This document shows positions 1 to 64,000 of a DNA stretch of 64,000 nt, piece by piece. Position 1 is the stretch's first letter; every line of letters starts with the position of its first letter. The notes under the pieces were generated by a model that worked only from the letters and a program-made list of their open reading frames with translations, was not told the origin of the DNA and made no database searches. The stretch is from Desulforamulus hydrothermalis Lam5 = DSM 18033 (GTDB lineage Bacteria > Bacillota > Desulfotomaculia > Desulfotomaculales > Desulfotomaculaceae), in assembly GCF_000315365.1 (NCBI RefSeq), contig NZ_CAOS01000010.1, forward strand, positions 62,001-126,000. The letters are read 5' to 3'. A program made the translations under genes and the position numbers.

Positions 1-651
1 AGCCGGGTTGGCGGGGCCCTCTGGCAAACCAAAGACCTGCTCTGGCAGCACAGCCTGCAGACCGTCGCCGAAACCCTGCTGGGCTTGCTTTTGGCGGTGG
101 CGGCCGGCGTCTTGCTGGCCACCTGCATGGAGTGGTCCCATAAACTGAGGCAGGCGGTTTATCCCCTGCTGGTGGTTTCCCAAACCATCCCCATTATTGC
201 GGTGGCGCCCCTCTTGCTTATTTGGTTCGGTTACGGCTGGCTGCCCAAAGTGCTGGTGGTGGCCCTGGTTTGTTTCTTTCCGGTAACGGTTAACCTGGCT
301 GACGGCTACCGTTCGGCAGAACCGGACATGATCCGCCTGCTGGCCGCCATGGGGGCAACCGGCGGGCAAATTTTTCGCCTGGTGAAACTGCCGGCGGCAC
401 TCCCTTACTTTTTTTCCGGCCTGCGCATTGCCGGCACCTACAGCGTGATGGGGGCGGTGATCGGCGAATGGCTGGGTGCCAGCCAGGGATTAGGGATTTA
501 TATGACCAGGGCATCCCAGTCTTACCTCACCGACCGGGTTTTTGCCGCCATTGCCGTAATTACCGCCCTCAGCCTGGCGATATTTTTGCTGGTGGAGGGC
601 CTGGCCCGGCTGGTCATGCCCTGGCATTACCGGGCCAAAGATATTTTATAA
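1..651 (+). CDS. thiX: ABC transporter permease, thiamine-precursor type (5' end outside window)
   Basis: Inner-membrane permease of an ABC importer of the BPD_transp_1 family. The reading frame is open from base 1, so the start lies upstream; 216 residues are visible. Several hydrophobic segments are present, with the EAA-type cytoplasmic loop near GATGGQIFRLVKLPAALPYF that contacts the ATPase. It is followed 24 bp later by a ThiY-like binding protein, then ThiZ and thiamine pyrophosphokinase, which points to uptake of an HMP-type thiamine precursor. The family also includes sulphonate/nitrate permeases (SsuC/TauC), so the substrate rests on context. Confidence 0.85.
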   Translation, partial: SRVGGALWQTKDLLWQHSLQTVAETLLGLLLAVAAGVLLATCMEWSHKLRQAVYPLLVVSQTIPIIAVAPLLLIWFGYGWLPKVLVVALVCFFPVTVNLADGYRSAEPDMIRLLAAMGATGGQIFRLVKLPAALPYFFSGLRIAGTYSVMGAVIGEWLGASQGLGIYMTRASQSYLTDRVFAAIAVITALSLAIFLLVEGLARLVMPWHYRAKDIL

Positions 652-675
652 GCAAACTGTAAAGGGGAAAACGAA

Positions 676-1677
676 ATGAACAAAATTAAGCTGATGCTCT
701 GCCTGCTGCTGCCGGCCTTGCTGTTGTCTGCCGCCGGTTGCGCCGGTGACCGAAAGACCGCTCCGCAAGCCCTGACCAAAGTAACCGTCGTGCTGGACTG
801 GTATCCCAATACCAACCATACCGGCCTTTATGTGGCTAAGGACAAGGGCTTTTACGAACAACAGGGGCTGGCGGTGGAAATAATCCAGCCCGGCCAGGGC
901 AGTACCGCCGACCGGCTGGTGGCGGCCGGCAAAGCGGATTTTGGTATCAGTTACCAGGAAAGTGTTACCCAGGCCCGGGCACGCGGCATCCCTCTGGTGT
1001 CAATTGCCGCTGTGCTGCAGCATAACACCTCTGCCTTTGCCTCCCTGAAAGAGGCCAACATTACCTCACCCCGGGATTTTGCGGGGAAACGCTACGGCGG
1101 CTGGGGATCACCGGTGGAGGAAGCCGTCATCAAAGCGGTGATGGAAAAGGCGGGGGGCGACCCGGCCAAAGTAAAATACGTTACCCTGGGAGCCACCGAT
1201 TTCTTTGCCTCCATCGGGCGGGATGCTGATTTTGAATGGATTTACTACGGTTGGGACGGGATCGAAGCCAAACGGCGGGGCCTGGATTTAAACCTGATTA
1301 TGCTGAAAGACCTGGACCCGGCCCTGGATTATTACACACCGGTAATAGTCACCGGCGAAAAACATATCGCTGAACAAAAAGAACTGGTGAAAAAATTTAT
1401 GGCAGCCACTGCCCGGGGCTACGAATGGAGTATCGAGCATCCCGCAGAGGCGGCAGACATTTTACTGAAAAATGCTCCGGAATTAAATGCCGAGCTGGTT
1501 AAAGCCAGCCAGGCCTGGGTCAGCCGGCAATACCGGGCGGCTGCCCCCCGCTGGGGCGTACAGCGGGAAGAAGTTTGGGCCCGTTATGCTAACTGGATGT
1601 TTGAGCGGCAGCTGATCCCGCAAAACATAGATGTTAAACAGGCCTTTACCAATCAATTCCTGCCCGAAACACCCTGA
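676..1677 (+). CDS. thiY: ThiY-like substrate-binding lipoprotein (NMT1 family)
   Basis: Extracellular binding protein of the thiXYZ transporter, 333 residues. The N-terminus is a lipoprotein signal peptide with lipobox LSAAGC, cysteine near residue 22. The mature part opens with VVLDWYPNTNHTGLYVA and contains GQGSTADRLVAAGKADFGIS, both typical of NMT1/THI5-like proteins that bind HMP or formylaminopyrimidine. ATG start with the SD-like run AAAGGGGAAA just upstream. The gene lies between permease and ATPase with short gaps, consistent with one operon. Ligand specificity is inferred from family resemblance and the downstream thiN. Confidence 0.85.
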   Translation: MNKIKLMLCLLLPALLLSAAGCAGDRKTAPQALTKVTVVLDWYPNTNHTGLYVAKDKGFYEQQGLAVEIIQPGQGSTADRLVAAGKADFGISYQESVTQARARGIPLVSIAAVLQHNTSAFASLKEANITSPRDFAGKRYGGWGSPVEEAVIKAVMEKAGGDPAKVKYVTLGATDFFASIGRDADFEWIYYGWDGIEAKRRGLDLNLIMLKDLDPALDYYTPVIVTGEKHIAEQKELVKKFMAATARGYEWSIEHPAEAADILLKNAPELNAELVKASQAWVSRQYRAAAPRWGVQREEVWARYANWMFERQLIPQNIDVKQAFTNQFLPETP

Positions 1678-1691
1678 AGAAGGTGATGTGC

Positions 1692-2483
1692 ATGCCTGCG
1701 GTCAGGCTGGCCGTTAAGGCCGTAAGCAAAAGTTACGACCGGCCGGGCCGGGGAAAAATCCTGGCCCTGGACCGGGTTTCCCTGACAGTGGGGGAGGGGG
1801 AGTTTGTCAGCCTGATCGGGCCCAGCGGCTGCGGCAAAAGTACCTTGTTGGAACTGGTGGCCGGCTTGGCCAGGCCGGACCAGGGCGACATTTTGCTGCA
1901 GGGACGGTCGGTGGCCGGCTGCCGGGGACATGTCAGCTACATGCCGCAAAATGACGTGCTGTTTCCCTGGCGAACGGTACTGGACAACGTTATCCTGCCG
2001 CTGCAATTGCAAGGCATGGCAACCAAGGAAGCCCGGCAGACCGCCCGGCAGTTGTTGCCCCTGTTTGGCCTGGCGGGTTTTGCAGACAGCTATCCCCATA
2101 TGCTGTCCGGCGGCATGAAGCAGCGGGCGGCTTTTTTGCGTACTTACCTCTGCCGGCAGGAACTCATGCTGCTGGACGAACCCTTTGGCAAGCTGGATGC
2201 CTTAACTAAAATACAAATGCAGGAATGGCTGCTGGACATCTGGCAGCGTTTTCAGCACTCGGTGCTGTTTGTTACCCATGACATTGAAGAGGCCATCCTG
2301 CTGTCCGACCGCATATATTTGTTTTCGCCCCGGCCGGGCCGCATCCTGGCGGAACTGACCGTGACGCTGCCGCGGCCCCGCAGCCCCCGGCTCACCACCG
2401 ACCGGGCCTTCATAAAACTGAAAGAAACGCTGTACAGCCGTTTGCAAACCGGTTTTTTAGAGCAGGAAGGAGAAGCGCCATGA
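1692..2483 (+). CDS. thiZ: ABC transporter ATP-binding protein ThiZ-like
   Basis: Cytoplasmic ATPase of the thiamine-precursor importer, 263 residues. Walker A is GPSGCGKST, the Q-loop MPQND follows, the signature is LSGGMKQRAA, Walker B is LMLLDEPFGKLDA and the switch His lies in FVTHDIEEA. The start at 1692 follows the SD AAGGTGA; nearby GTG/ATG codons at 1683 and 1686 lie in or too close to that SD. The stop overlaps the thiN ATG (ATGA at 2480), suggesting translational coupling. Nitrate/sulphonate/taurine ATPases are close relatives. Confidence 0.87.
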   Translation: MPAVRLAVKAVSKSYDRPGRGKILALDRVSLTVGEGEFVSLIGPSGCGKSTLLELVAGLARPDQGDILLQGRSVAGCRGHVSYMPQNDVLFPWRTVLDNVILPLQLQGMATKEARQTARQLLPLFGLAGFADSYPHMLSGGMKQRAAFLRTYLCRQELMLLDEPFGKLDALTKIQMQEWLLDIWQRFQHSVLFVTHDIEEAILLSDRIYLFSPRPGRILAELTVTLPRPRSPRLTTDRAFIKLKETLYSRLQTGFLEQEGEAP

Positions 2484-3118
2484 CAGGCCGCATTTTAATC
2501 TTCTCGGGCGGCGCCTTGGGGCCCTGGGCCCTGCAGGAAATAGCCGCCGGCGATTTTCTTCTGGGTGTCGATCGGGGCGCCCTTTTTCTCATAGAAAACG
2601 GCAGACAGCCCGACCTGGCCATCGGCGATTTTGATTCAGTTACCCCCACAGAATTTGCGCTGATCCGGCAGGCCAGCAAGCAATGCCTGTCCTGCGACCC
2701 GGTGGCCAAAGACGAAACGGATACCGAGCTGGCCTTTAACTGGGCCCTGGCCCGGCGGCCCCGGGAAATTCTCCTGCTGGGGGCAACGGGTAGCCGTTTG
2801 GATCACACTTTGGCCAACCTCCACCTGCTGGCCCGGGCCCTGCAAGAAGGGATTCCCTGCCGCATGGCAGATGAAAAAAACGAGGTTATGCTTATCCAGG
2901 ACACAACAGAAATCACAAAAGGCCGCTTCAGCCACATCTCACTGCTGCCCCTGACCGACCGGGTAACCGGCATTACCCTCACCGGTTTCCGGTATCCGTT
3001 GCACCGGGCCACCCTGACCCTGGGACAATCCCTGGGCATCAGCAATATCCTGCAGGCCCCCACCGGCAAAATAGAAATCGCCGCCGGCCGCCTGCTGGTC
3101 ATTAAATCCCGGGACTGA
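2480..3118 (+). CDS. thiN: Thiamine pyrophosphokinase
   Basis: Transfers pyrophosphate from ATP to thiamine to make thiamine diphosphate. At 212 residues it has the usual length. It shows the TPK motifs: GVDRGALFLIENG, the catalytic/metal motif IGDFDSV near residue 50, DETDTELAFNWAL, and LGATGSRLDHTLANLHLL near residue 100, plus a C-terminal beta-rich thiamine-binding domain. It overlaps thiZ by 4 nt, completing a salvage operon of uptake plus activation. An intergenic repeat remnant begins directly after the stop codon. Confidence 0.92.
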   Translation: MTGRILIFSGGALGPWALQEIAAGDFLLGVDRGALFLIENGRQPDLAIGDFDSVTPTEFALIRQASKQCLSCDPVAKDETDTELAFNWALARRPREILLLGATGSRLDHTLANLHLLARALQEGIPCRMADEKNEVMLIQDTTEITKGRFSHISLLPLTDRVTGITLTGFRYPLHRATLTLGQSLGISNILQAPTGKIEIAAGRLLVIKSRD

Positions 3119-3166
3119 GCTGCCGGTGCGGAGACCGGAGCGAAAGGCGATCATAATCCAACCATA
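3119..3166 (+). repeat. Right-half remnant of the structured intergenic repeat
   Basis: Immediately after thiN lies a degenerate copy of the right half of the window's repeat family: a GCCGGTGCG-GAGACCGGAGC hairpin block followed by a GGCGATCATAA stem arm. No matching left half precedes it; a complete long copy starts 19 bp further on. It is best read as a decayed tandem copy. Confidence 0.6.
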
Positions 3167-3184
3167 CTGTTTGCAAACAATTAA

Positions 3185-3494
3185 AGGGTTGGGAAATTCC
3201 CAACCCTCAGACTGTAAACAAAGGTTGTAAAACAAAGTGAGGTGGCTTTATGATCCCCTGCCGGCGACTTGTCGAAGCACCGGTAACAGCACTTGATGAG
3301 CGAAGGAGCCCTTGGGGTGGCGCCCCCAGGACGTGGGCGCCAGCCGAACCGGGACAGGATGGCCCGTTTGAGGCGACCCCAAGGGCGAACGGAGCGAATC
3401 ATAGTGCTGCCGGTGCGTAGACCGGAGCCAAAGGGGATCATAAACCACAGTTAATGTTTGTCGATACTCTAAGGGTTGGGAAATTCCCAACCCT
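3185..3494. repeat. Long copy of structured intergenic repeat, flanked by duplicated hairpins
   Basis: The core at 3208-3471 is bounded on both sides (3185-3207 and 3472-3494) by the identical 23-nt palindrome AGGGTTGGGAAATTCCCAACCCT. The core has weak terminal inverted repeats (CAGACTGTAAACAAAGG versus the complement of GTTTGTCGATACTCT), an outer stem (GGTGGCTTTATGATCCCCT near 3241 with AGGGGATCATAAACCAC near 3432-3448), and inner helices: CAGCACT/AGTGCTG, GCCCTTGGGG/CCCCAAGGGC and TGGCGCCC/GGGCGCCA. It lies between the convergent thiN and ylbF-like genes. A minus-strand frame across it is a by-product of the repeat. It could be a MITE-like element or encode a structured RNA. Confidence 0.75.
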
Positions 3495-3509
3495 TTAATG
3501 CCGGCTTGT

Positions 3510-3926
3510 CTAGCAGCCGGAGCAGGAACCGCCGCAAACGCCGTCGGTGTTCGAGGAGCAGCTGCAGCCGCCCGTTTCCCGGGACTGTTCCGCCGCCGGG
3601 GTGCCTTTTAAGCCTTCTTGTATTTTTAAGTTAACCTCATTGACAACCTCGTAAAAAATCGCCTGGGCGTTCAGGTAATCCTTTACCAGGGGATGGGCAG
3701 AGGCTTTTTTCTCTGCTTCCTCCAGGGTTTTCAAATTATCCTCGGTTAACCGGTGGCCCATCATTTGCATGCGCTGGTAAGCCTGCTGCAGTTGTTGAAA
3801 GTCTTTGACCAGGTTGCGGGCTTCTTGATCCTGGGCTACCGCCTGCTGGGCCGCTAAAACCCTTTGATATTCCTCGGTGGCGGATAATTTTTTACCCAGT
3901 TCCACCGCCATCTCATAAACCGACAT
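3510..3926 (-). CDS. YlbF/YmcA-family protein with cysteine-rich tail
   Basis: 138 residues. Residues 1-115 are a predicted all-helical domain typical of the YlbF/YmcA (com_ylbF) family, with MSVYEMAVELGKKLSATEEYQ at the start and QAVAQDQEARNLVKDFQQLQ following. The last ~20 residues form a tail with six cysteines (CSCSSNTDGVCGGSCSGC). In Bacillus, YlbF, YmcA and YaaT form an Fe-S-containing complex that affects RNA processing and development. A role in metal or cluster binding here is inference. ATG start at 3926 with an SD (GGAGGTGATGGC) upstream. It is divergent from the ferredoxin-dsrMK operon. Confidence 0.8.
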   Translation of the reverse strand: MSVYEMAVELGKKLSATEEYQRVLAAQQAVAQDQEARNLVKDFQQLQQAYQRMQMMGHRLTEDNLKTLEEAEKKASAHPLVKDYLNAQAIFYEVVNEVNLKIQEGLKGTPAAEQSRETGGCSCSSNTDGVCGGSCSGC

Positions 3927-4111
3927 GCCATCACCTCCATACTGTTAGTTTCTCCGGCATATTATAAAAATCCTACCTAAAGCAAGGAGTAAGACAAAAA
4001 ATAAAAATGGCAGAAAATGAAAATGTCTAATTTAACTTTGATTTAACCGCCCCGGGCCGGCAAAGCCGCCAAAAGCTGCGGTTGTGGCCCCGGCAGGTCG
4101 GTTAGATGATC

Positions 4112-4140
4112 TTTACGGCTGCATTAATCAATGTTATATT
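4112..4140 (+). promoter_or_regulatory. Candidate sigma-A promoter of the ferredoxin-dsrMK operon
   Basis: TTTACG (4112-4117), a 17-bp spacer and TATATT (4135-4140) resemble a vegetative promoter. Transcription would begin near 4147, leaving a leader of about 230 nt before the ferredoxin start. This leader carries no convincing ORF; it contains a possible stem around GTTGTCCCTG...AACAACG. Confidence 0.4.
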
Positions 4141-4375
4141 TCTATAGTAAGTTGTCCCTGACGGGCGTAACAACGTCCCTGCATGTCGGCCGGCCGGCAT
4201 CCCTTTGTCAAAAAAAAGTGACGATTTTAAGAAGGAATAATCTAAGTTACACCGAAATAGGCATTATATATGCATTTTTGTCCCGGTTTTCAGATTGTAG
4301 CCAACAGATCATCTGAGGAATTAACCGCCCCCAGCCGGCCCGGAACTTAAAATATATATCAAAGGAGGGATGATC

Positions 4376-4564
4376 TTGTATATTGTAGCAATTAACGCCG
4401 ACCGGTGTGAAGGTTGCGGCGAATGTATCGATGCCTGTCCGGCAGGCATCCTGGGCATGGTTGACGGCAAAGCAGAGGTAACCGGGGCGGAAACCGACTG
4501 CATGGGTTGTGAAACCTGTGTGGTAACCTGCCCGAACGAAGCCTGTTCCCTGCAGGAAGTATAA
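4376..4564 (+). CDS. Small 2x[4Fe-4S] ferredoxin
   Basis: 62-residue ferredoxin with two cluster motifs: CEGCGECIDACP near residues 11-22 and CMGCETCVVTCP near residues 43-54. The TTG at 4376 is chosen because the strong SD AAAGGAGGG ends at 4369; the in-frame ATG at 4370 directly abuts it. It precedes dsrMK by about 150 bp and probably serves as an electron carrier linked to sulphite reduction. That role comes from context, not from the protein itself. Confidence 0.85.
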   Translation: MYIVAINADRCEGCGECIDACPAGILGMVDGKAEVTGAETDCMGCETCVVTCPNEACSLQEV

Positions 4565-4710
4565 ACAGTCAGTTGCCATGTTTGCCGCCCGGTGGGCTGG
4601 GATGTGGTTTGCGGATGCAAGGTTACAATTTTACAAACCAGAATTTATTAACTAATTAAGCACAAAAGCAAATGACAAGCAGCTTTGGCAAAACCAAAGG
4701 AGGTGTAGCG

Positions 4711-5526
4711 GTGACCTACTTTATTTTACAGATTCTTCCTTACATTTCAGTCAGTGTTTTGGTTCTTGGGCTTCTTTACAGAATGGGCAGATGGGCCGGC
4801 GGGCGCATCGTGCACAACATCACCCTGACCCCGGCTCCCACCACCCAGGCCGGCGCCTTGCTTGATATTGCTGCCGAGGTAGTCTTCTTCCGGAGCCTGT
4901 ACAAGGCAGACAAGCCGCTTTGGACCGGCGGCTGGATTATGCATGTGGCGCTCTTCTCCATTTTGGGCGGGCATATCATGGGTATCGGCTTGCTGGGTTT
5001 ACAGTTCTATTACATTGGTCTTACATCCGAGCATACCAGTGAATACCTGTCCAACTTGCTGGGCACTTCTTTCGGTGTAGTGGTGCTGCTGGCCCTGTTG
5101 TACCTGCTGTACCGCCGGCTGACCGTTAACGAAGTAAAGCAGGTTTCTGCTCCCAGTGACTATTTGCACCTGCTGATGCTGATTGCCATCGTATCGGTGG
5201 GCAACCTGATGCGTTTTGTTCCCGAATGGGGCATTCACTATGAACCGGTGCGCGACTATGTGGCTAACCTGTTAACCCTTACGCCCGTCACACCGGACAT
5301 GGAAGTAATGCACAAGCCCTTATTTGTTCTCCACTTGCTGCTGGTGCAGATACTTATGATTTATTTACCGTTCAGCAAACTGCTGCATATTCCCGGCATG
5401 TTTGCCCACCGCTGGATTATCAACCGGCCCTATGTTGAACCGGCACCGGGTATGCCCGGCGTAGCCGTAGGCGGCACCGGTCATGCGGTTTCCGGCGGCC
5501 AATCCGCTTCAGGGGGGGTGCAGTAA
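4711..5526 (+). CDS. dsrM: DsrM-like cytochrome b membrane subunit
   Basis: Membrane subunit of the DsrMK complex, related to the NarI gamma subunit. It is thought to pass electrons from menaquinol to DsrK. 271 residues with about five to six hydrophobic segments; candidate haem-ligand histidines are in MHVALFSILGGHIMG and MHKPLFVLHLLL. GTG start at 4711 follows a perfect SD AAAGGAGGTG. The C-terminal ~30 residues are a soluble Gly/Pro-rich tail. dsrK starts directly after the stop, so the two are co-expressed. Gram-positive sulphate reducers are known to carry DsrMK without DsrJOP, as here. Confidence 0.88.
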   Translation: MTYFILQILPYISVSVLVLGLLYRMGRWAGGRIVHNITLTPAPTTQAGALLDIAAEVVFFRSLYKADKPLWTGGWIMHVALFSILGGHIMGIGLLGLQFYYIGLTSEHTSEYLSNLLGTSFGVVVLLALLYLLYRRLTVNEVKQVSAPSDYLHLLMLIAIVSVGNLMRFVPEWGIHYEPVRDYVANLLTLTPVTPDMEVMHKPLFVLHLLLVQILMIYLPFSKLLHIPGMFAHRWIINRPYVEPAPGMPGVAVGGTGHAVSGGQSASGGVQ

Positions 5527-6918
5527 ATGCCATTAACCGAAACCGGTTTGAAGCAGCCTGTTAAAGCCAGCGTGGCTGACATGCTGAAAATCAACATCAA
5601 TCCCGTTCCCGACGACCAAAAGGTGGAAGCCGCCATCAAGCACCTGAACGAACTGGGTCAAAAGTTCCGTTCCTTAATGCTCACCTTTGAGTCCTGCGTT
5701 AAGTGCGGTGCCTGTGCGGAAAACTGCCATACCTACCTGGGTACCAGAGACCCTTACAACATCCCGACCAACCGGGCCGATTTGCTGCGCAAGGTTTACA
5801 AGCGTTATTTCACCCCGGAAGGCAAGTTTTTCCCCGGCTTGATCGGCGCCAAAGACCTTGAGCTGGAAGACTTAGAGAAAATGTTCTCATACTTCTACCA
5901 GTGCAATGAGTGCCGTCGCTGTTCGCTGGTATGTCCCTTCGGGCTGGACACCTGCGAAGTGACCATGGCGGGCCGCCAGCTGCTGCACTGGCTGGGCATG
6001 GTGCCCAAACTGCACGCCGCGGTGGGTGCGGCCATGGCCAAAACCGGCAACCACACCGGCTTAACCAAAGCCGGCATTGTGGATACCTGCGAGTTCTTGG
6101 AAGAAGAAATTGTGGAAGAAACCGGCGTGGAAATCAAAATACCCGTTGACCAGCCGGCCGACATCCTGTACATTCCTTCTTCGGCAGACTTCCTGCTCAA
6201 CCCCAACACCATGACCGGGGCGGCCAAGTTCTTCCACTACCTGGGCGTTAAGTGGACCATCAGCAGTGAAATTACCGAGGCCGGCAACTTCGGCTTGCTG
6301 TTTGACCAGCGGGCTACCATGCGGGCCAACTGCATGCGGGTTATCGACGAAGCGCTCAAGCTGGGCGCCAAGAAAGTTGTCTGGGGCGAGTGCGGCCACG
6401 GCTGGCGTACCGGCAAAATGTACCTGCCCGGCATGTTAGACCGTCCCGGCCGGATTCCCATTGTGCACCTGCATGATGAAGTGCGCTACTACATTGAGCA
6501 GGGCGCCCTCAAACTGCACAAAGAAGTTAACACCCGTCCGGTTACCCTGCACGACCCCTGCAACTTTGGGCGGGCCTGCAATATGTGCGATACCCTGCGG
6601 GTTGTGATGAATGCCAGCGTCACCAACTTTGTGGAAATGACGCCCAACCGGGAGCGCAACTTCTGCTGCGGCGGCGGTTCGGCCATTCTCTTTGACGACC
6701 CCGAAATGTACGACCTGCGCATTAAGTTCTCGGCTAAGAAAGCAGAGCAGGTGCGGGAAACCGGGGTTGGCAAAAACGGCGACGGCATCCTTTGCGCCCC
6801 TTGCTCCATCTGCAAAGCGCAGCTCTACCCGATGGTGGAAGAACACGAGCTGGGCGTAGAAGTAAAAGGCTTAATCGACCTGGTTGGTTTGGCCCTTTAC
6901 CCGCCGGTGAACAAGTAA
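5527..6918 (+). CDS. dsrK: DsrK-like iron-sulphur subunit (HdrD family)
   Basis: 463-residue cytoplasmic-face Fe-S protein of DsrMK, homologous to HdrD of heterodisulphide reductase; it is thought to act on the DsrC trisulphide. Two [4Fe-4S] motifs occur early (CVKCGACAENCH near 57, CNECRRCSLVCP near 126). Two CCG-type cysteine regions follow (HDPCNFGRAC near 342, FCCGGG near 379, CAPCSIC near 422), expected to bind the catalytic cluster. ATG start with the SD AGGGGGGTG; the gene abuts dsrM. dsrC follows about 150 bp downstream with its own likely promoter. Confidence 0.92.
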   Translation: MPLTETGLKQPVKASVADMLKININPVPDDQKVEAAIKHLNELGQKFRSLMLTFESCVKCGACAENCHTYLGTRDPYNIPTNRADLLRKVYKRYFTPEGKFFPGLIGAKDLELEDLEKMFSYFYQCNECRRCSLVCPFGLDTCEVTMAGRQLLHWLGMVPKLHAAVGAAMAKTGNHTGLTKAGIVDTCEFLEEEIVEETGVEIKIPVDQPADILYIPSSADFLLNPNTMTGAAKFFHYLGVKWTISSEITEAGNFGLLFDQRATMRANCMRVIDEALKLGAKKVVWGECGHGWRTGKMYLPGMLDRPGRIPIVHLHDEVRYYIEQGALKLHKEVNTRPVTLHDPCNFGRACNMCDTLRVVMNASVTNFVEMTPNRERNFCCGGGSAILFDDPEMYDLRIKFSAKKAEQVRETGVGKNGDGILCAPCSICKAQLYPMVEEHELGVEVKGLIDLVGLALYPPVNK

Positions 6919-6981
6919 ACTATATTTTATTGCATTTCTAAAAAATATGTGCCAGGTACTACAAAAAAATACCAAAGCGTA

Positions 6982-6987
6982 TATAAT
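6982..6987 (+). promoter_or_regulatory. Possible -10 box upstream of dsrC
   Basis: TATAAT lies in the A/T-rich dsrK-dsrC gap, about 80 bp before the dsrC ATG. No good -35 is seen at 17-18 bp, so this is only a candidate. DsrC is usually far more abundant than DsrMK, so a separate promoter would make sense. Confidence 0.35.
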
Positions 6988-7065
6988 ATAAACTGGTAAT
7001 AATGTTCCGCCCGTGCGGTAACGTTTAAATTAAAAAATAAAAAATTCCTGGAGGTGCTCTTTCCG

Positions 7066-7383
7066 ATGGCATTTATTGAAGTTAACGGCCAGCAAATCGA
7101 AGTTGATGAGGATGGTTTCTTATTAAACCCCGATACCTGGAGCGAAGATGTAGCTAAATACTTTGCTAAAGAAGAAGGTATTGAAGAATTAACTGAAGAC
7201 CACTGGAAAGTAATTAAATACCTGCGTGATTACTTCTTCCAGTTCGGTATTGCTCCCATGGTTCGCAAGCTGTGCAAAGACACCGGCTTCAGCCTGAAGG
7301 GCATTTATGAACTGTTCCCCACCGGCCCTGCTAAAGGCGCCTGCAAACTGGCTGGTCTGCCCAAGCCCACCGGTTGCGTGTAA
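7066..7383 (+). CDS. dsrC: DsrC (TusE/DsrC family sulphur carrier)
   Basis: 105 residues. DsrC carries the sulphur product of DsrAB as a trisulphide between its two C-terminal cysteines and hands it to DsrMK. Both are present: Cys93 and the penultimate Cys104, in CKLAGLPKPTGCV. That distinguishes true DsrC from TusE-like relatives with only one. ATG at 7066 is chosen over the GTG at 7054, which lies within the SD GGAGGTG (7050-7056). Codon use is richer in A/T-ending codons than the neighbours, as expected for high expression. A terminator follows. Confidence 0.95.
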   Translation: MAFIEVNGQQIEVDEDGFLLNPDTWSEDVAKYFAKEEGIEELTEDHWKVIKYLRDYFFQFGIAPMVRKLCKDTGFSLKGIYELFPTGPAKGACKLAGLPKPTGCV

Positions 7384-7395
7384 TAATCAAGGTTA

Positions 7396-7439
7396 TGCTC
7401 ACCCTCACCTGGCCTGTGCCGGGTGGGGGTGTTCTTATT
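7396..7439 (+). terminator. Terminator after dsrC
   Basis: A GC-rich hairpin (CACCCTCACCTGGC with GCCGGGTGGGGGTG, two G-U pairs, loop CTGT) is followed by TTCTTATT. It ends the dsrC transcript just before the inverted-repeat element. Confidence 0.7.
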
Positions 7440-7708
7440 AGCTGTCAGTCATCAACTGCCGGCGGCACCCGGAAAGACAGCCAAAGAAAAGCGTATATTA
7501 GCTTTTCTGTTTTTAACATACTATCTTTATGCAGCATACGGCCGGGGTTAACCATATAAGGCGGTTTTATGAAACCCTGGCAGGAACCTGTTGAAGCACC
7601 GGCAACAGCGCATACGGGCGAACAAACATCGGGCGGCGCCCCCAGGACGTGGGAACTGCCTGACGCCGACTTGCCAAACAAGCCGTCGGCAGCTGATAAC
7701 TGACAGCT
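7440..7708. repeat. Inverted-repeat-bounded element related to the intergenic repeats
   Basis: Two 27-nt imperfect inverted repeats (7440-7466 and 7682-7708; four mismatches) bound a 269-bp segment with no gene. The interior contains an AGAAAAGC/GCTTTTCT hairpin with a T-rich tail (about 7486-7515). Further in are blocks seen in the long intergenic repeats: GGCGGTTTTATGA, GTTGAAGCACCGGCAACAGC and GGCGCCCCCAGGACGTGGG. It looks like a diverged or nested relative. MITE-like origin is inference. Confidence 0.6.
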
Positions 7709-7733
7709 AAAGGCTAACTAAGGCGGTGATCTT

Positions 7734-9155
7734 TTGACTTACACCTATCACATACCCAGGCTGCTGATCGGCGCCCCCCAGGGCCGGTCGGGCAAAACTA
7801 CCGTCACCATCGGCCTGCTGGCAGCCTTAACGGCCCGGGGCTACCGAGTACAGCCCTACAAAAAGGGGCCGGATTTTATCGACCCCAGCTGGTTGACCAA
7901 AGTGGCCGGGCGCACCTGCCGCAACCTGGACAGCTACTTGATGGACCAAGAGTCCATCCGGCAAACCTTTATCAGTCATGCCCAGGATGCAGACATAGCA
8001 GTTATTGAAGGGGCGATGGGGCTGTTTGACGGGGTGGACCTGGCGGGCAGCGGCAGCTCAGCCGAGATTGCCAAAATCGTCCAGGCACCGGTGCTGCTGG
8101 TTGTTAACTGCACCCGCATGACCCGCAGCGTGGCTGCCATGGTTAGCGGATTTGCTCACTTTGATGCGGCGGTTAAGATCGGCGGTGTGATTTTAAACCA
8201 GGTAGCCCGCAGCCGGCATGAAAAAATGCTGCGGGCGGCCATTAACGAATATTGCGGTGTGCCGGTGCTGGGCGCACTGCCCAAAGGCAGCCGGTTCACC
8301 ATACCCGACCGCCACCTGGGCCTGATCCCGGCGGGCGAAAACGAGGCCCTGCTGGAGGCCATCGGGCAGCTGGGTGAGGCCGCCGCCCGGTACCTGGATT
8401 TAGACGGCATCATGCAAATGGCCCGGCGCTGGCCCGGCCTCACCGTCCGGCAGGCAATACCCCCGGCGCCGGCGGTGCAATGGCTGGAGCGCGGCTCAGC
8501 CACCCCCAGGCCGCCTGTTGTCATAGGGGTTATACGGGACCGGTCCTTCTCCTTTTATTACCCGGAAAACCTGGAAGCCCTGGTGGCAGCGGGGGCCGGC
8601 TTGCTGTCTGTCAGTGCCATTGATGATCCGCTCTTGCCGGATGTCGACGGCCTGTACATCGGCGGCGGCTTCCCGGAAGTGCTGGCTGCAGAACTGGCCG
8701 CCAACCGTTCCTTCCGGCAGGATTTGCGGCAAAAAATTGAACAGGGACTGCCGGTATACGCCGAATGCGGCGGTTTAATGTATTTAGGGCGGCGCATTCA
8801 CTGGGAAGATAAGTCTTTCGAGATGGTGGGGGCACTGCCCCTGGAAGTGGAAATGGTCAAAAAACCCCAGGGACACGGCTATATGCACCTGGAAGTGCTG
8901 CCGGGCACGCCGTACTTTGCCGCCGGCCAAATTATCCGGGGCCATGAGTTCCACAACTCCCGGGTTGTCAACCTGGATCCTGAATGCCGCTTTGCCTGCC
9001 GGGTGCTGCGGGGCCACGGCATCAACGGCGAGTACGACGGCCTGTGCTATAAAAATGTACTGGCCCTGTACAACCACCTTCACGCCGTGGCGGAACCGGA
9101 CTGGGCCCGCAACTTTGTAAAGCTGGCCCGCAGCCGGCGCACGGGCGGGAACTAA
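7734..9155 (+). CDS. dsrN: CbiA/CobB-family amidotransferase, likely DsrN siroheme amidase
   Basis: 473-residue glutamine-dependent amidotransferase. The N-terminal P-loop (GAPQGRSGKTTVT, residues ~13-25) is an ATP-activating domain; the C-terminal class I glutaminase domain has its nucleophile in VYAECGGLMYLG near residue 345. The family makes cobyrinate a,c-diamide. Members encoded with dsr genes (DsrN) are proposed to amidate siroheme for DsrAB. No cobalamin genes are nearby, while dsrC precedes it, so DsrN is preferred. TTG start at 7734 with SD AAGGCGGTGA. True CbiA remains possible. Confidence 0.82.
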   Translation: MTYTYHIPRLLIGAPQGRSGKTTVTIGLLAALTARGYRVQPYKKGPDFIDPSWLTKVAGRTCRNLDSYLMDQESIRQTFISHAQDADIAVIEGAMGLFDGVDLAGSGSSAEIAKIVQAPVLLVVNCTRMTRSVAAMVSGFAHFDAAVKIGGVILNQVARSRHEKMLRAAINEYCGVPVLGALPKGSRFTIPDRHLGLIPAGENEALLEAIGQLGEAAARYLDLDGIMQMARRWPGLTVRQAIPPAPAVQWLERGSATPRPPVVIGVIRDRSFSFYYPENLEALVAAGAGLLSVSAIDDPLLPDVDGLYIGGGFPEVLAAELAANRSFRQDLRQKIEQGLPVYAECGGLMYLGRRIHWEDKSFEMVGALPLEVEMVKKPQGHGYMHLEVLPGTPYFAAGQIIRGHEFHNSRVVNLDPECRFACRVLRGHGINGEYDGLCYKNVLALYNHLHAVAEPDWARNFVKLARSRRTGGN

Positions 9156-9303
9156 GGGCACCGGAAACCGCCGTTAGTGTTTCCCGACACACTGAAACAG
9201 CTGCAGACAAAGGTAAGCCAAGGTGGTTTTATGATCCCCTGCCGGTGCGCAGACCGGGGCTAAAGGGGATCATAAACCGCCGTTAATAATTCTTGACACA
9301 TTG
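9156..9303. repeat. Right-half remnant plus short copy of the structured repeat
   Basis: 9156-9199 holds only the right end of the element (CACCGGAAACCGCCGTTAGT, then GACACACTGAAA). 9201-9303 is a short copy: outer stem GGTGGTTTTATGATCCCCT (9222-9240) with AGGGGATCATAAACCGCC (9264-9281), closed over a GCCGGTGCGCAGACCGG hairpin. The long internal domain of the other copies is absent. It ends directly at a terminator hairpin. Confidence 0.65.
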
Positions 9304-9338
9304 AAACTTCGGGTCTTGCCCGAAGTTTTATTTTTTTC
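9304..9338 (+). terminator. Rho-independent terminator after dsrN/repeat
   Basis: AAACTTCGGG-TCTT-CCCGAAGTTT stem followed by a T-rich run (TATTTTTTT). It probably ends the dsrN transcript and isolates the sleB-ypeB unit. Confidence 0.85.
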
Positions 9339-9408
9339 AAGGACTGCCAAACCACATAAAGCCAGCCTCCTCAGGTAAAAATAACAAAAAAACATGGGGT
9401 GATGCTTA

Positions 9409-10125
9409 ATGCTGTGGGGAAGCATGCAAAACAAGCGGAGAATAGGGATTGCCCTCATCAGCCTGATCTTCTTTTGCCTGGGCGGCCTGTTATTTTACAG
9501 CCGGGCCCTGGCCCAGGATACCCTTTACTGGGGAACCGGCGGCAGCAAAGTACGGGCGGTGCAGCAGCGGTTAAAAGACTGGGGCTACTACAACGGTCCG
9601 GTCAACGGTTATTACAGCGGGCAGACGGTCGCTGCCGTAAGAAAATTTCAAGCCCGGAACGGCCTGCGGGTGGACGGCGTGGTGGGGCCTCAAACCTACC
9701 AGGCCCTGGGCCTGTACACGCCGCCCAAAAAAACCACCTATACAGCCACCACCTCCCGGGGCTTTGTTTCCAACCGGGATACCGTTAACCTGCTGGCGCG
9801 GGTAATCATGGGCGAAGCGGCCGATGAACCCTATATCGGCAAAGTGGCCGTAGGGGCGGTAATGCTCAACCGCATGAAAAACTCACAATTTCCCAACACA
9901 TTGGCCGGCGTTATCTACCAGCCCCTGGCCTTTGAATCGGTGGCCAACGGCCAGTATAACCGGCCCTTAAGCCAGGAGGCCCTGCGGGCTGCCCAGGATG
10001 CCCTGGCGGGCTATGATCCCACCGGCGGGGCGCTGTTCTTCTGGAATCCCGGCAAGCCGGTGAGCCGCTGGATTTGGTCGCGCCGAATTGTTACCCAAAT
10101 TGGCAACCACGTGTTTGCACACTAA
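9409..10125 (+). CDS. sleB: Spore cortex-lytic enzyme SleB-like
   Basis: 238 residues. It degrades muramic-lactam-containing spore cortex during germination. An N-terminal signal/anchor (residues ~10-35) is followed by a peptidoglycan-binding domain (RAVQQRLKDWGYYNGPVNGY) and a C-terminal Hydrolase_2 domain (NLLARVIMGEAADEPYIGKVA onward; Glu in GEA is the likely catalytic residue). It is next to ypeB, its usual partner. ATG at 9409 follows GGGGTGATG; an in-frame ATG at 9424 is an alternative. Expression in the forespore is expected from the family; no clear sigma-G promoter was recognised. Confidence 0.9.
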   Translation: MLWGSMQNKRRIGIALISLIFFCLGGLLFYSRALAQDTLYWGTGGSKVRAVQQRLKDWGYYNGPVNGYYSGQTVAAVRKFQARNGLRVDGVVGPQTYQALGLYTPPKKTTYTATTSRGFVSNRDTVNLLARVIMGEAADEPYIGKVAVGAVMLNRMKNSQFPNTLAGVIYQPLAFESVANGQYNRPLSQEALRAAQDALAGYDPTGGALFFWNPGKPVSRWIWSRRIVTQIGNHVFAH

Positions 10126-10143
10126 AGGGAAGGGGATACCGCA

Positions 10144-11499
10144 ATGAAAAAATGGGGTTTGCCGGCCCTGATTGGCGTTATGGTCTTAATAGCTGCAGGA
10201 ACCTGGGGTTACAAGCAGTATCAGGATAAAATTTTACTGGAAACCCACGTCAACAACCGCTACCAGATGTCATTTTACAACCTGATCAGCCGGGTGCAAA
10301 GCATGGAGGTTTTACTGGCCAAAACCCTGGCGGTTTCCGGCCAGCCGGACGATACCATAATTTTTTCCGAAATCTGGCTGCAATCCGAAGGGGCCAGGGA
10401 AAATCTCACCCAACTGCCCTTAACTTCCAACGTAGTGGCCAGAACAGCCAAATTTTTAAGCCAGGCCGGTGACTTTGCCCGGGTTAAGGCCAGGGAAATT
10501 AACAGCGGCCAAAGCATGTCGGAAGAAGACTACCGCAACCTGCACAATCTTTACCGGCAGGCGGCACAATTGAACAAGGAACTGCATAACATGGAGGGTA
10601 AAGTGGCCGACGGCAAATTGAGCCTGGCAGAACTGGCCCGGGCCGGGCGGCAAGAACTGCCGAAGGGCAGTCCCGGCACCGGAGCAGCTGACTTTCAGAG
10701 CATCGACCGGGATATGCAGGGTTTCCCCACCCTGATTTACGACGGCCCCTTTTCCGATCACTTGGATCGGGTGCAACCTGCTGCCTTAAAGGGTGAACCC
10801 GCCGGCGCTGACGAAGCCAGGAATATCCTGCGGCAATTTGTTGACCTGAAGGATGACAAAGACTACCGGGCCCAGGTTACCGGCCGGGTGCGGGAAAAAA
10901 TACCCGGCTACCAGGTGGAACTGCTGCCCCGCCGGGGAGGCGAGGGCCGCATCTCGGGCAGTGTCAGCGAAAAGGGCGGCCATGTGGTGTGGTACCTGAA
11001 CAGCCGGCCGGTTGGCAGCGCCCAAGTAAAAATTGAGCAGGCGGTTGCCCGGGCCCAACGCTTCCTGGCCGACCGCGGCTATCAAAATATGGTTGGCATT
11101 TACCACCAGGTAGAAAACGGCATTGCCGTCATTAACTTTGCGCCGGAAGAAAAAGGCGTGCTGCTCTACCCGGACCAGGTGAAAGTCAATGTTGCCCTGG
11201 ATAACGGCCAAATTGTGGGCTTTGATGCCCGGGGCTACCTGATGGCGCACAAACCAAGAAACATTCCCATGCCGCAAATTACCGCTGCCCGGGCCAAAAG
11301 CAAAGTAAACCCGCGCATGGAAGTAATCAACACCCGGCTGGTGATGATACCCACCGACGGGGGCAAAGAAAGGTTTTCCTATGAAGTTACCGGCCGCATC
11401 AACGGCGAAACCTTCCTGGTGTATGTCAATGCCATAACCGGTAAAACCGATCAGGTGTTAAAATTAATTCAAGCCCCCAACGGAACTTTAACAATGTAA
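10144..11499 (+). CDS. ypeB: Germination protein YpeB
   Basis: 451 residues with an N-terminal membrane anchor (residues ~5-25) and YPEB/PepSY-like repeats at the C-terminal half. In spores YpeB is needed to localise and stabilise SleB. ATG start with SD GGGAAGGGG; 18 bp after sleB, so co-transcribed. It is of usual length and shows no damage. Confidence 0.92.
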   Translation: MKKWGLPALIGVMVLIAAGTWGYKQYQDKILLETHVNNRYQMSFYNLISRVQSMEVLLAKTLAVSGQPDDTIIFSEIWLQSEGARENLTQLPLTSNVVARTAKFLSQAGDFARVKAREINSGQSMSEEDYRNLHNLYRQAAQLNKELHNMEGKVADGKLSLAELARAGRQELPKGSPGTGAADFQSIDRDMQGFPTLIYDGPFSDHLDRVQPAALKGEPAGADEARNILRQFVDLKDDKDYRAQVTGRVREKIPGYQVELLPRRGGEGRISGSVSEKGGHVVWYLNSRPVGSAQVKIEQAVARAQRFLADRGYQNMVGIYHQVENGIAVINFAPEEKGVLLYPDQVKVNVALDNGQIVGFDARGYLMAHKPRNIPMPQITAARAKSKVNPRMEVINTRLVMIPTDGGKERFSYEVTGRINGETFLVYVNAITGKTDQVLKLIQAPNGTLTM

Positions 11500-11500
11500 A

Positions 11501-11529
11501 TTGACAGCGTCTTGAATAAGTGGTAAGAT
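11501..11529 (+). promoter_or_regulatory. Sigma-A promoter of the T-box/Lrp operon
   Basis: Perfect -35 TTGACA at 11501-11506, 17-bp spacer, -10 TAAGAT at 11524-11529. It begins two bases after the ypeB stop codon and drives the T-box leader. Confidence 0.75.
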
Positions 11530-11551
11530 ACCACTTAATACCCCATAAACA

Positions 11552-11820
11552 AAACCATGACGGGGAAGAAGGTTGTGTAAATTGCCCAGCGAGCCGGGGT
11601 TTGGTGCAAGCCCGGCCAAGGAAGCAGCCGGGCCGCCCCTGAGTGCAGGCCGAAACAACAGGGTTAACTTTCCTGCCGGTAAGTTAACCGGGAGTAAGCC
11701 TTGCCGGTGCTTCGCCGTTACAGAAGTCCGAGTGGGTTGCCGCGGCTGTGCCGCCGGTAACCAATGAGGGTGGTACCACGGATGTCAACTCCGTCCCTTT
11801 TGGGGACGGGGTTTTTTATT
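11552..11820 (+). promoter_or_regulatory. T-box riboswitch leader with terminator
   Basis: The leader has a Stem I-like region (GACGGGGAAGAAGG onward, distal hairpin GAGCCGGGG/CAAGCCCGG) and the hallmark T-box sequence TGAGGGTGGTACCACGG at 11765-11781, which pairs with uncharged tRNA acceptor ends. It ends with a terminator (CCGTCCC-TTTT-GGGGACGG then GTTTTTTATT, 11787-11819). It controls the downstream Lrp-like regulator and aminotransferase. I could not assign the specifier codon with confidence; an Ala or Gly reading of the 3' side of Stem I is possible but weak. Confidence 0.9.
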
Positions 11821-11848
11821 TAAGCGACAAAACTACGGAGGTGCCAGT

Positions 11849-12328
11849 ATGCTGGAAATCTTGGAGATCCTGCAAAACAACAGCCGGCTGACTGCCAAAC
11901 AAATTGCCGCCATGACCGGCCGGGATGAGCAAGAGGTGCGGCAAATAATTGAGCGTTTAGAGGCGGATAAAACCATTATCAAGTATTTCACGCTGATTAA
12001 CTGGGAAAAAGCAGGCGTGGAAAAAGTATCCGCCCTCATTGAAGTAAAAATAAGCCCCCAGCGGGATGTGGGCTTTGATGCGGTGGCGGAACGCATTTAC
12101 CGCTTTCCGGAGGTCAAAACCGTTCACCTGATGTCCGGCGCCTACGACCTGGCGGTGCTGGTGGAAGGCATCACCATGAAAGAAGTGGCCCTTTTTGTGG
12201 CTACCAAACTGGCCACCATCGAGCATGTGTTAAGCACCGCCACCCATTTTGTCCTTAAGACTTATAAACAAGACGGCTTTATTTTTGAAGATAAAGAAAC
12301 TGACAAAAGGCTGGTGATTAGCCCGTGA
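11849..12328 (+). CDS. Lrp/AsnC-family transcriptional regulator
   Basis: 159 residues: an N-terminal winged HTH (LEILEILQNNSRLTAKQIAAMTGR) and a C-terminal RAM/AsnC ligand domain (VHLMSGAYDLAVLVEG). Such proteins bind amino acids and regulate their metabolism. ATG with SD GGAGGTG. Its stop overlaps the GTG start of the aminotransferase (GTGA), so the pair is coupled, and both lie under the T-box. The effector is unknown; the amino acid used by the aminotransferase is a reasonable guess. Confidence 0.9.
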   Translation: MLEILEILQNNSRLTAKQIAAMTGRDEQEVRQIIERLEADKTIIKYFTLINWEKAGVEKVSALIEVKISPQRDVGFDAVAERIYRFPEVKTVHLMSGAYDLAVLVEGITMKEVALFVATKLATIEHVLSTATHFVLKTYKQDGFIFEDKETDKRLVISP

Positions 12329-13524
12329 GTACAGGCAAATGGACAGATTACATCAATCCTGCGGTGCAAAACATGCCGCCTTCCGGCATCCGCCGCTTTT
12401 TTGACCTGGCCGCCGAGATGGAAGGGGTTATCTCCCTGGGCGTAGGCGAACCGGACTTTGCCACGCCCTGGCATATCCGGGAATCCTGCATTTACTCCCT
12501 GCACCGGGGCAGAACCTCCTACACCAGCAACCAGGGGCTGCCGGAACTAAGGGAAGAAATTGCCCGCTACCTGGCCGGCCAGGGGGCGGTGTATGATCCC
12601 CGCCGGGAACTGCTGGTGACCGTGGGCGTGAGCGAAGCCCTGGACCTGGCCCTGCGTACGGTGATTCAACCCGGCGACGAAGTTATTATTCCCACCCCCT
12701 GCTATGTATCCTACATTCCCTGCACCACCCTGGCGGGCGGCGTACCGGTAACCGTAGCCACCCGCCTGGAAGATAATTTCCGGCTTACCGCCGACCGGCT
12801 GGAGGCTGCCATTACACCCCGCACCAAGGCCCTGCTGCTTTGCTACCCCAACAACCCTACCGGGGCGGTAATGGACCGGCAGAGCCTGCTGGCGATAGCG
12901 GAAGTGGTGGCCAAACACGACCTGTTGGTAATTTCGGATGAAATATACGACCGCCTGACCTACACCGGCCGGCACACCTGTTTTGCCGCCCTGCCGGGCA
13001 TGCGGGACCGCACCATACTGCTGAACGGTTTCTCCAAGGCCTATGCCATGACCGGCTGGCGCCTGGGCTACGCCGCCGCCCACCCGGATTTTATCGCCGC
13101 CATGACGAAAATCCACCAGTATACCATGCTGTGCGCTCCCATCACCGCCCAGGTGGCTGCCCTGGAAGCCCTGCGCCACGGCCAAAGCGCCATGGAACAA
13201 ATGGTGGCCCAGTATAACCGGCGCCGGCGCCTGGTGCTGCAGGGATTTAAGGAAATCGGCCTGCCCTGTTTTGAACCCGGCGGTGCCTTTTACGCCTTTC
13301 CCTACATTGGCCATACCGGCTTGAGCGCTGCGGAGTTTGCCGAGAACCTGCTGCGGGAAGAAAAAGTAGCTGTTATTCCCGGCGATGTCTTTGGTCCGGG
13401 CGGCGAACAGTGTATCCGCTGTTCTTATGCCTCCTCGGTGGATGACTTAACCGAGGCCGTTAAACGCATGGGCCGGTTTATTAAAAACCGCACAGCCGGC
13501 CGGGCCAGGGTGGTTTATCTTTAA
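12325..13524 (+). CDS. Class I/II PLP aminotransferase
   Basis: 399-residue fold-type I aminotransferase. Visible motifs: CYPNNPTGAV near residue 175, DEIYDRLTY near 210, the PLP lysine in LNGFSKAYAMTGWRLGY near 240, and a C-terminal substrate-carboxylate Arg region (CIRCSYASS). Family members act on aspartate, alanine or aromatic amino acids. Downstream paaK and iorAB favour aromatic amino acids, while T-box control favours biosynthesis; specificity cannot be settled from sequence. GTG start overlaps the Lrp gene. No clear terminator follows; 13,525-13,788 is gene-free, with a GC-rich hairpin (GCGGCAGCT/AGCTGCCGC) near 13,562. Confidence 0.88.
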   Translation: MSTGKWTDYINPAVQNMPPSGIRRFFDLAAEMEGVISLGVGEPDFATPWHIRESCIYSLHRGRTSYTSNQGLPELREEIARYLAGQGAVYDPRRELLVTVGVSEALDLALRTVIQPGDEVIIPTPCYVSYIPCTTLAGGVPVTVATRLEDNFRLTADRLEAAITPRTKALLLCYPNNPTGAVMDRQSLLAIAEVVAKHDLLVISDEIYDRLTYTGRHTCFAALPGMRDRTILLNGFSKAYAMTGWRLGYAAAHPDFIAAMTKIHQYTMLCAPITAQVAALEALRHGQSAMEQMVAQYNRRRRLVLQGFKEIGLPCFEPGGAFYAFPYIGHTGLSAAEFAENLLREEKVAVIPGDVFGPGGEQCIRCSYASSVDDLTEAVKRMGRFIKNRTAGRARVVYL

Positions 13525-13788
13525 CAACCGACCCGCCGGCAACCACACTTGCCGGGCCGGGGCGGCAGCTGCCCCGAGCTGCCGCAAAAAATGTGCAAAC
13601 CGGGCAGGAATCAGCATAATTATATAGAATAAGATTTATATTTTACAGTTTCGGAGGTGATGGCAGGACGGCAGTACGGTAGATTTGCAGGAGAGCAGGC
13701 AAGCGGGATGGTTTGGTTAGGCAGTATTAGAACAAAACCGGGCAGGTTGCCCGGCTTATCACACATAGCAGAACAGGAGGATGGTAGA

Positions 13789-15303
13789 ATGAAAGGGCTG
13801 TTTCTTACCCTTTTTATAGGGTTTCTTTTATTTAGCGGGCTTTACTGCATGCGGCGGGCCCAAACCCTTAACGACTTTTTTCTCGGCGGCAGGACGGTGG
13901 GTCCCTGGCTGTCTGCCTTTGCCTTTGGCACCACCTATTTTTCCGCCGTCATCTTTATCGGTTATGCCGGCAAAGTGGGCTGGGGCTTTGGCCTGTCCGC
14001 CCTTTGGCTGGCGGTGGGCAATACCCTGCTGGGCAGCTTGCTGGCCTGGTGGGTGCTGGCCCGGCGCACCCGGCAGATGACTGTGCGTTTAAACACCATG
14101 ACCATGCCGCAGTTCCTGGGGGCCCGTTACCTGTCACCCGGCCTCAAGATATTTGCCGCACTGCTTATCTTCGTCTTTATGATTCCCTACTCAGCATCCG
14201 TATACATGGGTTTGAGCTACCTGTTTGAACGGGTTTTTGCCATTCCCTATACCTATGCGGCGGTGGCCATGGCGGTGCTTACCGCCATGTACCTGGTTAC
14301 CGGCGGCTACCGGGCCGTAGCCCTGACTGACGTGGTTCAGGGAACGGTCATGATTTTCGGGGTATGCACATTAATTTACTATGTACTGGGGGCGCCCCCG
14401 GTGGGCGGCTTGCTGCCGGCCATCAATAAACTGGCCGCCGTCGACCCGCGGCTGACGGCGCCGGTGGGTCCCCCCGGCCTGGTGCCCATTGCTTCCCTGG
14501 TTATCCTCACCAGCCTGGGTACCTGGGGGCTGCCCCAGATGGTGCAAAAATTTTATGCCATTAAAGACGAGGCGGCCATCAAACCCGCCGCCATAGTGGC
14601 CACCCTGTTTGCCCTGGTTATTACCACCGGCGCTTATTTTACCGGCAGCATGACCAGACTGTTTTTTGACCGGCTGCCGGTGGATGCCGTAACCGGCAAA
14701 CCCAACCCCGACCTGATGATCCCGCAAATTATGATGAACCACCTGCCGGAATGGGCGGTAACCCTGATCTTGCTGCTGGTGCTGTCGGCTTCCATGTCTA
14801 CCCTGGCCTCCCTGGTGCTGGTGGCCAGCTCTGCCGTAACCATCGACCTGCTCCAGGGTGTTTGTCCTGCCCTCAGCGAGCGTCACCAGGTGCGGCTGAT
14901 GCGGCTGTTTTGCACCCTGTTCATTGCCCTGTCGGTGGGCCTGGCCCTGCTCAAGCCCACCCTCATCTTAAGCCTGATGGCCATCTCCTGGGGCACTTTG
15001 GCCGGCGCTTTCCTGGCCCCGTACCTCTACGGCTTATACTGGCGGGGGGCCACCGCCCGGGGGGCCTGGCTGGCCGCCCTCACCGGGCTGACCATATCGG
15101 TAATTTTTTCCTTTTACTTTAAGCTGGATGCCGGCAAAATTCCCCTGGTAGGTTCCCTGGCCATGCTGGTGCCGCTGGCTGTGCTGCCCCTGGTCAGCCT
15201 GGTCAGTGAGCCGCTGCCGGAGGATCACCTGTGCAGTGTGTTTGGCGACAGGGCGCCCCGGCGTACCCTGTTAGTGAAAAACAAGAAGGTGGAACAGTTA
15301 TGA
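13789..15303 (+). CDS. Sodium:solute symporter family protein
   Basis: 504-residue membrane transporter with about 12-13 hydrophobic helices, of the SSS family ([21 protein letters not shown] near the N-terminus; [22 protein letters not shown]). ATG at 13,789 is chosen for the SD AGGAGG (13,776-13,781); the frame is open upstream but lacks an SD. The 4-nt ATGA overlap with paaK links it to phenylacetate or aromatic acid uptake, which is inference. Proline, pantothenate or acetate transport are alternatives within the family. Confidence 0.85.
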
Positions 15304-16598
15304 TTTGGAACAAAGCGTGTGAAACCATGGACCGGGAGGAACTGCAGCGGCTGCAGGCCTCCCGGCTGCAGCAAACCGTAGCCAATGTTTACCAAAGGGT
15401 ACCCTTTTACCGGGAACTGTTTGACCGCCACGGGGTTAGCCCGGCAGATATCAAAAGCGTGGCGGATGTTGTCAAACTGCCCTTTACCACCAAAACCGCC
15501 CTGCGGGACAACTACCCCTTTAACATGTTTGCGGTGCCCATGAAAAAAGTGGTACGGCTGCATGCTTCCTCCGGCACCACCGGCAAGCCCACTGTGGTGG
15601 GTTATACCCGCCAGGATATCGAAACCTGGTCGGAACTGGTGGCACGCATGGTTACCGCAGCCGGCGTAACCGATGAGGATGTGGCCCAGGTAAGTTTTGG
15701 CTACGGCTTGTTTACCGGCGCCTTCGGGTTGCACTACGGGCTGGAAAAGGTCGGCGCCACCGTGGTGCCTTCCTCCACCGGCAATACCGAAAAACAAATC
15801 ATGCTGATTCAGGATTTTGGCACCACCGCCCTGATCGGCACTCCCACCTACGCCCTGCATATGGCAGAAGTGGCCCGGGGCATGGGCATCGACCCCAAAA
15901 GCCTGGGGGTTAAAGTGGGGCTTTTTGGTTCCGAGGCCTGGACCGAAAGCATGCGGGACGAGATAGAAAAAATATGGGGCTTGTTTGCCACCGACAACTA
16001 CGGCCTCAGCGAAATAATCGGGCCGGGCGTGGCGGGCGAGTGCCGGCAGCGGCAGGGCATGCACATTGCCGAAGATCACTTCCTGGTGGAGGTGATCAAC
16101 CCGGCTACCGGCGAACCGGTACCCGACGGGGAAGAAGGGGAGCTGGTCATTACCAGCCTGACCAAAGAGGCGCTGCCTATTATCCGCTATCGCACCAGGG
16201 ATATTACCGTTAAAACCGGCGAGCCCTGTGCCTGCGGCAGAACCCATGCCCGCATCCGCAAGGTGAGCGGCCGGACGGATGACATGCTGATTGTCAGCGG
16301 CGTCAACGTGTTCCCCTCCCAGATCGAAGACGTGCTGCTGCAAATTGACGGTGTGGCACCCCACTACCAGATTATAGTAACGAAAAAAGGTTATCTGGAT
16401 GCCATGGAAATCCAGGTGGAAATGAGCGATGCCGCCTTTACCGGCAACTGGCGGGATCTGGAAGCATTGGAAGCAAAAGTCCGGTCGCGGCTGCTGGCGG
16501 TTCTTTCCATCAACCCTAAAGTGAAACTGCTGGAGCCCCGTTCCTTGGAACGCAGTACCGGCAAAGCCAAACGTGTTATCGACCTGCGTCAAAAATAA
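15300..16598 (+). CDS. paaK: Phenylacetate-CoA ligase
   Basis: 432-residue adenylate-forming enzyme that activates phenylacetate (or another aryl acid) with ATP and CoA. The AMP-binding P-loop is [15 protein letters not shown] near residue 85; [16 protein letters not shown] and the YGLSE motif follow, and the C-terminal AMP-binding cap starts near [15 protein letters not shown]. The ATG overlaps the symporter stop (ATGA). Standing before iorAB it matches the common paaK-iorAB arrangement, in which arylpyruvates are converted to aryl acetates. Confidence 0.93.
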
Positions 16599-16684
16599 CC
16601 ATTTAACCGGATTGCCGGCGGCTCCCCTGTGCGGGGTGCTGTCCCAACGGGCGAAAATATTCAACTAACCAGGAGGCAACGTCA

Positions 16685-18460
16685 ATGAAAGAACTTCTCT
16701 CCGGCAATGCTGCCATTGCCCGCGGCGCCTACGAAGCGGGCGTGACGGTGGGGGCCGGTTATCCCGGCACCCCCAGCACAGAGATTTTAGAAAACTTTGC
16801 CCGCTACCCGGGCGTTTACGCCCAGTGGTCACCCAACGAAAAAGTCGCCCTGGAAGTGGGGGCGGGCGCTGCTATCGCCGGGGCCCGGGTGCTGGTGACC
16901 ATGAAACATGTGGGAGTAAATGTGGCCGCCGATCCCCTGTTCACATTGTCCTACACCGGCGTAAACGGCGGTTTGCTGCTGGTGTCTGCCGACGATCCCG
17001 GCATGCACAGCTCGCAAAACGAGCAGGACAACCGTTATTACGCCCTGATGAACAAAATTCCCTGCCTGGAACCGGCCGACAGCCAGGAAGCCAAAGACAT
17101 GGTGGGCCTGGGTCTGGCCATCAGTGAACAGTTTGATACCCCGGTGATGCTGCGGCTTACCACCCGCATTTCCCACTCCCAGGGTTTTGTGGAATTAAAG
17201 GAGCCGGTGCCCTATAACCGGCGCCCCTACAGCAAAAATCCCCAAAAGTACGTAATGGTGCCGGCCCACGGCCGGCTGCGCCGGGTCTTTTTGGAAGAGC
17301 GGCTGGCCCGGCTTAAGGAATACAGCGAAAACTGCCCGGTTAACTTTATTGAATGGGGGGACCGCAGCCTGGGCGTTATCACCGGCGGCATCAGCTACCA
17401 GTACGTTAAAGAAGTGCTGCCCCGGGCTTCCGTACTTAAGTTGGGGCTGACCAACCCGCTGCCGGAAAACCTGATCCGGCAGTTTGCCGCCGGCGTGGAG
17501 CGGCTGCTGGTCATAGAAGAGCTGGATCCCTTTTTGGAACTGCAAATCCGGGCCCTGGGCATCCCGCTGCAGGGCAAAGAACTGCTGCCTGCCTACGGCG
17601 AACTCAGCCCGGCTCTGCTGGCCGAGCGCCTGTCCCGGGCGGGTATAGCGGTGGCGCCTGAGGTTGCGGTGACAGCGGCAAGCGATCAGGCAGCCGCTGC
17701 CGCCGATTTGCCCGGCCGTCCCCCGGTCATGTGTGCCGGCTGCCCGCACCGGGGCGTGTTTTACATCCTGAAAAAACTGAAGCTGGTTGTCAGCGGCGAT
17801 ATTGGCTGTTATACCCTGGGCAGCCTCAGCCCCCTCAGTGCCATGGACACCTGCATTTGCATGGGGGCCAGCATCGGGGCCGCCCTGGGCATGGAGAAGG
17901 CCGACCCGGAACTGGCCCGCCGCACCGTAGCGGTGATCGGCGACAGCACCTTCCTGCATTCGGGCGTAACCGGTTTAATGGATGTGGTTTACAACGGCGG
18001 CACGTCCACCGTGCTGGTATTAGATAACCGCACCACCGCCATGACCGGTCACCAGGAAAACCCGGCCACCGGCACCACCCTGCAGGGCCGGCCGGCTCCC
18101 GAGACAGACCTGGCTGCCCTGGCCAAAGCGGTGGGGGTTAAGCGGGTGCGCACGGTAGACCCCATGAATCTGGCAGAAATCGAAGCAGCCGTTAAAGAAG
18201 AAGTGGCAGCACCGGAACCGTCGGTCATCGTTTGCCGGCGCCCCTGCATGCTGCTAAAGAAAAACGCCCCGGGCCAGCCGGTGGCAGTGGATGAGGCGGT
18301 TTGCGTCAATTGCGGCCTGTGCTTGCAGCTGGGCTGCCCGGCCATTTCCCGCCGGGACGGCAAAGCCGTCATCAACGCCATCCAGTGCAGCGGCTGCGGC
18401 CTGTGCCTGCAGGTTTGCAAACCGGGTGCGATCACAAAGCGGGGTGAAGAAAATGCTTAA
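16685..18460 (+). CDS. iorA: Indolepyruvate ferredoxin oxidoreductase, alpha subunit
   Basis: 591 residues. Oxidatively decarboxylates arylpyruvates to aryl-CoA, reducing ferredoxin. The N-terminal pyrimidine-type domain starts LLSGNAAIARGAYEAGV; the TPP-binding domain contains GDIGCYTLGSLSPLSAMDTC near 375 and GDSTFLHSGVTG. The C-terminus has a ferredoxin-like domain with CVNCGLCLQLGCP and CSGCGLCLQVCKP. ATG with SD AGGAGG. It overlaps iorB by 8 nt. Confidence 0.95.
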   Translation: MKELLSGNAAIARGAYEAGVTVGAGYPGTPSTEILENFARYPGVYAQWSPNEKVALEVGAGAAIAGARVLVTMKHVGVNVAADPLFTLSYTGVNGGLLLVSADDPGMHSSQNEQDNRYYALMNKIPCLEPADSQEAKDMVGLGLAISEQFDTPVMLRLTTRISHSQGFVELKEPVPYNRRPYSKNPQKYVMVPAHGRLRRVFLEERLARLKEYSENCPVNFIEWGDRSLGVITGGISYQYVKEVLPRASVLKLGLTNPLPENLIRQFAAGVERLLVIEELDPFLELQIRALGIPLQGKELLPAYGELSPALLAERLSRAGIAVAPEVAVTAASDQAAAAADLPGRPPVMCAGCPHRGVFYILKKLKLVVSGDIGCYTLGSLSPLSAMDTCICMGASIGAALGMEKADPELARRTVAVIGDSTFLHSGVTGLMDVVYNGGTSTVLVLDNRTTAMTGHQENPATGTTLQGRPAPETDLAALAKAVGVKRVRTVDPMNLAEIEAAVKEEVAAPEPSVIVCRRPCMLLKKNAPGQPVAVDEAVCVNCGLCLQLGCPAISRRDGKAVINAIQCSGCGLCLQVCKPGAITKRGEENA

Positions 18461-19028
18461 ACCGGTTAATATTTTACTGGTGGGCGTCGGCGGCCAGGGA
18501 ACCATCCTGGCCACCCGGGTGCTGGCCAAAGCTGCCCAGGACGCCGGTTACGACATAAAAGTATCAGAAATCAAAGGCATGGCCCAGCGGGGCGGCAGCG
18601 TGGTAACCCAGGTGCGGCTGGGGCAAAAGGTTTACTCGCCGGTCATTGGCCAGGGAAGTGCGGATGTTATCCTGGCCTTTGAAAAAATGGAAGCCCTGCG
18701 CTGGCTGCCTTACTTAAAAGCCGACGGTCATATGATTATTAACGACCAGGCTATCCCGCCGGTGCCGGTGCTCACCGGCGCGGCGGCGTATCCTGACGAC
18801 TGCCTGGCCCGCGTCCGGCAGGCGGTTCCCCAAACCGTGGCGGTGGATGCTTTAAATATTGCCATCCAATGCGGCAATGCCAGGGCGGCCAATGTGGTGC
18901 TCATGGGGCTGCTGGCCAGGCGGCTGCCCATAGACAAAGCTACCTGGCTGCAAGCCCTGCGGCAGCGGGTGCCGGCCCAATTTATAGAAGTTAACCTGCA
19001 GGCCTTTGAGCGGGGTTATAACCTTTAA
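18453..19028 (+). CDS. iorB: Indolepyruvate ferredoxin oxidoreductase, beta subunit
   Basis: 191-residue gamma-type subunit, starting ILLVGVGGQGTILATRVLAKAA, with the motif KGMAQRGGSVVTQVR. ATG at 18,453 lies inside the end of iorA after SD GGGGTGAAGA. Together with IorA, PaaK and the aminotransferase it can feed low-potential electrons from aromatic amino acids into ferredoxin. A terminator follows. Confidence 0.94.
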   Translation: MLKPVNILLVGVGGQGTILATRVLAKAAQDAGYDIKVSEIKGMAQRGGSVVTQVRLGQKVYSPVIGQGSADVILAFEKMEALRWLPYLKADGHMIINDQAIPPVPVLTGAAAYPDDCLARVRQAVPQTVAVDALNIAIQCGNARAANVVLMGLLARRLPIDKATWLQALRQRVPAQFIEVNLQAFERGYNL

Positions 19029-19043
19029 AGCGGCCTGTTCGAG

Positions 19044-19087
19044 AAACATCCCGTTGCACGGAAAAGTGGGACGGGATGTTTGCTTTT
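19044..19087 (+). terminator. Terminator after iorB
   Basis: AAACATCCCGT pairs with ACGGGATGTTT across a 16-nt loop, followed by GCTTTTG. It separates the ior unit from dsrAB. The remaining 19,088-19,641 gap holds promoter-like sequence and a long leader, with no gene. Confidence 0.8.
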
Positions 19088-19280
19088 GTTCCGTCATCAG
19101 AAACCGGCCATTGGGTTAACCAAAGAATTGTCGAAATTTTTAGCGAATTTACTCTTGCCAGTGGGAAAAATAAGGCGTATATTAACTAATAGGAACATAT
19201 TATTGAAGTTCAATACCTGCATGTATACGCCCGGGTTTGCCGGTACCTCCCGGTTAACCCTTTTTTCCAGACAAACCCGC

Positions 19281-19309
19281 AAGACATGCTCATACCCTTG
19301 TGATATAAT
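19281..19309 (+). promoter_or_regulatory. Possible upstream promoter in the iorB-dsrA gap
   Basis: A perfect TATAAT at 19,304-19,309 stands 17 bp after AAGACA (four of six matches to TTGACA). If used, it would give a leader of about 330 nt before dsrA. It is weaker than the candidate at 19,413. Confidence 0.35.
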
Positions 19310-19412
19310 TAGCTTCAACCGACAGCATTAATTTAACTGCAGTGGTTAAAAGAAATTTTTTTACTATTCAAACTATGTGAAAAACTCCACATTACTGTCG
19401 GCTGAATATCTG

Positions 19413-19442
19413 TTGACAGACAGACAGGACAGGTGTTAATAT
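19413..19442 (+). promoter_or_regulatory. Likely dsrAB promoter
   Basis: Perfect TTGACA (19,413-19,418) with TAATAT (19,437-19,442) at 18 bp, or TTAATA at 17 bp. The spacer is a run of GACAGACAGGACAGG repeats. The transcript would carry about 190 nt of A/T-rich leader before the dsrA SD. Confidence 0.6.
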
Positions 19443-19641
19443 TTTTGTGGAGTACAGTTGTATATTGACGCCAACATTGTGCAATTTGAGACAATATTGC
19501 CTGCTTTTCCGGGTTGGACAAGTTTGTCTTTTTTTGTCTAACTAACTGGATCATTATGGTCTGGCAGGAGAAGCGGCTGTGCCATTTATGGCGGGGTAGG
19601 AATAATCTATCCTTTTTTACAAAAAAACGGAGGTGAACTTA

Positions 19642-20838
19642 ATGACCGAAGCCAAGAAGACTCCTCTCTTGGACGAACTCGAGAAAGGCCCCTGGCCCAG
19701 TTTCGTAAAAGAAATGAAGAGAGCTGCTGCTAACAGCCCTTCCGCCCAAGACTTGCTTGGTCAGCTGGAGCTTTCCTATGTTGACAAGAAAGCTCACTGG
19801 AAGCACGGCGGTCTGGTAGGCGTTATGGGTTATGGCGGCGGTGTAATCGGTCGCTACTCTGACGTTCCCGAGCAATTCCCCAACGTGGAAATGTTCCACA
19901 CCATCCGCCTCAACCAGCCTTCCGGTTGGTATTACACAACCAAGGCCCTGCGCCAAGTGTGCGACGTGTGGGAAAAGTACGGTTCCGGCTTGACCAACCT
20001 GCATGGCTCCACCGGTGACATGGTACTGCTGGGCACCCAAACCGACAAAATTCAAACCATTTTTGATGAAGTTTCCAACTTTGAAGAGCATCCCTTCGAT
20101 TTAGGCGGCTCCGGCTCCAACCTGCGTACCCCCAGCTGCTGTGCCGGTCCTGCCCGGTGCGAGTTTGCCATGATCGACACCCTGGATCTCTGCCACGACC
20201 TGACCAACGAGTTCCAGGATTACCTGCACCGCCCCATGTGGCCTTACAAGTGCAAAATTAAGATTTCCGGCTGCCCCAACGACTGCGTAGCTTCGATCGC
20301 TCGTTCCGACATCTCCATCCAAGGTACCTGGAGAGACGATATCAAGATCGACCAAGAAGCCGTTCGCCAGTATGTGGCAGAAGGTTTTGACATTGAAGGT
20401 CTGGTCATTGCCAAGTGCCCCACCAAGTGCATGAGCTGGGACGGCAACGAACTGACCATCGACAACGCAAACTGCACCCGTTGCATGCACTGCATCAACA
20501 AAATGTGCAAAGCCCTGCGTCCTGGCGACGATCGCGGCGCCACCATCCTGATCGGTGGTAAAGCTCCCATCCTGCAAGGCGCCATGATGGGTTGGGTAAT
20601 CATCCCCTTCATGAAACTGGAGCCTCCCTACGAAGAACTCAAAGAGTTCCTCGAAAAAGTTTGGGAGTGGTGGGATGAAAACGGCAAGACCCGTGAGCGT
20701 ATTGGTGAGCTGATCCTCCGTCTGGGTATGCGCAACTTCCTGCGCGCCGTTGATCTGGAGCCCATTCCGCAAATGGTGCAGGCACCGCGTGCAAACCCCT
20801 TCTTCTTCTGGTGGCCTGAAGAAGTTGTGCAAGACTAA
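19642..20838 (+). CDS. dsrA: Dissimilatory sulphite reductase alpha subunit
   Basis: 398 residues. DsrAB reduces sulphite by six electrons at coupled sirohaem-[4Fe-4S] centres in the cytoplasm. Cysteine motifs for the sirohaem-linked cluster are CCAGPARC near 165 and CPNDC near 211. An inserted ferredoxin domain carries [12 protein letters not shown] near 280. ATG at 19,642 follows the SD GGAGGTGA (19,629-19,636). Codon use is that of a highly expressed gene. dsrB follows 60 bp downstream. Confidence 0.97.
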
Positions 20839-20898
20839 TTGGCAAAATATGCTGGCACATGCCGCATAAAATAATGAAACGGGGAGAGGTGAACCACA

Positions 20899-21963
20899 TT
20901 GGCACAAGCAAGAACCGATATCGGACCGCCGCTTTATAAAGACATGTTACCGCCCATTATCAAAGAAAACTATGGCAAGTGGCGTTACCATGAAATTTTA
21001 AAGCCCGGCGTGCTCGTACACGTATCTGAAACCGGAGCCAAGCTGTACACCGTACGCGCAGGTTCTCCGCGTCTGATTTCTATTTACTTCATTCGTGAAA
21101 TCTGCGACCTGGCAGACAAATACTGCGATGGTTACCTGAGATTTACCAGCCGCAACAACATTGAATTCCTGTTGAGCGATGAGTCCAAAATCGATCCCTT
21201 GATTGAAGACCTCAAAGCACTGGGGATTCCCGTTGGCGGTACCGGCAACTCCATTACCAACATCGTACACACCCAGGGTTGGGTACACTGCCATACCCCG
21301 GCTACCGATGCTTCCGGTATTGTGAAAGCCGTTATGGATGAGCTGTTTGAGTACTTCACCACCATGAAGCTGCCTGCCAAGCTGAGAATCGCTCTGGCTT
21401 GCTGCTTGAACATGTGCGGTGCTGTACACTGCTCCGACATCGCCATTCTGGGTATTCACAGAACCGTACCCAAAATCGATCACGAAAACCTGCATAAGCT
21501 GTGCGAGATTCCCACTCTGACCGCCAGCTGCCCCACTGCAGCCATTCGTCCTAACCCCAAACTGAAGTCTATCGAAATTAAGGCCGAACGCTGCATGTAC
21601 TGCGGTAACTGCTACACCATGTGCCCCTCTGTACACATCATCGACCCCAAAAACGATGCTGTGTCCATCTGGGTGGGCGGCAAAATCTCCAACAGCCGTA
21701 TTGGTCCCAGATTCTCTCGCTTGGCTATTCCTTTCCTGCCCAACAACCCGCCCCGCTGGCCGGAAGTTGTTGATGCAGTTAAGAAGCTGGTTGAAGTATG
21801 GGCTGCCAATGCTCAACCGGGCGAGCGCATGGCTGAGTGGATCGACCGCATCAGCTGGGAGAAGTTCTTCGAAATTACCGGTCTGCCCTTCACAGACAAG
21901 CACATCGACGACTTCACCCTGGCCCAAACAACCTTCAGATGCACTACTCAGTTCAAGTGGTAG
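20899..21963 (+). CDS. dsrB: Dissimilatory sulphite reductase beta subunit
   Basis: 354 residues. It carries the DsrB sirohaem/cluster motifs [13 protein letters not shown] near 168 and TASCPTAAI near 212, and the ferredoxin-domain motif [13 protein letters not shown] near 232. The TTG start at 20,899 is supported by the SD GGGGAGAGGTG and by the conserved-looking N-terminus. Co-transcribed with dsrA. Confidence 0.97.
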
Positions 21964-22002
21964 GCATATAGCTGCTTGCGCTTGAGTAAAATAGAATTGT
22001 GA

Positions 22003-22024
22003 GCCGCCGCCGTCAGGCGGCGGC
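22003..22024 (+). other. Perfect GC hairpin between dsrB and dsrD
   Basis: GCCGCCGCC-GTCA-GGCGGCGGC forms a 9-bp all-GC stem with no T run, so it is more likely an mRNA processing or stability element than a terminator. The left edge of the duplicated segment (22,023) falls on its 3' arm, so it may also have stopped sequencing reads. Confidence 0.6.
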
Positions 22025-22077
22025 ATCTCAACATTTTACCACCCGTAAGGATGGTAGGAAACGGTGGTGTTATTAAA

Positions 22078-22296
22078 ATGGAAGAATTAAAAGCTAAAAT
22101 CCTGGCCTATCTGGAAGGCGTAAGCAAGGAAAAGCCCCGCGTCATTGCCGAAAAAATCGGCGCCAACAAAAAAGAAGTTGACAAGGCTTGCTCCGAACTG
22201 GCCAAAGAAGGTAAAGTAGAATACCTTTACATCGGTACCTCTTACGTAACCCTGGCCGGCAAAGACCACACCCCCGGCAAACTGAAAGAAGAATAA
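22078..22296 (+). CDS. dsrD: DsrD (sulphite reductase-associated protein), copy 1
   Basis: 72-residue winged-helix protein that accompanies dsrAB in sulphate reducers. DsrD has been described as stimulating sulphite reduction by DsrAB; it is not a subunit. It starts MEELKAKILAYLEGVSKEKP and carries a helix-turn-helix-like KPRVIAEKIGANKKEVDKA. ATG at 22,078 rather than the earlier GTG because the nearest SD-like sequence (ACGGTGGTG) sits just upstream. It is identical to the copy at 22,796; only one probably exists in the genome. Confidence 0.93.
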   Translation: MEELKAKILAYLEGVSKEKPRVIAEKIGANKKEVDKACSELAKEGKVEYLYIGTSYVTLAGKDHTPGKLKEE

Positions 22297-22306
22297 ACAC
22301 TTACCC

Positions 22307-22467
22307 AAAGGGCGGCGCCAGCCGCCCTTTAGGCTGTAGACAAAGGTTGTAACACAAAGCGAGGCGGTTTTGTGATTCCTGCCGGTGCGCAGACCGGAGC
22401 CAAAGGGGGGCATAAACCGCCGGAAATGTTTGTCGACACTCTGAAGGGCGGTATGAGCCGCCCTTTT
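22307..22467. repeat. Short structured repeat between two matching terminator hairpins
   Basis: The dsrD terminator AAAGGGCGG...CCGCCCTTT (22,307-22,330) is followed by a short repeat core (22,331-22,443: GCGGTTTTGTGATTCCTGCC, a GCCGGTGCGCAGACCGG hairpin, a CATAAACCGCC arm, GTTTGTCGACACTCT). A second hairpin (22,444-22,467) has the same arms but a different loop (TATGAG versus CGCCAG) and a five-T tail. Arms of the first and second hairpins could also pair with each other across the core. Confidence 0.7.
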
Positions 22468-22549
22468 TGCATGGTGCCTGCTCCAAAGTTGTTAAGTTGC
22501 TTGTATTTGCCCGAATTATAGAGGATACACTATCTGGGGAGGGCTTGCA

Positions 22550-22633
22550 ATGGGGCAAGACGTACTGGTAACCGTTAAAGGTACCCGCCGGGATGCAGAC
22601 AGCCCGCCGGAAACCATTGAAGTGGTATCGCCG
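22550..22633 (+). pseudogene. 5' fragment of DUF1934 gene cut by the linker
   Basis: ATG with SD GGGGAGGG; 28 codons read MGQDVLVTVKGTRRDADSPP and on to EVVSP, a clean match to what I know of DUF1934/YwiB N-termini, then the frame enters the loxP-containing sequence. It is the truncated twin of 23,268-23,353 and appears to hold the correct version of that sequence. Confidence 0.85.
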
Positions 22634-22675
22634 CGTAATAACTTCGTATAGCATACATTATACGAAGTTATACGA
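22634..22675 (+). other. loxP site within a 454 paired-end linker-like 42-mer
   Basis: 22,638-22,671 is an exact loxP: 13-bp arms ATAACTTCGTATA and TATACGAAGTTAT around spacer GCATACAT. The four bases on each side (CGTA before, ACGA after) also match the 454 Titanium paired-end circularisation linker as I remember it. loxP belongs to phage P1 and would not be expected in a Firmicute chromosome. It is almost certainly untrimmed library linker; a Cre-lox scar is the less likely alternative. Confidence 0.95.
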
Positions 22676-22744
22676 CAGCATGCGGCAGGTGTTTGAACCG
22701 GGCCAAAGCCACCGTTCTGTTTACCAAACCGGCTTCAGCAGCAT
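22676..22744 (+). repeat. Second tag: copy of the DUF1934 gene middle
   Basis: 69 bp identical to 23,489-23,557, inside the DUF1934 gene. It joins the second duplicated segment through the 4-bp overlap GCAT (22,741-22,744), as expected from a spurious contig join after a linker-containing read. Confidence 0.9.
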
Positions 22745-22795
22745 CTCAACATTTTACCACCCGTAAGGATGGTAGGAAACGGTGGTGTTATTAAA

Positions 22796-23014
22796 ATGGA
22801 AGAATTAAAAGCTAAAATCCTGGCCTATCTGGAAGGCGTAAGCAAGGAAAAGCCCCGCGTCATTGCCGAAAAAATCGGCGCCAACAAAAAAGAAGTTGAC
22901 AAGGCTTGCTCCGAACTGGCCAAAGAAGGTAAAGTAGAATACCTTTACATCGGTACCTCTTACGTAACCCTGGCCGGCAAAGACCACACCCCCGGCAAAC
23001 TGAAAGAAGAATAA
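22796..23014 (+). CDS. dsrD: DsrD, copy 2 (probable assembly duplicate)
   Basis: Base-for-base the same 72-codon gene as at 22,078. Perfect identity including flanks, next to a library linker, argues against a genuine paralogue. If the duplication were real, it would be a very recent tandem event. Confidence 0.7.
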   Translation: MEELKAKILAYLEGVSKEKPRVIAEKIGANKKEVDKACSELAKEGKVEYLYIGTSYVTLAGKDHTPGKLKEE

Positions 23015-23024
23015 ACACTTACCC

Positions 23025-23185
23025 AAAGGGCGGCGCCAGCCGCCCTTTAGGCTGTAGACAAAGGTTGTAACACAAAGCGAGGCGGTTTTGTGATTCCTGC
23101 CGGTGCGCAGACCGGAGCCAAAGGGGGGCATAAACCGCCGGAAATGTTTGTCGACACTCTGAAGGGCGGTATGAGCCGCCCTTTT
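23025..23185. repeat. Short structured repeat, duplicate of 22,307-22,467
   Basis: Identical to the element after the first dsrD, displaced by 718 bp. It should be counted once if the duplication is artefactual. Confidence 0.7.
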
Positions 23186-23267
23186 TGCATGGTGCCTGCT
23201 CCAAAGTTGTTAAGTTGCTTGTATTTGCCCGAATTATAGAGGATACACTATCTGGGGAGGGCTTGCA

Positions 23268-23714
23268 ATGGGGCAAGACGTACTGGTAACCGTTAAAGGT
23301 TACCCGCCGGGATGCGGACAGCCCGCCGGGAAACCATTGAAGTGGTATCGCCGGGTACCTACTACTGCAAAAACAACAACCTACTACTTATTTTACCGGG
23401 AAACCAGCCCTCACAGGGCATGGATGATACCACCACCCCCATTTAAAAGTGACGGCCGGACAGTCACCGTCATAAGAAACGGCAGCGTCAGCATGCGGCA
23501 GGTGTTTGAACCGGGCCAAAGCCACCGTTCTGTTTACCAAACCGGCTTCAGCAGCATGGAAACAGTAATCTGTCCCTGGCAGATTGAGGTTGACTTGACA
23601 GAGCATGGGGGAAGTATTAAGCTAGAATATGAGTTGGTCTTGGCCGGTGTGCCGGCAGGCACCAATAGCTTGGAAATTACGGTAAAAAAATTATTGCCGG
23701 CGAGCAAATCATAG
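23268..23714 (+). CDS. DUF1934 (YwiB-like) protein, internally frameshifted
   Basis: 148 codons. The start (MGQDVLVTVKG) and the second half (RTVTVIRNGSVSMRQVFEPG, then LTEHGGSIKLEYELVL) match the DUF1934 beta-barrel family, whose Bacillus member ywiB also precedes argS. Residues ~12-62 do not fit: they are out of frame. Comparison with 22,550-22,633 shows two extra bases (near 23,300 and 23,329). The family pattern implies four more (near 23,371, 23,411, 23,417 and 23,444). The six single-base insertions cancel, so the ORF stays open. Function of the family is unknown to me. Confidence 0.82.
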   Translation: MGQDVLVTVKGYPPGCGQPAGKPLKWYRRVPTTAKTTTYYLFYRETSPHRAWMIPPPPFKSDGRTVTVIRNGSVSMRQVFEPGQSHRSVYQTGFSSMETVICPWQIEVDLTEHGGSIKLEYELVLAGVPAGTNSLEITVKKLLPASKS

Positions 23715-23782
23715 GGCTGTGGGTGCGTTGACCGGAGCTAAAGGGGATTATAAAGCACAATTAATGTTTGTCAACACTCTGG
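23715..23782. repeat. Right-half copy of structured repeat
   Basis: Directly after the DUF1934 stop: GGTGCG-TTGACCGGAGCTAAAGGGG, then ATTATAAAGCACAATTAATG and GTTTGTCAACACTCTGG. It is the right arm only, with no left arm upstream. Confidence 0.6.
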
Positions 23783-23857
23783 TCCGGCTGACCGCCGGCT
23801 GCACGGGCGACATCAAGAGCATCTGACAAACAGGTTAAAGATAGGAGGAATTCCCCC

Positions 23858-25543
23858 TTGCAAGGATTAGTTGAACAAATGAAGGAGCGTTTGGCGGCCG
23901 CTCTGCAAAAGGCGGTTGCCGGTGCGACAGACAAGGGTTTGCTGAACCCGGTGGCGGTTCCCGATATTGTTATTGAAGTTCCCCGGGAAAAGGGGCACGG
24001 GGATTTTGCCACCAATTTAGCCATGCAGTTGGCCCGGCCGGCCCGGCTGGCGCCCAGAAAAATTGCCGAAGCGGTGGTGGAAAACCTGGACCTGGCGGAT
24101 ACTCCTGTGGAGCGTGTGGAGATTGCCGGCCCGGGCTTTATTAATTTTTACCTGCAGCCGTCCTGGGTGTACGGTGTAATACCCATGATCATCGAGCAGG
24201 ACAGGAACTACGGCCGGCTGGAGATCGGCGAGGGCCGCCGGGTGCAGGTGGAATTTGTCAGCGCCAACCCCACCGGCCTGCTGCATATGGGCAATGCCCG
24301 GGGGGCCGCCCTGGGTGACAGCCTGGCTGCCGTCCTGGATTTTGCCGGCTACCGGGTGAGCCGGGAGTATTACATTAACGATGCCGGCAACCAGATTGAA
24401 AACTTCGGCCGTTCCCTGGAGGTGCGTTTCCTGCAGCAGTTGGGGCAGGATATTCCCATGCCCGAAGAAGGCTATCACGGGGTTGATATTATTGATACCG
24501 TCAAGGGATATATAGAAAAATACGGTACCGGCCTGGCCGAGGCGCCTGCCGAAACCCGCCGGCAAACCCTGGCCCGCTACGCCCTGCAGGAAAAGCTGAG
24601 CCATATACGCAACACCCTGCTGGACTTCGGGGTGGTTTATGATGAGTGGTTTTCCGAGCAGTCCCTGCATGACAGCGGGGCCATCCGGCGCACCCTGGAT
24701 GAATTAAAGGAAAAAGGCTATATATATGAACATGAAAACGCCCTCTGGTTTAAAGCCACCGCCTTTGGCGACGAAAAGGATGAAGTGGTGGTGCGTTCCA
24801 ACGGCATACCCACTTACTTTGCCGCCGATATTGCATATCACAAAAACAAATTTGAGCGGGGCTTTGATAAAGTCATTGACATCTGGGGCGCCGACCACCA
24901 CGGCCATGTCAACCGCATGAAGGGCTCCATGGAAGCCCTGGGTTACAACCGGGATGACCTGCAAATCATCCTCATGCAGCTGGTGCGCCTGTACCGGGGC
25001 GGCGAGATCGTCCGCATGTCCAAACGCACCGGCCAGTTTGTCACCCTGGAAGAATTAATGGAAGAAGTAGGCCGGGATGCCGCCCGTTACTTCTTTGTCA
25101 TGCGCAGTCCGGACAGCCACCTGGAATTCGACCTGGACCTGGCCAAATCCCAGACTAATGACAACCCGGTCTTTTACATTCAATATGCCCATGCCCGCAT
25201 CTGCAGCATCCTGCGCCAGCTGCAAGAGCAGGGCGGCCGGCTGCCCCGGCCGGAGGAGATCCAGGCCGGCCGGCTGACCGAGCAGGCCGAACTGGACCTG
25301 CTGCGCAAACTGGCCGATTTCCCCGGCGAAATTGCCGCCGCGGCGGAACTGATGGCGCCGCACCGCATAGCCCGCTACCTGCATGACCTGGCCGGCTTGT
25401 TCCACAGCTTTTACAACAGCCACCGGGTTATCACCGAGGACACCGCCCTCTCCCAGGCCCGCCTGGTGCTGGTAAACTGCGTGCGCATTGTCTTAAGGAA
25501 CGCCCTGGGCCTGCTGGGACTGACGGCCCCCGAAAAGATGTAG
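23858..25543 (+). CDS. argS: Arginyl-tRNA synthetase
   Basis: 561 residues, class I synthetase that charges tRNA-Arg. The HIGH-like motif is VSANPTGLLHMGNARG near residue 130; the KMSKS equivalent is degenerate (VRMSKRTGQFVT near 390), as in many ArgRS. N-terminal Add1 and C-terminal DALR domains are present. TTG start at 23,858 has the SD AGGAGGA; the ATG at 23,879 is an alternative. It follows ywiB as in Bacillus. Confidence 0.96.
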   Translation: MQGLVEQMKERLAAALQKAVAGATDKGLLNPVAVPDIVIEVPREKGHGDFATNLAMQLARPARLAPRKIAEAVVENLDLADTPVERVEIAGPGFINFYLQPSWVYGVIPMIIEQDRNYGRLEIGEGRRVQVEFVSANPTGLLHMGNARGAALGDSLAAVLDFAGYRVSREYYINDAGNQIENFGRSLEVRFLQQLGQDIPMPEEGYHGVDIIDTVKGYIEKYGTGLAEAPAETRRQTLARYALQEKLSHIRNTLLDFGVVYDEWFSEQSLHDSGAIRRTLDELKEKGYIYEHENALWFKATAFGDEKDEVVVRSNGIPTYFAADIAYHKNKFERGFDKVIDIWGADHHGHVNRMKGSMEALGYNRDDLQIILMQLVRLYRGGEIVRMSKRTGQFVTLEELMEEVGRDAARYFFVMRSPDSHLEFDLDLAKSQTNDNPVFYIQYAHARICSILRQLQEQGGRLPRPEEIQAGRLTEQAELDLLRKLADFPGEIAAAAELMAPHRIARYLHDLAGLFHSFYNSHRVITEDTALSQARLVLVNCVRIVLRNALGLLGLTAPEKM

Positions 25544-25555
25544 GGGCTGTGCGCC

Positions 25556-25717
25556 GTGAAAGAGATTTTACTGTCCACCGTTAGCGGGTTTGCGGTGGGC
25601 GTCCTTTTTGCAAAGCTGAAGCTGCCGGTGCCGGCGCCCCCCAGCGTGGCCGGCATTATGGGCATTGTCGGGATGTTTTTGGGGTATGTGCTGGCCACGC
25701 GCATTGGCATGCGTTAA
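25556..25717 (+). CDS. XapX-domain small membrane protein
   Basis: A 53-residue reading frame, GTG start, 12 bp after argS. It encodes two hydrophobic helices: LLSTVSGFAVGVLFAKLKLP and VAGIMGIVGMFLGYVLATRI, separated by PVPAPPS. This matches the XapX (DUF1427) family of ~55-residue inner-membrane proteins of unknown role. No strong SD is seen; translation may be coupled to argS. Confidence 0.8.
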   Translation: MKEILLSTVSGFAVGVLFAKLKLPVPAPPSVAGIMGIVGMFLGYVLATRIGMR

Positions 25718-25720
25718 CTA

Positions 25721-25749
25721 TTGACAGGACATAGCCCGGTCGTTAGAAT
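25721..25749 (+). promoter_or_regulatory. Sigma-A promoter of pyrG
   Basis: TTGACA at 25,721-25,726, 17-bp spacer and TAGAAT at 25,744-25,749, followed by GGGATAGG around the expected start site. The 40-nt leader has no attenuator hairpin, unlike Bacillus pyrG, although transcription may still begin at a G run. Confidence 0.75.
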
Positions 25750-25781
25750 GGGATAGGCAGCCAAAATTCAACTGATTTTGA

Positions 25782-27413
<1,632 letters not shown>

Positions 27414-27453
27414 CCCCTTGGCCGGCTTCATAACATAATACAGCGGCATAGCA

Positions 27454-27760
27454 AGCTGGGCTCTGGTTCTTACCAAAGCTCAGACTGACGACCAAGGAAA
27501 GTCAAGGTGGTTTTATGATCCCCTGCCGGCGACTTGTCGAAGCACCGGTCACAGCACTTGATGAGCGAAAGGAGCCATTGGGCTGGCGCCCACAGGACGT
27601 GGGCGCCAGCCGAACCGGGCCAGGAGGCCCGTTTGAGGCGACCCCAATGGCGACCGTAGCGAATCATAGTGCTGTCGGTGCGTAGACCGGAGCCAAAGGG
27701 GATCATAAACCACAGTTAATGCTTGTCGGTACTCTGCAGCTTTGGTTTTTGCCAAAGCTG
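27454..27760. repeat. Long copy of structured repeat after pyrG
   Basis: An imperfect hairpin ending ACCAAAGCT (27,454-27,480), the core (27,481-27,736), then CAGCTTTGG-TTTTTG-CCAAAGCTG (27,737-27,760). The core matches the 3,208 copy: outer stem GGTGGTTTTATGATCCCCT with AGGGGATCATAAACCAC, TGGCGCCCA/TGGGCGCCA and CGGGCC-AGGA-GGCCCG. The central helix is GCCATTGGG/CCCAATGGC, where the other copy has GCCCTTGGG/CCCAAGGGC: a C-G to A-T compensatory change. Confidence 0.75.
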
Positions 27761-27795
27761 TCTTCGTATCCCCAATTCCTAAGGAGATGATTTGT

Positions 27796-28740
27796 TTGCG
27801 CAAAAAACTGATTGCCGGCCTTATCATCGGAGCAGTGATTTTTTCGCTGACGGCTGCGGCGGCCTGGCAGGGCAAGGGCAGGCCTGCCCGCCGGGACGGC
27901 AGCGGCAATAAAATTGCCGTGGTACATATTGAAGGCATGATTGTTTCTACCGCGCCGGGCGGCTTTGGCGCCACGGGCGTGGCGGCCGCCGACCGGATTG
28001 TCGGCGAGCTGCAAGAGGCCCGGGAAAATCCGGACATTAAAGCGGTGATTTTAAAACTGAACACCGGGGGCGGCACGGTGGTAGGTTCGGATGAAATTGG
28101 CCGGGAAGTGGCAAGGGTGCGCCGGTCGGGCAAAAAGGTGGTGGCCGCCATGGGAGAAATGGCTGCTTCCGGGGGCTACTGGATTGCCTGCCAAACCGAT
28201 AAAATTGTCGCCAATCCCGGCACCTTTACCGGCAGCATCGGCGTAATCATGGAATTAACCAACCTGCAGGATTTATACAACAAGCTGGGCATAAAATTTG
28301 ACAACGTGAAAACCGGCCCCAACAAAGACATGGGGGCTTCCTACCGGCAGCTGACGCCGGAGCAGCGGCAAATCTTCCAGAGCCTGGTTAACGATACCTA
28401 CGAAGACTTTATTAAAGTGGTGGCAGAGGGCAGGCGCCTGGACCCGGCCCGCGTCAGGCAGCTGGCGGACGGCCGCATCTATACCGGCAAACAGGCCAAA
28501 GCCCTGGGCCTGGTGGACGAATTGGGCGACTTTAGCGAAGCGGTGAAAATAACCGCTCAACTGGCCGGCCTGAAAGGAGAGCCGGAGCTGGTGGACATGA
28601 GCGGCCAACCGCCCTTCTGGCAACAGTTTTTCAGCGGCCTGCAGGGCCAAAGCGGTGTGCCGGTCTGGCCGCTGCCCCTGGACGGCTTGCTGCTGGTGCC
28701 GGATCCGGCGGTGCTGCCCCTGCGGGCCGCAACCAAATAG
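27796..28740 (+). CDS. sppA: Signal peptide peptidase SppA
   Basis: 314-residue membrane-anchored serine protease of family S49 that degrades leftover signal peptides. An N-terminal helix (KKLIAGLIIGAVIFSLTAAA) is followed by the protease domain with catalytic Ser in GEMAASGGYWIA and Lys in DGRIYTGKQAKALGLVD. TTG at 27,796 is chosen for its spacing to the SD AAGGAGATGA (27,781-27,790). Confidence 0.93.
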   Translation: MRKKLIAGLIIGAVIFSLTAAAAWQGKGRPARRDGSGNKIAVVHIEGMIVSTAPGGFGATGVAAADRIVGELQEARENPDIKAVILKLNTGGGTVVGSDEIGREVARVRRSGKKVVAAMGEMAASGGYWIACQTDKIVANPGTFTGSIGVIMELTNLQDLYNKLGIKFDNVKTGPNKDMGASYRQLTPEQRQIFQSLVNDTYEDFIKVVAEGRRLDPARVRQLADGRIYTGKQAKALGLVDELGDFSEAVKITAQLAGLKGEPELVDMSGQPPFWQQFFSGLQGQSGVPVWPLPLDGLLLVPDPAVLPLRAATK

Positions 28741-28753
28741 GGGAGGGCGCACT

Positions 28754-29539
28754 ATGAGCGAAATCAAAGATCACCTGGCAGAAAACACAGGCGGTGGCCG
28801 GCTGACCCCGGCCCCGGAAGCAGAGCAGGCTGCCTCGCCGCCGGCTGCGGCGGCAGAACCGGCCCAAGCCCCGCCGGCCCCTCCCGAGCCGCCGCTCAAA
28901 TACTATGAAATTATTTACGGCGTTTTGTTTGACCCGGTGCCTACCATGCGGCGGCTGGCAGCCAACCCGCCCCTGGGGGCTGCCTTTGTCATTGTTATCC
29001 TGCTGGCCCTGGCGGGCATGCTGGCCAGCCTGTATATTTATGCCCGCAGCGGCGCCCCGGAATTAGGCGGCGCCCTGGGGCTGCCCTGGCAGCAGCACCC
29101 GGCGGCAGCCCGGGCCCTGCGGGCGGCGGCCCCGGTGCTGGCCCTGCTGGGGGCGGTCTTTTACTTCGTTAAGTGGTTTTTCTACAGTGCCCTGCTGCAC
29201 CTGCTGGCGGAATTTTACGGCGGCCGGGGCCGGGCCCGCACCGTTTTTGTCATTTACGGCCTGGCCGGCCTGCCGGAAGTATTTTTAATCCCCCTTAACG
29301 TGCTGACCGCCCTGGCGGCACCCGCCCAGGCGGCGCTGCTCAACACCCTGGGCAACCTGGTTACACTGGTTTGGGGAACCGTTTTACTGACCATCGGCCT
29401 GCGGGAAGCCCACCGGATAAGCACCGGGCGGGCCCTGGCAGTGATTGTCACGCCGGTTTTGGCCGTGCTGGCCCTGGCCCTGGTTACCCTGGTGGCACTG
29501 GCCGGCACCCTGTCCGCCTTGCTGCCTGCCACCTGGTAG
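28754..29539 (+). CDS. Yip1-domain membrane protein
   Basis: 261 residues: a Pro/Ala-rich cytoplasmic N-terminus (about 50 residues), then YYEIIYGVLFDPVPTMRRLAAN and five hydrophobic segments typical of the Yip1 family. ATG at 28,754 with SD GGGAGGG, 13 bp after sppA, so the two are probably co-transcribed. Role unknown. Confidence 0.78.
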   Translation: MSEIKDHLAENTGGGRLTPAPEAEQAASPPAAAAEPAQAPPAPPEPPLKYYEIIYGVLFDPVPTMRRLAANPPLGAAFVIVILLALAGMLASLYIYARSGAPELGGALGLPWQQHPAAARALRAAAPVLALLGAVFYFVKWFFYSALLHLLAEFYGGRGRARTVFVIYGLAGLPEVFLIPLNVLTALAAPAQAALLNTLGNLVTLVWGTVLLTIGLREAHRISTGRALAVIVTPVLAVLALALVTLVALAGTLSALLPATW

Positions 29540-29647
29540 CATTATTAAAATATTGCAACAGTGCCAATTTTTTCTGCAGGTATAACCCCCGGGCCGTCGA
29601 AAAAATATAAAATCTGCGCTGTATGAACCTGGGGGGTGCCGAATAAA

Positions 29648-30052
29648 ATGAGTAACAACGTTGATGTGCTTATTATTGACGACCAGCCGGGCGTCAGGCG
29701 ATTGCTGTTGGAAGCGCTGGCGGAGGAAGGATTGGCCGTTAAAGCAGCCGGCAGCGGGGCAGAGGGCCTGCAAATGCTGGCCGCCTGCCGGCCTTACCTG
29801 GTGCTGCTGGACATGAAAATGCCCGGCATGAACGGGGTGGAAACCCTGCAGGAAATACGCAGGCATGACATGACTTTACCGGTGGTGATGATGTCTGCTT
29901 ACGGCGACCTGGAGGTGATGGAGCAAACCAGGCATCTGGAAGTGACGCATTATCTTAGCAAGCCCTTTGACTTAGACGAAGTGCGGCTGCTGGTCAGGAC
30001 AGTCCTGGCCGAACGCCTGCCCGTTAAAGGGCGGCAGGCTGATATTGGCTGA
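29648..30052 (+). CDS. spo0F: Spo0F-like response regulator
   Basis: 134-residue single-domain receiver. Acidic pocket DDQ near residue 11, phospho-Asp in LVLLDMKMPGMNG near 55, Ser/Thr in MMSAYG near 83 and Lys in YLSKPFD near 105. The position before fba and tal is that of Bacillus spo0F, the phosphorelay intermediate for sporulation. Clostridial sporulators often lack a full phosphorelay, so its real partner is uncertain. ATG at 29,648; the upstream GTG overlaps the SD GGGGGGTG. Confidence 0.8.
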   Translation: MSNNVDVLIIDDQPGVRRLLLEALAEEGLAVKAAGSGAEGLQMLAACRPYLVLLDMKMPGMNGVETLQEIRRHDMTLPVVMMSAYGDLEVMEQTRHLEVTHYLSKPFDLDEVRLLVRTVLAERLPVKGRQADIG

Positions 30053-30132
30053 AGCACGACCGGTTATTTCATTTTCAAAAAAGGAATTTACCTGCCGGCG
30101 GCGAACTCTTATGCAAAGAGGAGGTTATTGAG

Positions 30133-30822
30133 GTGCTTATAACCACAGCCACCACATTAGCCATTCGCTGTCCGGAGTGCGGCGCATTAGAATTTCATAA
30201 CCTCTCCCGCTTTGCCCTGTCCGGCCGGGGCAAACTGCAAATTAGCTGCTCCTGCGGCGCTTTCCTGCTGGGGGTTGTCAGCAAATCGCCCGGCAGCTAC
30301 TGGCTGCAAATACCCTGTGTTTTCTGTGAAACCAAGCACATTCGGGAAATCTCCGGCACGCGGCTCTGGGGCCCGCAGACCCTTCACCTCACCTGCCCGG
30401 AATCCGGGCTGGAGCTGGGCTACCTGGGGCGGGCGGAAGAAGTAAAAGCGCTGGCGGAATCCCTGGACACCGGCCTGGAAGCCCTTATGGAAGAACTGGG
30501 TTATGACGATTACTTTACCAACCCGGCGGTAATGCACCAGGTTATGGCCTGCCTGCAAGAGATTGCCGACAACGGGGGCCTTTACTGCCAGTGCGGCAAC
30601 AACCACATCGAAGTGGACGTATACCTGGACCGCTTGGAACTGCACTGCAAAGAATGCGACAGCATCAATATTGTTTATGCCGAAACCGAAGAAGACCTGC
30701 AGGTCATTCAACAGGTAGACACCATCGAACTGACCAAACACGGCTTCAAGTTTCTCGACAGCCTTGCCAATACCCCCAAACTAACCAAAAAAACCCGGCG
30801 CAAGCGAAATAAACATTCCTAG
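30133..30822 (+). CDS. Conserved-looking zinc-ribbon protein of unknown function
   Basis: 229 residues, not recognised. Cysteine pairs suggest zinc ribbons: CPECG near 14, SCSCG near 40, CVFC near 62, CQCG near 155 and CKEC near 175. The C-terminus is strongly basic (KKTRRKRNKHS). GTG start with SD AGAGGAGG; 80 bp after the Spo0F-like gene and before fba. A nucleic-acid or metal role is possible, but nothing shows it directly. Confidence 0.7.
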   Translation: MLITTATTLAIRCPECGALEFHNLSRFALSGRGKLQISCSCGAFLLGVVSKSPGSYWLQIPCVFCETKHIREISGTRLWGPQTLHLTCPESGLELGYLGRAEEVKALAESLDTGLEALMEELGYDDYFTNPAVMHQVMACLQEIADNGGLYCQCGNNHIEVDVYLDRLELHCKECDSINIVYAETEEDLQVIQQVDTIELTKHGFKFLDSLANTPKLTKKTRRKRNKHS

Positions 30823-31030
30823 CAACATAATTCCGGGCAACCCTGGCCATACTGTAAAGCAAGTCAGGGACGGCACCATTTGCTGTTACTGTTTGCCCGG
30901 GCCACCGGGCAAGTGCCGACAGCTTCCGCCGGAAGTTTTCAGAAATAAACGCAGTAACCCGTCATACCGGCCCGGACGCTGTCCGGGCCGTTGTCAATTT
31001 GGTTCAGTAAAATTTTAAGGAGGTTTTGTT

Positions 31031-31885
31031 ATGCCGCTGGTATCTGTCAAAGAACTGTTACAACGTGCAGAAGAAGGAAAGTACGCCGTTGGCGCCTTTA
31101 ACGTCAACAACATGGAAATTGTTCAGGCCATCGTGGCGGCGGCGGAAGCGGAAAGGGCGCCGGTGATCATGCAGGCCAGCCAGGGCGCCATAAAATATGC
31201 CGGCATCGAGTATATTTACGCCCTGGCCAGCCTGGCCGCAGGCCGGGCCAGCGTGCCGGTGGCCCTGCACCTGGACCACGGCACCAGCTTTGAGCAGTGC
31301 ATGAAGTGCATCCGGGTGGGCTTTACTTCAGTGATGATTGACGGTTCAAAACTGCCCCTGGAAGAAAACATTGCCCTTACCAACAAAGTGCTGGAGGTGG
31401 CCCGGGCCACCGGTGTGTCGGTGGAAGCAGAGCTGGGCAAAATCGGCGGCACCGAAGATGATATTCATGTGGACGAAAAGGACGCTTTCTTCACCGATCC
31501 GGAAGAAGCCCGGTATTTTGTGGAAAAAACCGGCGTGGATGCCCTGGCGGTAGCCATCGGCACAGCCCACGGCCAGTATAAAGGGATACCTCAATTAGAC
31601 TTCCCCCGCCTGGAAAAAATTGCCGGCCTGGTTAAAATACCCATTGTACTGCACGGTTCCTCCGGCGTGCCTGACGAGGCGGTGCAAGAAGCCATCCGCC
31701 TGGGCGTGCGCAAAGTAAACATCGATACCAACATCCGGGAAGCCTTTACCGCCGCCTGCCGTCAGGTGCTGGACAGCAACGCCAAAGAAATTGATCCCCG
31801 CAAAGTATTAGGCCCGGCCCGGGAAGCAGCGACCCAGGTCATCAGAGAAAAAATCAGGGTCTTTGGCAGCGCCGGCAAAGCCTAA
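31031..31885 (+). CDS. fba: Class II fructose-1,6-bisphosphate aldolase
   Basis: 284 residues; zinc-dependent glycolytic/gluconeogenic aldolase. Zinc ligands and active-site motifs are visible: HLDHGTSFEQC near 80, GTAHGQYKG near 178 and IVLHGSSGVPDE near 206. ATG, SD AAGGAGG. The upstream 208-bp gap has two GC hairpins (near 30,893 and 30,966) and no gene. Confidence 0.97.
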   Translation: MPLVSVKELLQRAEEGKYAVGAFNVNNMEIVQAIVAAAEAERAPVIMQASQGAIKYAGIEYIYALASLAAGRASVPVALHLDHGTSFEQCMKCIRVGFTSVMIDGSKLPLEENIALTNKVLEVARATGVSVEAELGKIGGTEDDIHVDEKDAFFTDPEEARYFVEKTGVDALAVAIGTAHGQYKGIPQLDFPRLEKIAGLVKIPIVLHGSSGVPDEAVQEAIRLGVRKVNIDTNIREAFTAACRQVLDSNAKEIDPRKVLGPAREAATQVIREKIRVFGSAGKA

Positions 31886-31930
31886 AACCGGCCGGGCGGC
31901 CGGCCCACACATTAATCAGGAGGGACTACC

Positions 31931-32581
31931 ATGCTGCTTTTTATCGATACCGCCAATGTCAACGAGATTCGTGCGGCCAATGAACTGGGCATTATTGCGG
32001 GTGTTACCACCAACCCTTCCCTGATTGCCCGGGAGGGGCGGGATTTTGCTGAAGTGGTCAAAGAAATAACCTCCCTGGTAGACGGCCCCGTCAGTGCGGA
32101 AGTTATCAGCCTGGAAGCGGCCGGTATGCTGCAGGAGGCGGTACAACTGGCGGCCATCCACCCCAACATTGTGGTAAAAATACCCATGACCGCCGAAGGC
32201 TTAAAGGCCACCCGGGCCTGCGCCGCCAGGGGCATCAAAACCAACGTAACGCTGGTTTTTTCAGCCAACCAGGCGCTGCTGGCGGCCCGGGCGGGCGCCA
32301 CCTACGTCAGCCCCTTTGTGGGCCGCCTGGATGATATCGGCCACGACGGCATTGGCTTAATTTATGATATTGTTGAGATATTTGATAACTACGGCCTGCC
32401 CACCCAAATTATTTCTGCCAGCATCCGCCACCCGCTGCATGTGCTGCAGTCGGCCAAAGCCGGTGCCCATATCGCCACAGTGCCCTATAAAGTGCTGCTG
32501 CAGATGATCAAACACCCGTTGACCGAGCAAGGCATTGATGCTTTTCTGGCCGATTGGGCCAAGCTGCCCAAGCAGGGTTAA
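31931..32581 (+). CDS. tal: Transaldolase (TalC/MipB small type)
   Basis: 216 residues, the short transaldolase subfamily that also includes fructose-6-phosphate aldolase. The Schiff-base Lys lies in [15 protein letters not shown] near 83. It follows fba by 45 bp with SD AGGAGG. The 164-bp gap after it contains a 10-bp hairpin (GCCGGCGGGC/GCCCGCCGGC near 32,641) and a direct repeat of AGCCGGGC. Confidence 0.94.
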
Positions 32582-32745
32582 AGCGCGGCCGGCGGCTGAC
32601 AGTTGACCAATCCTCCTGCCTAAGCTATACTGTAAACAGTGCCGGCGGGCAGCGCCCGCCGGCACGGCAAGTAGAAGAAAAGCCGGGCCTTTGCAGTGTG
32701 GCACAGCTGAGCCGGGCTTTTTCTGCCTTTTAGGAGGATTATGAG

Positions 32746-33252
32746 GTGGTCAGTATTGTCAGAAAATTAATCAACAAATGTAAGCAAACCTGTTTGGATT
32801 CCTACCACCGGCTCTTAAATCTCCCGGAGGCTCCCCGGCAGGTGGCCCAGGGAATCGCCCTGGGCGTTGCCTTTGACTTTTTGCCGGTTCCCTTTATCAG
32901 CATTCCCCTTTCCTTTTTGGTGGCCAAACTGGTACGGGTGCATGCAGTGGCCGCCACCCTGACGGTTTGTCTGTTTAAACCGGTGGTTCCCCTGTTTTTT
33001 ACCCTGAATATTTTTGTGGGCAAACTGCTGGTGGGTTCGGCCCCCTCGCCCATCAGCGAAGAAATTGCCCACGGCGTTCCCCTGCTGACCAAAGCCCTGT
33101 TGCAAATTAAAGCCTTAGGTTTGCCTTTCCTGGTGGGCAGCGTGACCAACGCTGTCTGGGCCGGCCTGCTGGTTTATTATGCCGCCGTTAAGTTTTTAGA
33201 AGCCCGGCAAAAGGCCATAAAAAAAAACCCTGAAAGCCGCTGCTGCGAATAA
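32746..33252 (+). CDS. DUF2062 membrane protein
   Basis: 168 residues. Motifs APRQVAQGIALGVAFDFLPV and VPLFFTLNIFVGKLL with three hydrophobic segments match DUF2062 proteins, which are small membrane proteins of unknown role. GTG at 32,746 follows the SD AGGAGG by 8 bp; the ATG at 32,741 opens only a short frame. Confidence 0.82.
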   Translation: MVSIVRKLINKCKQTCLDSYHRLLNLPEAPRQVAQGIALGVAFDFLPVPFISIPLSFLVAKLVRVHAVAATLTVCLFKPVVPLFFTLNIFVGKLLVGSAPSPISEEIAHGVPLLTKALLQIKALGLPFLVGSVTNAVWAGLLVYYAAVKFLEARQKAIKKNPESRCCE

Positions 33253-33313
33253 AAGGTCGCAGCCCTGGCAATATAGGTGATAAACCACAATACGTTTTAA
33301 AGGTGGAGTGTAC

Positions 33314-34681
33314 TTGTCTGAGCAAGATAAGCCTGTCAACCTGCAGGCTGATTTAGAAGCCAAAACCATGCGGGAATTGTATGCCATTGCCCGTGAGCTG
33401 GAAATTCCCGGCTATTACAAGCTGCGCAAGAAAGAACTGGTTTTTGAAATATCCAAACTGCAGTCCAAGCAAAGCGGCGTTTCCTTCGCCGGCGGGGTGC
33501 TGGAAATATTGCCGGACGGCTACGGGTTTTTAAGGCCGTCCACCTATGTGCCCAGCAACGACGACATTTATGTTTCGGTATCGCAAATCCGCCGGTTTGA
33601 TTTGCGCACCGGCGACCTGGTTTACGGCCAGGTGCGCAAGCCCAAAGACAACGAGCGGTATTACGGACTTTTGCGGGTAGAACAGGTCAACGGCGGCCGG
33701 CCGGAGCTGGCAGCCGAACGCATGCACTTTGCCGGCCTGACACCCCTTTATCCCCAAGCACGCATCCGGCTGGAAAACAGCCCCGACAGGATTTCCACCC
33801 GCGTCATCGACCTCATTGCCCCCATCGGCAAAGGGCAGCGGGGTCTCATCGTAGCCCCGCCCAAAGCCGGCAAAACCATTCTGATCAAAGAAATTGCCAA
33901 CAGCGTTACCGTTAACCACCCGGAAATTGAACTGTTCATCCTGCTAATTGACGAAAGGCCCGAAGAAGTAACCGATATTGAACGTTCGGTAAAGGCGGAG
34001 GTTATCAGCTCTACCTTTGACGAGCCGCCGGAAAACCATGTCAAGGCTTCCGAGATGGTGCTGGAGCGGGCCAAACGGCTGGTAGAAAGCGGCCGCCACG
34101 TCATGATTTTACTGGACAGCATCACCCGCCTGGCCCGGGCTCACAACCTGATCATTCCGCCCAGCGGCCGCACCCTGTCCGGCGGCGTTGACCCGGCGGC
34201 CCTGCACAAGCCCAAGCGGTTTTTCGGTGCGGCCCGCAACGTAGAAGAAGGGGGCAGCCTTACCATCCTGGCCACCGCCCTGGTGGAAACCGGCAGCCGC
34301 ATGGACGATGTAATCTTTGAGGAATTCAAAGGCACCGGCAACATGGAGCTGATATTAGACCGGCGGCTGGCGGACCGGCGGCTGTTTCCCGCCATCGACA
34401 TCCAGCGTTCCGGTACCCGGCGGGAAGACTTGCTGCTCACCAAAGAGGAACTGGAATACGTGTGGAGCCTGCGCAAAGCCATTGCCGGCATGAGCCCCCT
34501 GGAAGCCCTGGAAAACCTGCTGGAACGCATAAAAAACAGCAAAAGCAACCAGGAAATACTGGGCGATTTTAAGCCCAAAAACCGGCTGCAGGCGGCAGCC
34601 GCCGAGCCGGGCGAACCGGCAAGCGCCCTGCCGAAGCGAGCCGGCCGCAGAAAAAGTGCGGCAGAAACTGCCAGGCTGTAG
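33314..34681 (+). CDS. rho: Transcription termination factor Rho
   Basis: 455 residues; hexameric RNA-dependent ATPase. An N-terminal Rho_N helix region ([19 protein letters not shown]) precedes the CSD RNA-binding domain ([15 protein letters not shown]) and the ATPase core with Walker [14 protein letters not shown] near 182. TTG at 33,314 suits the SD AAAGGTGGAG (33,299-33,308). The C-terminus has a ~40-residue basic/Ala tail. The Bacillus neighbour rpmE lies about 2 kb on. Confidence 0.96.
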
Positions 34682-34703
34682 AACAGCCATGTATATTTTC
34701 CTG

Positions 34704-34752
34704 TCACCTCGGGCAAACTATTAACAGTTTGCTTATTTCGAGGTGATTTTTT
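34704..34752 (+). terminator. Rho terminator that includes the next gene's SD
   Basis: TCACCTCG pairs with CGAGGTGA around an inner GCAAACT/AGTTTGC hairpin, followed by six T residues. The 3' arm GAGGTGA is also the ribosome-binding site of the M23 gene whose ATG is at 34,753. The same structure could thus stop transcription and hide the SD. Confidence 0.7.
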
Positions 34753-35664
34753 ATGAGCATTCAGATAAATAAAAAATTCCTGGCGGCCGCCCTGGCCATT
34801 GTCCTGGCGGTTGGCGCCCCGGGGCCCGGGCCGGCCGGCGCCGGCCTGGAGGAACTGGTAACCGACGGGGCATATACCCTGCCGGCGGCCCGCCCGGTGG
34901 CAGCAGTTAAACAGCCGGCCGCCCTGGCCGGCAGCCTGCCTATGGAATACCGGGTGCGGCCCGGCGATACCCTGTGGAGCATTGCCGGGCGGTGCGGCCT
35001 TACGGTGGCTGAACTGGCAACTGCCAACAACATTAACGAAGCCGAAATATTAGCGGTAGGGCGTACCCTGACCATTCCCGGCCGGGAGGTTTGCTACCAC
35101 CTGGTGGCCGGCGGGGAAACCCTCTCCCACATTGCCGGTCAGTACGGCATTTCCCTGGACGAGCTGGTTAAGGCCAACCACCTGGCCAACCCCCACTTAA
35201 TCCGGCAGGGCGACCGGCTGATCATACCGGTATCCGGCCAACCGGCCACAGCCCTGGCGGGGCAGGCCGGCAAAATACAACTGGGGGGCTGGGCCTGGCC
35301 GGTGGCCGGCGAGATTACCTCCTCCTTCGGTATCCGGGGCGACCGCCCCCACGAAGGGATTGACATCGGTGCCGGGGCAGGCGCCACCATCACCGCTCCG
35401 GAACGGGGCCGGGTAGTCTGGGCCGGTCCCCGGGGCACCTACGGCCTGACGGTAATTTTGGATCACGGCGGCGGTATCCGCTCCCTCTATGCCCACTGTG
35501 CCAAACTGCTGGTGCAAGAGGGGCAAACCGTAGAACGCCGCCAGCCCATTGCCGAAGTGGGCAGCACCGGCCGTTCCACCGGGCCCCACCTGCATATGGA
35601 AATCCTGCGTCAGGGGATACCCCTGGACCCCCTGATGTTTCTTACAGACAAACTTTTTGTATAA
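34753..35664 (+). CDS. LysM-LysM-M23 peptidoglycan endopeptidase
   Basis: 303 residues, secreted. Signal peptide to about residue 30; two LysM domains ([19 protein letters not shown] near 65, [18 protein letters not shown] near 115); C-terminal M23 domain with complete zinc motif ([10 protein letters not shown], then GPHLHMEI), so likely active. Similar proteins act in cell-wall or spore-cortex remodelling. The start sits directly behind the terminator-like hairpin. Confidence 0.9.
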
Positions 35665-35692
35665 AAAACCCCTATCCGCAGGATAGGGGTAA
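35664..35692 (-). terminator. Terminator acting on the minus strand
   Basis: ACCCCTATCC-GCA-GGATAGGGGT is flanked on the left by a run of A, which is a T run for minus-strand transcription; on the plus strand it is followed by AAAACA. It implies a minus-strand transcript arriving from 35.7-36.3 kb. Confidence 0.55.
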
Positions 35693-36521
35693 AACATGGC
35701 CTTATGAAATTGTCCGTAACGCCCGCCCCTGATCGGCCCGCTTGCTAACTGCCGTTTCATTTGCTCGCCGGGGGCTGCCCTCCGGAAAAGCAGCCCGCTG
35801 CCTGCGCCGAAAACCGGGGTCAAAGGCTGCTGCCTTATGTGTGCAGGGGTGAGGACGTCTTTGCATGTGTTGAAGTGATGGCCGGGACGGCCCGGGGCCC
35901 GTACTTGGCTGCCTGGGCCCGGCAGTGCCGCCGGCTGTGCCGCGCGGGAACATAAGGCATCTAAGCAAGAAGGGGAAATATAAATAAATCGGTCATGCCG
36001 GCATGAAAACCTTGCCAAACAGGTGATTTTCAAGACGGGTGGCAAAAATGACCACCCCGGTTATCACGCCCCTTTCCTAACATCATCTGCTGCCTGGTTG
36101 GTGGCCTGGGATGGCCGGGATCTCCGGCTTGGCCCGAGCCACCGGCCGGGCCGCTGCCGGGGCCCGGCGCCGCCTGCCGCTCCCGGCAGGGCCGCCTGTG
36201 CGGCGGGCCGCAGGGCCAATTAATGAAGGCTTGGCTGGATTCAGGGGAGCAAGGTACTGCATACATATTAATCGCCTCCCTCAACATGCAGGTTCAGTCC
36301 AGGAACCAACCATATTGAATTGTCGGCTTTCCTGCCAAAGCTAACGGAGCTGCCTGCTCCCGGCGGGGGTATGACCCCTCCCCGCATCATAAATGCTTTT
36401 GCCGCAGGAATTAAGGTGCCAATTTCCACTTTTTGGCATCCGATTATATAATACGCCGGCCGCCGCAAAATTCCTTTTTATGGAAATGATTTTTTTCTTA
36501 TACCAGGCAGTTAACCCGCTC
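35693..36521. other. Gene-poor 830-bp region
   Basis: No ORF here is convincing. A plus-strand frame at 35,761-35,955 lacks an SD, and a minus-strand frame at 35,702-35,968 is low-complexity. The only candidate with a good SD is the minus-strand frame at 36,030-36,266. Base composition is very GC-rich between 36,120 and 36,220. The minus-strand terminator at its left end suggests a transcript, perhaps non-coding. Confidence 0.5.
36030..36266 (-). CDS. Possible small Gly/Pro/Arg-rich protein
   Basis: 78 codons from an ATG at 36,266 preceded by a good SD (GGGAGGCG, 8 bp). The product begins MYAVPCSPESSQAFINWPCG and has a low-complexity GPGSGPAGGSGQAGDPGHP stretch. Not recognised. The SD and the downstream minus-strand terminator are in favour; the composition, which could arise by chance in GC-rich DNA, is against. 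Confidence 0.3.
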   Translation of the reverse strand: MYAVPCSPESSQAFINWPCGPPHRRPCRERQAAPGPGSGPAGGSGQAGDPGHPRPPTRQQMMLGKGRDNRGGHFCHPS

Positions 36522-36550
36522 TTGTCTGCCGTTTTTTTCTGTGCTATAAT
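36522..36550 (+). promoter_or_regulatory. Promoter of rpmE
   Basis: TTGTCT (36,522-36,527), 17-bp spacer and TATAAT (36,545-36,550) with an extended -10 TGC. Located about 65 bp before the rpmE start. Confidence 0.65.
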
Positions 36551-36615
36551 ATCGTCGTGTGTTTATAAGCAGCTATTATCGGGTATGCATTTGCTGGAGA
36601 AAGAAGGTGAGTGTA

Positions 36616-36816
36616 ATGAAAGAAAAAATTCATCCTAACTATAATGAAGTAGAAGTTAAGTGCGTGTGCGGCAACACTTTCAAAACCGGTTCCACCAAGA
36701 AGGAGATTAAAGTGGAAATTTGCTCCAACTGCCATCCCTTCTACACCGGAGCCCAGCGGCAAATTGAAGTAGGTGGCCGGGCCGAGAAATTCCGTAAGAA
36801 ATACGGCTTGAAATAG
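36616..36816 (+). CDS. rpmE: Ribosomal protein L31 (zinc form)
   Basis: 66 residues. It has the zinc-binding cysteines of the C+ L31 form: KCVCGN near residues 16-18 and [10 protein letters not shown] near 36-39. ATG at 36,616 follows SD AAGAAGGTGA. Followed by a strong terminator. Confidence 0.96.
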
Positions 36817-36824
36817 CTTGGTTA

Positions 36825-36848
36825 GCAGAGCGGCGGCTCTGCTTTTTC
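36825..36848 (+). terminator. Terminator after rpmE
   Basis: GCAGAGC-GGCG-GCTCTGC stem followed by TTTTTCC. Confidence 0.85.
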
Positions 36849-36923
36849 CTTATCAGGGCCTTCCGGCGGGAGGCGGTTCTCCGGAGCCGTCCCCCGCCGG
36901 AGGGCGGCAGGGAGGAGAGTAAT

Positions 36924-37802
36924 ATGTCTTTTCAATATGGGGGCCAGGCGGTTATTGAAGGCGTGATGATGCGGGGGCCGGATCACCGGGCGGTGGCCGT
37001 GCGCCGGCCGGACGCCACCATTGTTATTGATGAAAAACCGGTGGGTTCCCTAACCCGGCGTTTTGCCTTTCTCAAACTGCCCTTCGTGCGGGGCGTGGTG
37101 ATGCTGTTTGAATCCCTGATGATGGGCCTGGAAGCCCTGGCCTTTTCGGCCGAACAGGCGGCGGGGGAGGAACCGGAGGAAAAAATAAGTAAATGGGAAA
37201 TGTTTTTAACCATTGCTTTTTCCCTGGGCCTGGCTATCCTGCTGTTCATTGTCATTCCTACCGCCCTCACTTACTATACCGCTGCGGCCATTCAGGATAA
37301 CTTTATCCGCAACCTGGTGGAGGGGGCCATCCGCCTGCTGATTTTTCTCGGCTATGTGGCCGGGGTGGCCCGGCTGCCGGACATCCGGCGGGTGTTTATG
37401 TATCACGGGGCCGAACACAAAGTAATTAATGCTTACGAAGCGGGCGGCCGGCTGACCGTAGAGGAAGTACAAAAGTTCTCCACCCTGCACCCCCGCTGCG
37501 GCACCAGCTTCCTGCTTATTGTTATCCTCATTAAAGTGGTTATTTTCTCCGGCGTTACCGCGTCAGGTTTATTTGGCCAGATATTCTTTCGCATCCTGCT
37601 GTTGCCGGTGGTGGCCGGGGTAGCCTATGAGCTGCTTAAACTGTCCGGCAAGTACCAGGACCGGGGTCTCTGCCGCATCTTTATTGCGCCCGGCCTCTGG
37701 CTGCAAAAGCTGACCACCCGGGAGCCGGATGACAGCCAGGTGGAAGTAGCCATTAAAGCCTTTAAAGCAGTCCGTAAGGAAGGTGACATCAATGTTAGCT
37801 AA
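36924..37802 (+). CDS. yqhQ: DUF1385 membrane protein (YqhQ-like)
   Basis: 292 residues. N-terminus [20 protein letters not shown] and the central [13 protein letters not shown] are hallmarks of DUF1385, with four hydrophobic segments. Role unclear. SD GGGAGGAG. Its end overlaps prfA by 11 nt, as often seen in clostridial genomes, suggesting co-translation. Confidence 0.9.
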
Positions 37803-38859
37803 ACTCCAGGCGCTGGAGGACAAATACCTGCAACTGGAAAGCCAGATCAGCGACCCGGCGGTGATGGCCGACCGGGCCAGATGGCAGCAACTGGTAAAAA
37901 GCCATTCGGAACTGGGCGAAGTGGTGGATGTGTTCCGCCGCTACAAAAAAGCCCGGCAGGATCTCCAGGATAACAAGCAGATGCTGGAAGAAAAACTGGA
38001 GCCTGATTTCCGGGAAATGGTTGAACTGGAAATAGAAGAATTAGAAAGCAAAATTGAAGAATTAGAGCAAAAGCTAAAAATACTGCTGCTGCCCAAAGAC
38101 CCCAACGATGAGAAAAACGTCATCATGGAGATCCGGGGCGGCACCGGCGGCGAAGAAGCGGCCCTGTTTGCCGGCGACCTGTTCCGCATGTACTGCCGCT
38201 ATGCCGAAAAGAAAGGCTGGCGCACCGAGGTGATTGATGCCAACGAAACCGACCTGGGGGGCTTTAAAGAAGTTACCTTTGTCATTGAAGGCAAGGGGGC
38301 TTACAGCACCCTGAAATTTGAAAGCGGCGTCCACCGGGTGCAGCGGGTGCCCGCCACCGAGAGCGGCGGCCGCATCCACACTTCTGCCGCCACGGTGGCC
38401 GTCCTGCCCGAGGCGGAAGAAGTGGATATTGAAATCAACCCCAACGACCTCCGCATCGACCTGTTCTGCGCCAGCGGTCCCGGGGGCCAGTGCGTCAACA
38501 CCACCCAATCGGCGGTGCGCATTACCCACCTGCCCACCGGCACGGTGGTGTCCTGCCAGGACGAAAAGTCCCAGCATAAAAACAAAGAAAAGGCCATGCG
38601 GGTATTGCGGGCCCGCCTGCTGGACAAAGCCCAGGAAGAACAGCAAAAGGCCATTGCCGGCGCCCGCAAATCCATGGTGGGCAGCGGCGACCGCAGCGAG
38701 CGCATCCGCACCTACAACTTCCCGCAAAACCGGGTTACCGACCACCGCATCGGCCTTACCCTGCACCGCTTAGAAAGCGTTCTGCAGGGAGAATTGGACG
38801 AACTTATCGAAGCCCTCATCACCACCGACCAGGCCGAACGCCTGAAGGCGGAACAATAA
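37792..38859 (+). CDS. prfA: Peptide chain release factor 1
   Basis: 355 residues; recognises UAA and UAG. The GGQ motif is in [14 protein letters not shown] near 230, and the stop-codon recognition motif region follows the coiled coil ([13 protein letters not shown]). ATG at 37,792 with SD AAGGTGA, inside the end of yqhQ. prmC, its methyltransferase, follows. Confidence 0.97.
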
Positions 38860-38975
38860 ACCTTGCTGCCGTAAACCGGCCGGCAGCCCGGCTGCCTGCC
38901 CTTTAAACCCGGGGTCTGTCTGCCTGCAAGAGGCTGGCAGGCCCCGCTGCAATATTCACCAAACGAGGGATTCCC

Positions 38976-39842
38976 ATGCTAATAAAAGAAGCCCTGCAAA
39001 CAGGCCGTCAGTTTTTAACCTGGCACAACATTCCGTCCGCCCACCTGGATGCCCGGGTGCTGCTCTCCCATGTGACCGGCTTGGATTACACCGCTTTGCT
39101 GCTGCAGTCCCGGCAGCCGCTGACCGCCGAGCAGCAGCAACAATACCGGCGCCTGTTGGACAGGCGGGCCTATGGCGAGCCGGTGGCTTACCTGACCGGG
39201 CACAAAGAGTTTATGGGCCTGGACTTTATCGTAACACCGGCGGTGCTGATCCCCCGGCCGGATACCGAGCTGCTGGCAGAAACCGCCCTGGCCCATTTGC
39301 GGCAACAGCCCGGCCCGCTGGCCGCCGACGTGGGCACCGGCAGCGGCGCCATAGCCGTCAGCCTGGCTTGCCTGCTGCCCGGCCTGCGGCTGTGGGCGGT
39401 GGACTTGTCGGCCGAGGCCCTGGCCGTCGCCCGCCAAAATGCCCAACTGCACCGGGTGGACCACCGGATAACCTTCCTGCAGGGCAACCTGCTGGCACCG
39501 CTGCCGCCGTCCCTGCAGGGCCGCCTGGATGTTATTGCCGCCAACCTGCCTTACATCCCCAGCGGCGAAATAGACGGCCTGATGCCGGATGTTAAAGATT
39601 ACGAACCTCACCTGGCCTTAGACGGCGGCCTGGACGGCCTGGATCTTTACCGCCGGCTGGTGCCCGCCGCCCACCGTTTCCTGAAGCCCGGGGGCCTGCT
39701 GCTGATGGAAATCGGCCCCGGCCAGGGAGAAGCCGCCTGCCAAATGCTGCCTCCGGAAGATTGGCAGGCCGAAGTAAAACACGACCTGGCCGGCCGCCGG
39801 CGCCTGGTCACCGCCCGCAAAATAACCCGGGCGCAAAAATAA
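38976..39842 (+). CDS. prmC: Release factor glutamine methyltransferase
   Basis: 288 residues; methylates the GGQ glutamine of release factors. N-terminal helical domain, then SAM-binding motif ADVGTGSGAIAVSLA near 113 and the catalytic NPPY motif as NLPY (ANLPYIPSGEI) near 190. The leucine variant is unusual, since Pro is normal at the second position. SD weak (ACGAGGG). A repeat left-half starts right after the stop. Confidence 0.92.
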   Translation: MLIKEALQTGRQFLTWHNIPSAHLDARVLLSHVTGLDYTALLLQSRQPLTAEQQQQYRRLLDRRAYGEPVAYLTGHKEFMGLDFIVTPAVLIPRPDTELLAETALAHLRQQPGPLAADVGTGSGAIAVSLACLLPGLRLWAVDLSAEALAVARQNAQLHRVDHRITFLQGNLLAPLPPSLQGRLDVIAANLPYIPSGEIDGLMPDVKDYEPHLALDGGLDGLDLYRRLVPAAHRFLKPGGLLLMEIGPGQGEAACQMLPPEDWQAEVKHDLAGRRRLVTARKITRAQK

Positions 39843-39910
39843 AGTGGTTTTATGTTCCCCTGCCGGCGACTTATCGAAGCGCCGGCAACAGCATTTGAGG
39901 AGCGAAAGGG
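39843..39910. repeat. Left-half copy of structured repeat
   Basis: AGTGGTTTTATGTTCCCCTGCC, then GACTTATCGAAGCGCCGGCAACAGC and GAGGAGCGAAAGGG: the left part of the long repeat form, with no right part. It ends at an inverted repeat (GGGCCTAAG/CTTAGGGCCC, 39,908-39,938) that overlaps the nicO end and may act as a bidirectional terminator. Confidence 0.6.
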
Positions 39911-39911
39911 C

Positions 39912-40598
39912 CTAAGTGACAATTTGGCTTAGGGCCCGGTAAGCGGTGAGGGCGCCGATTAACGCAATTAACAGGCCGCTCAGCCGGGGCAGCAGGCGCC
40001 AGGGCCCCCGCTCAAACAAATTGCCGGCCAGGGCCGACAGCTTAACAAATGCCAGCCCCACCGCTATCAGCGCCACCGCCCCGCCGACCCCAAAGGCCAG
40101 CACCAGCAGCAGGCCGCTTGCCAGGGCGCCGCTGCTGACCGACAGCAGCAACACCGCCAGGGCGCTGGGACAGGGCAGCAGGCCGTTGGTAAAACCCAGC
40201 AGCAGCACGTCCGGCAGGTTGCCGGAGAACCGGCGCGCCGGCCCGGCTGTCCCGCAGCCGCAACTGCAGGCAGAGTTGCGGCGCAGCAGCAGACGCAGCC
40301 CCACCGGCACAATAATTATCCCGGCCGCCAGTTTCAGCCAAAGCTCCAGGCGCTCCCGGGGCAGCGGGGCGCCGGCCAGGGCCACGGCCGCCGCCGAGTG
40401 GGCCAGCACCGCCATGACCACAATTACCAGCGTGTGTGTTACCGCCGAAGTAAGGCCCAGCAGTATGGCATCCCGCGGCCGGCCCCGGGACATAATTAAA
40501 TAAGCCCCCATAATGCTTTTGCCGTGCCCCGGCTCCAGGGCATGCAGCGCCCCGATGCCCAGGGCAGAGAAAAAATAAAACCAAAAATCCACATCCAT
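39912..40598 (-). CDS. NicO/UreH-like metal (nickel/cobalt) transport membrane protein
   Basis: 228 residues, about six hydrophobic helices. GIGALHALEPGHGKSIMGAYL contains the HX4-GHG type motif of NicO transporters; THTLVIVVMAVLA follows. A Cys-rich loop (CSCGCG) between helices replaces the usual His-rich loop. The ion cannot be read from sequence. It is convergent with prmC and divergent from the ywlC-like gene. Confidence 0.82.
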   Translation of the reverse strand: MDVDFWFYFFSALGIGALHALEPGHGKSIMGAYLIMSRGRPRDAILLGLTSAVTHTLVIVVMAVLAHSAAAVALAGAPLPRERLELWLKLAAGIIIVPVGLRLLLRRNSACSCGCGTAGPARRFSGNLPDVLLLGFTNGLLPCPSALAVLLLSVSSGALASGLLLVLAFGVGGAVALIAVGLAFVKLSALAGNLFERGPWRLLPRLSGLLIALIGALTAYRALSQIVT

Positions 40599-40792
40599 TC
40601 CTCCCGCACAGCCATGCCCGGCTGCTCATCAATTCCCAACCGGCACTTGCCGCCGTACAAACCTTTGCCGGCCTGGCCGGCAGTCAACACACTGTCACCA
40701 AATTGTATGCCGGCCGCCCGCCCGGATATACCGGGCCGCCTTGGCATAGCCGGGAAAAACATGATATAATTTCCACCATAAGGACGGAGATA

Positions 40793-41860
40793 ATGATGCA
40801 ACATAAAGACACCCAAGTGTGGCAATTGGATGCCCGCTGCCCGGAGCCGGCCGTGATTGACCGGGCGGCGGCAATTATTAAAGCCGGCGGCCTGGTGGCC
40901 TTTCCCACCGAAACGGTTTACGGCCTGGGCGCCAACGGGCTTGACCCGGCGGCCGTGGCGGGCATCTACCGGGCCAAAGGCAGGCCCTCAGACAACCCGC
41001 TGATTTTGCATGTGGCCGACCGGGCCATGGCTCACCGCCTCAGCCACCGGCTGCCCCCGGCGGCCGCCCTTTTAATGGAAACCTTTTGGCCCGGGCCCCT
41101 TACCCTGGTGGTACCCCGGGCCGGGGAGATTCCCCGGCAGGTCACCGGCGGCCTGGATACGGTAGCCCTGCGCATGCCCGACCACCCGGTGGCCCTGGCC
41201 CTCATCAAAGCCGCCGGAGTGCCGGTGGCCGCCCCCAGCGCCAACCGCTCCGGCCGCCCCAGCCCCACCACCGCCCGGCACGTTTGGGCGGACTTGCAGG
41301 GGCGGGTGGACGCCATCCTGGACGGCGGCCCGGCGGGGCTGGGCGTGGAATCCACCGTACTTGATCTAACCGGCCCGCAGCCGCTGATCCTGCGGCCCGG
41401 CGGGGTTACCTGCGAGCAGCTGGCCCGCTTGCTGCCGGATGTGGCCCTGGACCCTGCGGCGCTGGGGGAAAAGACGGCGTCCTGCCAGGCGCCCCGCTCC
41501 CCCGGCATGAAATACATCCACTATGCGCCGGCGGCGCCCCTGATACTCTTTGAAGGAGAGCTGCCCCGGGTGCAGCAGGCCATGCAGCGCCGGGCGGCGG
41601 AGCTTTTGGCCGCCGGCCGGCGGGTGGGCCTGCTGGTCAGCGAGGAAACCGCCGCCGGCTGGCCCGGGGCAGCTCACCTGCTCACCCTGGGCTCCCGCCG
41701 CAACCCGGCCCGGGCGGCCGCCCTGCTGTTTGCCCGGCTGCGCCGGTTTGACCGGCTGCCGGTGGATATTATCCTGGCCGAAGGCATTCCCGGCCGGGGC
41801 CTCGGGCTGGCGGTAATGAACCGCCTGCGCCGGGCTGCCTCGGAGATCGTCCGCTGCTGA
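40793..41860 (+). CDS. ywlC: Threonylcarbamoyl-AMP synthase (Sua5/YwlC)
   Basis: 355 residues: an N-terminal YrdC domain (GGLVAFPTETVYGLGANG near 37; SANRSGRPSPTTARHV) and a C-terminal Sua5 domain. Makes threonylcarbamoyl-AMP for the t6A37 tRNA modification. ATG at 40,793 (or 40,796) follows AAGGACGGAG. The position matches Bacillus ywlC. Confidence 0.94.
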   Translation: MMQHKDTQVWQLDARCPEPAVIDRAAAIIKAGGLVAFPTETVYGLGANGLDPAAVAGIYRAKGRPSDNPLILHVADRAMAHRLSHRLPPAAALLMETFWPGPLTLVVPRAGEIPRQVTGGLDTVALRMPDHPVALALIKAAGVPVAAPSANRSGRPSPTTARHVWADLQGRVDAILDGGPAGLGVESTVLDLTGPQPLILRPGGVTCEQLARLLPDVALDPAALGEKTASCQAPRSPGMKYIHYAPAAPLILFEGELPRVQQAMQRRAAELLAAGRRVGLLVSEETAAGWPGAAHLLTLGSRRNPARAAALLFARLRRFDRLPVDIILAEGIPGRGLGLAVMNRLRRAASEIVRC

Positions 41861-41906
41861 AAGGGCTGCGGCGGGAGGAATTAACTGAAATAAGGACGGT
41901 GTTACT

Positions 41907-42446
41907 TTGGATTTATTTACCCTGCTGGCCCTGGCCGTAGCCCTGGGGTCAGATGCCTTTTCCCTGTGCGTGGGCATCGGCATGGGCGGCGTTAACCGCC
42001 GGCAAATTGCTGTCATCAGCCTCACGGTATTGGTCTTTCACATCGTCATGCCCCTGCTGGGCTGGTATGTGGGCGGTTTCTTGGGCAGCAAAGTGGGGCG
42101 GGCGGCTGCCTATGCCGGCGCCCTGCTGCTGGTTTACCTGGGCCTGAAAATGATTCGGGAAGCCCTGCAACCGGGGCGGGAAGAACCCCGTTTTGTCATC
42201 ACCAATACCGCCGGCCTGCTGCTGCTGTCCGCCGGTGTCAGCATGGATGCCTTAAGCGTCGGCTTTACCCTGGGCACCCGGCAGGTTTCCCTGGCCCTGG
42301 CCGCCGGCGTGATCGGCCTGGTGGCAGGCGCAATGACCCTGGCCGGGCTCACCCTGGGCAAATATGTGGGCGGTTGGCTGGGCGACAAAGCCCAGCTGGC
42401 AGGGGGGATTATCCTGGCCGGTATCGGCATCAAGCTGTTTTTTTAA
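41907..42446 (+). CDS. mntP: Manganese efflux pump MntP
   Basis: 179 residues, six helices. MntP motifs: ALAVALGSDAFSLCVGIGMG with the conserved Asp in helix 1 and SAGVSMDALSVGFTLG with the second conserved Asp. TTG start with SD AAGGACGGTG. A terminator follows. Confidence 0.92.
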   Translation: MDLFTLLALAVALGSDAFSLCVGIGMGGVNRRQIAVISLTVLVFHIVMPLLGWYVGGFLGSKVGRAAAYAGALLLVYLGLKMIREALQPGREEPRFVITNTAGLLLLSAGVSMDALSVGFTLGTRQVSLALAAGVIGLVAGAMTLAGLTLGKYVGGWLGDKAQLAGGIILAGIGIKLFF

Positions 42447-42475
42447 CTGTCCGCCGCCCACCCGGACAGTTTTCT
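42445..42475 (+). terminator. Terminator after mntP
   Basis: AACTGTCCG pairs with CGGACAGTT, followed by TTCTT. Confidence 0.7.
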
Positions 42476-42518
42476 TATGAACTAACGGCGGCAATACTAC
42501 CGGTGGAGGGATTGCAAG

Positions 42519-42986
42519 ATGGCCAAAAAAATTCTTTTTGTTTGTACCGGCAACACCTGCCGCAGCAGCATGGCCGAGGCCCTGGCCCGGGCGGCGGCGG
42601 CAGCCATGAACCGGCCGGACCTGCAATTTAGCTCGGCCGGTATCCTGGCCTGGCCCGGCGACCAGGCCTCGGCACAGGCGGTGGAAGCCCTGGCGGCCCA
42701 GGGCATCGACCTGTCGCAGCACCGGGCGGCCTTGCTCACCCCCGAACTGGTGCAGCAAGCCGACCTGGTGCTGACCATGACCGACAGCCACCGCCGGCAT
42801 ATACTGCGCCTGGTGCCGGCAGCGGCCGGCAAAGTTTTTACCCTGGGGGAATTTGCCGGCCGGCCCGGCGACGTGGCGGATCCCTTCGGCGGCTCAACAG
42901 ACCATTACCGCCGCTGTGCGGCAGAATTAAACACCCTGATTTGTCAGGCGCTGCAAAAAATTGACCGTGAGCCGGCGTCCTCTTAA
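42519..42986 (+). CDS. ywlE: Low-molecular-weight phosphatase, YwlE-like
   Basis: 155 residues. P-loop VCTGNTCRSSMAE with catalytic Cys and the Thr that favours phosphoarginine in YwlE; general-acid Asp in VADPFGG. In Bacillus YwlE removes arginine phosphate added by McsB. Position matches Bacillus (ywlC-ywlE-rpiB-glyA). SD GGAGGG. Confidence 0.9.
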   Translation: MAKKILFVCTGNTCRSSMAEALARAAAAAMNRPDLQFSSAGILAWPGDQASAQAVEALAAQGIDLSQHRAALLTPELVQQADLVLTMTDSHRRHILRLVPAAAGKVFTLGEFAGRPGDVADPFGGSTDHYRRCAAELNTLICQALQKIDREPASS

Positions 42987-43061
42987 ACAAATTTCCTCGC
43001 CACGAAGGATTTACCGGGCCGGACGAAGAACAAATATCGACATACAGGAGGCAGCTAAACC

Positions 43062-43517
43062 ATGACTGAGATGACCGTCGTAATCGGCAGCGACCATGCC
43101 GGCTTTGCCATGAAAGAACAAATTTGCCGCTACCTGCAGGAAAAGGGCTACACAGTGGAAGACGTGGGCTGCCAGGGCACCGCATCCTGCGATTACCCGG
43201 ATTTTGCCCTGGCGGTGGGCGAAAAAATCCGCTCCGGCCAATGCCGCTGGGGCATCCTGATCTGCGGCAGCGGTGTCGGCATGGCCATCGCCGTGAACAA
43301 AGTGCCCGGCGTGCGGGCAGCCAACGTATTCGACCCGGCCATTGCCGCACTGGCCCGGGAACACAACGACGCCAACGTCCTTACCCTGGGCGCCCGCTTT
43401 CTCAGCCTGGCCCAGGCCTGTCAGATTGTGGAAAAATTTATCACCACCGCCTTTGCCGGTGACCGCCACGCCCGGCGGGTGCAAAAAATTGCCGAGATTG
43501 AGCAAAAATTTTGCTAA
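43062..43517 (+). CDS. rpiB: Ribose-5-phosphate isomerase B
   Basis: 151 residues. IGSDHAGFAMKEQI near residue 7, the active-site Cys in DVGCQGTASCDYPDFA near 70 and GVGMAIAVNKVPGVRAA. Interconverts ribulose-5- and ribose-5-phosphate; together with tal it serves the pentose-phosphate route. SD AGGAGG. Confidence 0.96.
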   Translation: MTEMTVVIGSDHAGFAMKEQICRYLQEKGYTVEDVGCQGTASCDYPDFALAVGEKIRSGQCRWGILICGSGVGMAIAVNKVPGVRAANVFDPAIAALAREHNDANVLTLGARFLSLAQACQIVEKFITTAFAGDRHARRVQKIAEIEQKFC

Positions 43518-43583
43518 AACATTAATCTAACGGCCGGCTGCCGCCACCTGAACCGGCGGCCCAGGCTAAAAGGAGAGAACCGC

Positions 43584-44822
43584 ATGTTTAAAGAACCACT
43601 GCTGCACAGCGATCCCGAACTGGCCCGGGCCATCCGACTGGAACTGCAGCGCCAGCAGCGCAACATTGAGCTGATTGCCTCGGAAAACTTTGTCAGCCCG
43701 GCCGTACTGGAAGCCCAGGGCTCGGTGCTGACCAACAAATACGCTGAAGGTTATCCCGGCCGGCGCTACTACGGCGGCTGTGAATATGTCGATATAGTGG
43801 AAAACCTGGCCATCCAGCGGGCCAAGCAGTTGTTCGGGGCAGACCATGCCAACGTGCAGCCCCATTCCGGCGCCCAGGCCAACTTTGCGGTGTACTTTGC
43901 CCTGCTGCAGCCCGGCGATAAAATCCTGGGCATGAACCTGGCCCACGGCGGCCACCTGACCCATGGCAGCCCGGTTAACGTTTCGGGCAAATACTTTAAC
44001 ATCGTTGCCTACGGCGTGGAAGAAGCCACCGGCCGCATCAACTACGACCAGGTGCGGCAAATTGCCCTGCGGGAAAAACCCAAAATGATTGTGGCGGGCG
44101 CCAGCGCTTATCCCCGGGCCATTGATTTTAAACTGATGGGCGAAATTGCCCAAGAAGCAGGGGCCTACCTGTTTGTGGATATGGCCCATATTGCCGGCCT
44201 GGTGGCCGCCGGGCTGCACCAGAACCCGGTGCCCTACGCCGACGTGGTTACCACCACCACCCACAAAACCCTGCGGGGGCCCCGGGGCGGCATGATTCTG
44301 TGCAAAGAACAGTACGCCCAGCTGATTGACAAAGCCATCTTCCCCGGCAGCCAGGGCGGCCCCCTGATGCACGTTATCGCCGCCAAAGCCGCTGCCTTTG
44401 GCGAAGCCCTGCGGCCGGAATTTAAAGCCTACCAGCAGCAAATTATCAACAACGCCCAGGCCCTGGCCAACGGCTTGATGCAGCGGGGCTTCAACCTGGT
44501 GTCGGGCGGCACCGACAACCACCTGATGCTGGTGGACCTGCGGGGTACCGGCATTACCGGCAAACAAGCCGAACAACTGCTGGACGAAGTGCACATTACC
44601 TGCAATAAAAACGCCATCCCCTTCGACCCCGAGAAACCCTTTGTCACCAGCGGCATCCGCCTGGGCACGCCGGCCGTTACCACCCGGGGCTTCCGGGAGG
44701 CCGACCTGGACCTGGTGGCGGAAATTATTGCCATAACCCTGCGGGGCCAGGACAACCCGGCCGTCAAAGAAAAAGCCCGGGCCATGGTGAAAGACCTGTG
44801 CGACAAGTACCCGCTGTACTAA
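43584..44822 (+). CDS. glyA: Serine hydroxymethyltransferase
   Basis: 412 residues; converts serine and THF to glycine and methylene-THF. The PLP Lys is in [16 protein letters not shown] near 228; [16 protein letters not shown] near 55 is the substrate-binding region. SD AAGGAGAG. Complete. Confidence 0.98.
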
Positions 44823-44888
44823 CCGGCGGGCAGTGCCTTAACCCGGCCGCCCGGGCGGCCCGATAAACCGGCGGAGGTGGCAGCGGCC

Positions 44889-45344
44889 ATGCGTCCTTCC
44901 TGGGATGAATACTTCATGCAAATTACACGGGTGGTTGCCACCCGTTCTACTTGTTTGCGCCGGCAGGTGGGGGCCGTGATCGTGAAAGACAACCGCATCC
45001 TCACCACCGGCTACAACGGCGCCCCCGCCGGCCTGGCCCACTGCCTGGAAATCGGCTGCCTGCGGGAGCAAATGAATATTCCTTCCGGCCAGCGCCACGA
45101 ACTGTGCCGGGGCCTGCATGCGGAACAAAACGCCTTGCTGCAGGCCGCCGTCCACGGCATTGCGCTGGCCGGGGCCACCATCTACGTTACCTGCCAGCCC
45201 TGCGTCATGTGCGCCAAAATGATTGTCAATGCCAAACTGGCCCGGGTGGTCATAGCCGGGGATTACCCCGATGAGCTGGCCCGCCGCATCCTGGCCGAAG
45301 CGGGCCTGCACGTTGAGGTAAGCGGGGGGCGGTTCCCCGCCTGA
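44889..45344 (+). CDS. comEB: dCMP deaminase ComEB-like
   Basis: 151 residues. Zinc-binding cytidine deaminase motifs [11 protein letters not shown] near 76 and [10 protein letters not shown] near 103. Supplies dUMP for thymidylate synthesis. ATG at 44,889 with SD CGGAGGTGG. The gene end overlaps a long GC inverted repeat (45,323-45,358) with no T run. Confidence 0.93.
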
Positions 45345-45428
45345 ACCGCCCCCCGCAGCCAAAATTATCCGTCTTGAAGGGATTTTTTATTGAGCGTATA
45401 CTATACTGCTGTGGGGGGGAGAAGGCTC

Positions 45429-45740
45429 TTGCAAACCAAAACCATTGCCCTGCCCAAACTGAATAACCTCTCGCCCACCCTGGAATCCACCGCCCTTAAG
45501 CTGATGGAAGAAGCGGGGGAACTGGCCCAGGCCATCGGCAAACTGCGGGGCATGAGCGGCGAGCCCACCGGGCGCCGGGAACAGGAAGTAATGGAACTGA
45601 TCACCAAAGAACTGCTGGACGTGGCGCAAACCGCCGTCAGCATGATGTTTGTGCTGGAAGAACACTTCGGGGTAGACATTGAAAAAGCCCGGCACCAGCA
45701 TATCGAAAAACTGGTTTGCAAGGGCTACCTCAGCAAATAA
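45429..45740 (+). CDS. MazG-like nucleotide pyrophosphohydrolase
   Basis: 103 residues. LKLMEEAGELAQAIGKLRG and ELLDVAQTAVSMMFVLEEH carry the EExxE...ExxD pattern of all-alpha MazG-like NTP pyrophosphatases. TTG at 45,429 follows the SD-like GGGGGGAGAAGG; an earlier in-frame TTG at 45,390 is possible. A TATACT box at 45,398 fits a nearby promoter. Confidence 0.8.
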   Translation: MQTKTIALPKLNNLSPTLESTALKLMEEAGELAQAIGKLRGMSGEPTGRREQEVMELITKELLDVAQTAVSMMFVLEEHFGVDIEKARHQHIEKLVCKGYLSK

Positions 45741-45825
45741 AGAGCTGTTCATACATAAAAGACGCGCGCCAAGCCGGTCCGGCGTGCCGCCGCAATAACG
45801 CCGGACATTTCAGGAGGCTTAAAAC

Positions 45826-46980
45826 ATGCTTAAAATACTCACCGTTTTCGGCACCCGACCGGAGGCTGTCAAAATGGCCCCCCTGGTGCAGGAACTGAAC
45901 CGCCGGCCGGATCAAATCCGTTCCCTGGTGGCGGTTACCGCCCAGCACCGGGAGATGCTGGATCAGGTGCTGCAACTGTTTGACATTCAACCGGACTACG
46001 ACCTTAATATCATGCAGCAGGGGCAAACCCTCTACGATGTCACCGTGCGGGCCCTGGAAGGGCTGAAAGAGGTGCTGATCAAGAGCAACCCGGACCTGGT
46101 GCTGGTGCACGGCGACACCACCACCACCTTTGTGGCGGCCCTGGCGGCCTACTACCGGCAAATACCGGTGGGCCATGTGGAGGCGGGCCTGCGCACCCAT
46201 AACAAATACTCCCCCTTCCCGGAGGAAATGAACCGCCACCTTACGGGCGCCCTGGCGGAATACCATTTTGCGCCCACCCAGCAGGCCATGCAGAACCTAT
46301 TAAAAGAAAACGTCAACCCGGACAACATCTTTGTCACCGGCAACACCGTCATCGACGCCCTGAAAGCCACCGTTAAAGAAAACTATGTATTTACCGACCC
46401 GCTGCTGAATAAAATAGATTTTGGCAGGCAGCGTGTCCTGCTGGTGACCACCCACCGCCGGGAAAACCTGGGTCAGCCCATGCGGGAAATCTACCTGGCC
46501 CTGAAAGAAATAGCCGAAACCTACCCGGATGTGGCCGTTGTCTTCCCGGTGCATAAAAACCCGGCCGTCCGCCGGGTGGCGCTGGAAATCCTGGGCCACC
46601 TGCCCCGGGTGCACTTAATTGAGCCGTTGCAGTACGAGCCCTTTATCAACCTGATGCAGCGCTGCCACCTGGTGCTTACCGATTCCGGCGGCCTGCAGGA
46701 AGAAGCCCCCGCCCTGGGCAAACCGGTGCTGGTGCTGCGGCATACCACCGAACGGCCGGAAGCGGTGGCAGCAGGCACGGTCAAACTGGTGGGTACCGAG
46801 CGGGAGGTTGTTCTGGCTGTCACAAAACAACTGCTGGACAACCCGCAGGCTTACCGGGCCATGGCTGAGGCGGTTAATCCCTACGGCGACGGGCAGGCGT
46901 CCCGGCGCATTGTGGATTTCCTTTGTTACAAATTTCATTTAGCCGACCGGCCGCCGGAGGAATTTTGGCCCCAAAAATAA
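45826..46980 (+). CDS. wecB: UDP-N-acetylglucosamine 2-epimerase
   Basis: 384 residues. Makes UDP-ManNAc for wall polymers. N-terminus LTVFGTRPEAVKMAPLVQEL and central HVEAGLRTHNKYSPFPEE, TDSGGLQEEAPALGKPVLVL are standard. SD AGGAGG. In Bacillus mnaA also lies just before atp. Confidence 0.96.
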   Translation: MLKILTVFGTRPEAVKMAPLVQELNRRPDQIRSLVAVTAQHREMLDQVLQLFDIQPDYDLNIMQQGQTLYDVTVRALEGLKEVLIKSNPDLVLVHGDTTTTFVAALAAYYRQIPVGHVEAGLRTHNKYSPFPEEMNRHLTGALAEYHFAPTQQAMQNLLKENVNPDNIFVTGNTVIDALKATVKENYVFTDPLLNKIDFGRQRVLLVTTHRRENLGQPMREIYLALKEIAETYPDVAVVFPVHKNPAVRRVALEILGHLPRVHLIEPLQYEPFINLMQRCHLVLTDSGGLQEEAPALGKPVLVLRHTTERPEAVAAGTVKLVGTEREVVLAVTKQLLDNPQAYRAMAEAVNPYGDGQASRRIVDFLCYKFHLADRPPEEFWPQK

Positions 46981-47248
46981 GAGCAAACCTGTATGACAAA
47001 CATAGTCGAAAGTTGTCAGATTAAAAAATAATTTAAAAAATTTGCTAAAATGCTTGCGGGGCTGGAGGAATAATGAAAAACTTGTAGAAGTTATATAAAA
47101 AATCACAGGCAAATGACGCCTGGCTGACAAAACCTTGTCCCCGTAAGGTGCGGTCAATTGTGAATAATGGAATTAGCCCTTTACAATAATATACAGTACC
47201 ATCACCGCCGGTGCATGACTGCCAACCCGAAAGGAAATGCTAAAAAAC
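46981..47248 (+). other. Leader region of the ATP synthase operon
   Basis: A/T-rich intergenic stretch with no clear promoter pair. It contains a strong SD (GGAGG) followed by a four-codon frame (MKNL, ATG at 47,074), small hairpins CAGGC-AAATGAC-GCCTG and ACCTT...AAGGT, and no gene. Possibly the transcribed leader of atp. Confidence 0.4.
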
Positions 47249-47479
47249 ATGAGTGGAAACGGTAAAGGAAACCCGCTGCGGGCCCTGGCCCTGGCTTCCT
47301 CCATCAGTGTAGAAATTGCCGCTGCCACGGTGGCAGGCTTTTGGGGCGGGCGGTGGCTGGATGCCAAGCTTAACACCGCCCCCTGGCTGATGCTGGCCGG
47401 GCTTTTGCTGGGCATGGCCGGCGGCATGTGGGGCGTGTATCATACACTGGAGTCCTTCCGCCAGAAAGACAAGGAGTGA
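47249..47479 (+). CDS. AtpZ/AtpI-type small membrane protein
   Basis: 76 residues, two helices separated by a short turn (SISVEIAAATVAGFWGGRWL and WLMLAGLLLGMAGGMWGVYH). These small proteins precede atpB in many Firmicutes and are linked to ATP synthase assembly or Mg uptake. ATG at 47,249 is tentative; ATG 47,237 lies too close to the SD AAGG. Confidence 0.8.
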   Translation: MSGNGKGNPLRALALASSISVEIAAATVAGFWGGRWLDAKLNTAPWLMLAGLLLGMAGGMWGVYHTLESFRQKDKE

Positions 47480-47483
47480 GTAC

Positions 47484-47942
47484 ATGCTGGGGTCTGCTAC
47501 CATGCCAAGCCTGGAAGTACAACTAAAGCGCACTGTCAAACACACGGCGGCGGTGGTGGCCGTGCTGGCCCTGGCGGTGGCGCTGGACTACCACAACCAC
47601 CTGTATAAGGGTTTTTTGGTGGGTTCCCTGGTCAGCCTGCAAAATGCCATTTTGCTCAGCAAGAGAATTAAAAAAGCATCCGCCATTAAAGAAGTGGGCA
47701 AAGCAATTGCATACATGCGCAGGGGCTTTTTTATCCGCCTGATTATCATTATGGCCACCCTGTGGCTGTCTGTCAGAATTCCCGGTATCAGCGTGCATGC
47801 CGCAGCGGTAGGCTTGTTTGTTGCCCCGGTGCTGTCCATAGCCGATTTTATTGTCACGTTGCTAAAAGAGAGTGTCCCCCCCGGGGGCGCCCTCGATAAT
47901 AAAGTGAAACCATTTCAACGTGAAGGGGGTGAAAACGCATGA
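47484..47942 (+). CDS. atpI: ATP synthase subunit I
   Basis: 152 residues, four hydrophobic segments, ATP-synthase I superfamily; in related bacteria it acts as chaperone for c-ring assembly. Starts 4 bp after the preceding gene; its stop overlaps the atpB ATG. Confidence 0.83.
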   Translation: MLGSATMPSLEVQLKRTVKHTAAVVAVLALAVALDYHNHLYKGFLVGSLVSLQNAILLSKRIKKASAIKEVGKAIAYMRRGFFIRLIIIMATLWLSVRIPGISVHAAAVGLFVAPVLSIADFIVTLLKESVPPGGALDNKVKPFQREGGENA

Positions 47943-48733
47943 GCGCTGCGGCGGGAGCTGCGCATGCAGCAGAGCATCATGATATGCTGCACCAGGTGGA
48001 AGTGGCCCTCAACTACTGGGGCATTCCGCTGTTTTCGGAGTACGACAAATACTGGCAGATCATGGGTCTCAGCATCAGTCCCCGGACCATGATTATGACC
48101 TGGCTCACCATGGCTTTGGTGCTGCTGTTTGCCTGGGCCTGCACCAGAAACCTGAATGTCAGGAGCCCCGGCAAAGCACAGGCCACCTTTGAGGTGCTGT
48201 GGGAATTCCTGGGCGGGCAGGTATTTGCCAACCTGGGCAAAAGCAAAGTAGGCAATGCCATGTTGCCCGTTGTCATAACCCTGTTTACTTACATTGCCTT
48301 TGCCAACCTGCTGGGCCTGATACCAACCTTAAGTTCGCCCACGGCAGACAAAAACACCACCTTTGGCTTAGCCTTAATTGTTGTCTTTTTAATTCATTAC
48401 CACGGCATCAAATCTAACGGTATCGGCGGCCACATCGGCCACTATTTCCAGCCCTTCAAGCCCTTTGTGGTGCTGCACCTGATTGAAGAAGTGGCCCGGC
48501 CGGTGACGCTGGCTTTCCGTCTTTACGGCAACATCTTTGCCGGCGAGGTACTGATCGCGGTATTGTTAGGTTTGATCAACATTAACGCCTATGTCTTCGG
48601 TGGATTTATCCCGTCGGTTATTTGGCTGGCATTCTCAGTTTTTGTAGGTTTTGTGCAAGCCTTCGTATTCTCCATGCTGACCATTGCCTACGTATCACAG
48701 TTTGCTGCTCACCACGATGCTGACCACCACTAG
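47939..48733 (+). CDS. atpB: ATP synthase Fo subunit a
   Basis: 264 residues, about six helices. The essential Arg is in PVTLAFRLYGNIFAGEVL near 197. His-rich ends (HAAEHHD at the start, HHDADHH at the end) are notable. Overlaps atpI by 4 nt. Confidence 0.96.
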   Translation: MSAAAGAAHAAEHHDMLHQVEVALNYWGIPLFSEYDKYWQIMGLSISPRTMIMTWLTMALVLLFAWACTRNLNVRSPGKAQATFEVLWEFLGGQVFANLGKSKVGNAMLPVVITLFTYIAFANLLGLIPTLSSPTADKNTTFGLALIVVFLIHYHGIKSNGIGGHIGHYFQPFKPFVVLHLIEEVARPVTLAFRLYGNIFAGEVLIAVLLGLININAYVFGGFIPSVIWLAFSVFVGFVQAFVFSMLTIAYVSQFAAHHDADHH

Positions 48734-48773
48734 GTTTTGCGTATTAAACACTTTAGAAAGGAGGGGAAAAGGA

Positions 48774-49007
48774 ATGGAAGTAACTGCTGCTGCTGCCATC
48801 GCTACCGGCCTGGCCGTTGGTTTAGGCGCTCTGGGTGCCGCTGTTGGTGACGGTATCTGCACCGGCAAAGCCATCGAAAGCATTGCCCGTCAGCCCGAAG
48901 CTAAAGGTACCATTCAAACCACCATGTTTATTTCCGTAGGTCTGATCGAATCTATCCCCATTATCGCCGTAGTTCTTGCCTTCATGCTGTTTGGTAAGAT
49001 TGGTTAA
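48774..49007 (+). CDS. atpE: ATP synthase Fo subunit c
   Basis: 77-residue hairpin of two helices joined by the RQPEAKG loop. Ion-carrying Glu in SVGLIESIPII in helix 2. Helix 1 has Asp in AAVGDGICTGK, at the position where Na+-type rings carry Gln. ATG at 48,774 with SD AAAGGAGGGG. Highly expressed codon pattern. Confidence 0.95.
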   Translation: MEVTAAAAIATGLAVGLGALGAAVGDGICTGKAIESIARQPEAKGTIQTTMFISVGLIESIPIIAVVLAFMLFGKIG

Positions 49008-49123
49008 TTGGCAGGGAAAGTTTAGTATGCTTTAAGGACGGGGGCGATTTGGCGGGCTTAACGCTATCTCCAAGCCCGCAGTCGCCTTCCTTATTGTCCG
49101 CCCAGACGGAAGGAGGGGAATTT

Positions 49124-49618
49124 GTGGAGAGCTTAGGTTTTAATGCTACGTTATTAGCCCAGATGTTCAACTTCCTGGTCTTATTAATCCTGCTCCGGGC
49201 GGTGGCCTACAAGCCTTTTATGAACATGCTGGAAAAACGCAGGGAACTCATCGAAAGCAGCATTGCTGCAGCCGAAGAAGATAAAAAGCAGGCCGAGCAA
49301 ATGCGGGCCGCTTTACAGGCCGAACTGCAGCGTTCCCGCGAACAGGCTGCCGAGCTGATGGCCCGGGCAACCAAAAACGCTGAAGAACAAGCCCAGCAGA
49401 TTATTGAAGCTGCCAAAGCAGAAGCTGCCCGGGTTAAAGACAGCGCCCTGGCTGAAATCCAGCGGGAAAAAGAAAAAGCTGTGGCCGAACTGAGGGACCA
49501 GGTTGCTACACTCTCCATTTTGGTGGCTGGCAAAATTATCGACCAGAAACTCACTGATGACATTCATAAGGATCTGGTGAACAAATTTGTTAAAGAGGCA
49601 GGCGATCTGCCATGTTAA
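49124..49618 (+). CDS. atpF: ATP synthase Fo subunit b
   Basis: 164 residues: one N-terminal membrane helix (QMFNFLVLLILLRAVAYKPF), then a long charged coiled coil forming the peripheral stalk. GTG at 49,124 is chosen for the SD GGAAGGAGGGG six bases upstream; the frame also runs back to a TTG at 49,049 without SD. Overlaps atpH by 7 nt. Confidence 0.93.
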   Translation: MESLGFNATLLAQMFNFLVLLILLRAVAYKPFMNMLEKRRELIESSIAAAEEDKKQAEQMRAALQAELQRSREQAAELMARATKNAEEQAQQIIEAAKAEAARVKDSALAEIQREKEKAVAELRDQVATLSILVAGKIIDQKLTDDIHKDLVNKFVKEAGDLPC

Positions 49619-50157
49619 AAGGGGCTGTGGCAAGGCGTTATGCCCAGGCCCTGTATGAAATTGCCCGGGATAAAAATGCCCTGGACACCATGGAACAGGA
49701 ATTAAAGGGCGTTGCTGAGGCAATTGAAGGGACCAGGGAGCTCCAAAAGGTATTATACCATCCGCAGGTGTTACCCGGCGAGAAGAAAAAACTGCTCAAG
49801 GCGCTGTTTGAAGGTAAAATTTCCGCCGAGACCATGAACTTCCTTGGTCTGGTTGTTGATAAGCGCCGCGAGAACTATATCTCGGGCATTGCCGCCGAAT
49901 TTGCCGCCCTGGCCAACGAAGCCCGCGGCAAAGTGGCCGCCGAAGTAACCTCTGCCATCCAGCTCAGCGATGAGCAAAAACAACAATTAATTCAAGTAGC
50001 TTCCCGCCTGGCCGGTAAACAAGTGGAACCCACCTTTGCGGTGGATCCTTCCCTGATCGGCGGCGTTGTTGTAAAAATCGGCAGTAAGGTCATCGACGGC
50101 AGTATTAAAACCCGTCTTGCTGCCCTTAAATCACGCCTCATGTCCAAAACCAGTTAA
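49612..50157 (+). CDS. atpH: ATP synthase F1 subunit delta
   Basis: 181 residues, OSCP family: starts VARRYAQALYEIARDKNALD and ends with the conserved VDPSLIGGVVVKIGSKVIDGS. Links the peripheral stalk to F1. Confidence 0.95.
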   Translation: MLKGAVARRYAQALYEIARDKNALDTMEQELKGVAEAIEGTRELQKVLYHPQVLPGEKKKLLKALFEGKISAETMNFLGLVVDKRRENYISGIAAEFAALANEARGKVAAEVTSAIQLSDEQKQQLIQVASRLAGKQVEPTFAVDPSLIGGVVVKIGSKVIDGSIKTRLAALKSRLMSKTS

Positions 50158-50160
50158 TAG

Positions 50161-51684
<1,524 letters not shown>

Positions 51685-51755
51685 AAAGCGAGGGTCGCCC
51701 GCCACTGCGGCCGAGAGCCGGGGGCGAACAGCGAGAAAAGGTGGTGATTTAGTCA

Positions 51756-52607
51756 ATGCCCAGTGCCCGTGATTTAAGGCGCCGGATTAAGAGTATTAAA
51801 AGTACCCAACAAATCACCAAAGCCATGAAAATGGTGGCTGCCGCCAAACTGCGCCGGGCTCAGGAAGCAGCCGAGTCGGCCCGCCCCTTTGCCCTGAAAA
51901 TCAAAGACGTGCTCAGCCGTGTGGCTGCTGCCAGCGGTGGCGCCAGCCACCCCCTGCTGGAAGTGCGGGAAATCAAACGCAGCGCCTACATCGTAATTAC
52001 CGCCGACCGGGGCCTGTGCGGCGGCTTCAACGCCAACGTGCTGCGGCGGGCCGCCAACGAAGTTAAAGAGTCGGCCAACCCGGCCATTGTTGCGGTGGGC
52101 CGCAAGTCCCGCGATTACTTCAGCCGCCGCGGCTTTGACGTAGCGGCATCCTATGTACGGTTAGGCGAGACCATCCAGTTCTCCCAGGCCAAAGAAATTG
52201 CCAAGTTTGTCATGGACAAGTACATCAGCGGCGAGTTCGACGAAGTGTACCTGATCTTCAGCGAGTTTATCAACGTGCTGAGCCAGCGTCCCACCAAAGT
52301 CAAGCTGCTGCCGGTGGAAACCCCGGCCGAAGAGAGCAAAGGGCCCAAGGTGGAATACATCTTCGAGCCTTCCGCCGAGTCGGTGCTGGCCAGCCTGCTG
52401 CCCACCTATGTGGAGACCACCGTCTTCCGGGCCATGCTGGAAGCCAAAGCCGGCGAGCAGGGCGCCCGCATGACCGCCATGGACTCCGCCACCAAGAACG
52501 CCAAAGAACTGATTCACAAGTTAACCCTGTCCTTGAACCGTGCCCGTCAGGCTGCCATCACCAAGGAAATTTCCGAAATCGTGGGCGGCGCTGCGGCGCT
52601 CGAATAA
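51756..52607 (+). CDS. atpG: ATP synthase F1 subunit gamma
   Basis: 283 residues, central stalk coiled coil: [20 protein letters not shown] at the N-terminus and an equivalent helix at the C-terminus; [12 protein letters not shown] near 85. SD AAAGGTGGTGA. Confidence 0.97.
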
Positions 52608-54068
<1,461 letters not shown>

Positions 54069-54070
54069 TT

Positions 54071-54469
54071 ATGGCTAAAACCCAACGCCTTGATATCGTT
54101 ACTCCTGAAAAGGTTGTTTTCAGCGAGGAAATCGAGTTCATCGTGGCCCCCGGCGCCGACGGTGAACTGGGCATCCTGCCCGAGCACGCCCCGCTGGTAA
54201 CCGCCCTTAAAATCGGCGTGCTGCGCATCCAGCAGGGCGGCAAGTTCTTCAAAGTGGCCGTCAGCGGCGGCTTTATGGAAGTGAAGAACAGCCGCGTGGT
54301 GGTGCTGGCAGACACCGCCGAACGGGCCGACCAGATTGATGTGGAGCGGGCCAGGGCAGCCAAGCAGCGGGCTGAACAGCGGCTTACCGCCAAAAGCCCC
54401 GATATCGACGTGGCCCGGGCGGAAGTTGCCCTGCAAAAAGCCCTCAACCGCCTTAAAGCGGTGGAGTAA
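54071..54469 (+). CDS. atpC: ATP synthase F1 subunit epsilon
   Basis: 132 residues: N-terminal beta-sandwich ([38 protein letters not shown]) and a C-terminal two-helix regulatory domain. Two bases after atpD, last gene of the operon; terminator follows. Confidence 0.96.
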
Positions 54470-54492
54470 TAAACAAAATAAAGCCATGCTTA

Positions 54493-54526
54493 AAACCCTC
54501 GTCCGGTTTGCCGGACGGGGGTTTTT
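54493..54526 (+). terminator. Terminator of the atp operon
   Basis: AAACCCTCGTCCGG pairs with CCGGACGGGGGTTT (one G-U pair), loop TTTG, ending in TTTTT. Confidence 0.88.
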
Positions 54527-54657
54527 GCCTGTTTTCCGCCGCCCGCCAGGCGCCCGGCCGGCCCATGGTATGTTCTGGCCCGGTGCTGGCAATACTGATG
54601 TTAGATTTGCCTGCCTGCCGCAGGCAAAACATTTATACACTTAAAGGACACATGGCT

Positions 54658-55911
54658 ATGGAAAAAATCGTCATTCAAGGCGGCCAACCGCTGTGCGGCA
54701 GCATTAAAGCAAGCGGCGCCAAAAACGCCGTACTGCCCATCCTGGCGGCAACCCTGTTAACGGCCGGCCCCACTGTGCTGCTGGATGTGCCCAAACTGGC
54801 GGATGTCGGGGTAATTTGCGCTGTCCTGCAGGGCTTGGGGGCGCACATCGAACAAAGGGACGACCGGCTTCATATCAGCGTGCCCCGGCTGGCCGGCAGC
54901 GAAGCACCCTACGAGTATGTACGCCAGATGCGGGCCTCCTTTCTGGTGATGGGGCCGCTGCTGGCCCGGGCCGGCCGGGCCAGGATTTCCCTGCCCGGCG
55001 GCTGCGCCATCGGCACCCGGCCCATCGACCTGCACCTCAAGGGCTTTGCCGCCCTGGGGGCGGATATCCGCTACGGCGCCGGATATATCGAAGCCTTTGC
55101 CCGGCGGCTGAAGGGAGCCCGCATCTACCTGGACTTCCCCAGCGTGGGGGCCACCGAAAATATTATGATGGCGGCCGTTTTGGCCGACGGCCAAACCATT
55201 ATCGAAAACGCCGCCGAGGAACCGGAAATTGTCGACCTGGCCAACTTCCTCAACTCCCTGGGGGCCCGCATCAAAGGGGCGGGCACTAAAGTTATCCGCA
55301 TCGACGGGGTCGACAGCCTGGGCGGCGCCACCCACGCCGTTATCCCGGACCGCATCGAAGCCGGCACTTACCTGGTGGCTGCCGCCATCACCCGGGGCAA
55401 CCTGCTGGTAGAAAACGTTATCACCGACCACCTGAAACCGGTGGTAGCTAAGCTGATTGAAGCGGGGGCAAACCTCAGCGAAGAAGAAAACGGCTTGCGG
55501 GTTGACTGCCGGGGCCTCACCCTTAAGGGAGTGGACATCAAAACCCTGCCCTACCCGGGTTTTCCCACCGACATGCAGGCCCAGTTCATGGCCCTCTTGA
55601 GTGTGGCCGAGGGGACCAGCATTATCACCGAAACCGTGTTTGAAAACCGCTTCATGCACGTTAACGAACTCAAGCGCATGGGCGCCAAAATTAAAATTGA
55701 AGGGCGCACGGCGGTGGTGCAGGGGGTAGCCGGCCTCACCGGCACCGCCGTCAAAGCCACCGACCTGCGGGCGGGCGCCGCCCTAATTCTGGCCGGCCTG
55801 GCCGCCGCCGGCGAAACCTGGGTTACCAACATCCACCACATCGACCGGGGCTACGAAAACCTGATTGAAAAACTGCAGGCCGCCGGCGCCCGCATTAAAC
55901 GCATGACTTAG
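54658..55911 (+). CDS. murA: UDP-N-acetylglucosamine 1-carboxyvinyltransferase
   Basis: 417 residues, first step of peptidoglycan synthesis. Starts [20 protein letters not shown]; the fosfomycin-target Cys is in [18 protein letters not shown] near 116. ATG at 54,658 (or 54,652) after SD AAAGGACAC; the frame is open further upstream without SD. Confidence 0.97.
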
Positions 55912-55931
55912 GCGGCGGGCCCTAAGCATTA

Positions 55932-56018
55932 TATGGTGGTTTATGATCCCCTGCCGGCGAGCGGTGATTTTATGATCCCCTGCCGGCGACTTGTCGAAGC
56001 ACCGGCAACAGCACCTGA
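55932..56018. repeat. Two tandem left-half copies of structured repeat
   Basis: ATGGTGGTTTATGATCCCCTGCC (55,932 on) is repeated as GGTGATTTTATGATCCCCTGCC (55,962 on). The second copy continues GACTTGTCGAAGCACCGGCAACAGCAC. No right halves are present. Confidence 0.65.
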
Positions 56019-56040
56019 GTTCTAATTTGCCGGGGCCTTT

Positions 56041-56048
56041 CATATATA
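56041..56048 (+). promoter_or_regulatory. Possible sigma-E -10 box of spoIID
   Basis: CATATATA resembles the sigma-E -10 (CATACANT), with an A/T-rich TTCTAATTT about 13 bp upstream as weak -35. Bacillus spoIID is sigma-E dependent, which makes this plausible but unproven. Confidence 0.3.
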
Positions 56049-56087
56049 TATGGTGGACAAACCCTGTATGAAAGGCAGGCACCCGCC

Positions 56088-57029
56088 ATGCGCAAACTGT
56101 TGTTGGCCCTGCTGGCCCTCGCCCTGCTGGCCTACCTGTGGCCGCCCCGTCAGCCCGGCAGCCAAATAGAATCCCGGGGCACCCAGGTAAGGCTGTACAA
56201 CCACGCAACCGGCGCCATCCAAACCATGCCCCTGGAAGAATACCTGGTGGGCGTGGTGGCCGCCGAAATGCCCGCCGCCTTCCCGCTGGAAGCCCTCAAG
56301 GCCCAGGCGGTGGCCGCCCGCACCTACATCATGCTGCGCCTTTCCCCCGGCGGCGTGCAAAACAGCCGCCACCCGGGGGCAGACGTGTCCAGCGACCCCA
56401 AAGAAGGACAGGCCTGGCTTGACCGGGAGGCCATGCAAAAACGCTGGGGCAAAGTAAAATTCCTGGAATACTACTATAAAATCAGGTGGGCGGTGGCAAG
56501 CACCGAGGGGCAGGTTATTATCTACCGCAGTCGGCTCATCTTCCCGGCCTTTCACGCCGCCTGCGGCGGCCATACCGAAAACGCCGAAGAAGTATGGGTA
56601 GCCGCTGCCCCCTACCTTAAAGGGGTGCCTTGCGCTTACTGCCGGGACTACCCGGTTGTAAGCCAGGCTGCCTTCACCCTGGCGGAACTGGATCAAAAAC
56701 TTAACACCAACCTGTCGGTGCTGCCGGCAGCCACCCTGCCAGGCCAAGCCATGGCCGTCACAGCGCAAACCTCCACCGGCCGCCCCAAAGAAATCCGCCT
56801 GGGCAGCAAAACCTACCCGGCCACCCTGCTGCGGGAAATGCTGCAACTGCGTTCCACCAACCTTACCTGGCAGGCGGCGGGAGATAAAATTACCTTTACC
56901 ACCCGGGGCTACGGCCATGGCGTCGGCCTCTGCCAGAACGGCGCCAAAGGCATGGCCCGGCAGGGCAAAAGCTATCAGGAAATCCTCAAGCACTATTACA
57001 GCGGCGTTGAAATTACCACCCTCAAATAA
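56088..57029 (+). CDS. spoIID: Stage II sporulation protein D
   Basis: 313 residues. Lytic transglycosylase needed for engulfment. Membrane anchor at residues 3-22, then the SpoIID domain with LEEYLVGVVAAEMPAAFPLEAL (catalytic Glu), FHAACGGHTENAEEVW and GYGHGVGLCQNGAKGMA. Full length. Confidence 0.96.
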   Translation: MRKLLLALLALALLAYLWPPRQPGSQIESRGTQVRLYNHATGAIQTMPLEEYLVGVVAAEMPAAFPLEALKAQAVAARTYIMLRLSPGGVQNSRHPGADVSSDPKEGQAWLDREAMQKRWGKVKFLEYYYKIRWAVASTEGQVIIYRSRLIFPAFHAACGGHTENAEEVWVAAAPYLKGVPCAYCRDYPVVSQAAFTLAELDQKLNTNLSVLPAATLPGQAMAVTAQTSTGRPKEIRLGSKTYPATLLREMLQLRSTNLTWQAAGDKITFTTRGYGHGVGLCQNGAKGMARQGKSYQEILKHYYSGVEITTLK

Positions 57030-57075
57030 ATACCCGGGCTTGCCGCCGGCACCCCGCCGTTACGCCCGGCGGCAT

Positions 57076-57104
57076 GTATAATCAGCTTCCCTTTTGGCCA
57101 TACT
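57076..57104 (+). promoter_or_regulatory. Sigma-F type promoter of spoIIQ
   Basis: GTATA at 57,076-57,080, 15-bp spacer and GGCCATACT at 57,096-57,104 match the forespore sigma-F pattern (GYATA, N15, GGNNANANT) exactly. It is 39 bp before spoIIQ, a known sigma-F target in Bacillus. Confidence 0.75.
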
Positions 57105-57142
57105 CTAACTAAACAACCACAACAAAAGGGAGGAATAACAGC

Positions 57143-57883
57143 ATGTGGCCCTTCGACAACAACTTGCGCAACCGGCTGCGCAACCAGGATCTTGTTAACA
57201 AATACCGCCAGTGGCTGAAAAAGTGGTTTTTCAAAGGGAACAAAGTAAATCCCTTTACCCTGCTGGGCGTTATGCTGGCCGCCTTCTTAATCGGCGGCGG
57301 CATCTATGCCTGGCAGGCCGGCCCGGCCCGGCCGGTTGTCCAACCGCCCACGCCGGTTAACCAGGTAATTAACCAGGACAACGGCACTGCGGCCGGCCGC
57401 AGCACGCCGCCGGCCGCAGCGCCCGCCGGCCCGGCTGCCGGTCAGCCGGCCGCAACGCCGCCCGCCCCGAGCGAACCGGCCGTTAACCCGGCCGACATGG
57501 TAAAGCCAGTACTGGGACATGCCCTTACCGGCGTGGGCATGAACTACTCAGAAGTCTACCGGGATTACCGCTACCATACCGGTGTAGCCCTGGCCGCCGA
57601 CCCGGGCAGTGAAGTAAAAGCCGCCCTGCCGGGTACGGTAACCCTGGTGGTGAGCGGCGACAACAACACTAAAACCGTCACCGTCAACCACGGCAACGGC
57701 TGGCAGACTGCCTACAGCGGCCTGGCCGAGGTGCGGGTAAAGGCCGGCCAGCAATTGGCGCCCAACCAGGTGATCGGCACCCTGGGCCGCCACAGCCAGG
57801 CCAACGGCCTGCGGGAAAACCACCTGTACTTTAAGGTTACCTGCAACGGCCGGCCGGTAGACCCCAATATTTACTGGAAATAA
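57143..57883 (+). CDS. spoIIQ: SpoIIQ-like engulfment protein (M23 fold)
   Basis: 246 residues: one N-terminal membrane helix (LLGVMLAAFLIGGGIYAW near 35-52), a ~60-residue Pro/Ala linker, then a LytM/M23 domain. The zinc motif is incomplete: HTGVALAAD has Ala where Asp is needed, and the HxH motif reads HLY, so it is probably a structural partner of SpoIIIAH, not a peptidase. Position after spoIID matches Bacillus. Confidence 0.88.
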   Translation: MWPFDNNLRNRLRNQDLVNKYRQWLKKWFFKGNKVNPFTLLGVMLAAFLIGGGIYAWQAGPARPVVQPPTPVNQVINQDNGTAAGRSTPPAAAPAGPAAGQPAATPPAPSEPAVNPADMVKPVLGHALTGVGMNYSEVYRDYRYHTGVALAADPGSEVKAALPGTVTLVVSGDNNTKTVTVNHGNGWQTAYSGLAEVRVKAGQQLAPNQVIGTLGRHSQANGLRENHLYFKVTCNGRPVDPNIYWK

Positions 57884-57909
57884 ATAATAGCTTGTCATTG
57901 CTCATCCAT

Positions 57910-57940
57910 ATGGCCAAATAACGGCCATTTTCTTTTTGTT
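57910..57940 (+). terminator. Terminator after spoIIQ
   Basis: ATGGCC-AAATAAC-GGCCAT stem followed by TTTCTTTTTG. Confidence 0.8.
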
Positions 57941-58020
57941 TTGTGACATTTCTCCTACCCCCCCGCATATATTTAAGTAACAGCAAGCTCGGCGAAAAAC
58001 AACTCACCAATGCATATAGA

Positions 58021-58028
58021 CATACACT
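58021..58028 (+). promoter_or_regulatory. Sigma-E -10 box of spoIIID
   Basis: CATACACT is an exact match to the sigma-E -10 consensus, 71 bp upstream of spoIIID, which is sigma-E dependent in Bacillus. The -35 is poor. The sequence from here to 58,086 has no G. Confidence 0.5.
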
Positions 58029-58098
58029 CTCTCACTTCTAACTTTACAATCTAACTTCAAACCTCTCACATCTCACTTCTCAAACAGGAGGTAGGGAA

Positions 58099-58350
58099 AT
58101 GCAGGACTACATCCAAAAACGGGTGCTGGACATCTGTGCCTACATCCTGGAAACCCGGGCCACCGTCCGCAAAGCCGCCCAGGTGTTCCAGGTCAGCAAA
58201 AGCACTGTGCACAAAGACATGACCGAACGGCTCCCGTCCCTGAATAAACACCTGGCCCAGGAAATCAAAGCCATCCTGGATGAAAACAAAGCCGAACGCC
58301 ACCTGCGGGGCGGCGAAGCCACCCGCCGCAAGTATAAAGAAATTGGCTAG
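58099..58350 (+). CDS. spoIIID: Stage III sporulation regulator SpoIIID
   Basis: 83 residues. Mother-cell DNA-binding regulator with HTH in TVRKAAQVFQVSKSTVHKDM, a hallmark of SpoIIID. Strong SD CAGGAGGTAGGG. The following 266-bp gap before mbl holds no gene. Confidence 0.97.
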   Translation: MQDYIQKRVLDICAYILETRATVRKAAQVFQVSKSTVHKDMTERLPSLNKHLAQEIKAILDENKAERHLRGGEATRRKYKEIG

Positions 58351-58616
58351 GCCGGCTGCAAAATTTTGCAGCTAAAGAGGAATTTTAGCAGGAAAGAGAG
58401 AATCCTACCACTTTAGGACAATCTGCCATTCCTGTTATTTCTTTTCTCAGACCGGTGTACAACCCACCGAACGGCGGACAAGCCCGTCGCAGCGGCGGCC
58501 CGCAGCACCGGCCCGGCCGCACACAGGAAGCGAAAAATCCATGCCCGTAACCTGCAGCCCGTACCTGCAGCAAGCAACCCTACCGCATGATACATATAAG
58601 CTAGGAGGAACAGCCA

Positions 58617-59651
58617 ATGTTTGGATTAAGCAGCGACATCGGCATCGACCTGGGTACCGCCAGCGTGTTAGTTTACGTCAAAGGCAAAGGCATTGTTTTG
58701 CGGGAGCCCTCGGTGGTGGCCATAAACAAAGACACCGGCCGCATTATTGCCGTCGGCGAAGAAGCCCGCCGCATGCTGGGCCGCACCCCCGGCAACATCG
58801 TGGCCACCCGGCCCTTGCGGGAAGGCGTCATTGCCGACTACGACGTTACCGAAAAAATGCTCCGCTACTTCATTATTAAAGCCGTTGGCAAAAGCTGGTT
58901 TTTCCGCCCCCGGGTGATGGTGTGCATCCCCTCCGGCGTCACCGGCGTGGAGGAACGGGCGGTGCGCCAGGCCGCCATCTCCGCCGGCGCCCGCAGCGCC
59001 CACCTCATCGAAGAACCCCTGGCCGCCGCATTGGGGGCCGGCATCGACATCTCGGAACCCAGCGGCTCCATGGTGGTGGACATCGGCGGCGGCACCTCGG
59101 ATGTGGCGGTGCTTTCCCTGGGGGGCATCGTCTGCAGCCGCTCCATCCGGGTGGGCGGCGATAAGTTTGACGAAGCCATTGTGCGCTATATCAGAAAAGA
59201 ATTCAGCCTGATGATCGGCGAGCGCACCGGCGAAGAAATTAAAGTGGAAATTGCCACCGCCTTCCCCCAGAAAACCCCCGAGCGGGTTACCCAAATCCGG
59301 GGCCGCGACCTTGTCACCGGCCTGCCCAAAGCGGTTACCGTCAGCAGCCACCAAATTTACCACGCCATTGCCGAACCCCTGGAAGCGGTGGTGGGAGCGG
59401 TAAAAGAAGTGCTGGAAATGACCCCGCCGGAACTGGCCGCCGATATCGTCAACAAAGGCATCGTCATGACCGGCGGCGGCTCCCTGCTGCACGGCCTAGA
59501 CCGGCTGCTGTCTGAAGAAACCGGCCTGCCGGTTTATGTGGCGGATGACGCCATCTCCTGCGTGGCCCAGGGCACCGGCAAAGCCCTGGCCATGATGAAC
59601 GTTTTGCCCAAGCCCAAGAGCAGTAAGCTGTTTAAAAAAGTGGTGGGCTGA
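58617..59651 (+). CDS. mbl: MreB-family actin homologue (Mbl-like)
   Basis: 344 residues. Cell-shape actin that guides lateral wall synthesis. Phosphate-1 motif IGIDLGTASVLVY, MVVDIGGGTSDVAVLSLGG (phosphate 2) and GIVMTGGGSLLHGLDRLL (adenosine). The name Mbl rests on its place after spoIIID, as in Bacillus. SD CTAGGAGGA. Confidence 0.93.
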   Translation: MFGLSSDIGIDLGTASVLVYVKGKGIVLREPSVVAINKDTGRIIAVGEEARRMLGRTPGNIVATRPLREGVIADYDVTEKMLRYFIIKAVGKSWFFRPRVMVCIPSGVTGVEERAVRQAAISAGARSAHLIEEPLAAALGAGIDISEPSGSMVVDIGGGTSDVAVLSLGGIVCSRSIRVGGDKFDEAIVRYIRKEFSLMIGERTGEEIKVEIATAFPQKTPERVTQIRGRDLVTGLPKAVTVSSHQIYHAIAEPLEAVVGAVKEVLEMTPPELAADIVNKGIVMTGGGSLLHGLDRLLSEETGLPVYVADDAISCVAQGTGKALAMMNVLPKPKSSKLFKKVVG

Positions 59652-59713
59652 CCGCCCGCCGGTTTCCGGATACCTGTTAAAATACACCCAGCATATAAAA
59701 GGAGGTTTCCGGC

Positions 59714-61081
59714 ATGCATGTTAAAAAAACCTGGCTCCTCTTGCTGATCCTGCTGTGCCTGGCCACGCCCGCCCTGGCTGCCACCCCGGTGGAGGTAAAC
59801 GGCCACACCGCCCTGCTGGATACCGTCAGCCAGCAAGGCCGCCTGCTCATGCCCCTGCGGGCCACCTCAGAATTACTGGGGGCCAAGGTTACCTACCTGG
59901 CGGATGCCAACACCGCCTACATCGAAAAGCAGGGCACCGTGCTGCAAATCCGCTTTGGCGACGCCATGGCCTGGCTCAACGGCAAAATTGTTTCCACCGG
60001 CGTACCGCCCCTGGTGCAGCAGGGCAAAGCCTACCTGCCCCTGCGCTTTATCGCCGAATGTTTGAACTACCAGGTAACCTACGCCGGCGGCAAAGTCAGC
60101 CTGCAGCCGTTGCCCCTGGCCAAAATCCACTTTATCGACGTGGGCACCGGCGATGCCATCCTGATTCAGTTGCTAAACGACCAGAACATCCTCATTGATG
60201 CTGGCCCCACCAAAGGCGGCGGCGGCACGGTGACCGCCTACCTGCGCCAACAGGGCGTCAAGCAAATAACCCTGCTGGTGGCTACCACCCCCCGGGATGA
60301 GCATATGGGCGGCCTGGCCGCCGTGCTGCGCAGCTTCCCGGTTAAGCAGGCCATTGACAGCGGCGGTGCCAGCCACGAGAGTTTTTACACTTCATTTAAA
60401 GAAGAACTGGCCAAGCGGGGCGTGCCCCTGGCTGGCGCCGACGGCCAGGTTTACGAACTGTCCGGCGTTACCTTTACGGTGCACAGCCGCCAGGCCGATT
60501 TGTTCAGGCAATCAGCCGCCGCCCGTTCCCTGGTTGCTTCATTAAAGGTGGGCGGCCAGACCTTCCTGTTCATGTCCGACCGCACCGGCCAGAACGAGCT
60601 GGCCGAGGTGCCGCCCGGCCCGGTCACCCTGCTCAAGGCGGCCGACCACGGCAGCATTAACTCCTCCAGCCAGGAGCTGCTGCAAAAAACCCGGCCCCGG
60701 GCAGTGGTGGTAACCACTGATTACACACAGCCCGGCTACCCCCACGGGCCGGTGCTGCAGCGCATCCAACAATCCGGCGCCGCCCTTTATACCAGCGGCA
60801 GCCATGGCCATATTGTGGTGGCCACCGACGGCCAAACCTACCGGGTAACCACCCAGCAGCCGGGGCCGGCCTTAATACCGGATGAGCTGACGCATGGCCT
60901 GCACCTGCCCGGCAATGCCGAGTACGGCAAATACCTGGGCGACCGCCGCAGCGGACTCTACCACCACCCCAACTGCGAGGAGGCCAAAGCCATTCCGGAG
61001 CAGTACCGGGCCTGGTTTACCGATAAACTGCACGCCCAACTGAACGGCTACCGGCCGGACGACCTGTGCAACCCGGATTAA
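59714..61081 (+). CDS. Stalk domain + MBL-fold + Ada-like tail secreted protein
   Basis: 455 residues. Signal peptide (LLLLILLCLATPALA); residues ~25-130 form a copper-amine-oxidase-N/stalk domain (LLMPLRATSELLGAKVTYL, YLPLRFIAECLNYQVTY); residues ~135-380 form a ComEC-like metallo-beta-lactamase fold. The usual HxHxDH appears as TTPRDEH, so the first two histidines are missing. The C-terminus (YHHPNCEEAKAIP...GYRPDDLC) resembles the Ada-type metal-binding tail of secreted nucleases. Substrate unknown. Confidence 0.82.
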   Translation: MHVKKTWLLLLILLCLATPALAATPVEVNGHTALLDTVSQQGRLLMPLRATSELLGAKVTYLADANTAYIEKQGTVLQIRFGDAMAWLNGKIVSTGVPPLVQQGKAYLPLRFIAECLNYQVTYAGGKVSLQPLPLAKIHFIDVGTGDAILIQLLNDQNILIDAGPTKGGGGTVTAYLRQQGVKQITLLVATTPRDEHMGGLAAVLRSFPVKQAIDSGGASHESFYTSFKEELAKRGVPLAGADGQVYELSGVTFTVHSRQADLFRQSAAARSLVASLKVGGQTFLFMSDRTGQNELAEVPPGPVTLLKAADHGSINSSSQELLQKTRPRAVVVTTDYTQPGYPHGPVLQRIQQSGAALYTSGSHGHIVVATDGQTYRVTTQQPGPALIPDELTHGLHLPGNAEYGKYLGDRRSGLYHHPNCEEAKAIPEQYRAWFTDKLHAQLNGYRPDDLCNPD

Positions 61082-61212
61082 AAAATTTTTGCAAAAACCG
61101 GGAACCTTCCCGGCAACCCCGGCGTCTAAACCAATGAAAGCACAAAGGGCAGCCCCTTAAGGGTGCCGTCCTTAAAGCAAATAACCTAAAAAATATACAG
61201 GAGGGAACACAA

Positions 61213-63390
61213 TTGAAGAAGACCAGAAAAGTAGTTTCTACTTTAGTGGCCATGTCTCTGGTTGGCGGTATCTTGCTGCCGGCTGCCGGCCCTGCCTTTG
61301 CTTACTCCAAGAACAGCGTAAGCAAGGTTATTAGCATCCAAAACGACAACGAGTACCATCAAATTGGCAATATCACCATCCGTGAAGACAAAGACTACAA
61401 CAACGACTTCCAACCCGGCGATGTCTTCGTACTGACTCTGCCCAGTGGCGTTGAGTTTGACAGAGACAGCGAAATCAATGCTATTTGGAAAAATGATACC
61501 GAAAATGGTACAGTAGACATCCGTTATATTACCGATTCTAAAATCGAAGTAACCATGCCTAGCACTGTTGAAGACGGCAAAAACGACCAAATCATTCTGC
61601 AAAACGTTCGCATTAAAGCCAAAAGCTCTGTAAACGGCGACATTAAGATTAAAATTGACGGCAAAGACTCTGCCGTTACCAGCCAGGAATTGCTGATTGC
61701 CCGCGCTTTTGACGGCGATGCTGTTGTTACTGTAGATGAAGTAGAAACCATCGGCGAAAGCGGCAAAGGCGGTACCATTACTATTGAGGAAGCTGCTGTT
61801 GGCTCCATGAATGATGACAACGAGCAAGAAATTACCATTAAGCTGCCCAGCAAGTTTGATTGGGACGAAGCTGAAATGGTAGATAATGCTGACGAAAACA
61901 TTAAGTTCCTGGGTGGCTTTGATGGTATTAATCCCACCAATGTTTCCATTGAAGGCCGCACTTTAAAAATTAAGTTTGACAGTGCCGACCGCGGCAGAGA
62001 TGACCTCCGTGGTTACATTGAAATCGATCCTTATATCGTTGCTGATAATGATGCTAAGTACGGTGACGTAGAAGTTACTGTAGACGGCGACAATGTTGAT
62101 TCCACTGATGTAGTAATTGCTAAGTATGCTGACTTTGGTGTAGAAGCATCTGTGAAGAAAGTTGAAGAATTTATTGCTGGCCGCATGGATGAAGAAACCG
62201 AAGAAATCACCCTTGAAGAAAACGTGAAAAACACCTTAGTGGCTGGTCGCAAGCTGACTCTGACCCTGCCCACCTGGGTAAAAGTAACCGAAGTTAACTT
62301 CACCAAAGGCGATGATTACGTTGAAGTTAGCGAAATTGATGACAACGAAGTTACTCTTAAAGTAACCAACGAAGAGCTGGATGACACCAAGGAAATCAAG
62401 TTCAAACTTACCATGTCCATTGAAGCCAACAAGTCTGGCGATATTGAAATGGCAATTGGCGGCAAAGCCGGTGCCGAAGGCAAACTGGTAGTAGCTAAAG
62501 CCGTAGCTCCTGTTACCATCGAAGCTGCAAAATCTCCTGTTAAAGTCGGCGTTAAGAGCCAGGCTATTGGTGATATTGTTATTACCGAAACTAAAGCCGG
62601 TGCTATTGCCGATGAAAATGATTACGATGACAGCGATGGCAAAACCGAACTGCGTGTTAAACTGACCGACGGTGTTGAGTGGAATGATTACAAAGTAGAA
62701 GTTATCGAAGGCAACCTGGAGCTGGATGATGACAACATTGATACCGCAGACGGCGATGATTCAGTACTGATTATTCCGATCAAGAACGAATCCAGCAAGG
62801 CTTCCAAGATTAAGATTTCTGGCATCACTGTCGACCTTACCCGGAACATTCCCGAAGGTGAAGTAAAAGCAGAAGTTAAAGGTTCTGCTATCGTTCACAA
62901 CGATAAAGCAATGATTGGTTACGATGAAGATGGTGGCGACAGCAGCTTAGACAAAGGTGAATTTAACACCTCAACCGCTGCCAAGGCTGTTGCCGCTGTG
63001 GTAGTAACTCCCGCTCCCGAAGCTGGCACTGCTATGTTTGAAATTGGCTCCAGCATCTACACCGCTGGTGGCGTAACCAAAGTTATGGATGCTGCTCCTT
63101 ACATCAAGAACGGCCGCACCTACGTACCCGTACGCTACCTGGCTTATGCCCTGGGCGTAAGTGAAAACGATGTTGCTTACGAAAACGGCGTAGTTACCCT
63201 GAAGAAGGGCAACGACACCATCAAGCTGACCATCGGCAGCACCACCCTGCTGAAAAACGATGCAGCTACCACCATGGATGTAGCTCCGGAAGTAACCAAC
63301 GGCCGCACCATGCTGCCTGCCCGCTTCGTAGCTGAAGCCCTGGGTGCCAACGTGGGCTATGCTAACGGCAAAGTAGTTATCTCCTACTAA
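61213..63390 (+). CDS. Large acidic repeat protein with C-terminal stalk domain (S-layer-like)
   Basis: 725 residues, secreted: signal peptide ending near AAGPAFA. The body consists of about four diverged beta-rich repeats, each with a TITIEE/DIVITE-like start and a module end such as ELLIARAF, DVVIAKYAD or KLVVAKAVA; it is very rich in Asp and Glu. The last ~120 residues form a double copper-amine-oxidase-N motif (RTYVPVRYLAYALGV, RTMLPARFVAEALGA). No SLH domain. Codon use is markedly more A/T-ending than the neighbours, consistent with very high expression. TTG start, SD AGGAGGGA. Confidence 0.8.
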   Translation: MKKTRKVVSTLVAMSLVGGILLPAAGPAFAYSKNSVSKVISIQNDNEYHQIGNITIREDKDYNNDFQPGDVFVLTLPSGVEFDRDSEINAIWKNDTENGTVDIRYITDSKIEVTMPSTVEDGKNDQIILQNVRIKAKSSVNGDIKIKIDGKDSAVTSQELLIARAFDGDAVVTVDEVETIGESGKGGTITIEEAAVGSMNDDNEQEITIKLPSKFDWDEAEMVDNADENIKFLGGFDGINPTNVSIEGRTLKIKFDSADRGRDDLRGYIEIDPYIVADNDAKYGDVEVTVDGDNVDSTDVVIAKYADFGVEASVKKVEEFIAGRMDEETEEITLEENVKNTLVAGRKLTLTLPTWVKVTEVNFTKGDDYVEVSEIDDNEVTLKVTNEELDDTKEIKFKLTMSIEANKSGDIEMAIGGKAGAEGKLVVAKAVAPVTIEAAKSPVKVGVKSQAIGDIVITETKAGAIADENDYDDSDGKTELRVKLTDGVEWNDYKVEVIEGNLELDDDNIDTADGDDSVLIIPIKNESSKASKIKISGITVDLTRNIPEGEVKAEVKGSAIVHNDKAMIGYDEDGGDSSLDKGEFNTSTAAKAVAAVVVTPAPEAGTAMFEIGSSIYTAGGVTKVMDAAPYIKNGRTYVPVRYLAYALGVSENDVAYENGVVTLKKGNDTIKLTIGSTTLLKNDAATTMDVAPEVTNGRTMLPARFVAEALGANVGYANGKVVISY

Positions 63391-63428
63391 TTGCCTGCTA
63401 ACCAAACAACTAACAAACCAGCATAAAA

Positions 63429-63460
63429 CAAAGCCCGGGCCCTGGCGCCCGGGCTTTGCC
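63429..63460 (+). terminator. Terminator after the S-layer-like gene
   Basis: CAAAGCCCGGGC-CCTGGC-GCCCGGGCTTTG, a 12-bp stem; few T residues follow. Confidence 0.7.
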
Positions 63461-63483
63461 CCTAAGCAAAGGAGGCCTTTACA

Positions 63484-64000
63484 GTGCAAACAAGACTTAT
63501 TGCCCTCCTAGCCGGCCTGGCGCTGCTCTGCTGCCAGGCACTGCCCGCCCTGGCCGCCGTACCGGAACGGCCTGCCTTAAGCCTGCAGCAGGCCCTGCAA
63601 CAGGCCCTGGCCAACAGCCCGGCTGTCAGCAATACCGCCATGGAGTTGGAAAAGGCCGACATCACCCGGGACGACTTGCAGTGGAACTTGAACGGCGTCA
63701 GGTACGGCTACAACATACCGGAAGAGACCGAACGGTCGGTTTATAAAGCCTACTTCAGCGCCGATTTAAACTACCGCCTTACCGAAAAAAAGCTGGAAAA
63801 CGAGAAAAAGCAGCTAAAAATTGACGTGCATAAAGCCTATAACGATGTCTTGCTGGCTGAACAGCAGCTGGCGGTGGCCAAGCAAAACCTGGCTGTGGTG
63901 CTGCAGCGGCACTCCCACACCTACGCCCGTTACCAGGTAGGCATGGCCACCCAGGCCGATATCCTCAAGGCCGATGCCGACTTAAAGGCTGCTCAGGCCG
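63484..64000 (+). CDS. TolC-family (outer membrane efflux-like) protein, 3' end outside window
   Basis: The frame is open to the window end (172 residues). GTG start, SD AAAGGAGG. A signal peptide (LLAGLALLCCQALPALA) is followed by LSLQQALQQALANSPAV, an OEP N-terminal motif. Long alpha-helical sequence follows (KAYNDVLLAEQQLAVAKQNL, RYQVGMATQADILKADADL), typical of TolC-type alpha-barrels. Such proteins are unexpected in a monoderm. Confidence 0.8.
   Translation, partial: MQTRLIALLAGLALLCCQALPALAAVPERPALSLQQALQQALANSPAVSNTAMELEKADITRDDLQWNLNGVRYGYNIPEETERSVYKAYFSADLNYRLTEKKLENEKKQLKIDVHKAYNDVLLAEQQLAVAKQNLAVVLQRHSHTYARYQVGMATQADILKADADLKAAQA

Follow-up and report, generated by a model that had tools for sequence, protein, structure and literature searches.

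A loxP site within a complete 454 Titanium paired-end linker at the dsr locus of Desulforamulus hydrothermalis Lam5: an assembly artefact

Recombination sites of the loxP type are carried by phages of the P1 group, and the same 34-nt element is part of the circularisation adaptor of the Roche/454 GS FLX Titanium paired-end protocol. In such a library, sheared fragments are given loxP adaptors and their ends are joined by Cre, so that the reads are composed of a left tag, the linker and a right tag. The order expected of a simple mate-pair read from such a circle, with the right tag lying upstream of the left tag in the genome, is not required to recognize the linker. The 42-nt adaptor and its reverse complement are the sequences printed for the adaptor screening of mate-pair libraries that were prepared by the 454 protocol with Cre and the Roche circularisation adaptor (PMC5199103), and a second paper gives the identical 42-mer for the adaptor in a Cre/loxP mate-pair library (PMC5710592).

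We analysed a window of 64,000 nucleotides from Desulforamulus hydrothermalis Lam5 (contig NZ_CAOS01000010.1), a bacterium whose dsrAB genes mark it as a sulfate reducer. The first-pass annotation had reported an exact 34-bp loxP at 22,638-22,671, extended by its flanks to the 42-nt 454 Titanium linker, and both statements are borne out by comparison with the printed sequence. The loxP (22638-22671, minus strand) has 0 mismatches, with 0 such sites expected by chance in shuffled sequence, and it is embedded in CGTAATAACTTCGTATAGCATACATTATACGAAGTTATACGA (22634-22675, plus strand), which agrees with the Roche/454 adaptor in 42 of 42 bases, in the orientation of the second adaptor listed in PMC5199103. 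The window thus contains the full linker, more than the 34-nt loxP alone. The sequence itself shows no difference from the adaptor; what deviates is the order of the tags around it, which is non-canonical in the window and canonical at a second copy in the same genome.

The loxP of bacteriophage P1 has the identical 34-nt core, but in the P1 context only 37 of the 42 bases agree with the linker, and the right flank in P1 is ATTAAG rather than ACGA. Although P1-group phages do carry loxP, no natural lox site of P1 or its relatives agrees with the linker in more than 37 of the 42 bases, no homologue of Cre, which the replicon of such an element should encode, was found in the genome, and the surroundings of the site are the dsrAB-dsrD-argS core locus. 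A P1-like prophage or plasmid with a natural lox site is therefore a vanishingly unlikely source.

The organism was sequenced under the name Desulfotomaculum hydrothermale. Its published Newbler assembly combined 454 single reads and Sanger reads with 106,386 Titanium 8-kb mate-paired reads and gave 16 contigs with 2,706,432 bases (PMC3569332); the assembly analysed here also has 16 contigs, with 2,694,005 bases, 12 kb off the published figure. A Titanium mate-pair library was therefore in use in this very project. It is as good as certain that the loxP of the window is a 454 Titanium paired-end linker that was left untrimmed in at least one mate-pair read and was accepted as genomic sequence by the assembler or the finishers. 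The earlier suggestion that library DNA had remained in the assembly is supported by the published linker sequence, by the recurrence of the linker with the same kind of damage elsewhere in the genome, by its presence in 10 unrelated assemblies and by the use of Titanium 8-kb mate pairs.

The linker is enclosed by a tandem duplication whose period is 718 nt and which contains dsrD, a gene of sulfate respiration, twice. The period is composed of 611 nt of a first loop-body copy (22023-22633, plus strand), the 42 nt of the linker and 65 nt of the right tag (22676-22740), i.e. 676 nt of genomic sequence plus the linker, and the repeat begins at 22741. The first, redundant copy comprises dsrD (22081-22296, plus strand, 71 aa), a spacer and a 5' piece of a gene of the DUF1934 family, whose frameshifted fragment (22550-22633, plus strand) runs into the linker. 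The second copy (22741-23353, plus strand) is joined correctly to the downstream DNA, follows the gene order of the relatives and is the reliable one; it carries an identical dsrD (22799-23014, plus strand) and leads into the intact DUF1934 gene (23268-23714, plus strand, 148 aa; Pfam PF09148, E 3.8e-20), which has homologues in 8 members of the genus and spans the tag ends at 23353 and 23489. In the 60 nt before the linker, copy 1 differs from copy 2 by two 1-nt deletions of the homopolymer type (in GGTT and in CGGG) and one substitution, which shift the DUF1934 frame; these errors have the look of a single uncorrected 454 read.

Sequence comparison confirms the tag positions that had been proposed: the left tag, which corresponds to sequence up to 23353, stops at 22633, and the right tag, in the same orientation, begins at 22676 with the equivalent of 23489. 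Both tags come from the same genome and recur in the assembly without the linker, as do those of the second copy. The right tag starts 135 nt downstream of the end of the left tag, so that the canonical circle order is not observed in the window. The right tag proper (22676-22744, plus strand) is identical to 23489-23557 and has its final 4 nt, GCAT, in common with the beginning of copy 2; after 65-69 nt it jumps back to the equivalent of 22023/22741. This second chimeric junction with GCAT microhomology (22741-22744, plus strand; equivalent to 22023-22026 and 23554-23557), like the 718-nt duplication as a whole, is absent from the first-pass annotation. The same neighbourhood contains copies of a dispersed intergenic repeat, at 22336-22443 (again at 23054-23161) and at 23717-23781. 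Its 15-mer TTTGTYRACACTCTG occurs 36 times in the genome, as compared to 0 occurrences of the reversed control; the short copies, which extend from CTGTAGACAAAG to TTTGTCGACACTCTG, have imperfect inverted ends, and several of them lie between or beside terminator-like hairpins. The repeat looks like a MITE-like or terminator-targeting element.

According to the proposed mechanism, the read in the window would have run from genomic position 23353 into the linker, then through 23489-23557, and across the second, linkerless junction at the shared GCAT to 22741. A read or template that joins a point to another point upstream of it would make the assembly path circle once, so that the loop body appears two times, separated by the linker; one tour round a short mate-pair loop could in this way produce a false tandem duplication containing dsrD and a broken DUF1934 fragment. 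We infer that a single chimeric read or template caused the join in the window and that its second junction arose during ligation or amplification of the library; the 23557-to-22741 junction may stem from two fragments that were ligated before circularisation, from template switching during amplification, or from a joining of two reads over untrimmed linkers. The non-canonical position of the right tag fits a chimeric template, and since the second junction leads back to 22741 and restores the loop, the unusual order counts against a simple read and not against contamination. The suspicion, raised in the first-pass annotation, that the read itself is chimeric therefore holds, on the evidence of both the tag order and the second junction.

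A variant of the artefact deserves separate mention. A 42-nt linker is long enough to serve as an overlap in overlap assemblers, and the assembler may have joined two different reads through their untrimmed linkers instead of following one chimeric read. This would explain the non-canonical order of the tags in the window and a small gap at the third linker of the genome, but by itself it leaves unexplained both the second, linkerless GCAT junction and the fact that the joined tags are neighbours in the genome. We consider such a two-read join possible, though rather unlikely.

Another possibility is that the linker is a contaminant while the tandem duplication of dsrD is real, the linker-bearing read having merely fallen on the junction of the duplication. 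Two relatives (G004 and G005) do carry a second dsrD-like gene, but in these genomes it is found at a distant locus or on another contig. In five genomes of the same genus the order dsrA-dsrB-dsrD-DUF1934-argS is kept with one dsrD at the locus, and therefore the tandem pair is peculiar to the Lam5 assembly and the first dsrD is an artefactual duplicate. Moreover, the boundaries of the duplication coincide exactly with the linker and the tag junction, its period equals the sum 611+42+65, the read-type errors are confined to copy 1 next to the linker, and a second linker shows the same geometry. A real duplication is thus highly unlikely, and as far as sequence allows we reject it, since period and ends fit the linker loop exactly.

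Beyond the window copy, two further linkers, absent from the first-pass annotation, were found in the genome. The second is exact (contig C1, 91018-91059) and is located inside a gene for an HI0933-like flavoprotein; the left tag is found again 547 nt downstream and the right one 548 nt upstream, which is the canonical circle order and as expected for a small Cre-circularised fragment. The loop duplicates 548 nt of the gene and splits it, the difference between the two copies is one C in a run of C, and following the single path with the loop removed restores a frame of 435 codons. The same one-loop path would account for both the 718-nt duplication in the window and the 548-nt duplication on C1. 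The third linker (contig C3, about 249957-249998) contains read errors, namely an inserted base and altered first bases, and causes a frameshift close to the N-terminus of an MFS transporter; comparison with the homologue in the relative G006 (RLPNEKIDNEYKRLR) suggests a loss of roughly 15-20 nt of genomic sequence, or about five codons. All three linkers are internal to contigs, and their number comes from pattern searches, which a heavily corrupted fourth copy could have escaped. In 40 related genomes no lox-like site with up to 2 mismatches was found, and the genomes of the same genus carry no loxP.

The three sites also bear on the alternative noted in the first-pass annotation, a scar of Cre-lox excision in an engineered strain. 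An exact loxP is present, as such a scar would require, but the three sites interrupt three unrelated genes and each retains bases of the kit flanks, instead of marking a targeted locus with vector or marker remnants. Local flanks are duplicated or missing, no vector or marker sequence was seen in the surroundings that were read, raw-read-type errors stand beside the linker, and the source is probably an environmental type strain. A search of the genome for a Cre homologue, with a positive control that worked, found none. The scar is extremely unlikely and we discard it; an engineering scar and a natural lox system alike appear excluded as far as such data can exclude them.

Untrimmed 454 linkers in other public records provide a close parallel. 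The 42-mer occurs in 138 copies, in 109 stretches of 10 unrelated species-representative assemblies: Ca. Paracaedibacter symbiosus, a Rickettsia endosymbiont MAG, Legionella tunisiensis, a Gemmata sp., Kitasatospora cheerisanensis, an Agrobacterium, Litoribacter populi, a Paenibacillus, Clostridium sartagoforme and Streptococcus macacae. Copies for which a tag is found again farther away are nearly always in circle order, with the left tag recurring downstream or the right tag upstream, a reading of direction that leaves out 61/62- and 101/102-nt votes as false, probably due to runs of N. The C1 copy follows this rule, whereas the window copy departs from it for the right tag; furthermore, many of the linkers in the other assemblies are located at contig ends, in contrast to the internal ones of Lam5. 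In Litoribacter populi, the linker and 81-87 nt of other DNA form tandem arrays near the starts of scaffolds, with units of 129 nt and 123 nt and four linkers each (stretches L021, 194-709, and L046, 147-557). The RefSeq record of Lactococcus phage Q33 (NC_049809.1) contains 41 of the 42 linker bases at 17544-17584, where the annotated portal protein gene ends, which is probably the same contamination. The exact 42-mer is also present in four IMG/VR viral contigs, and therefore linker contamination has reached viral collections. A literature search turned up no clear example of a published survey devoted to this contamination of public genomes.

As outlined above, the loxP of the window is an assembly artefact and not biology. 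Screening with the 42-mer is simple, and it picks out 10 further species-representative public assemblies as well as a RefSeq phage record that agrees in 41 of 42 bases. Three kit linkers appear to have stayed in the reference assembly of this sulfate-reducing type strain, with the consequence of a false second dsrD and a broken DUF1934 fragment at the dsr locus and, elsewhere in the assembly, of a split gene for a flavoprotein and a transporter with a broken N-terminus. The practical content of this finding is a correction of the assembly, with one dsrD at the locus instead of two and with two other damaged genes, and studies of gene counts or gene duplication in dsr loci could be misled by the false dsrD.
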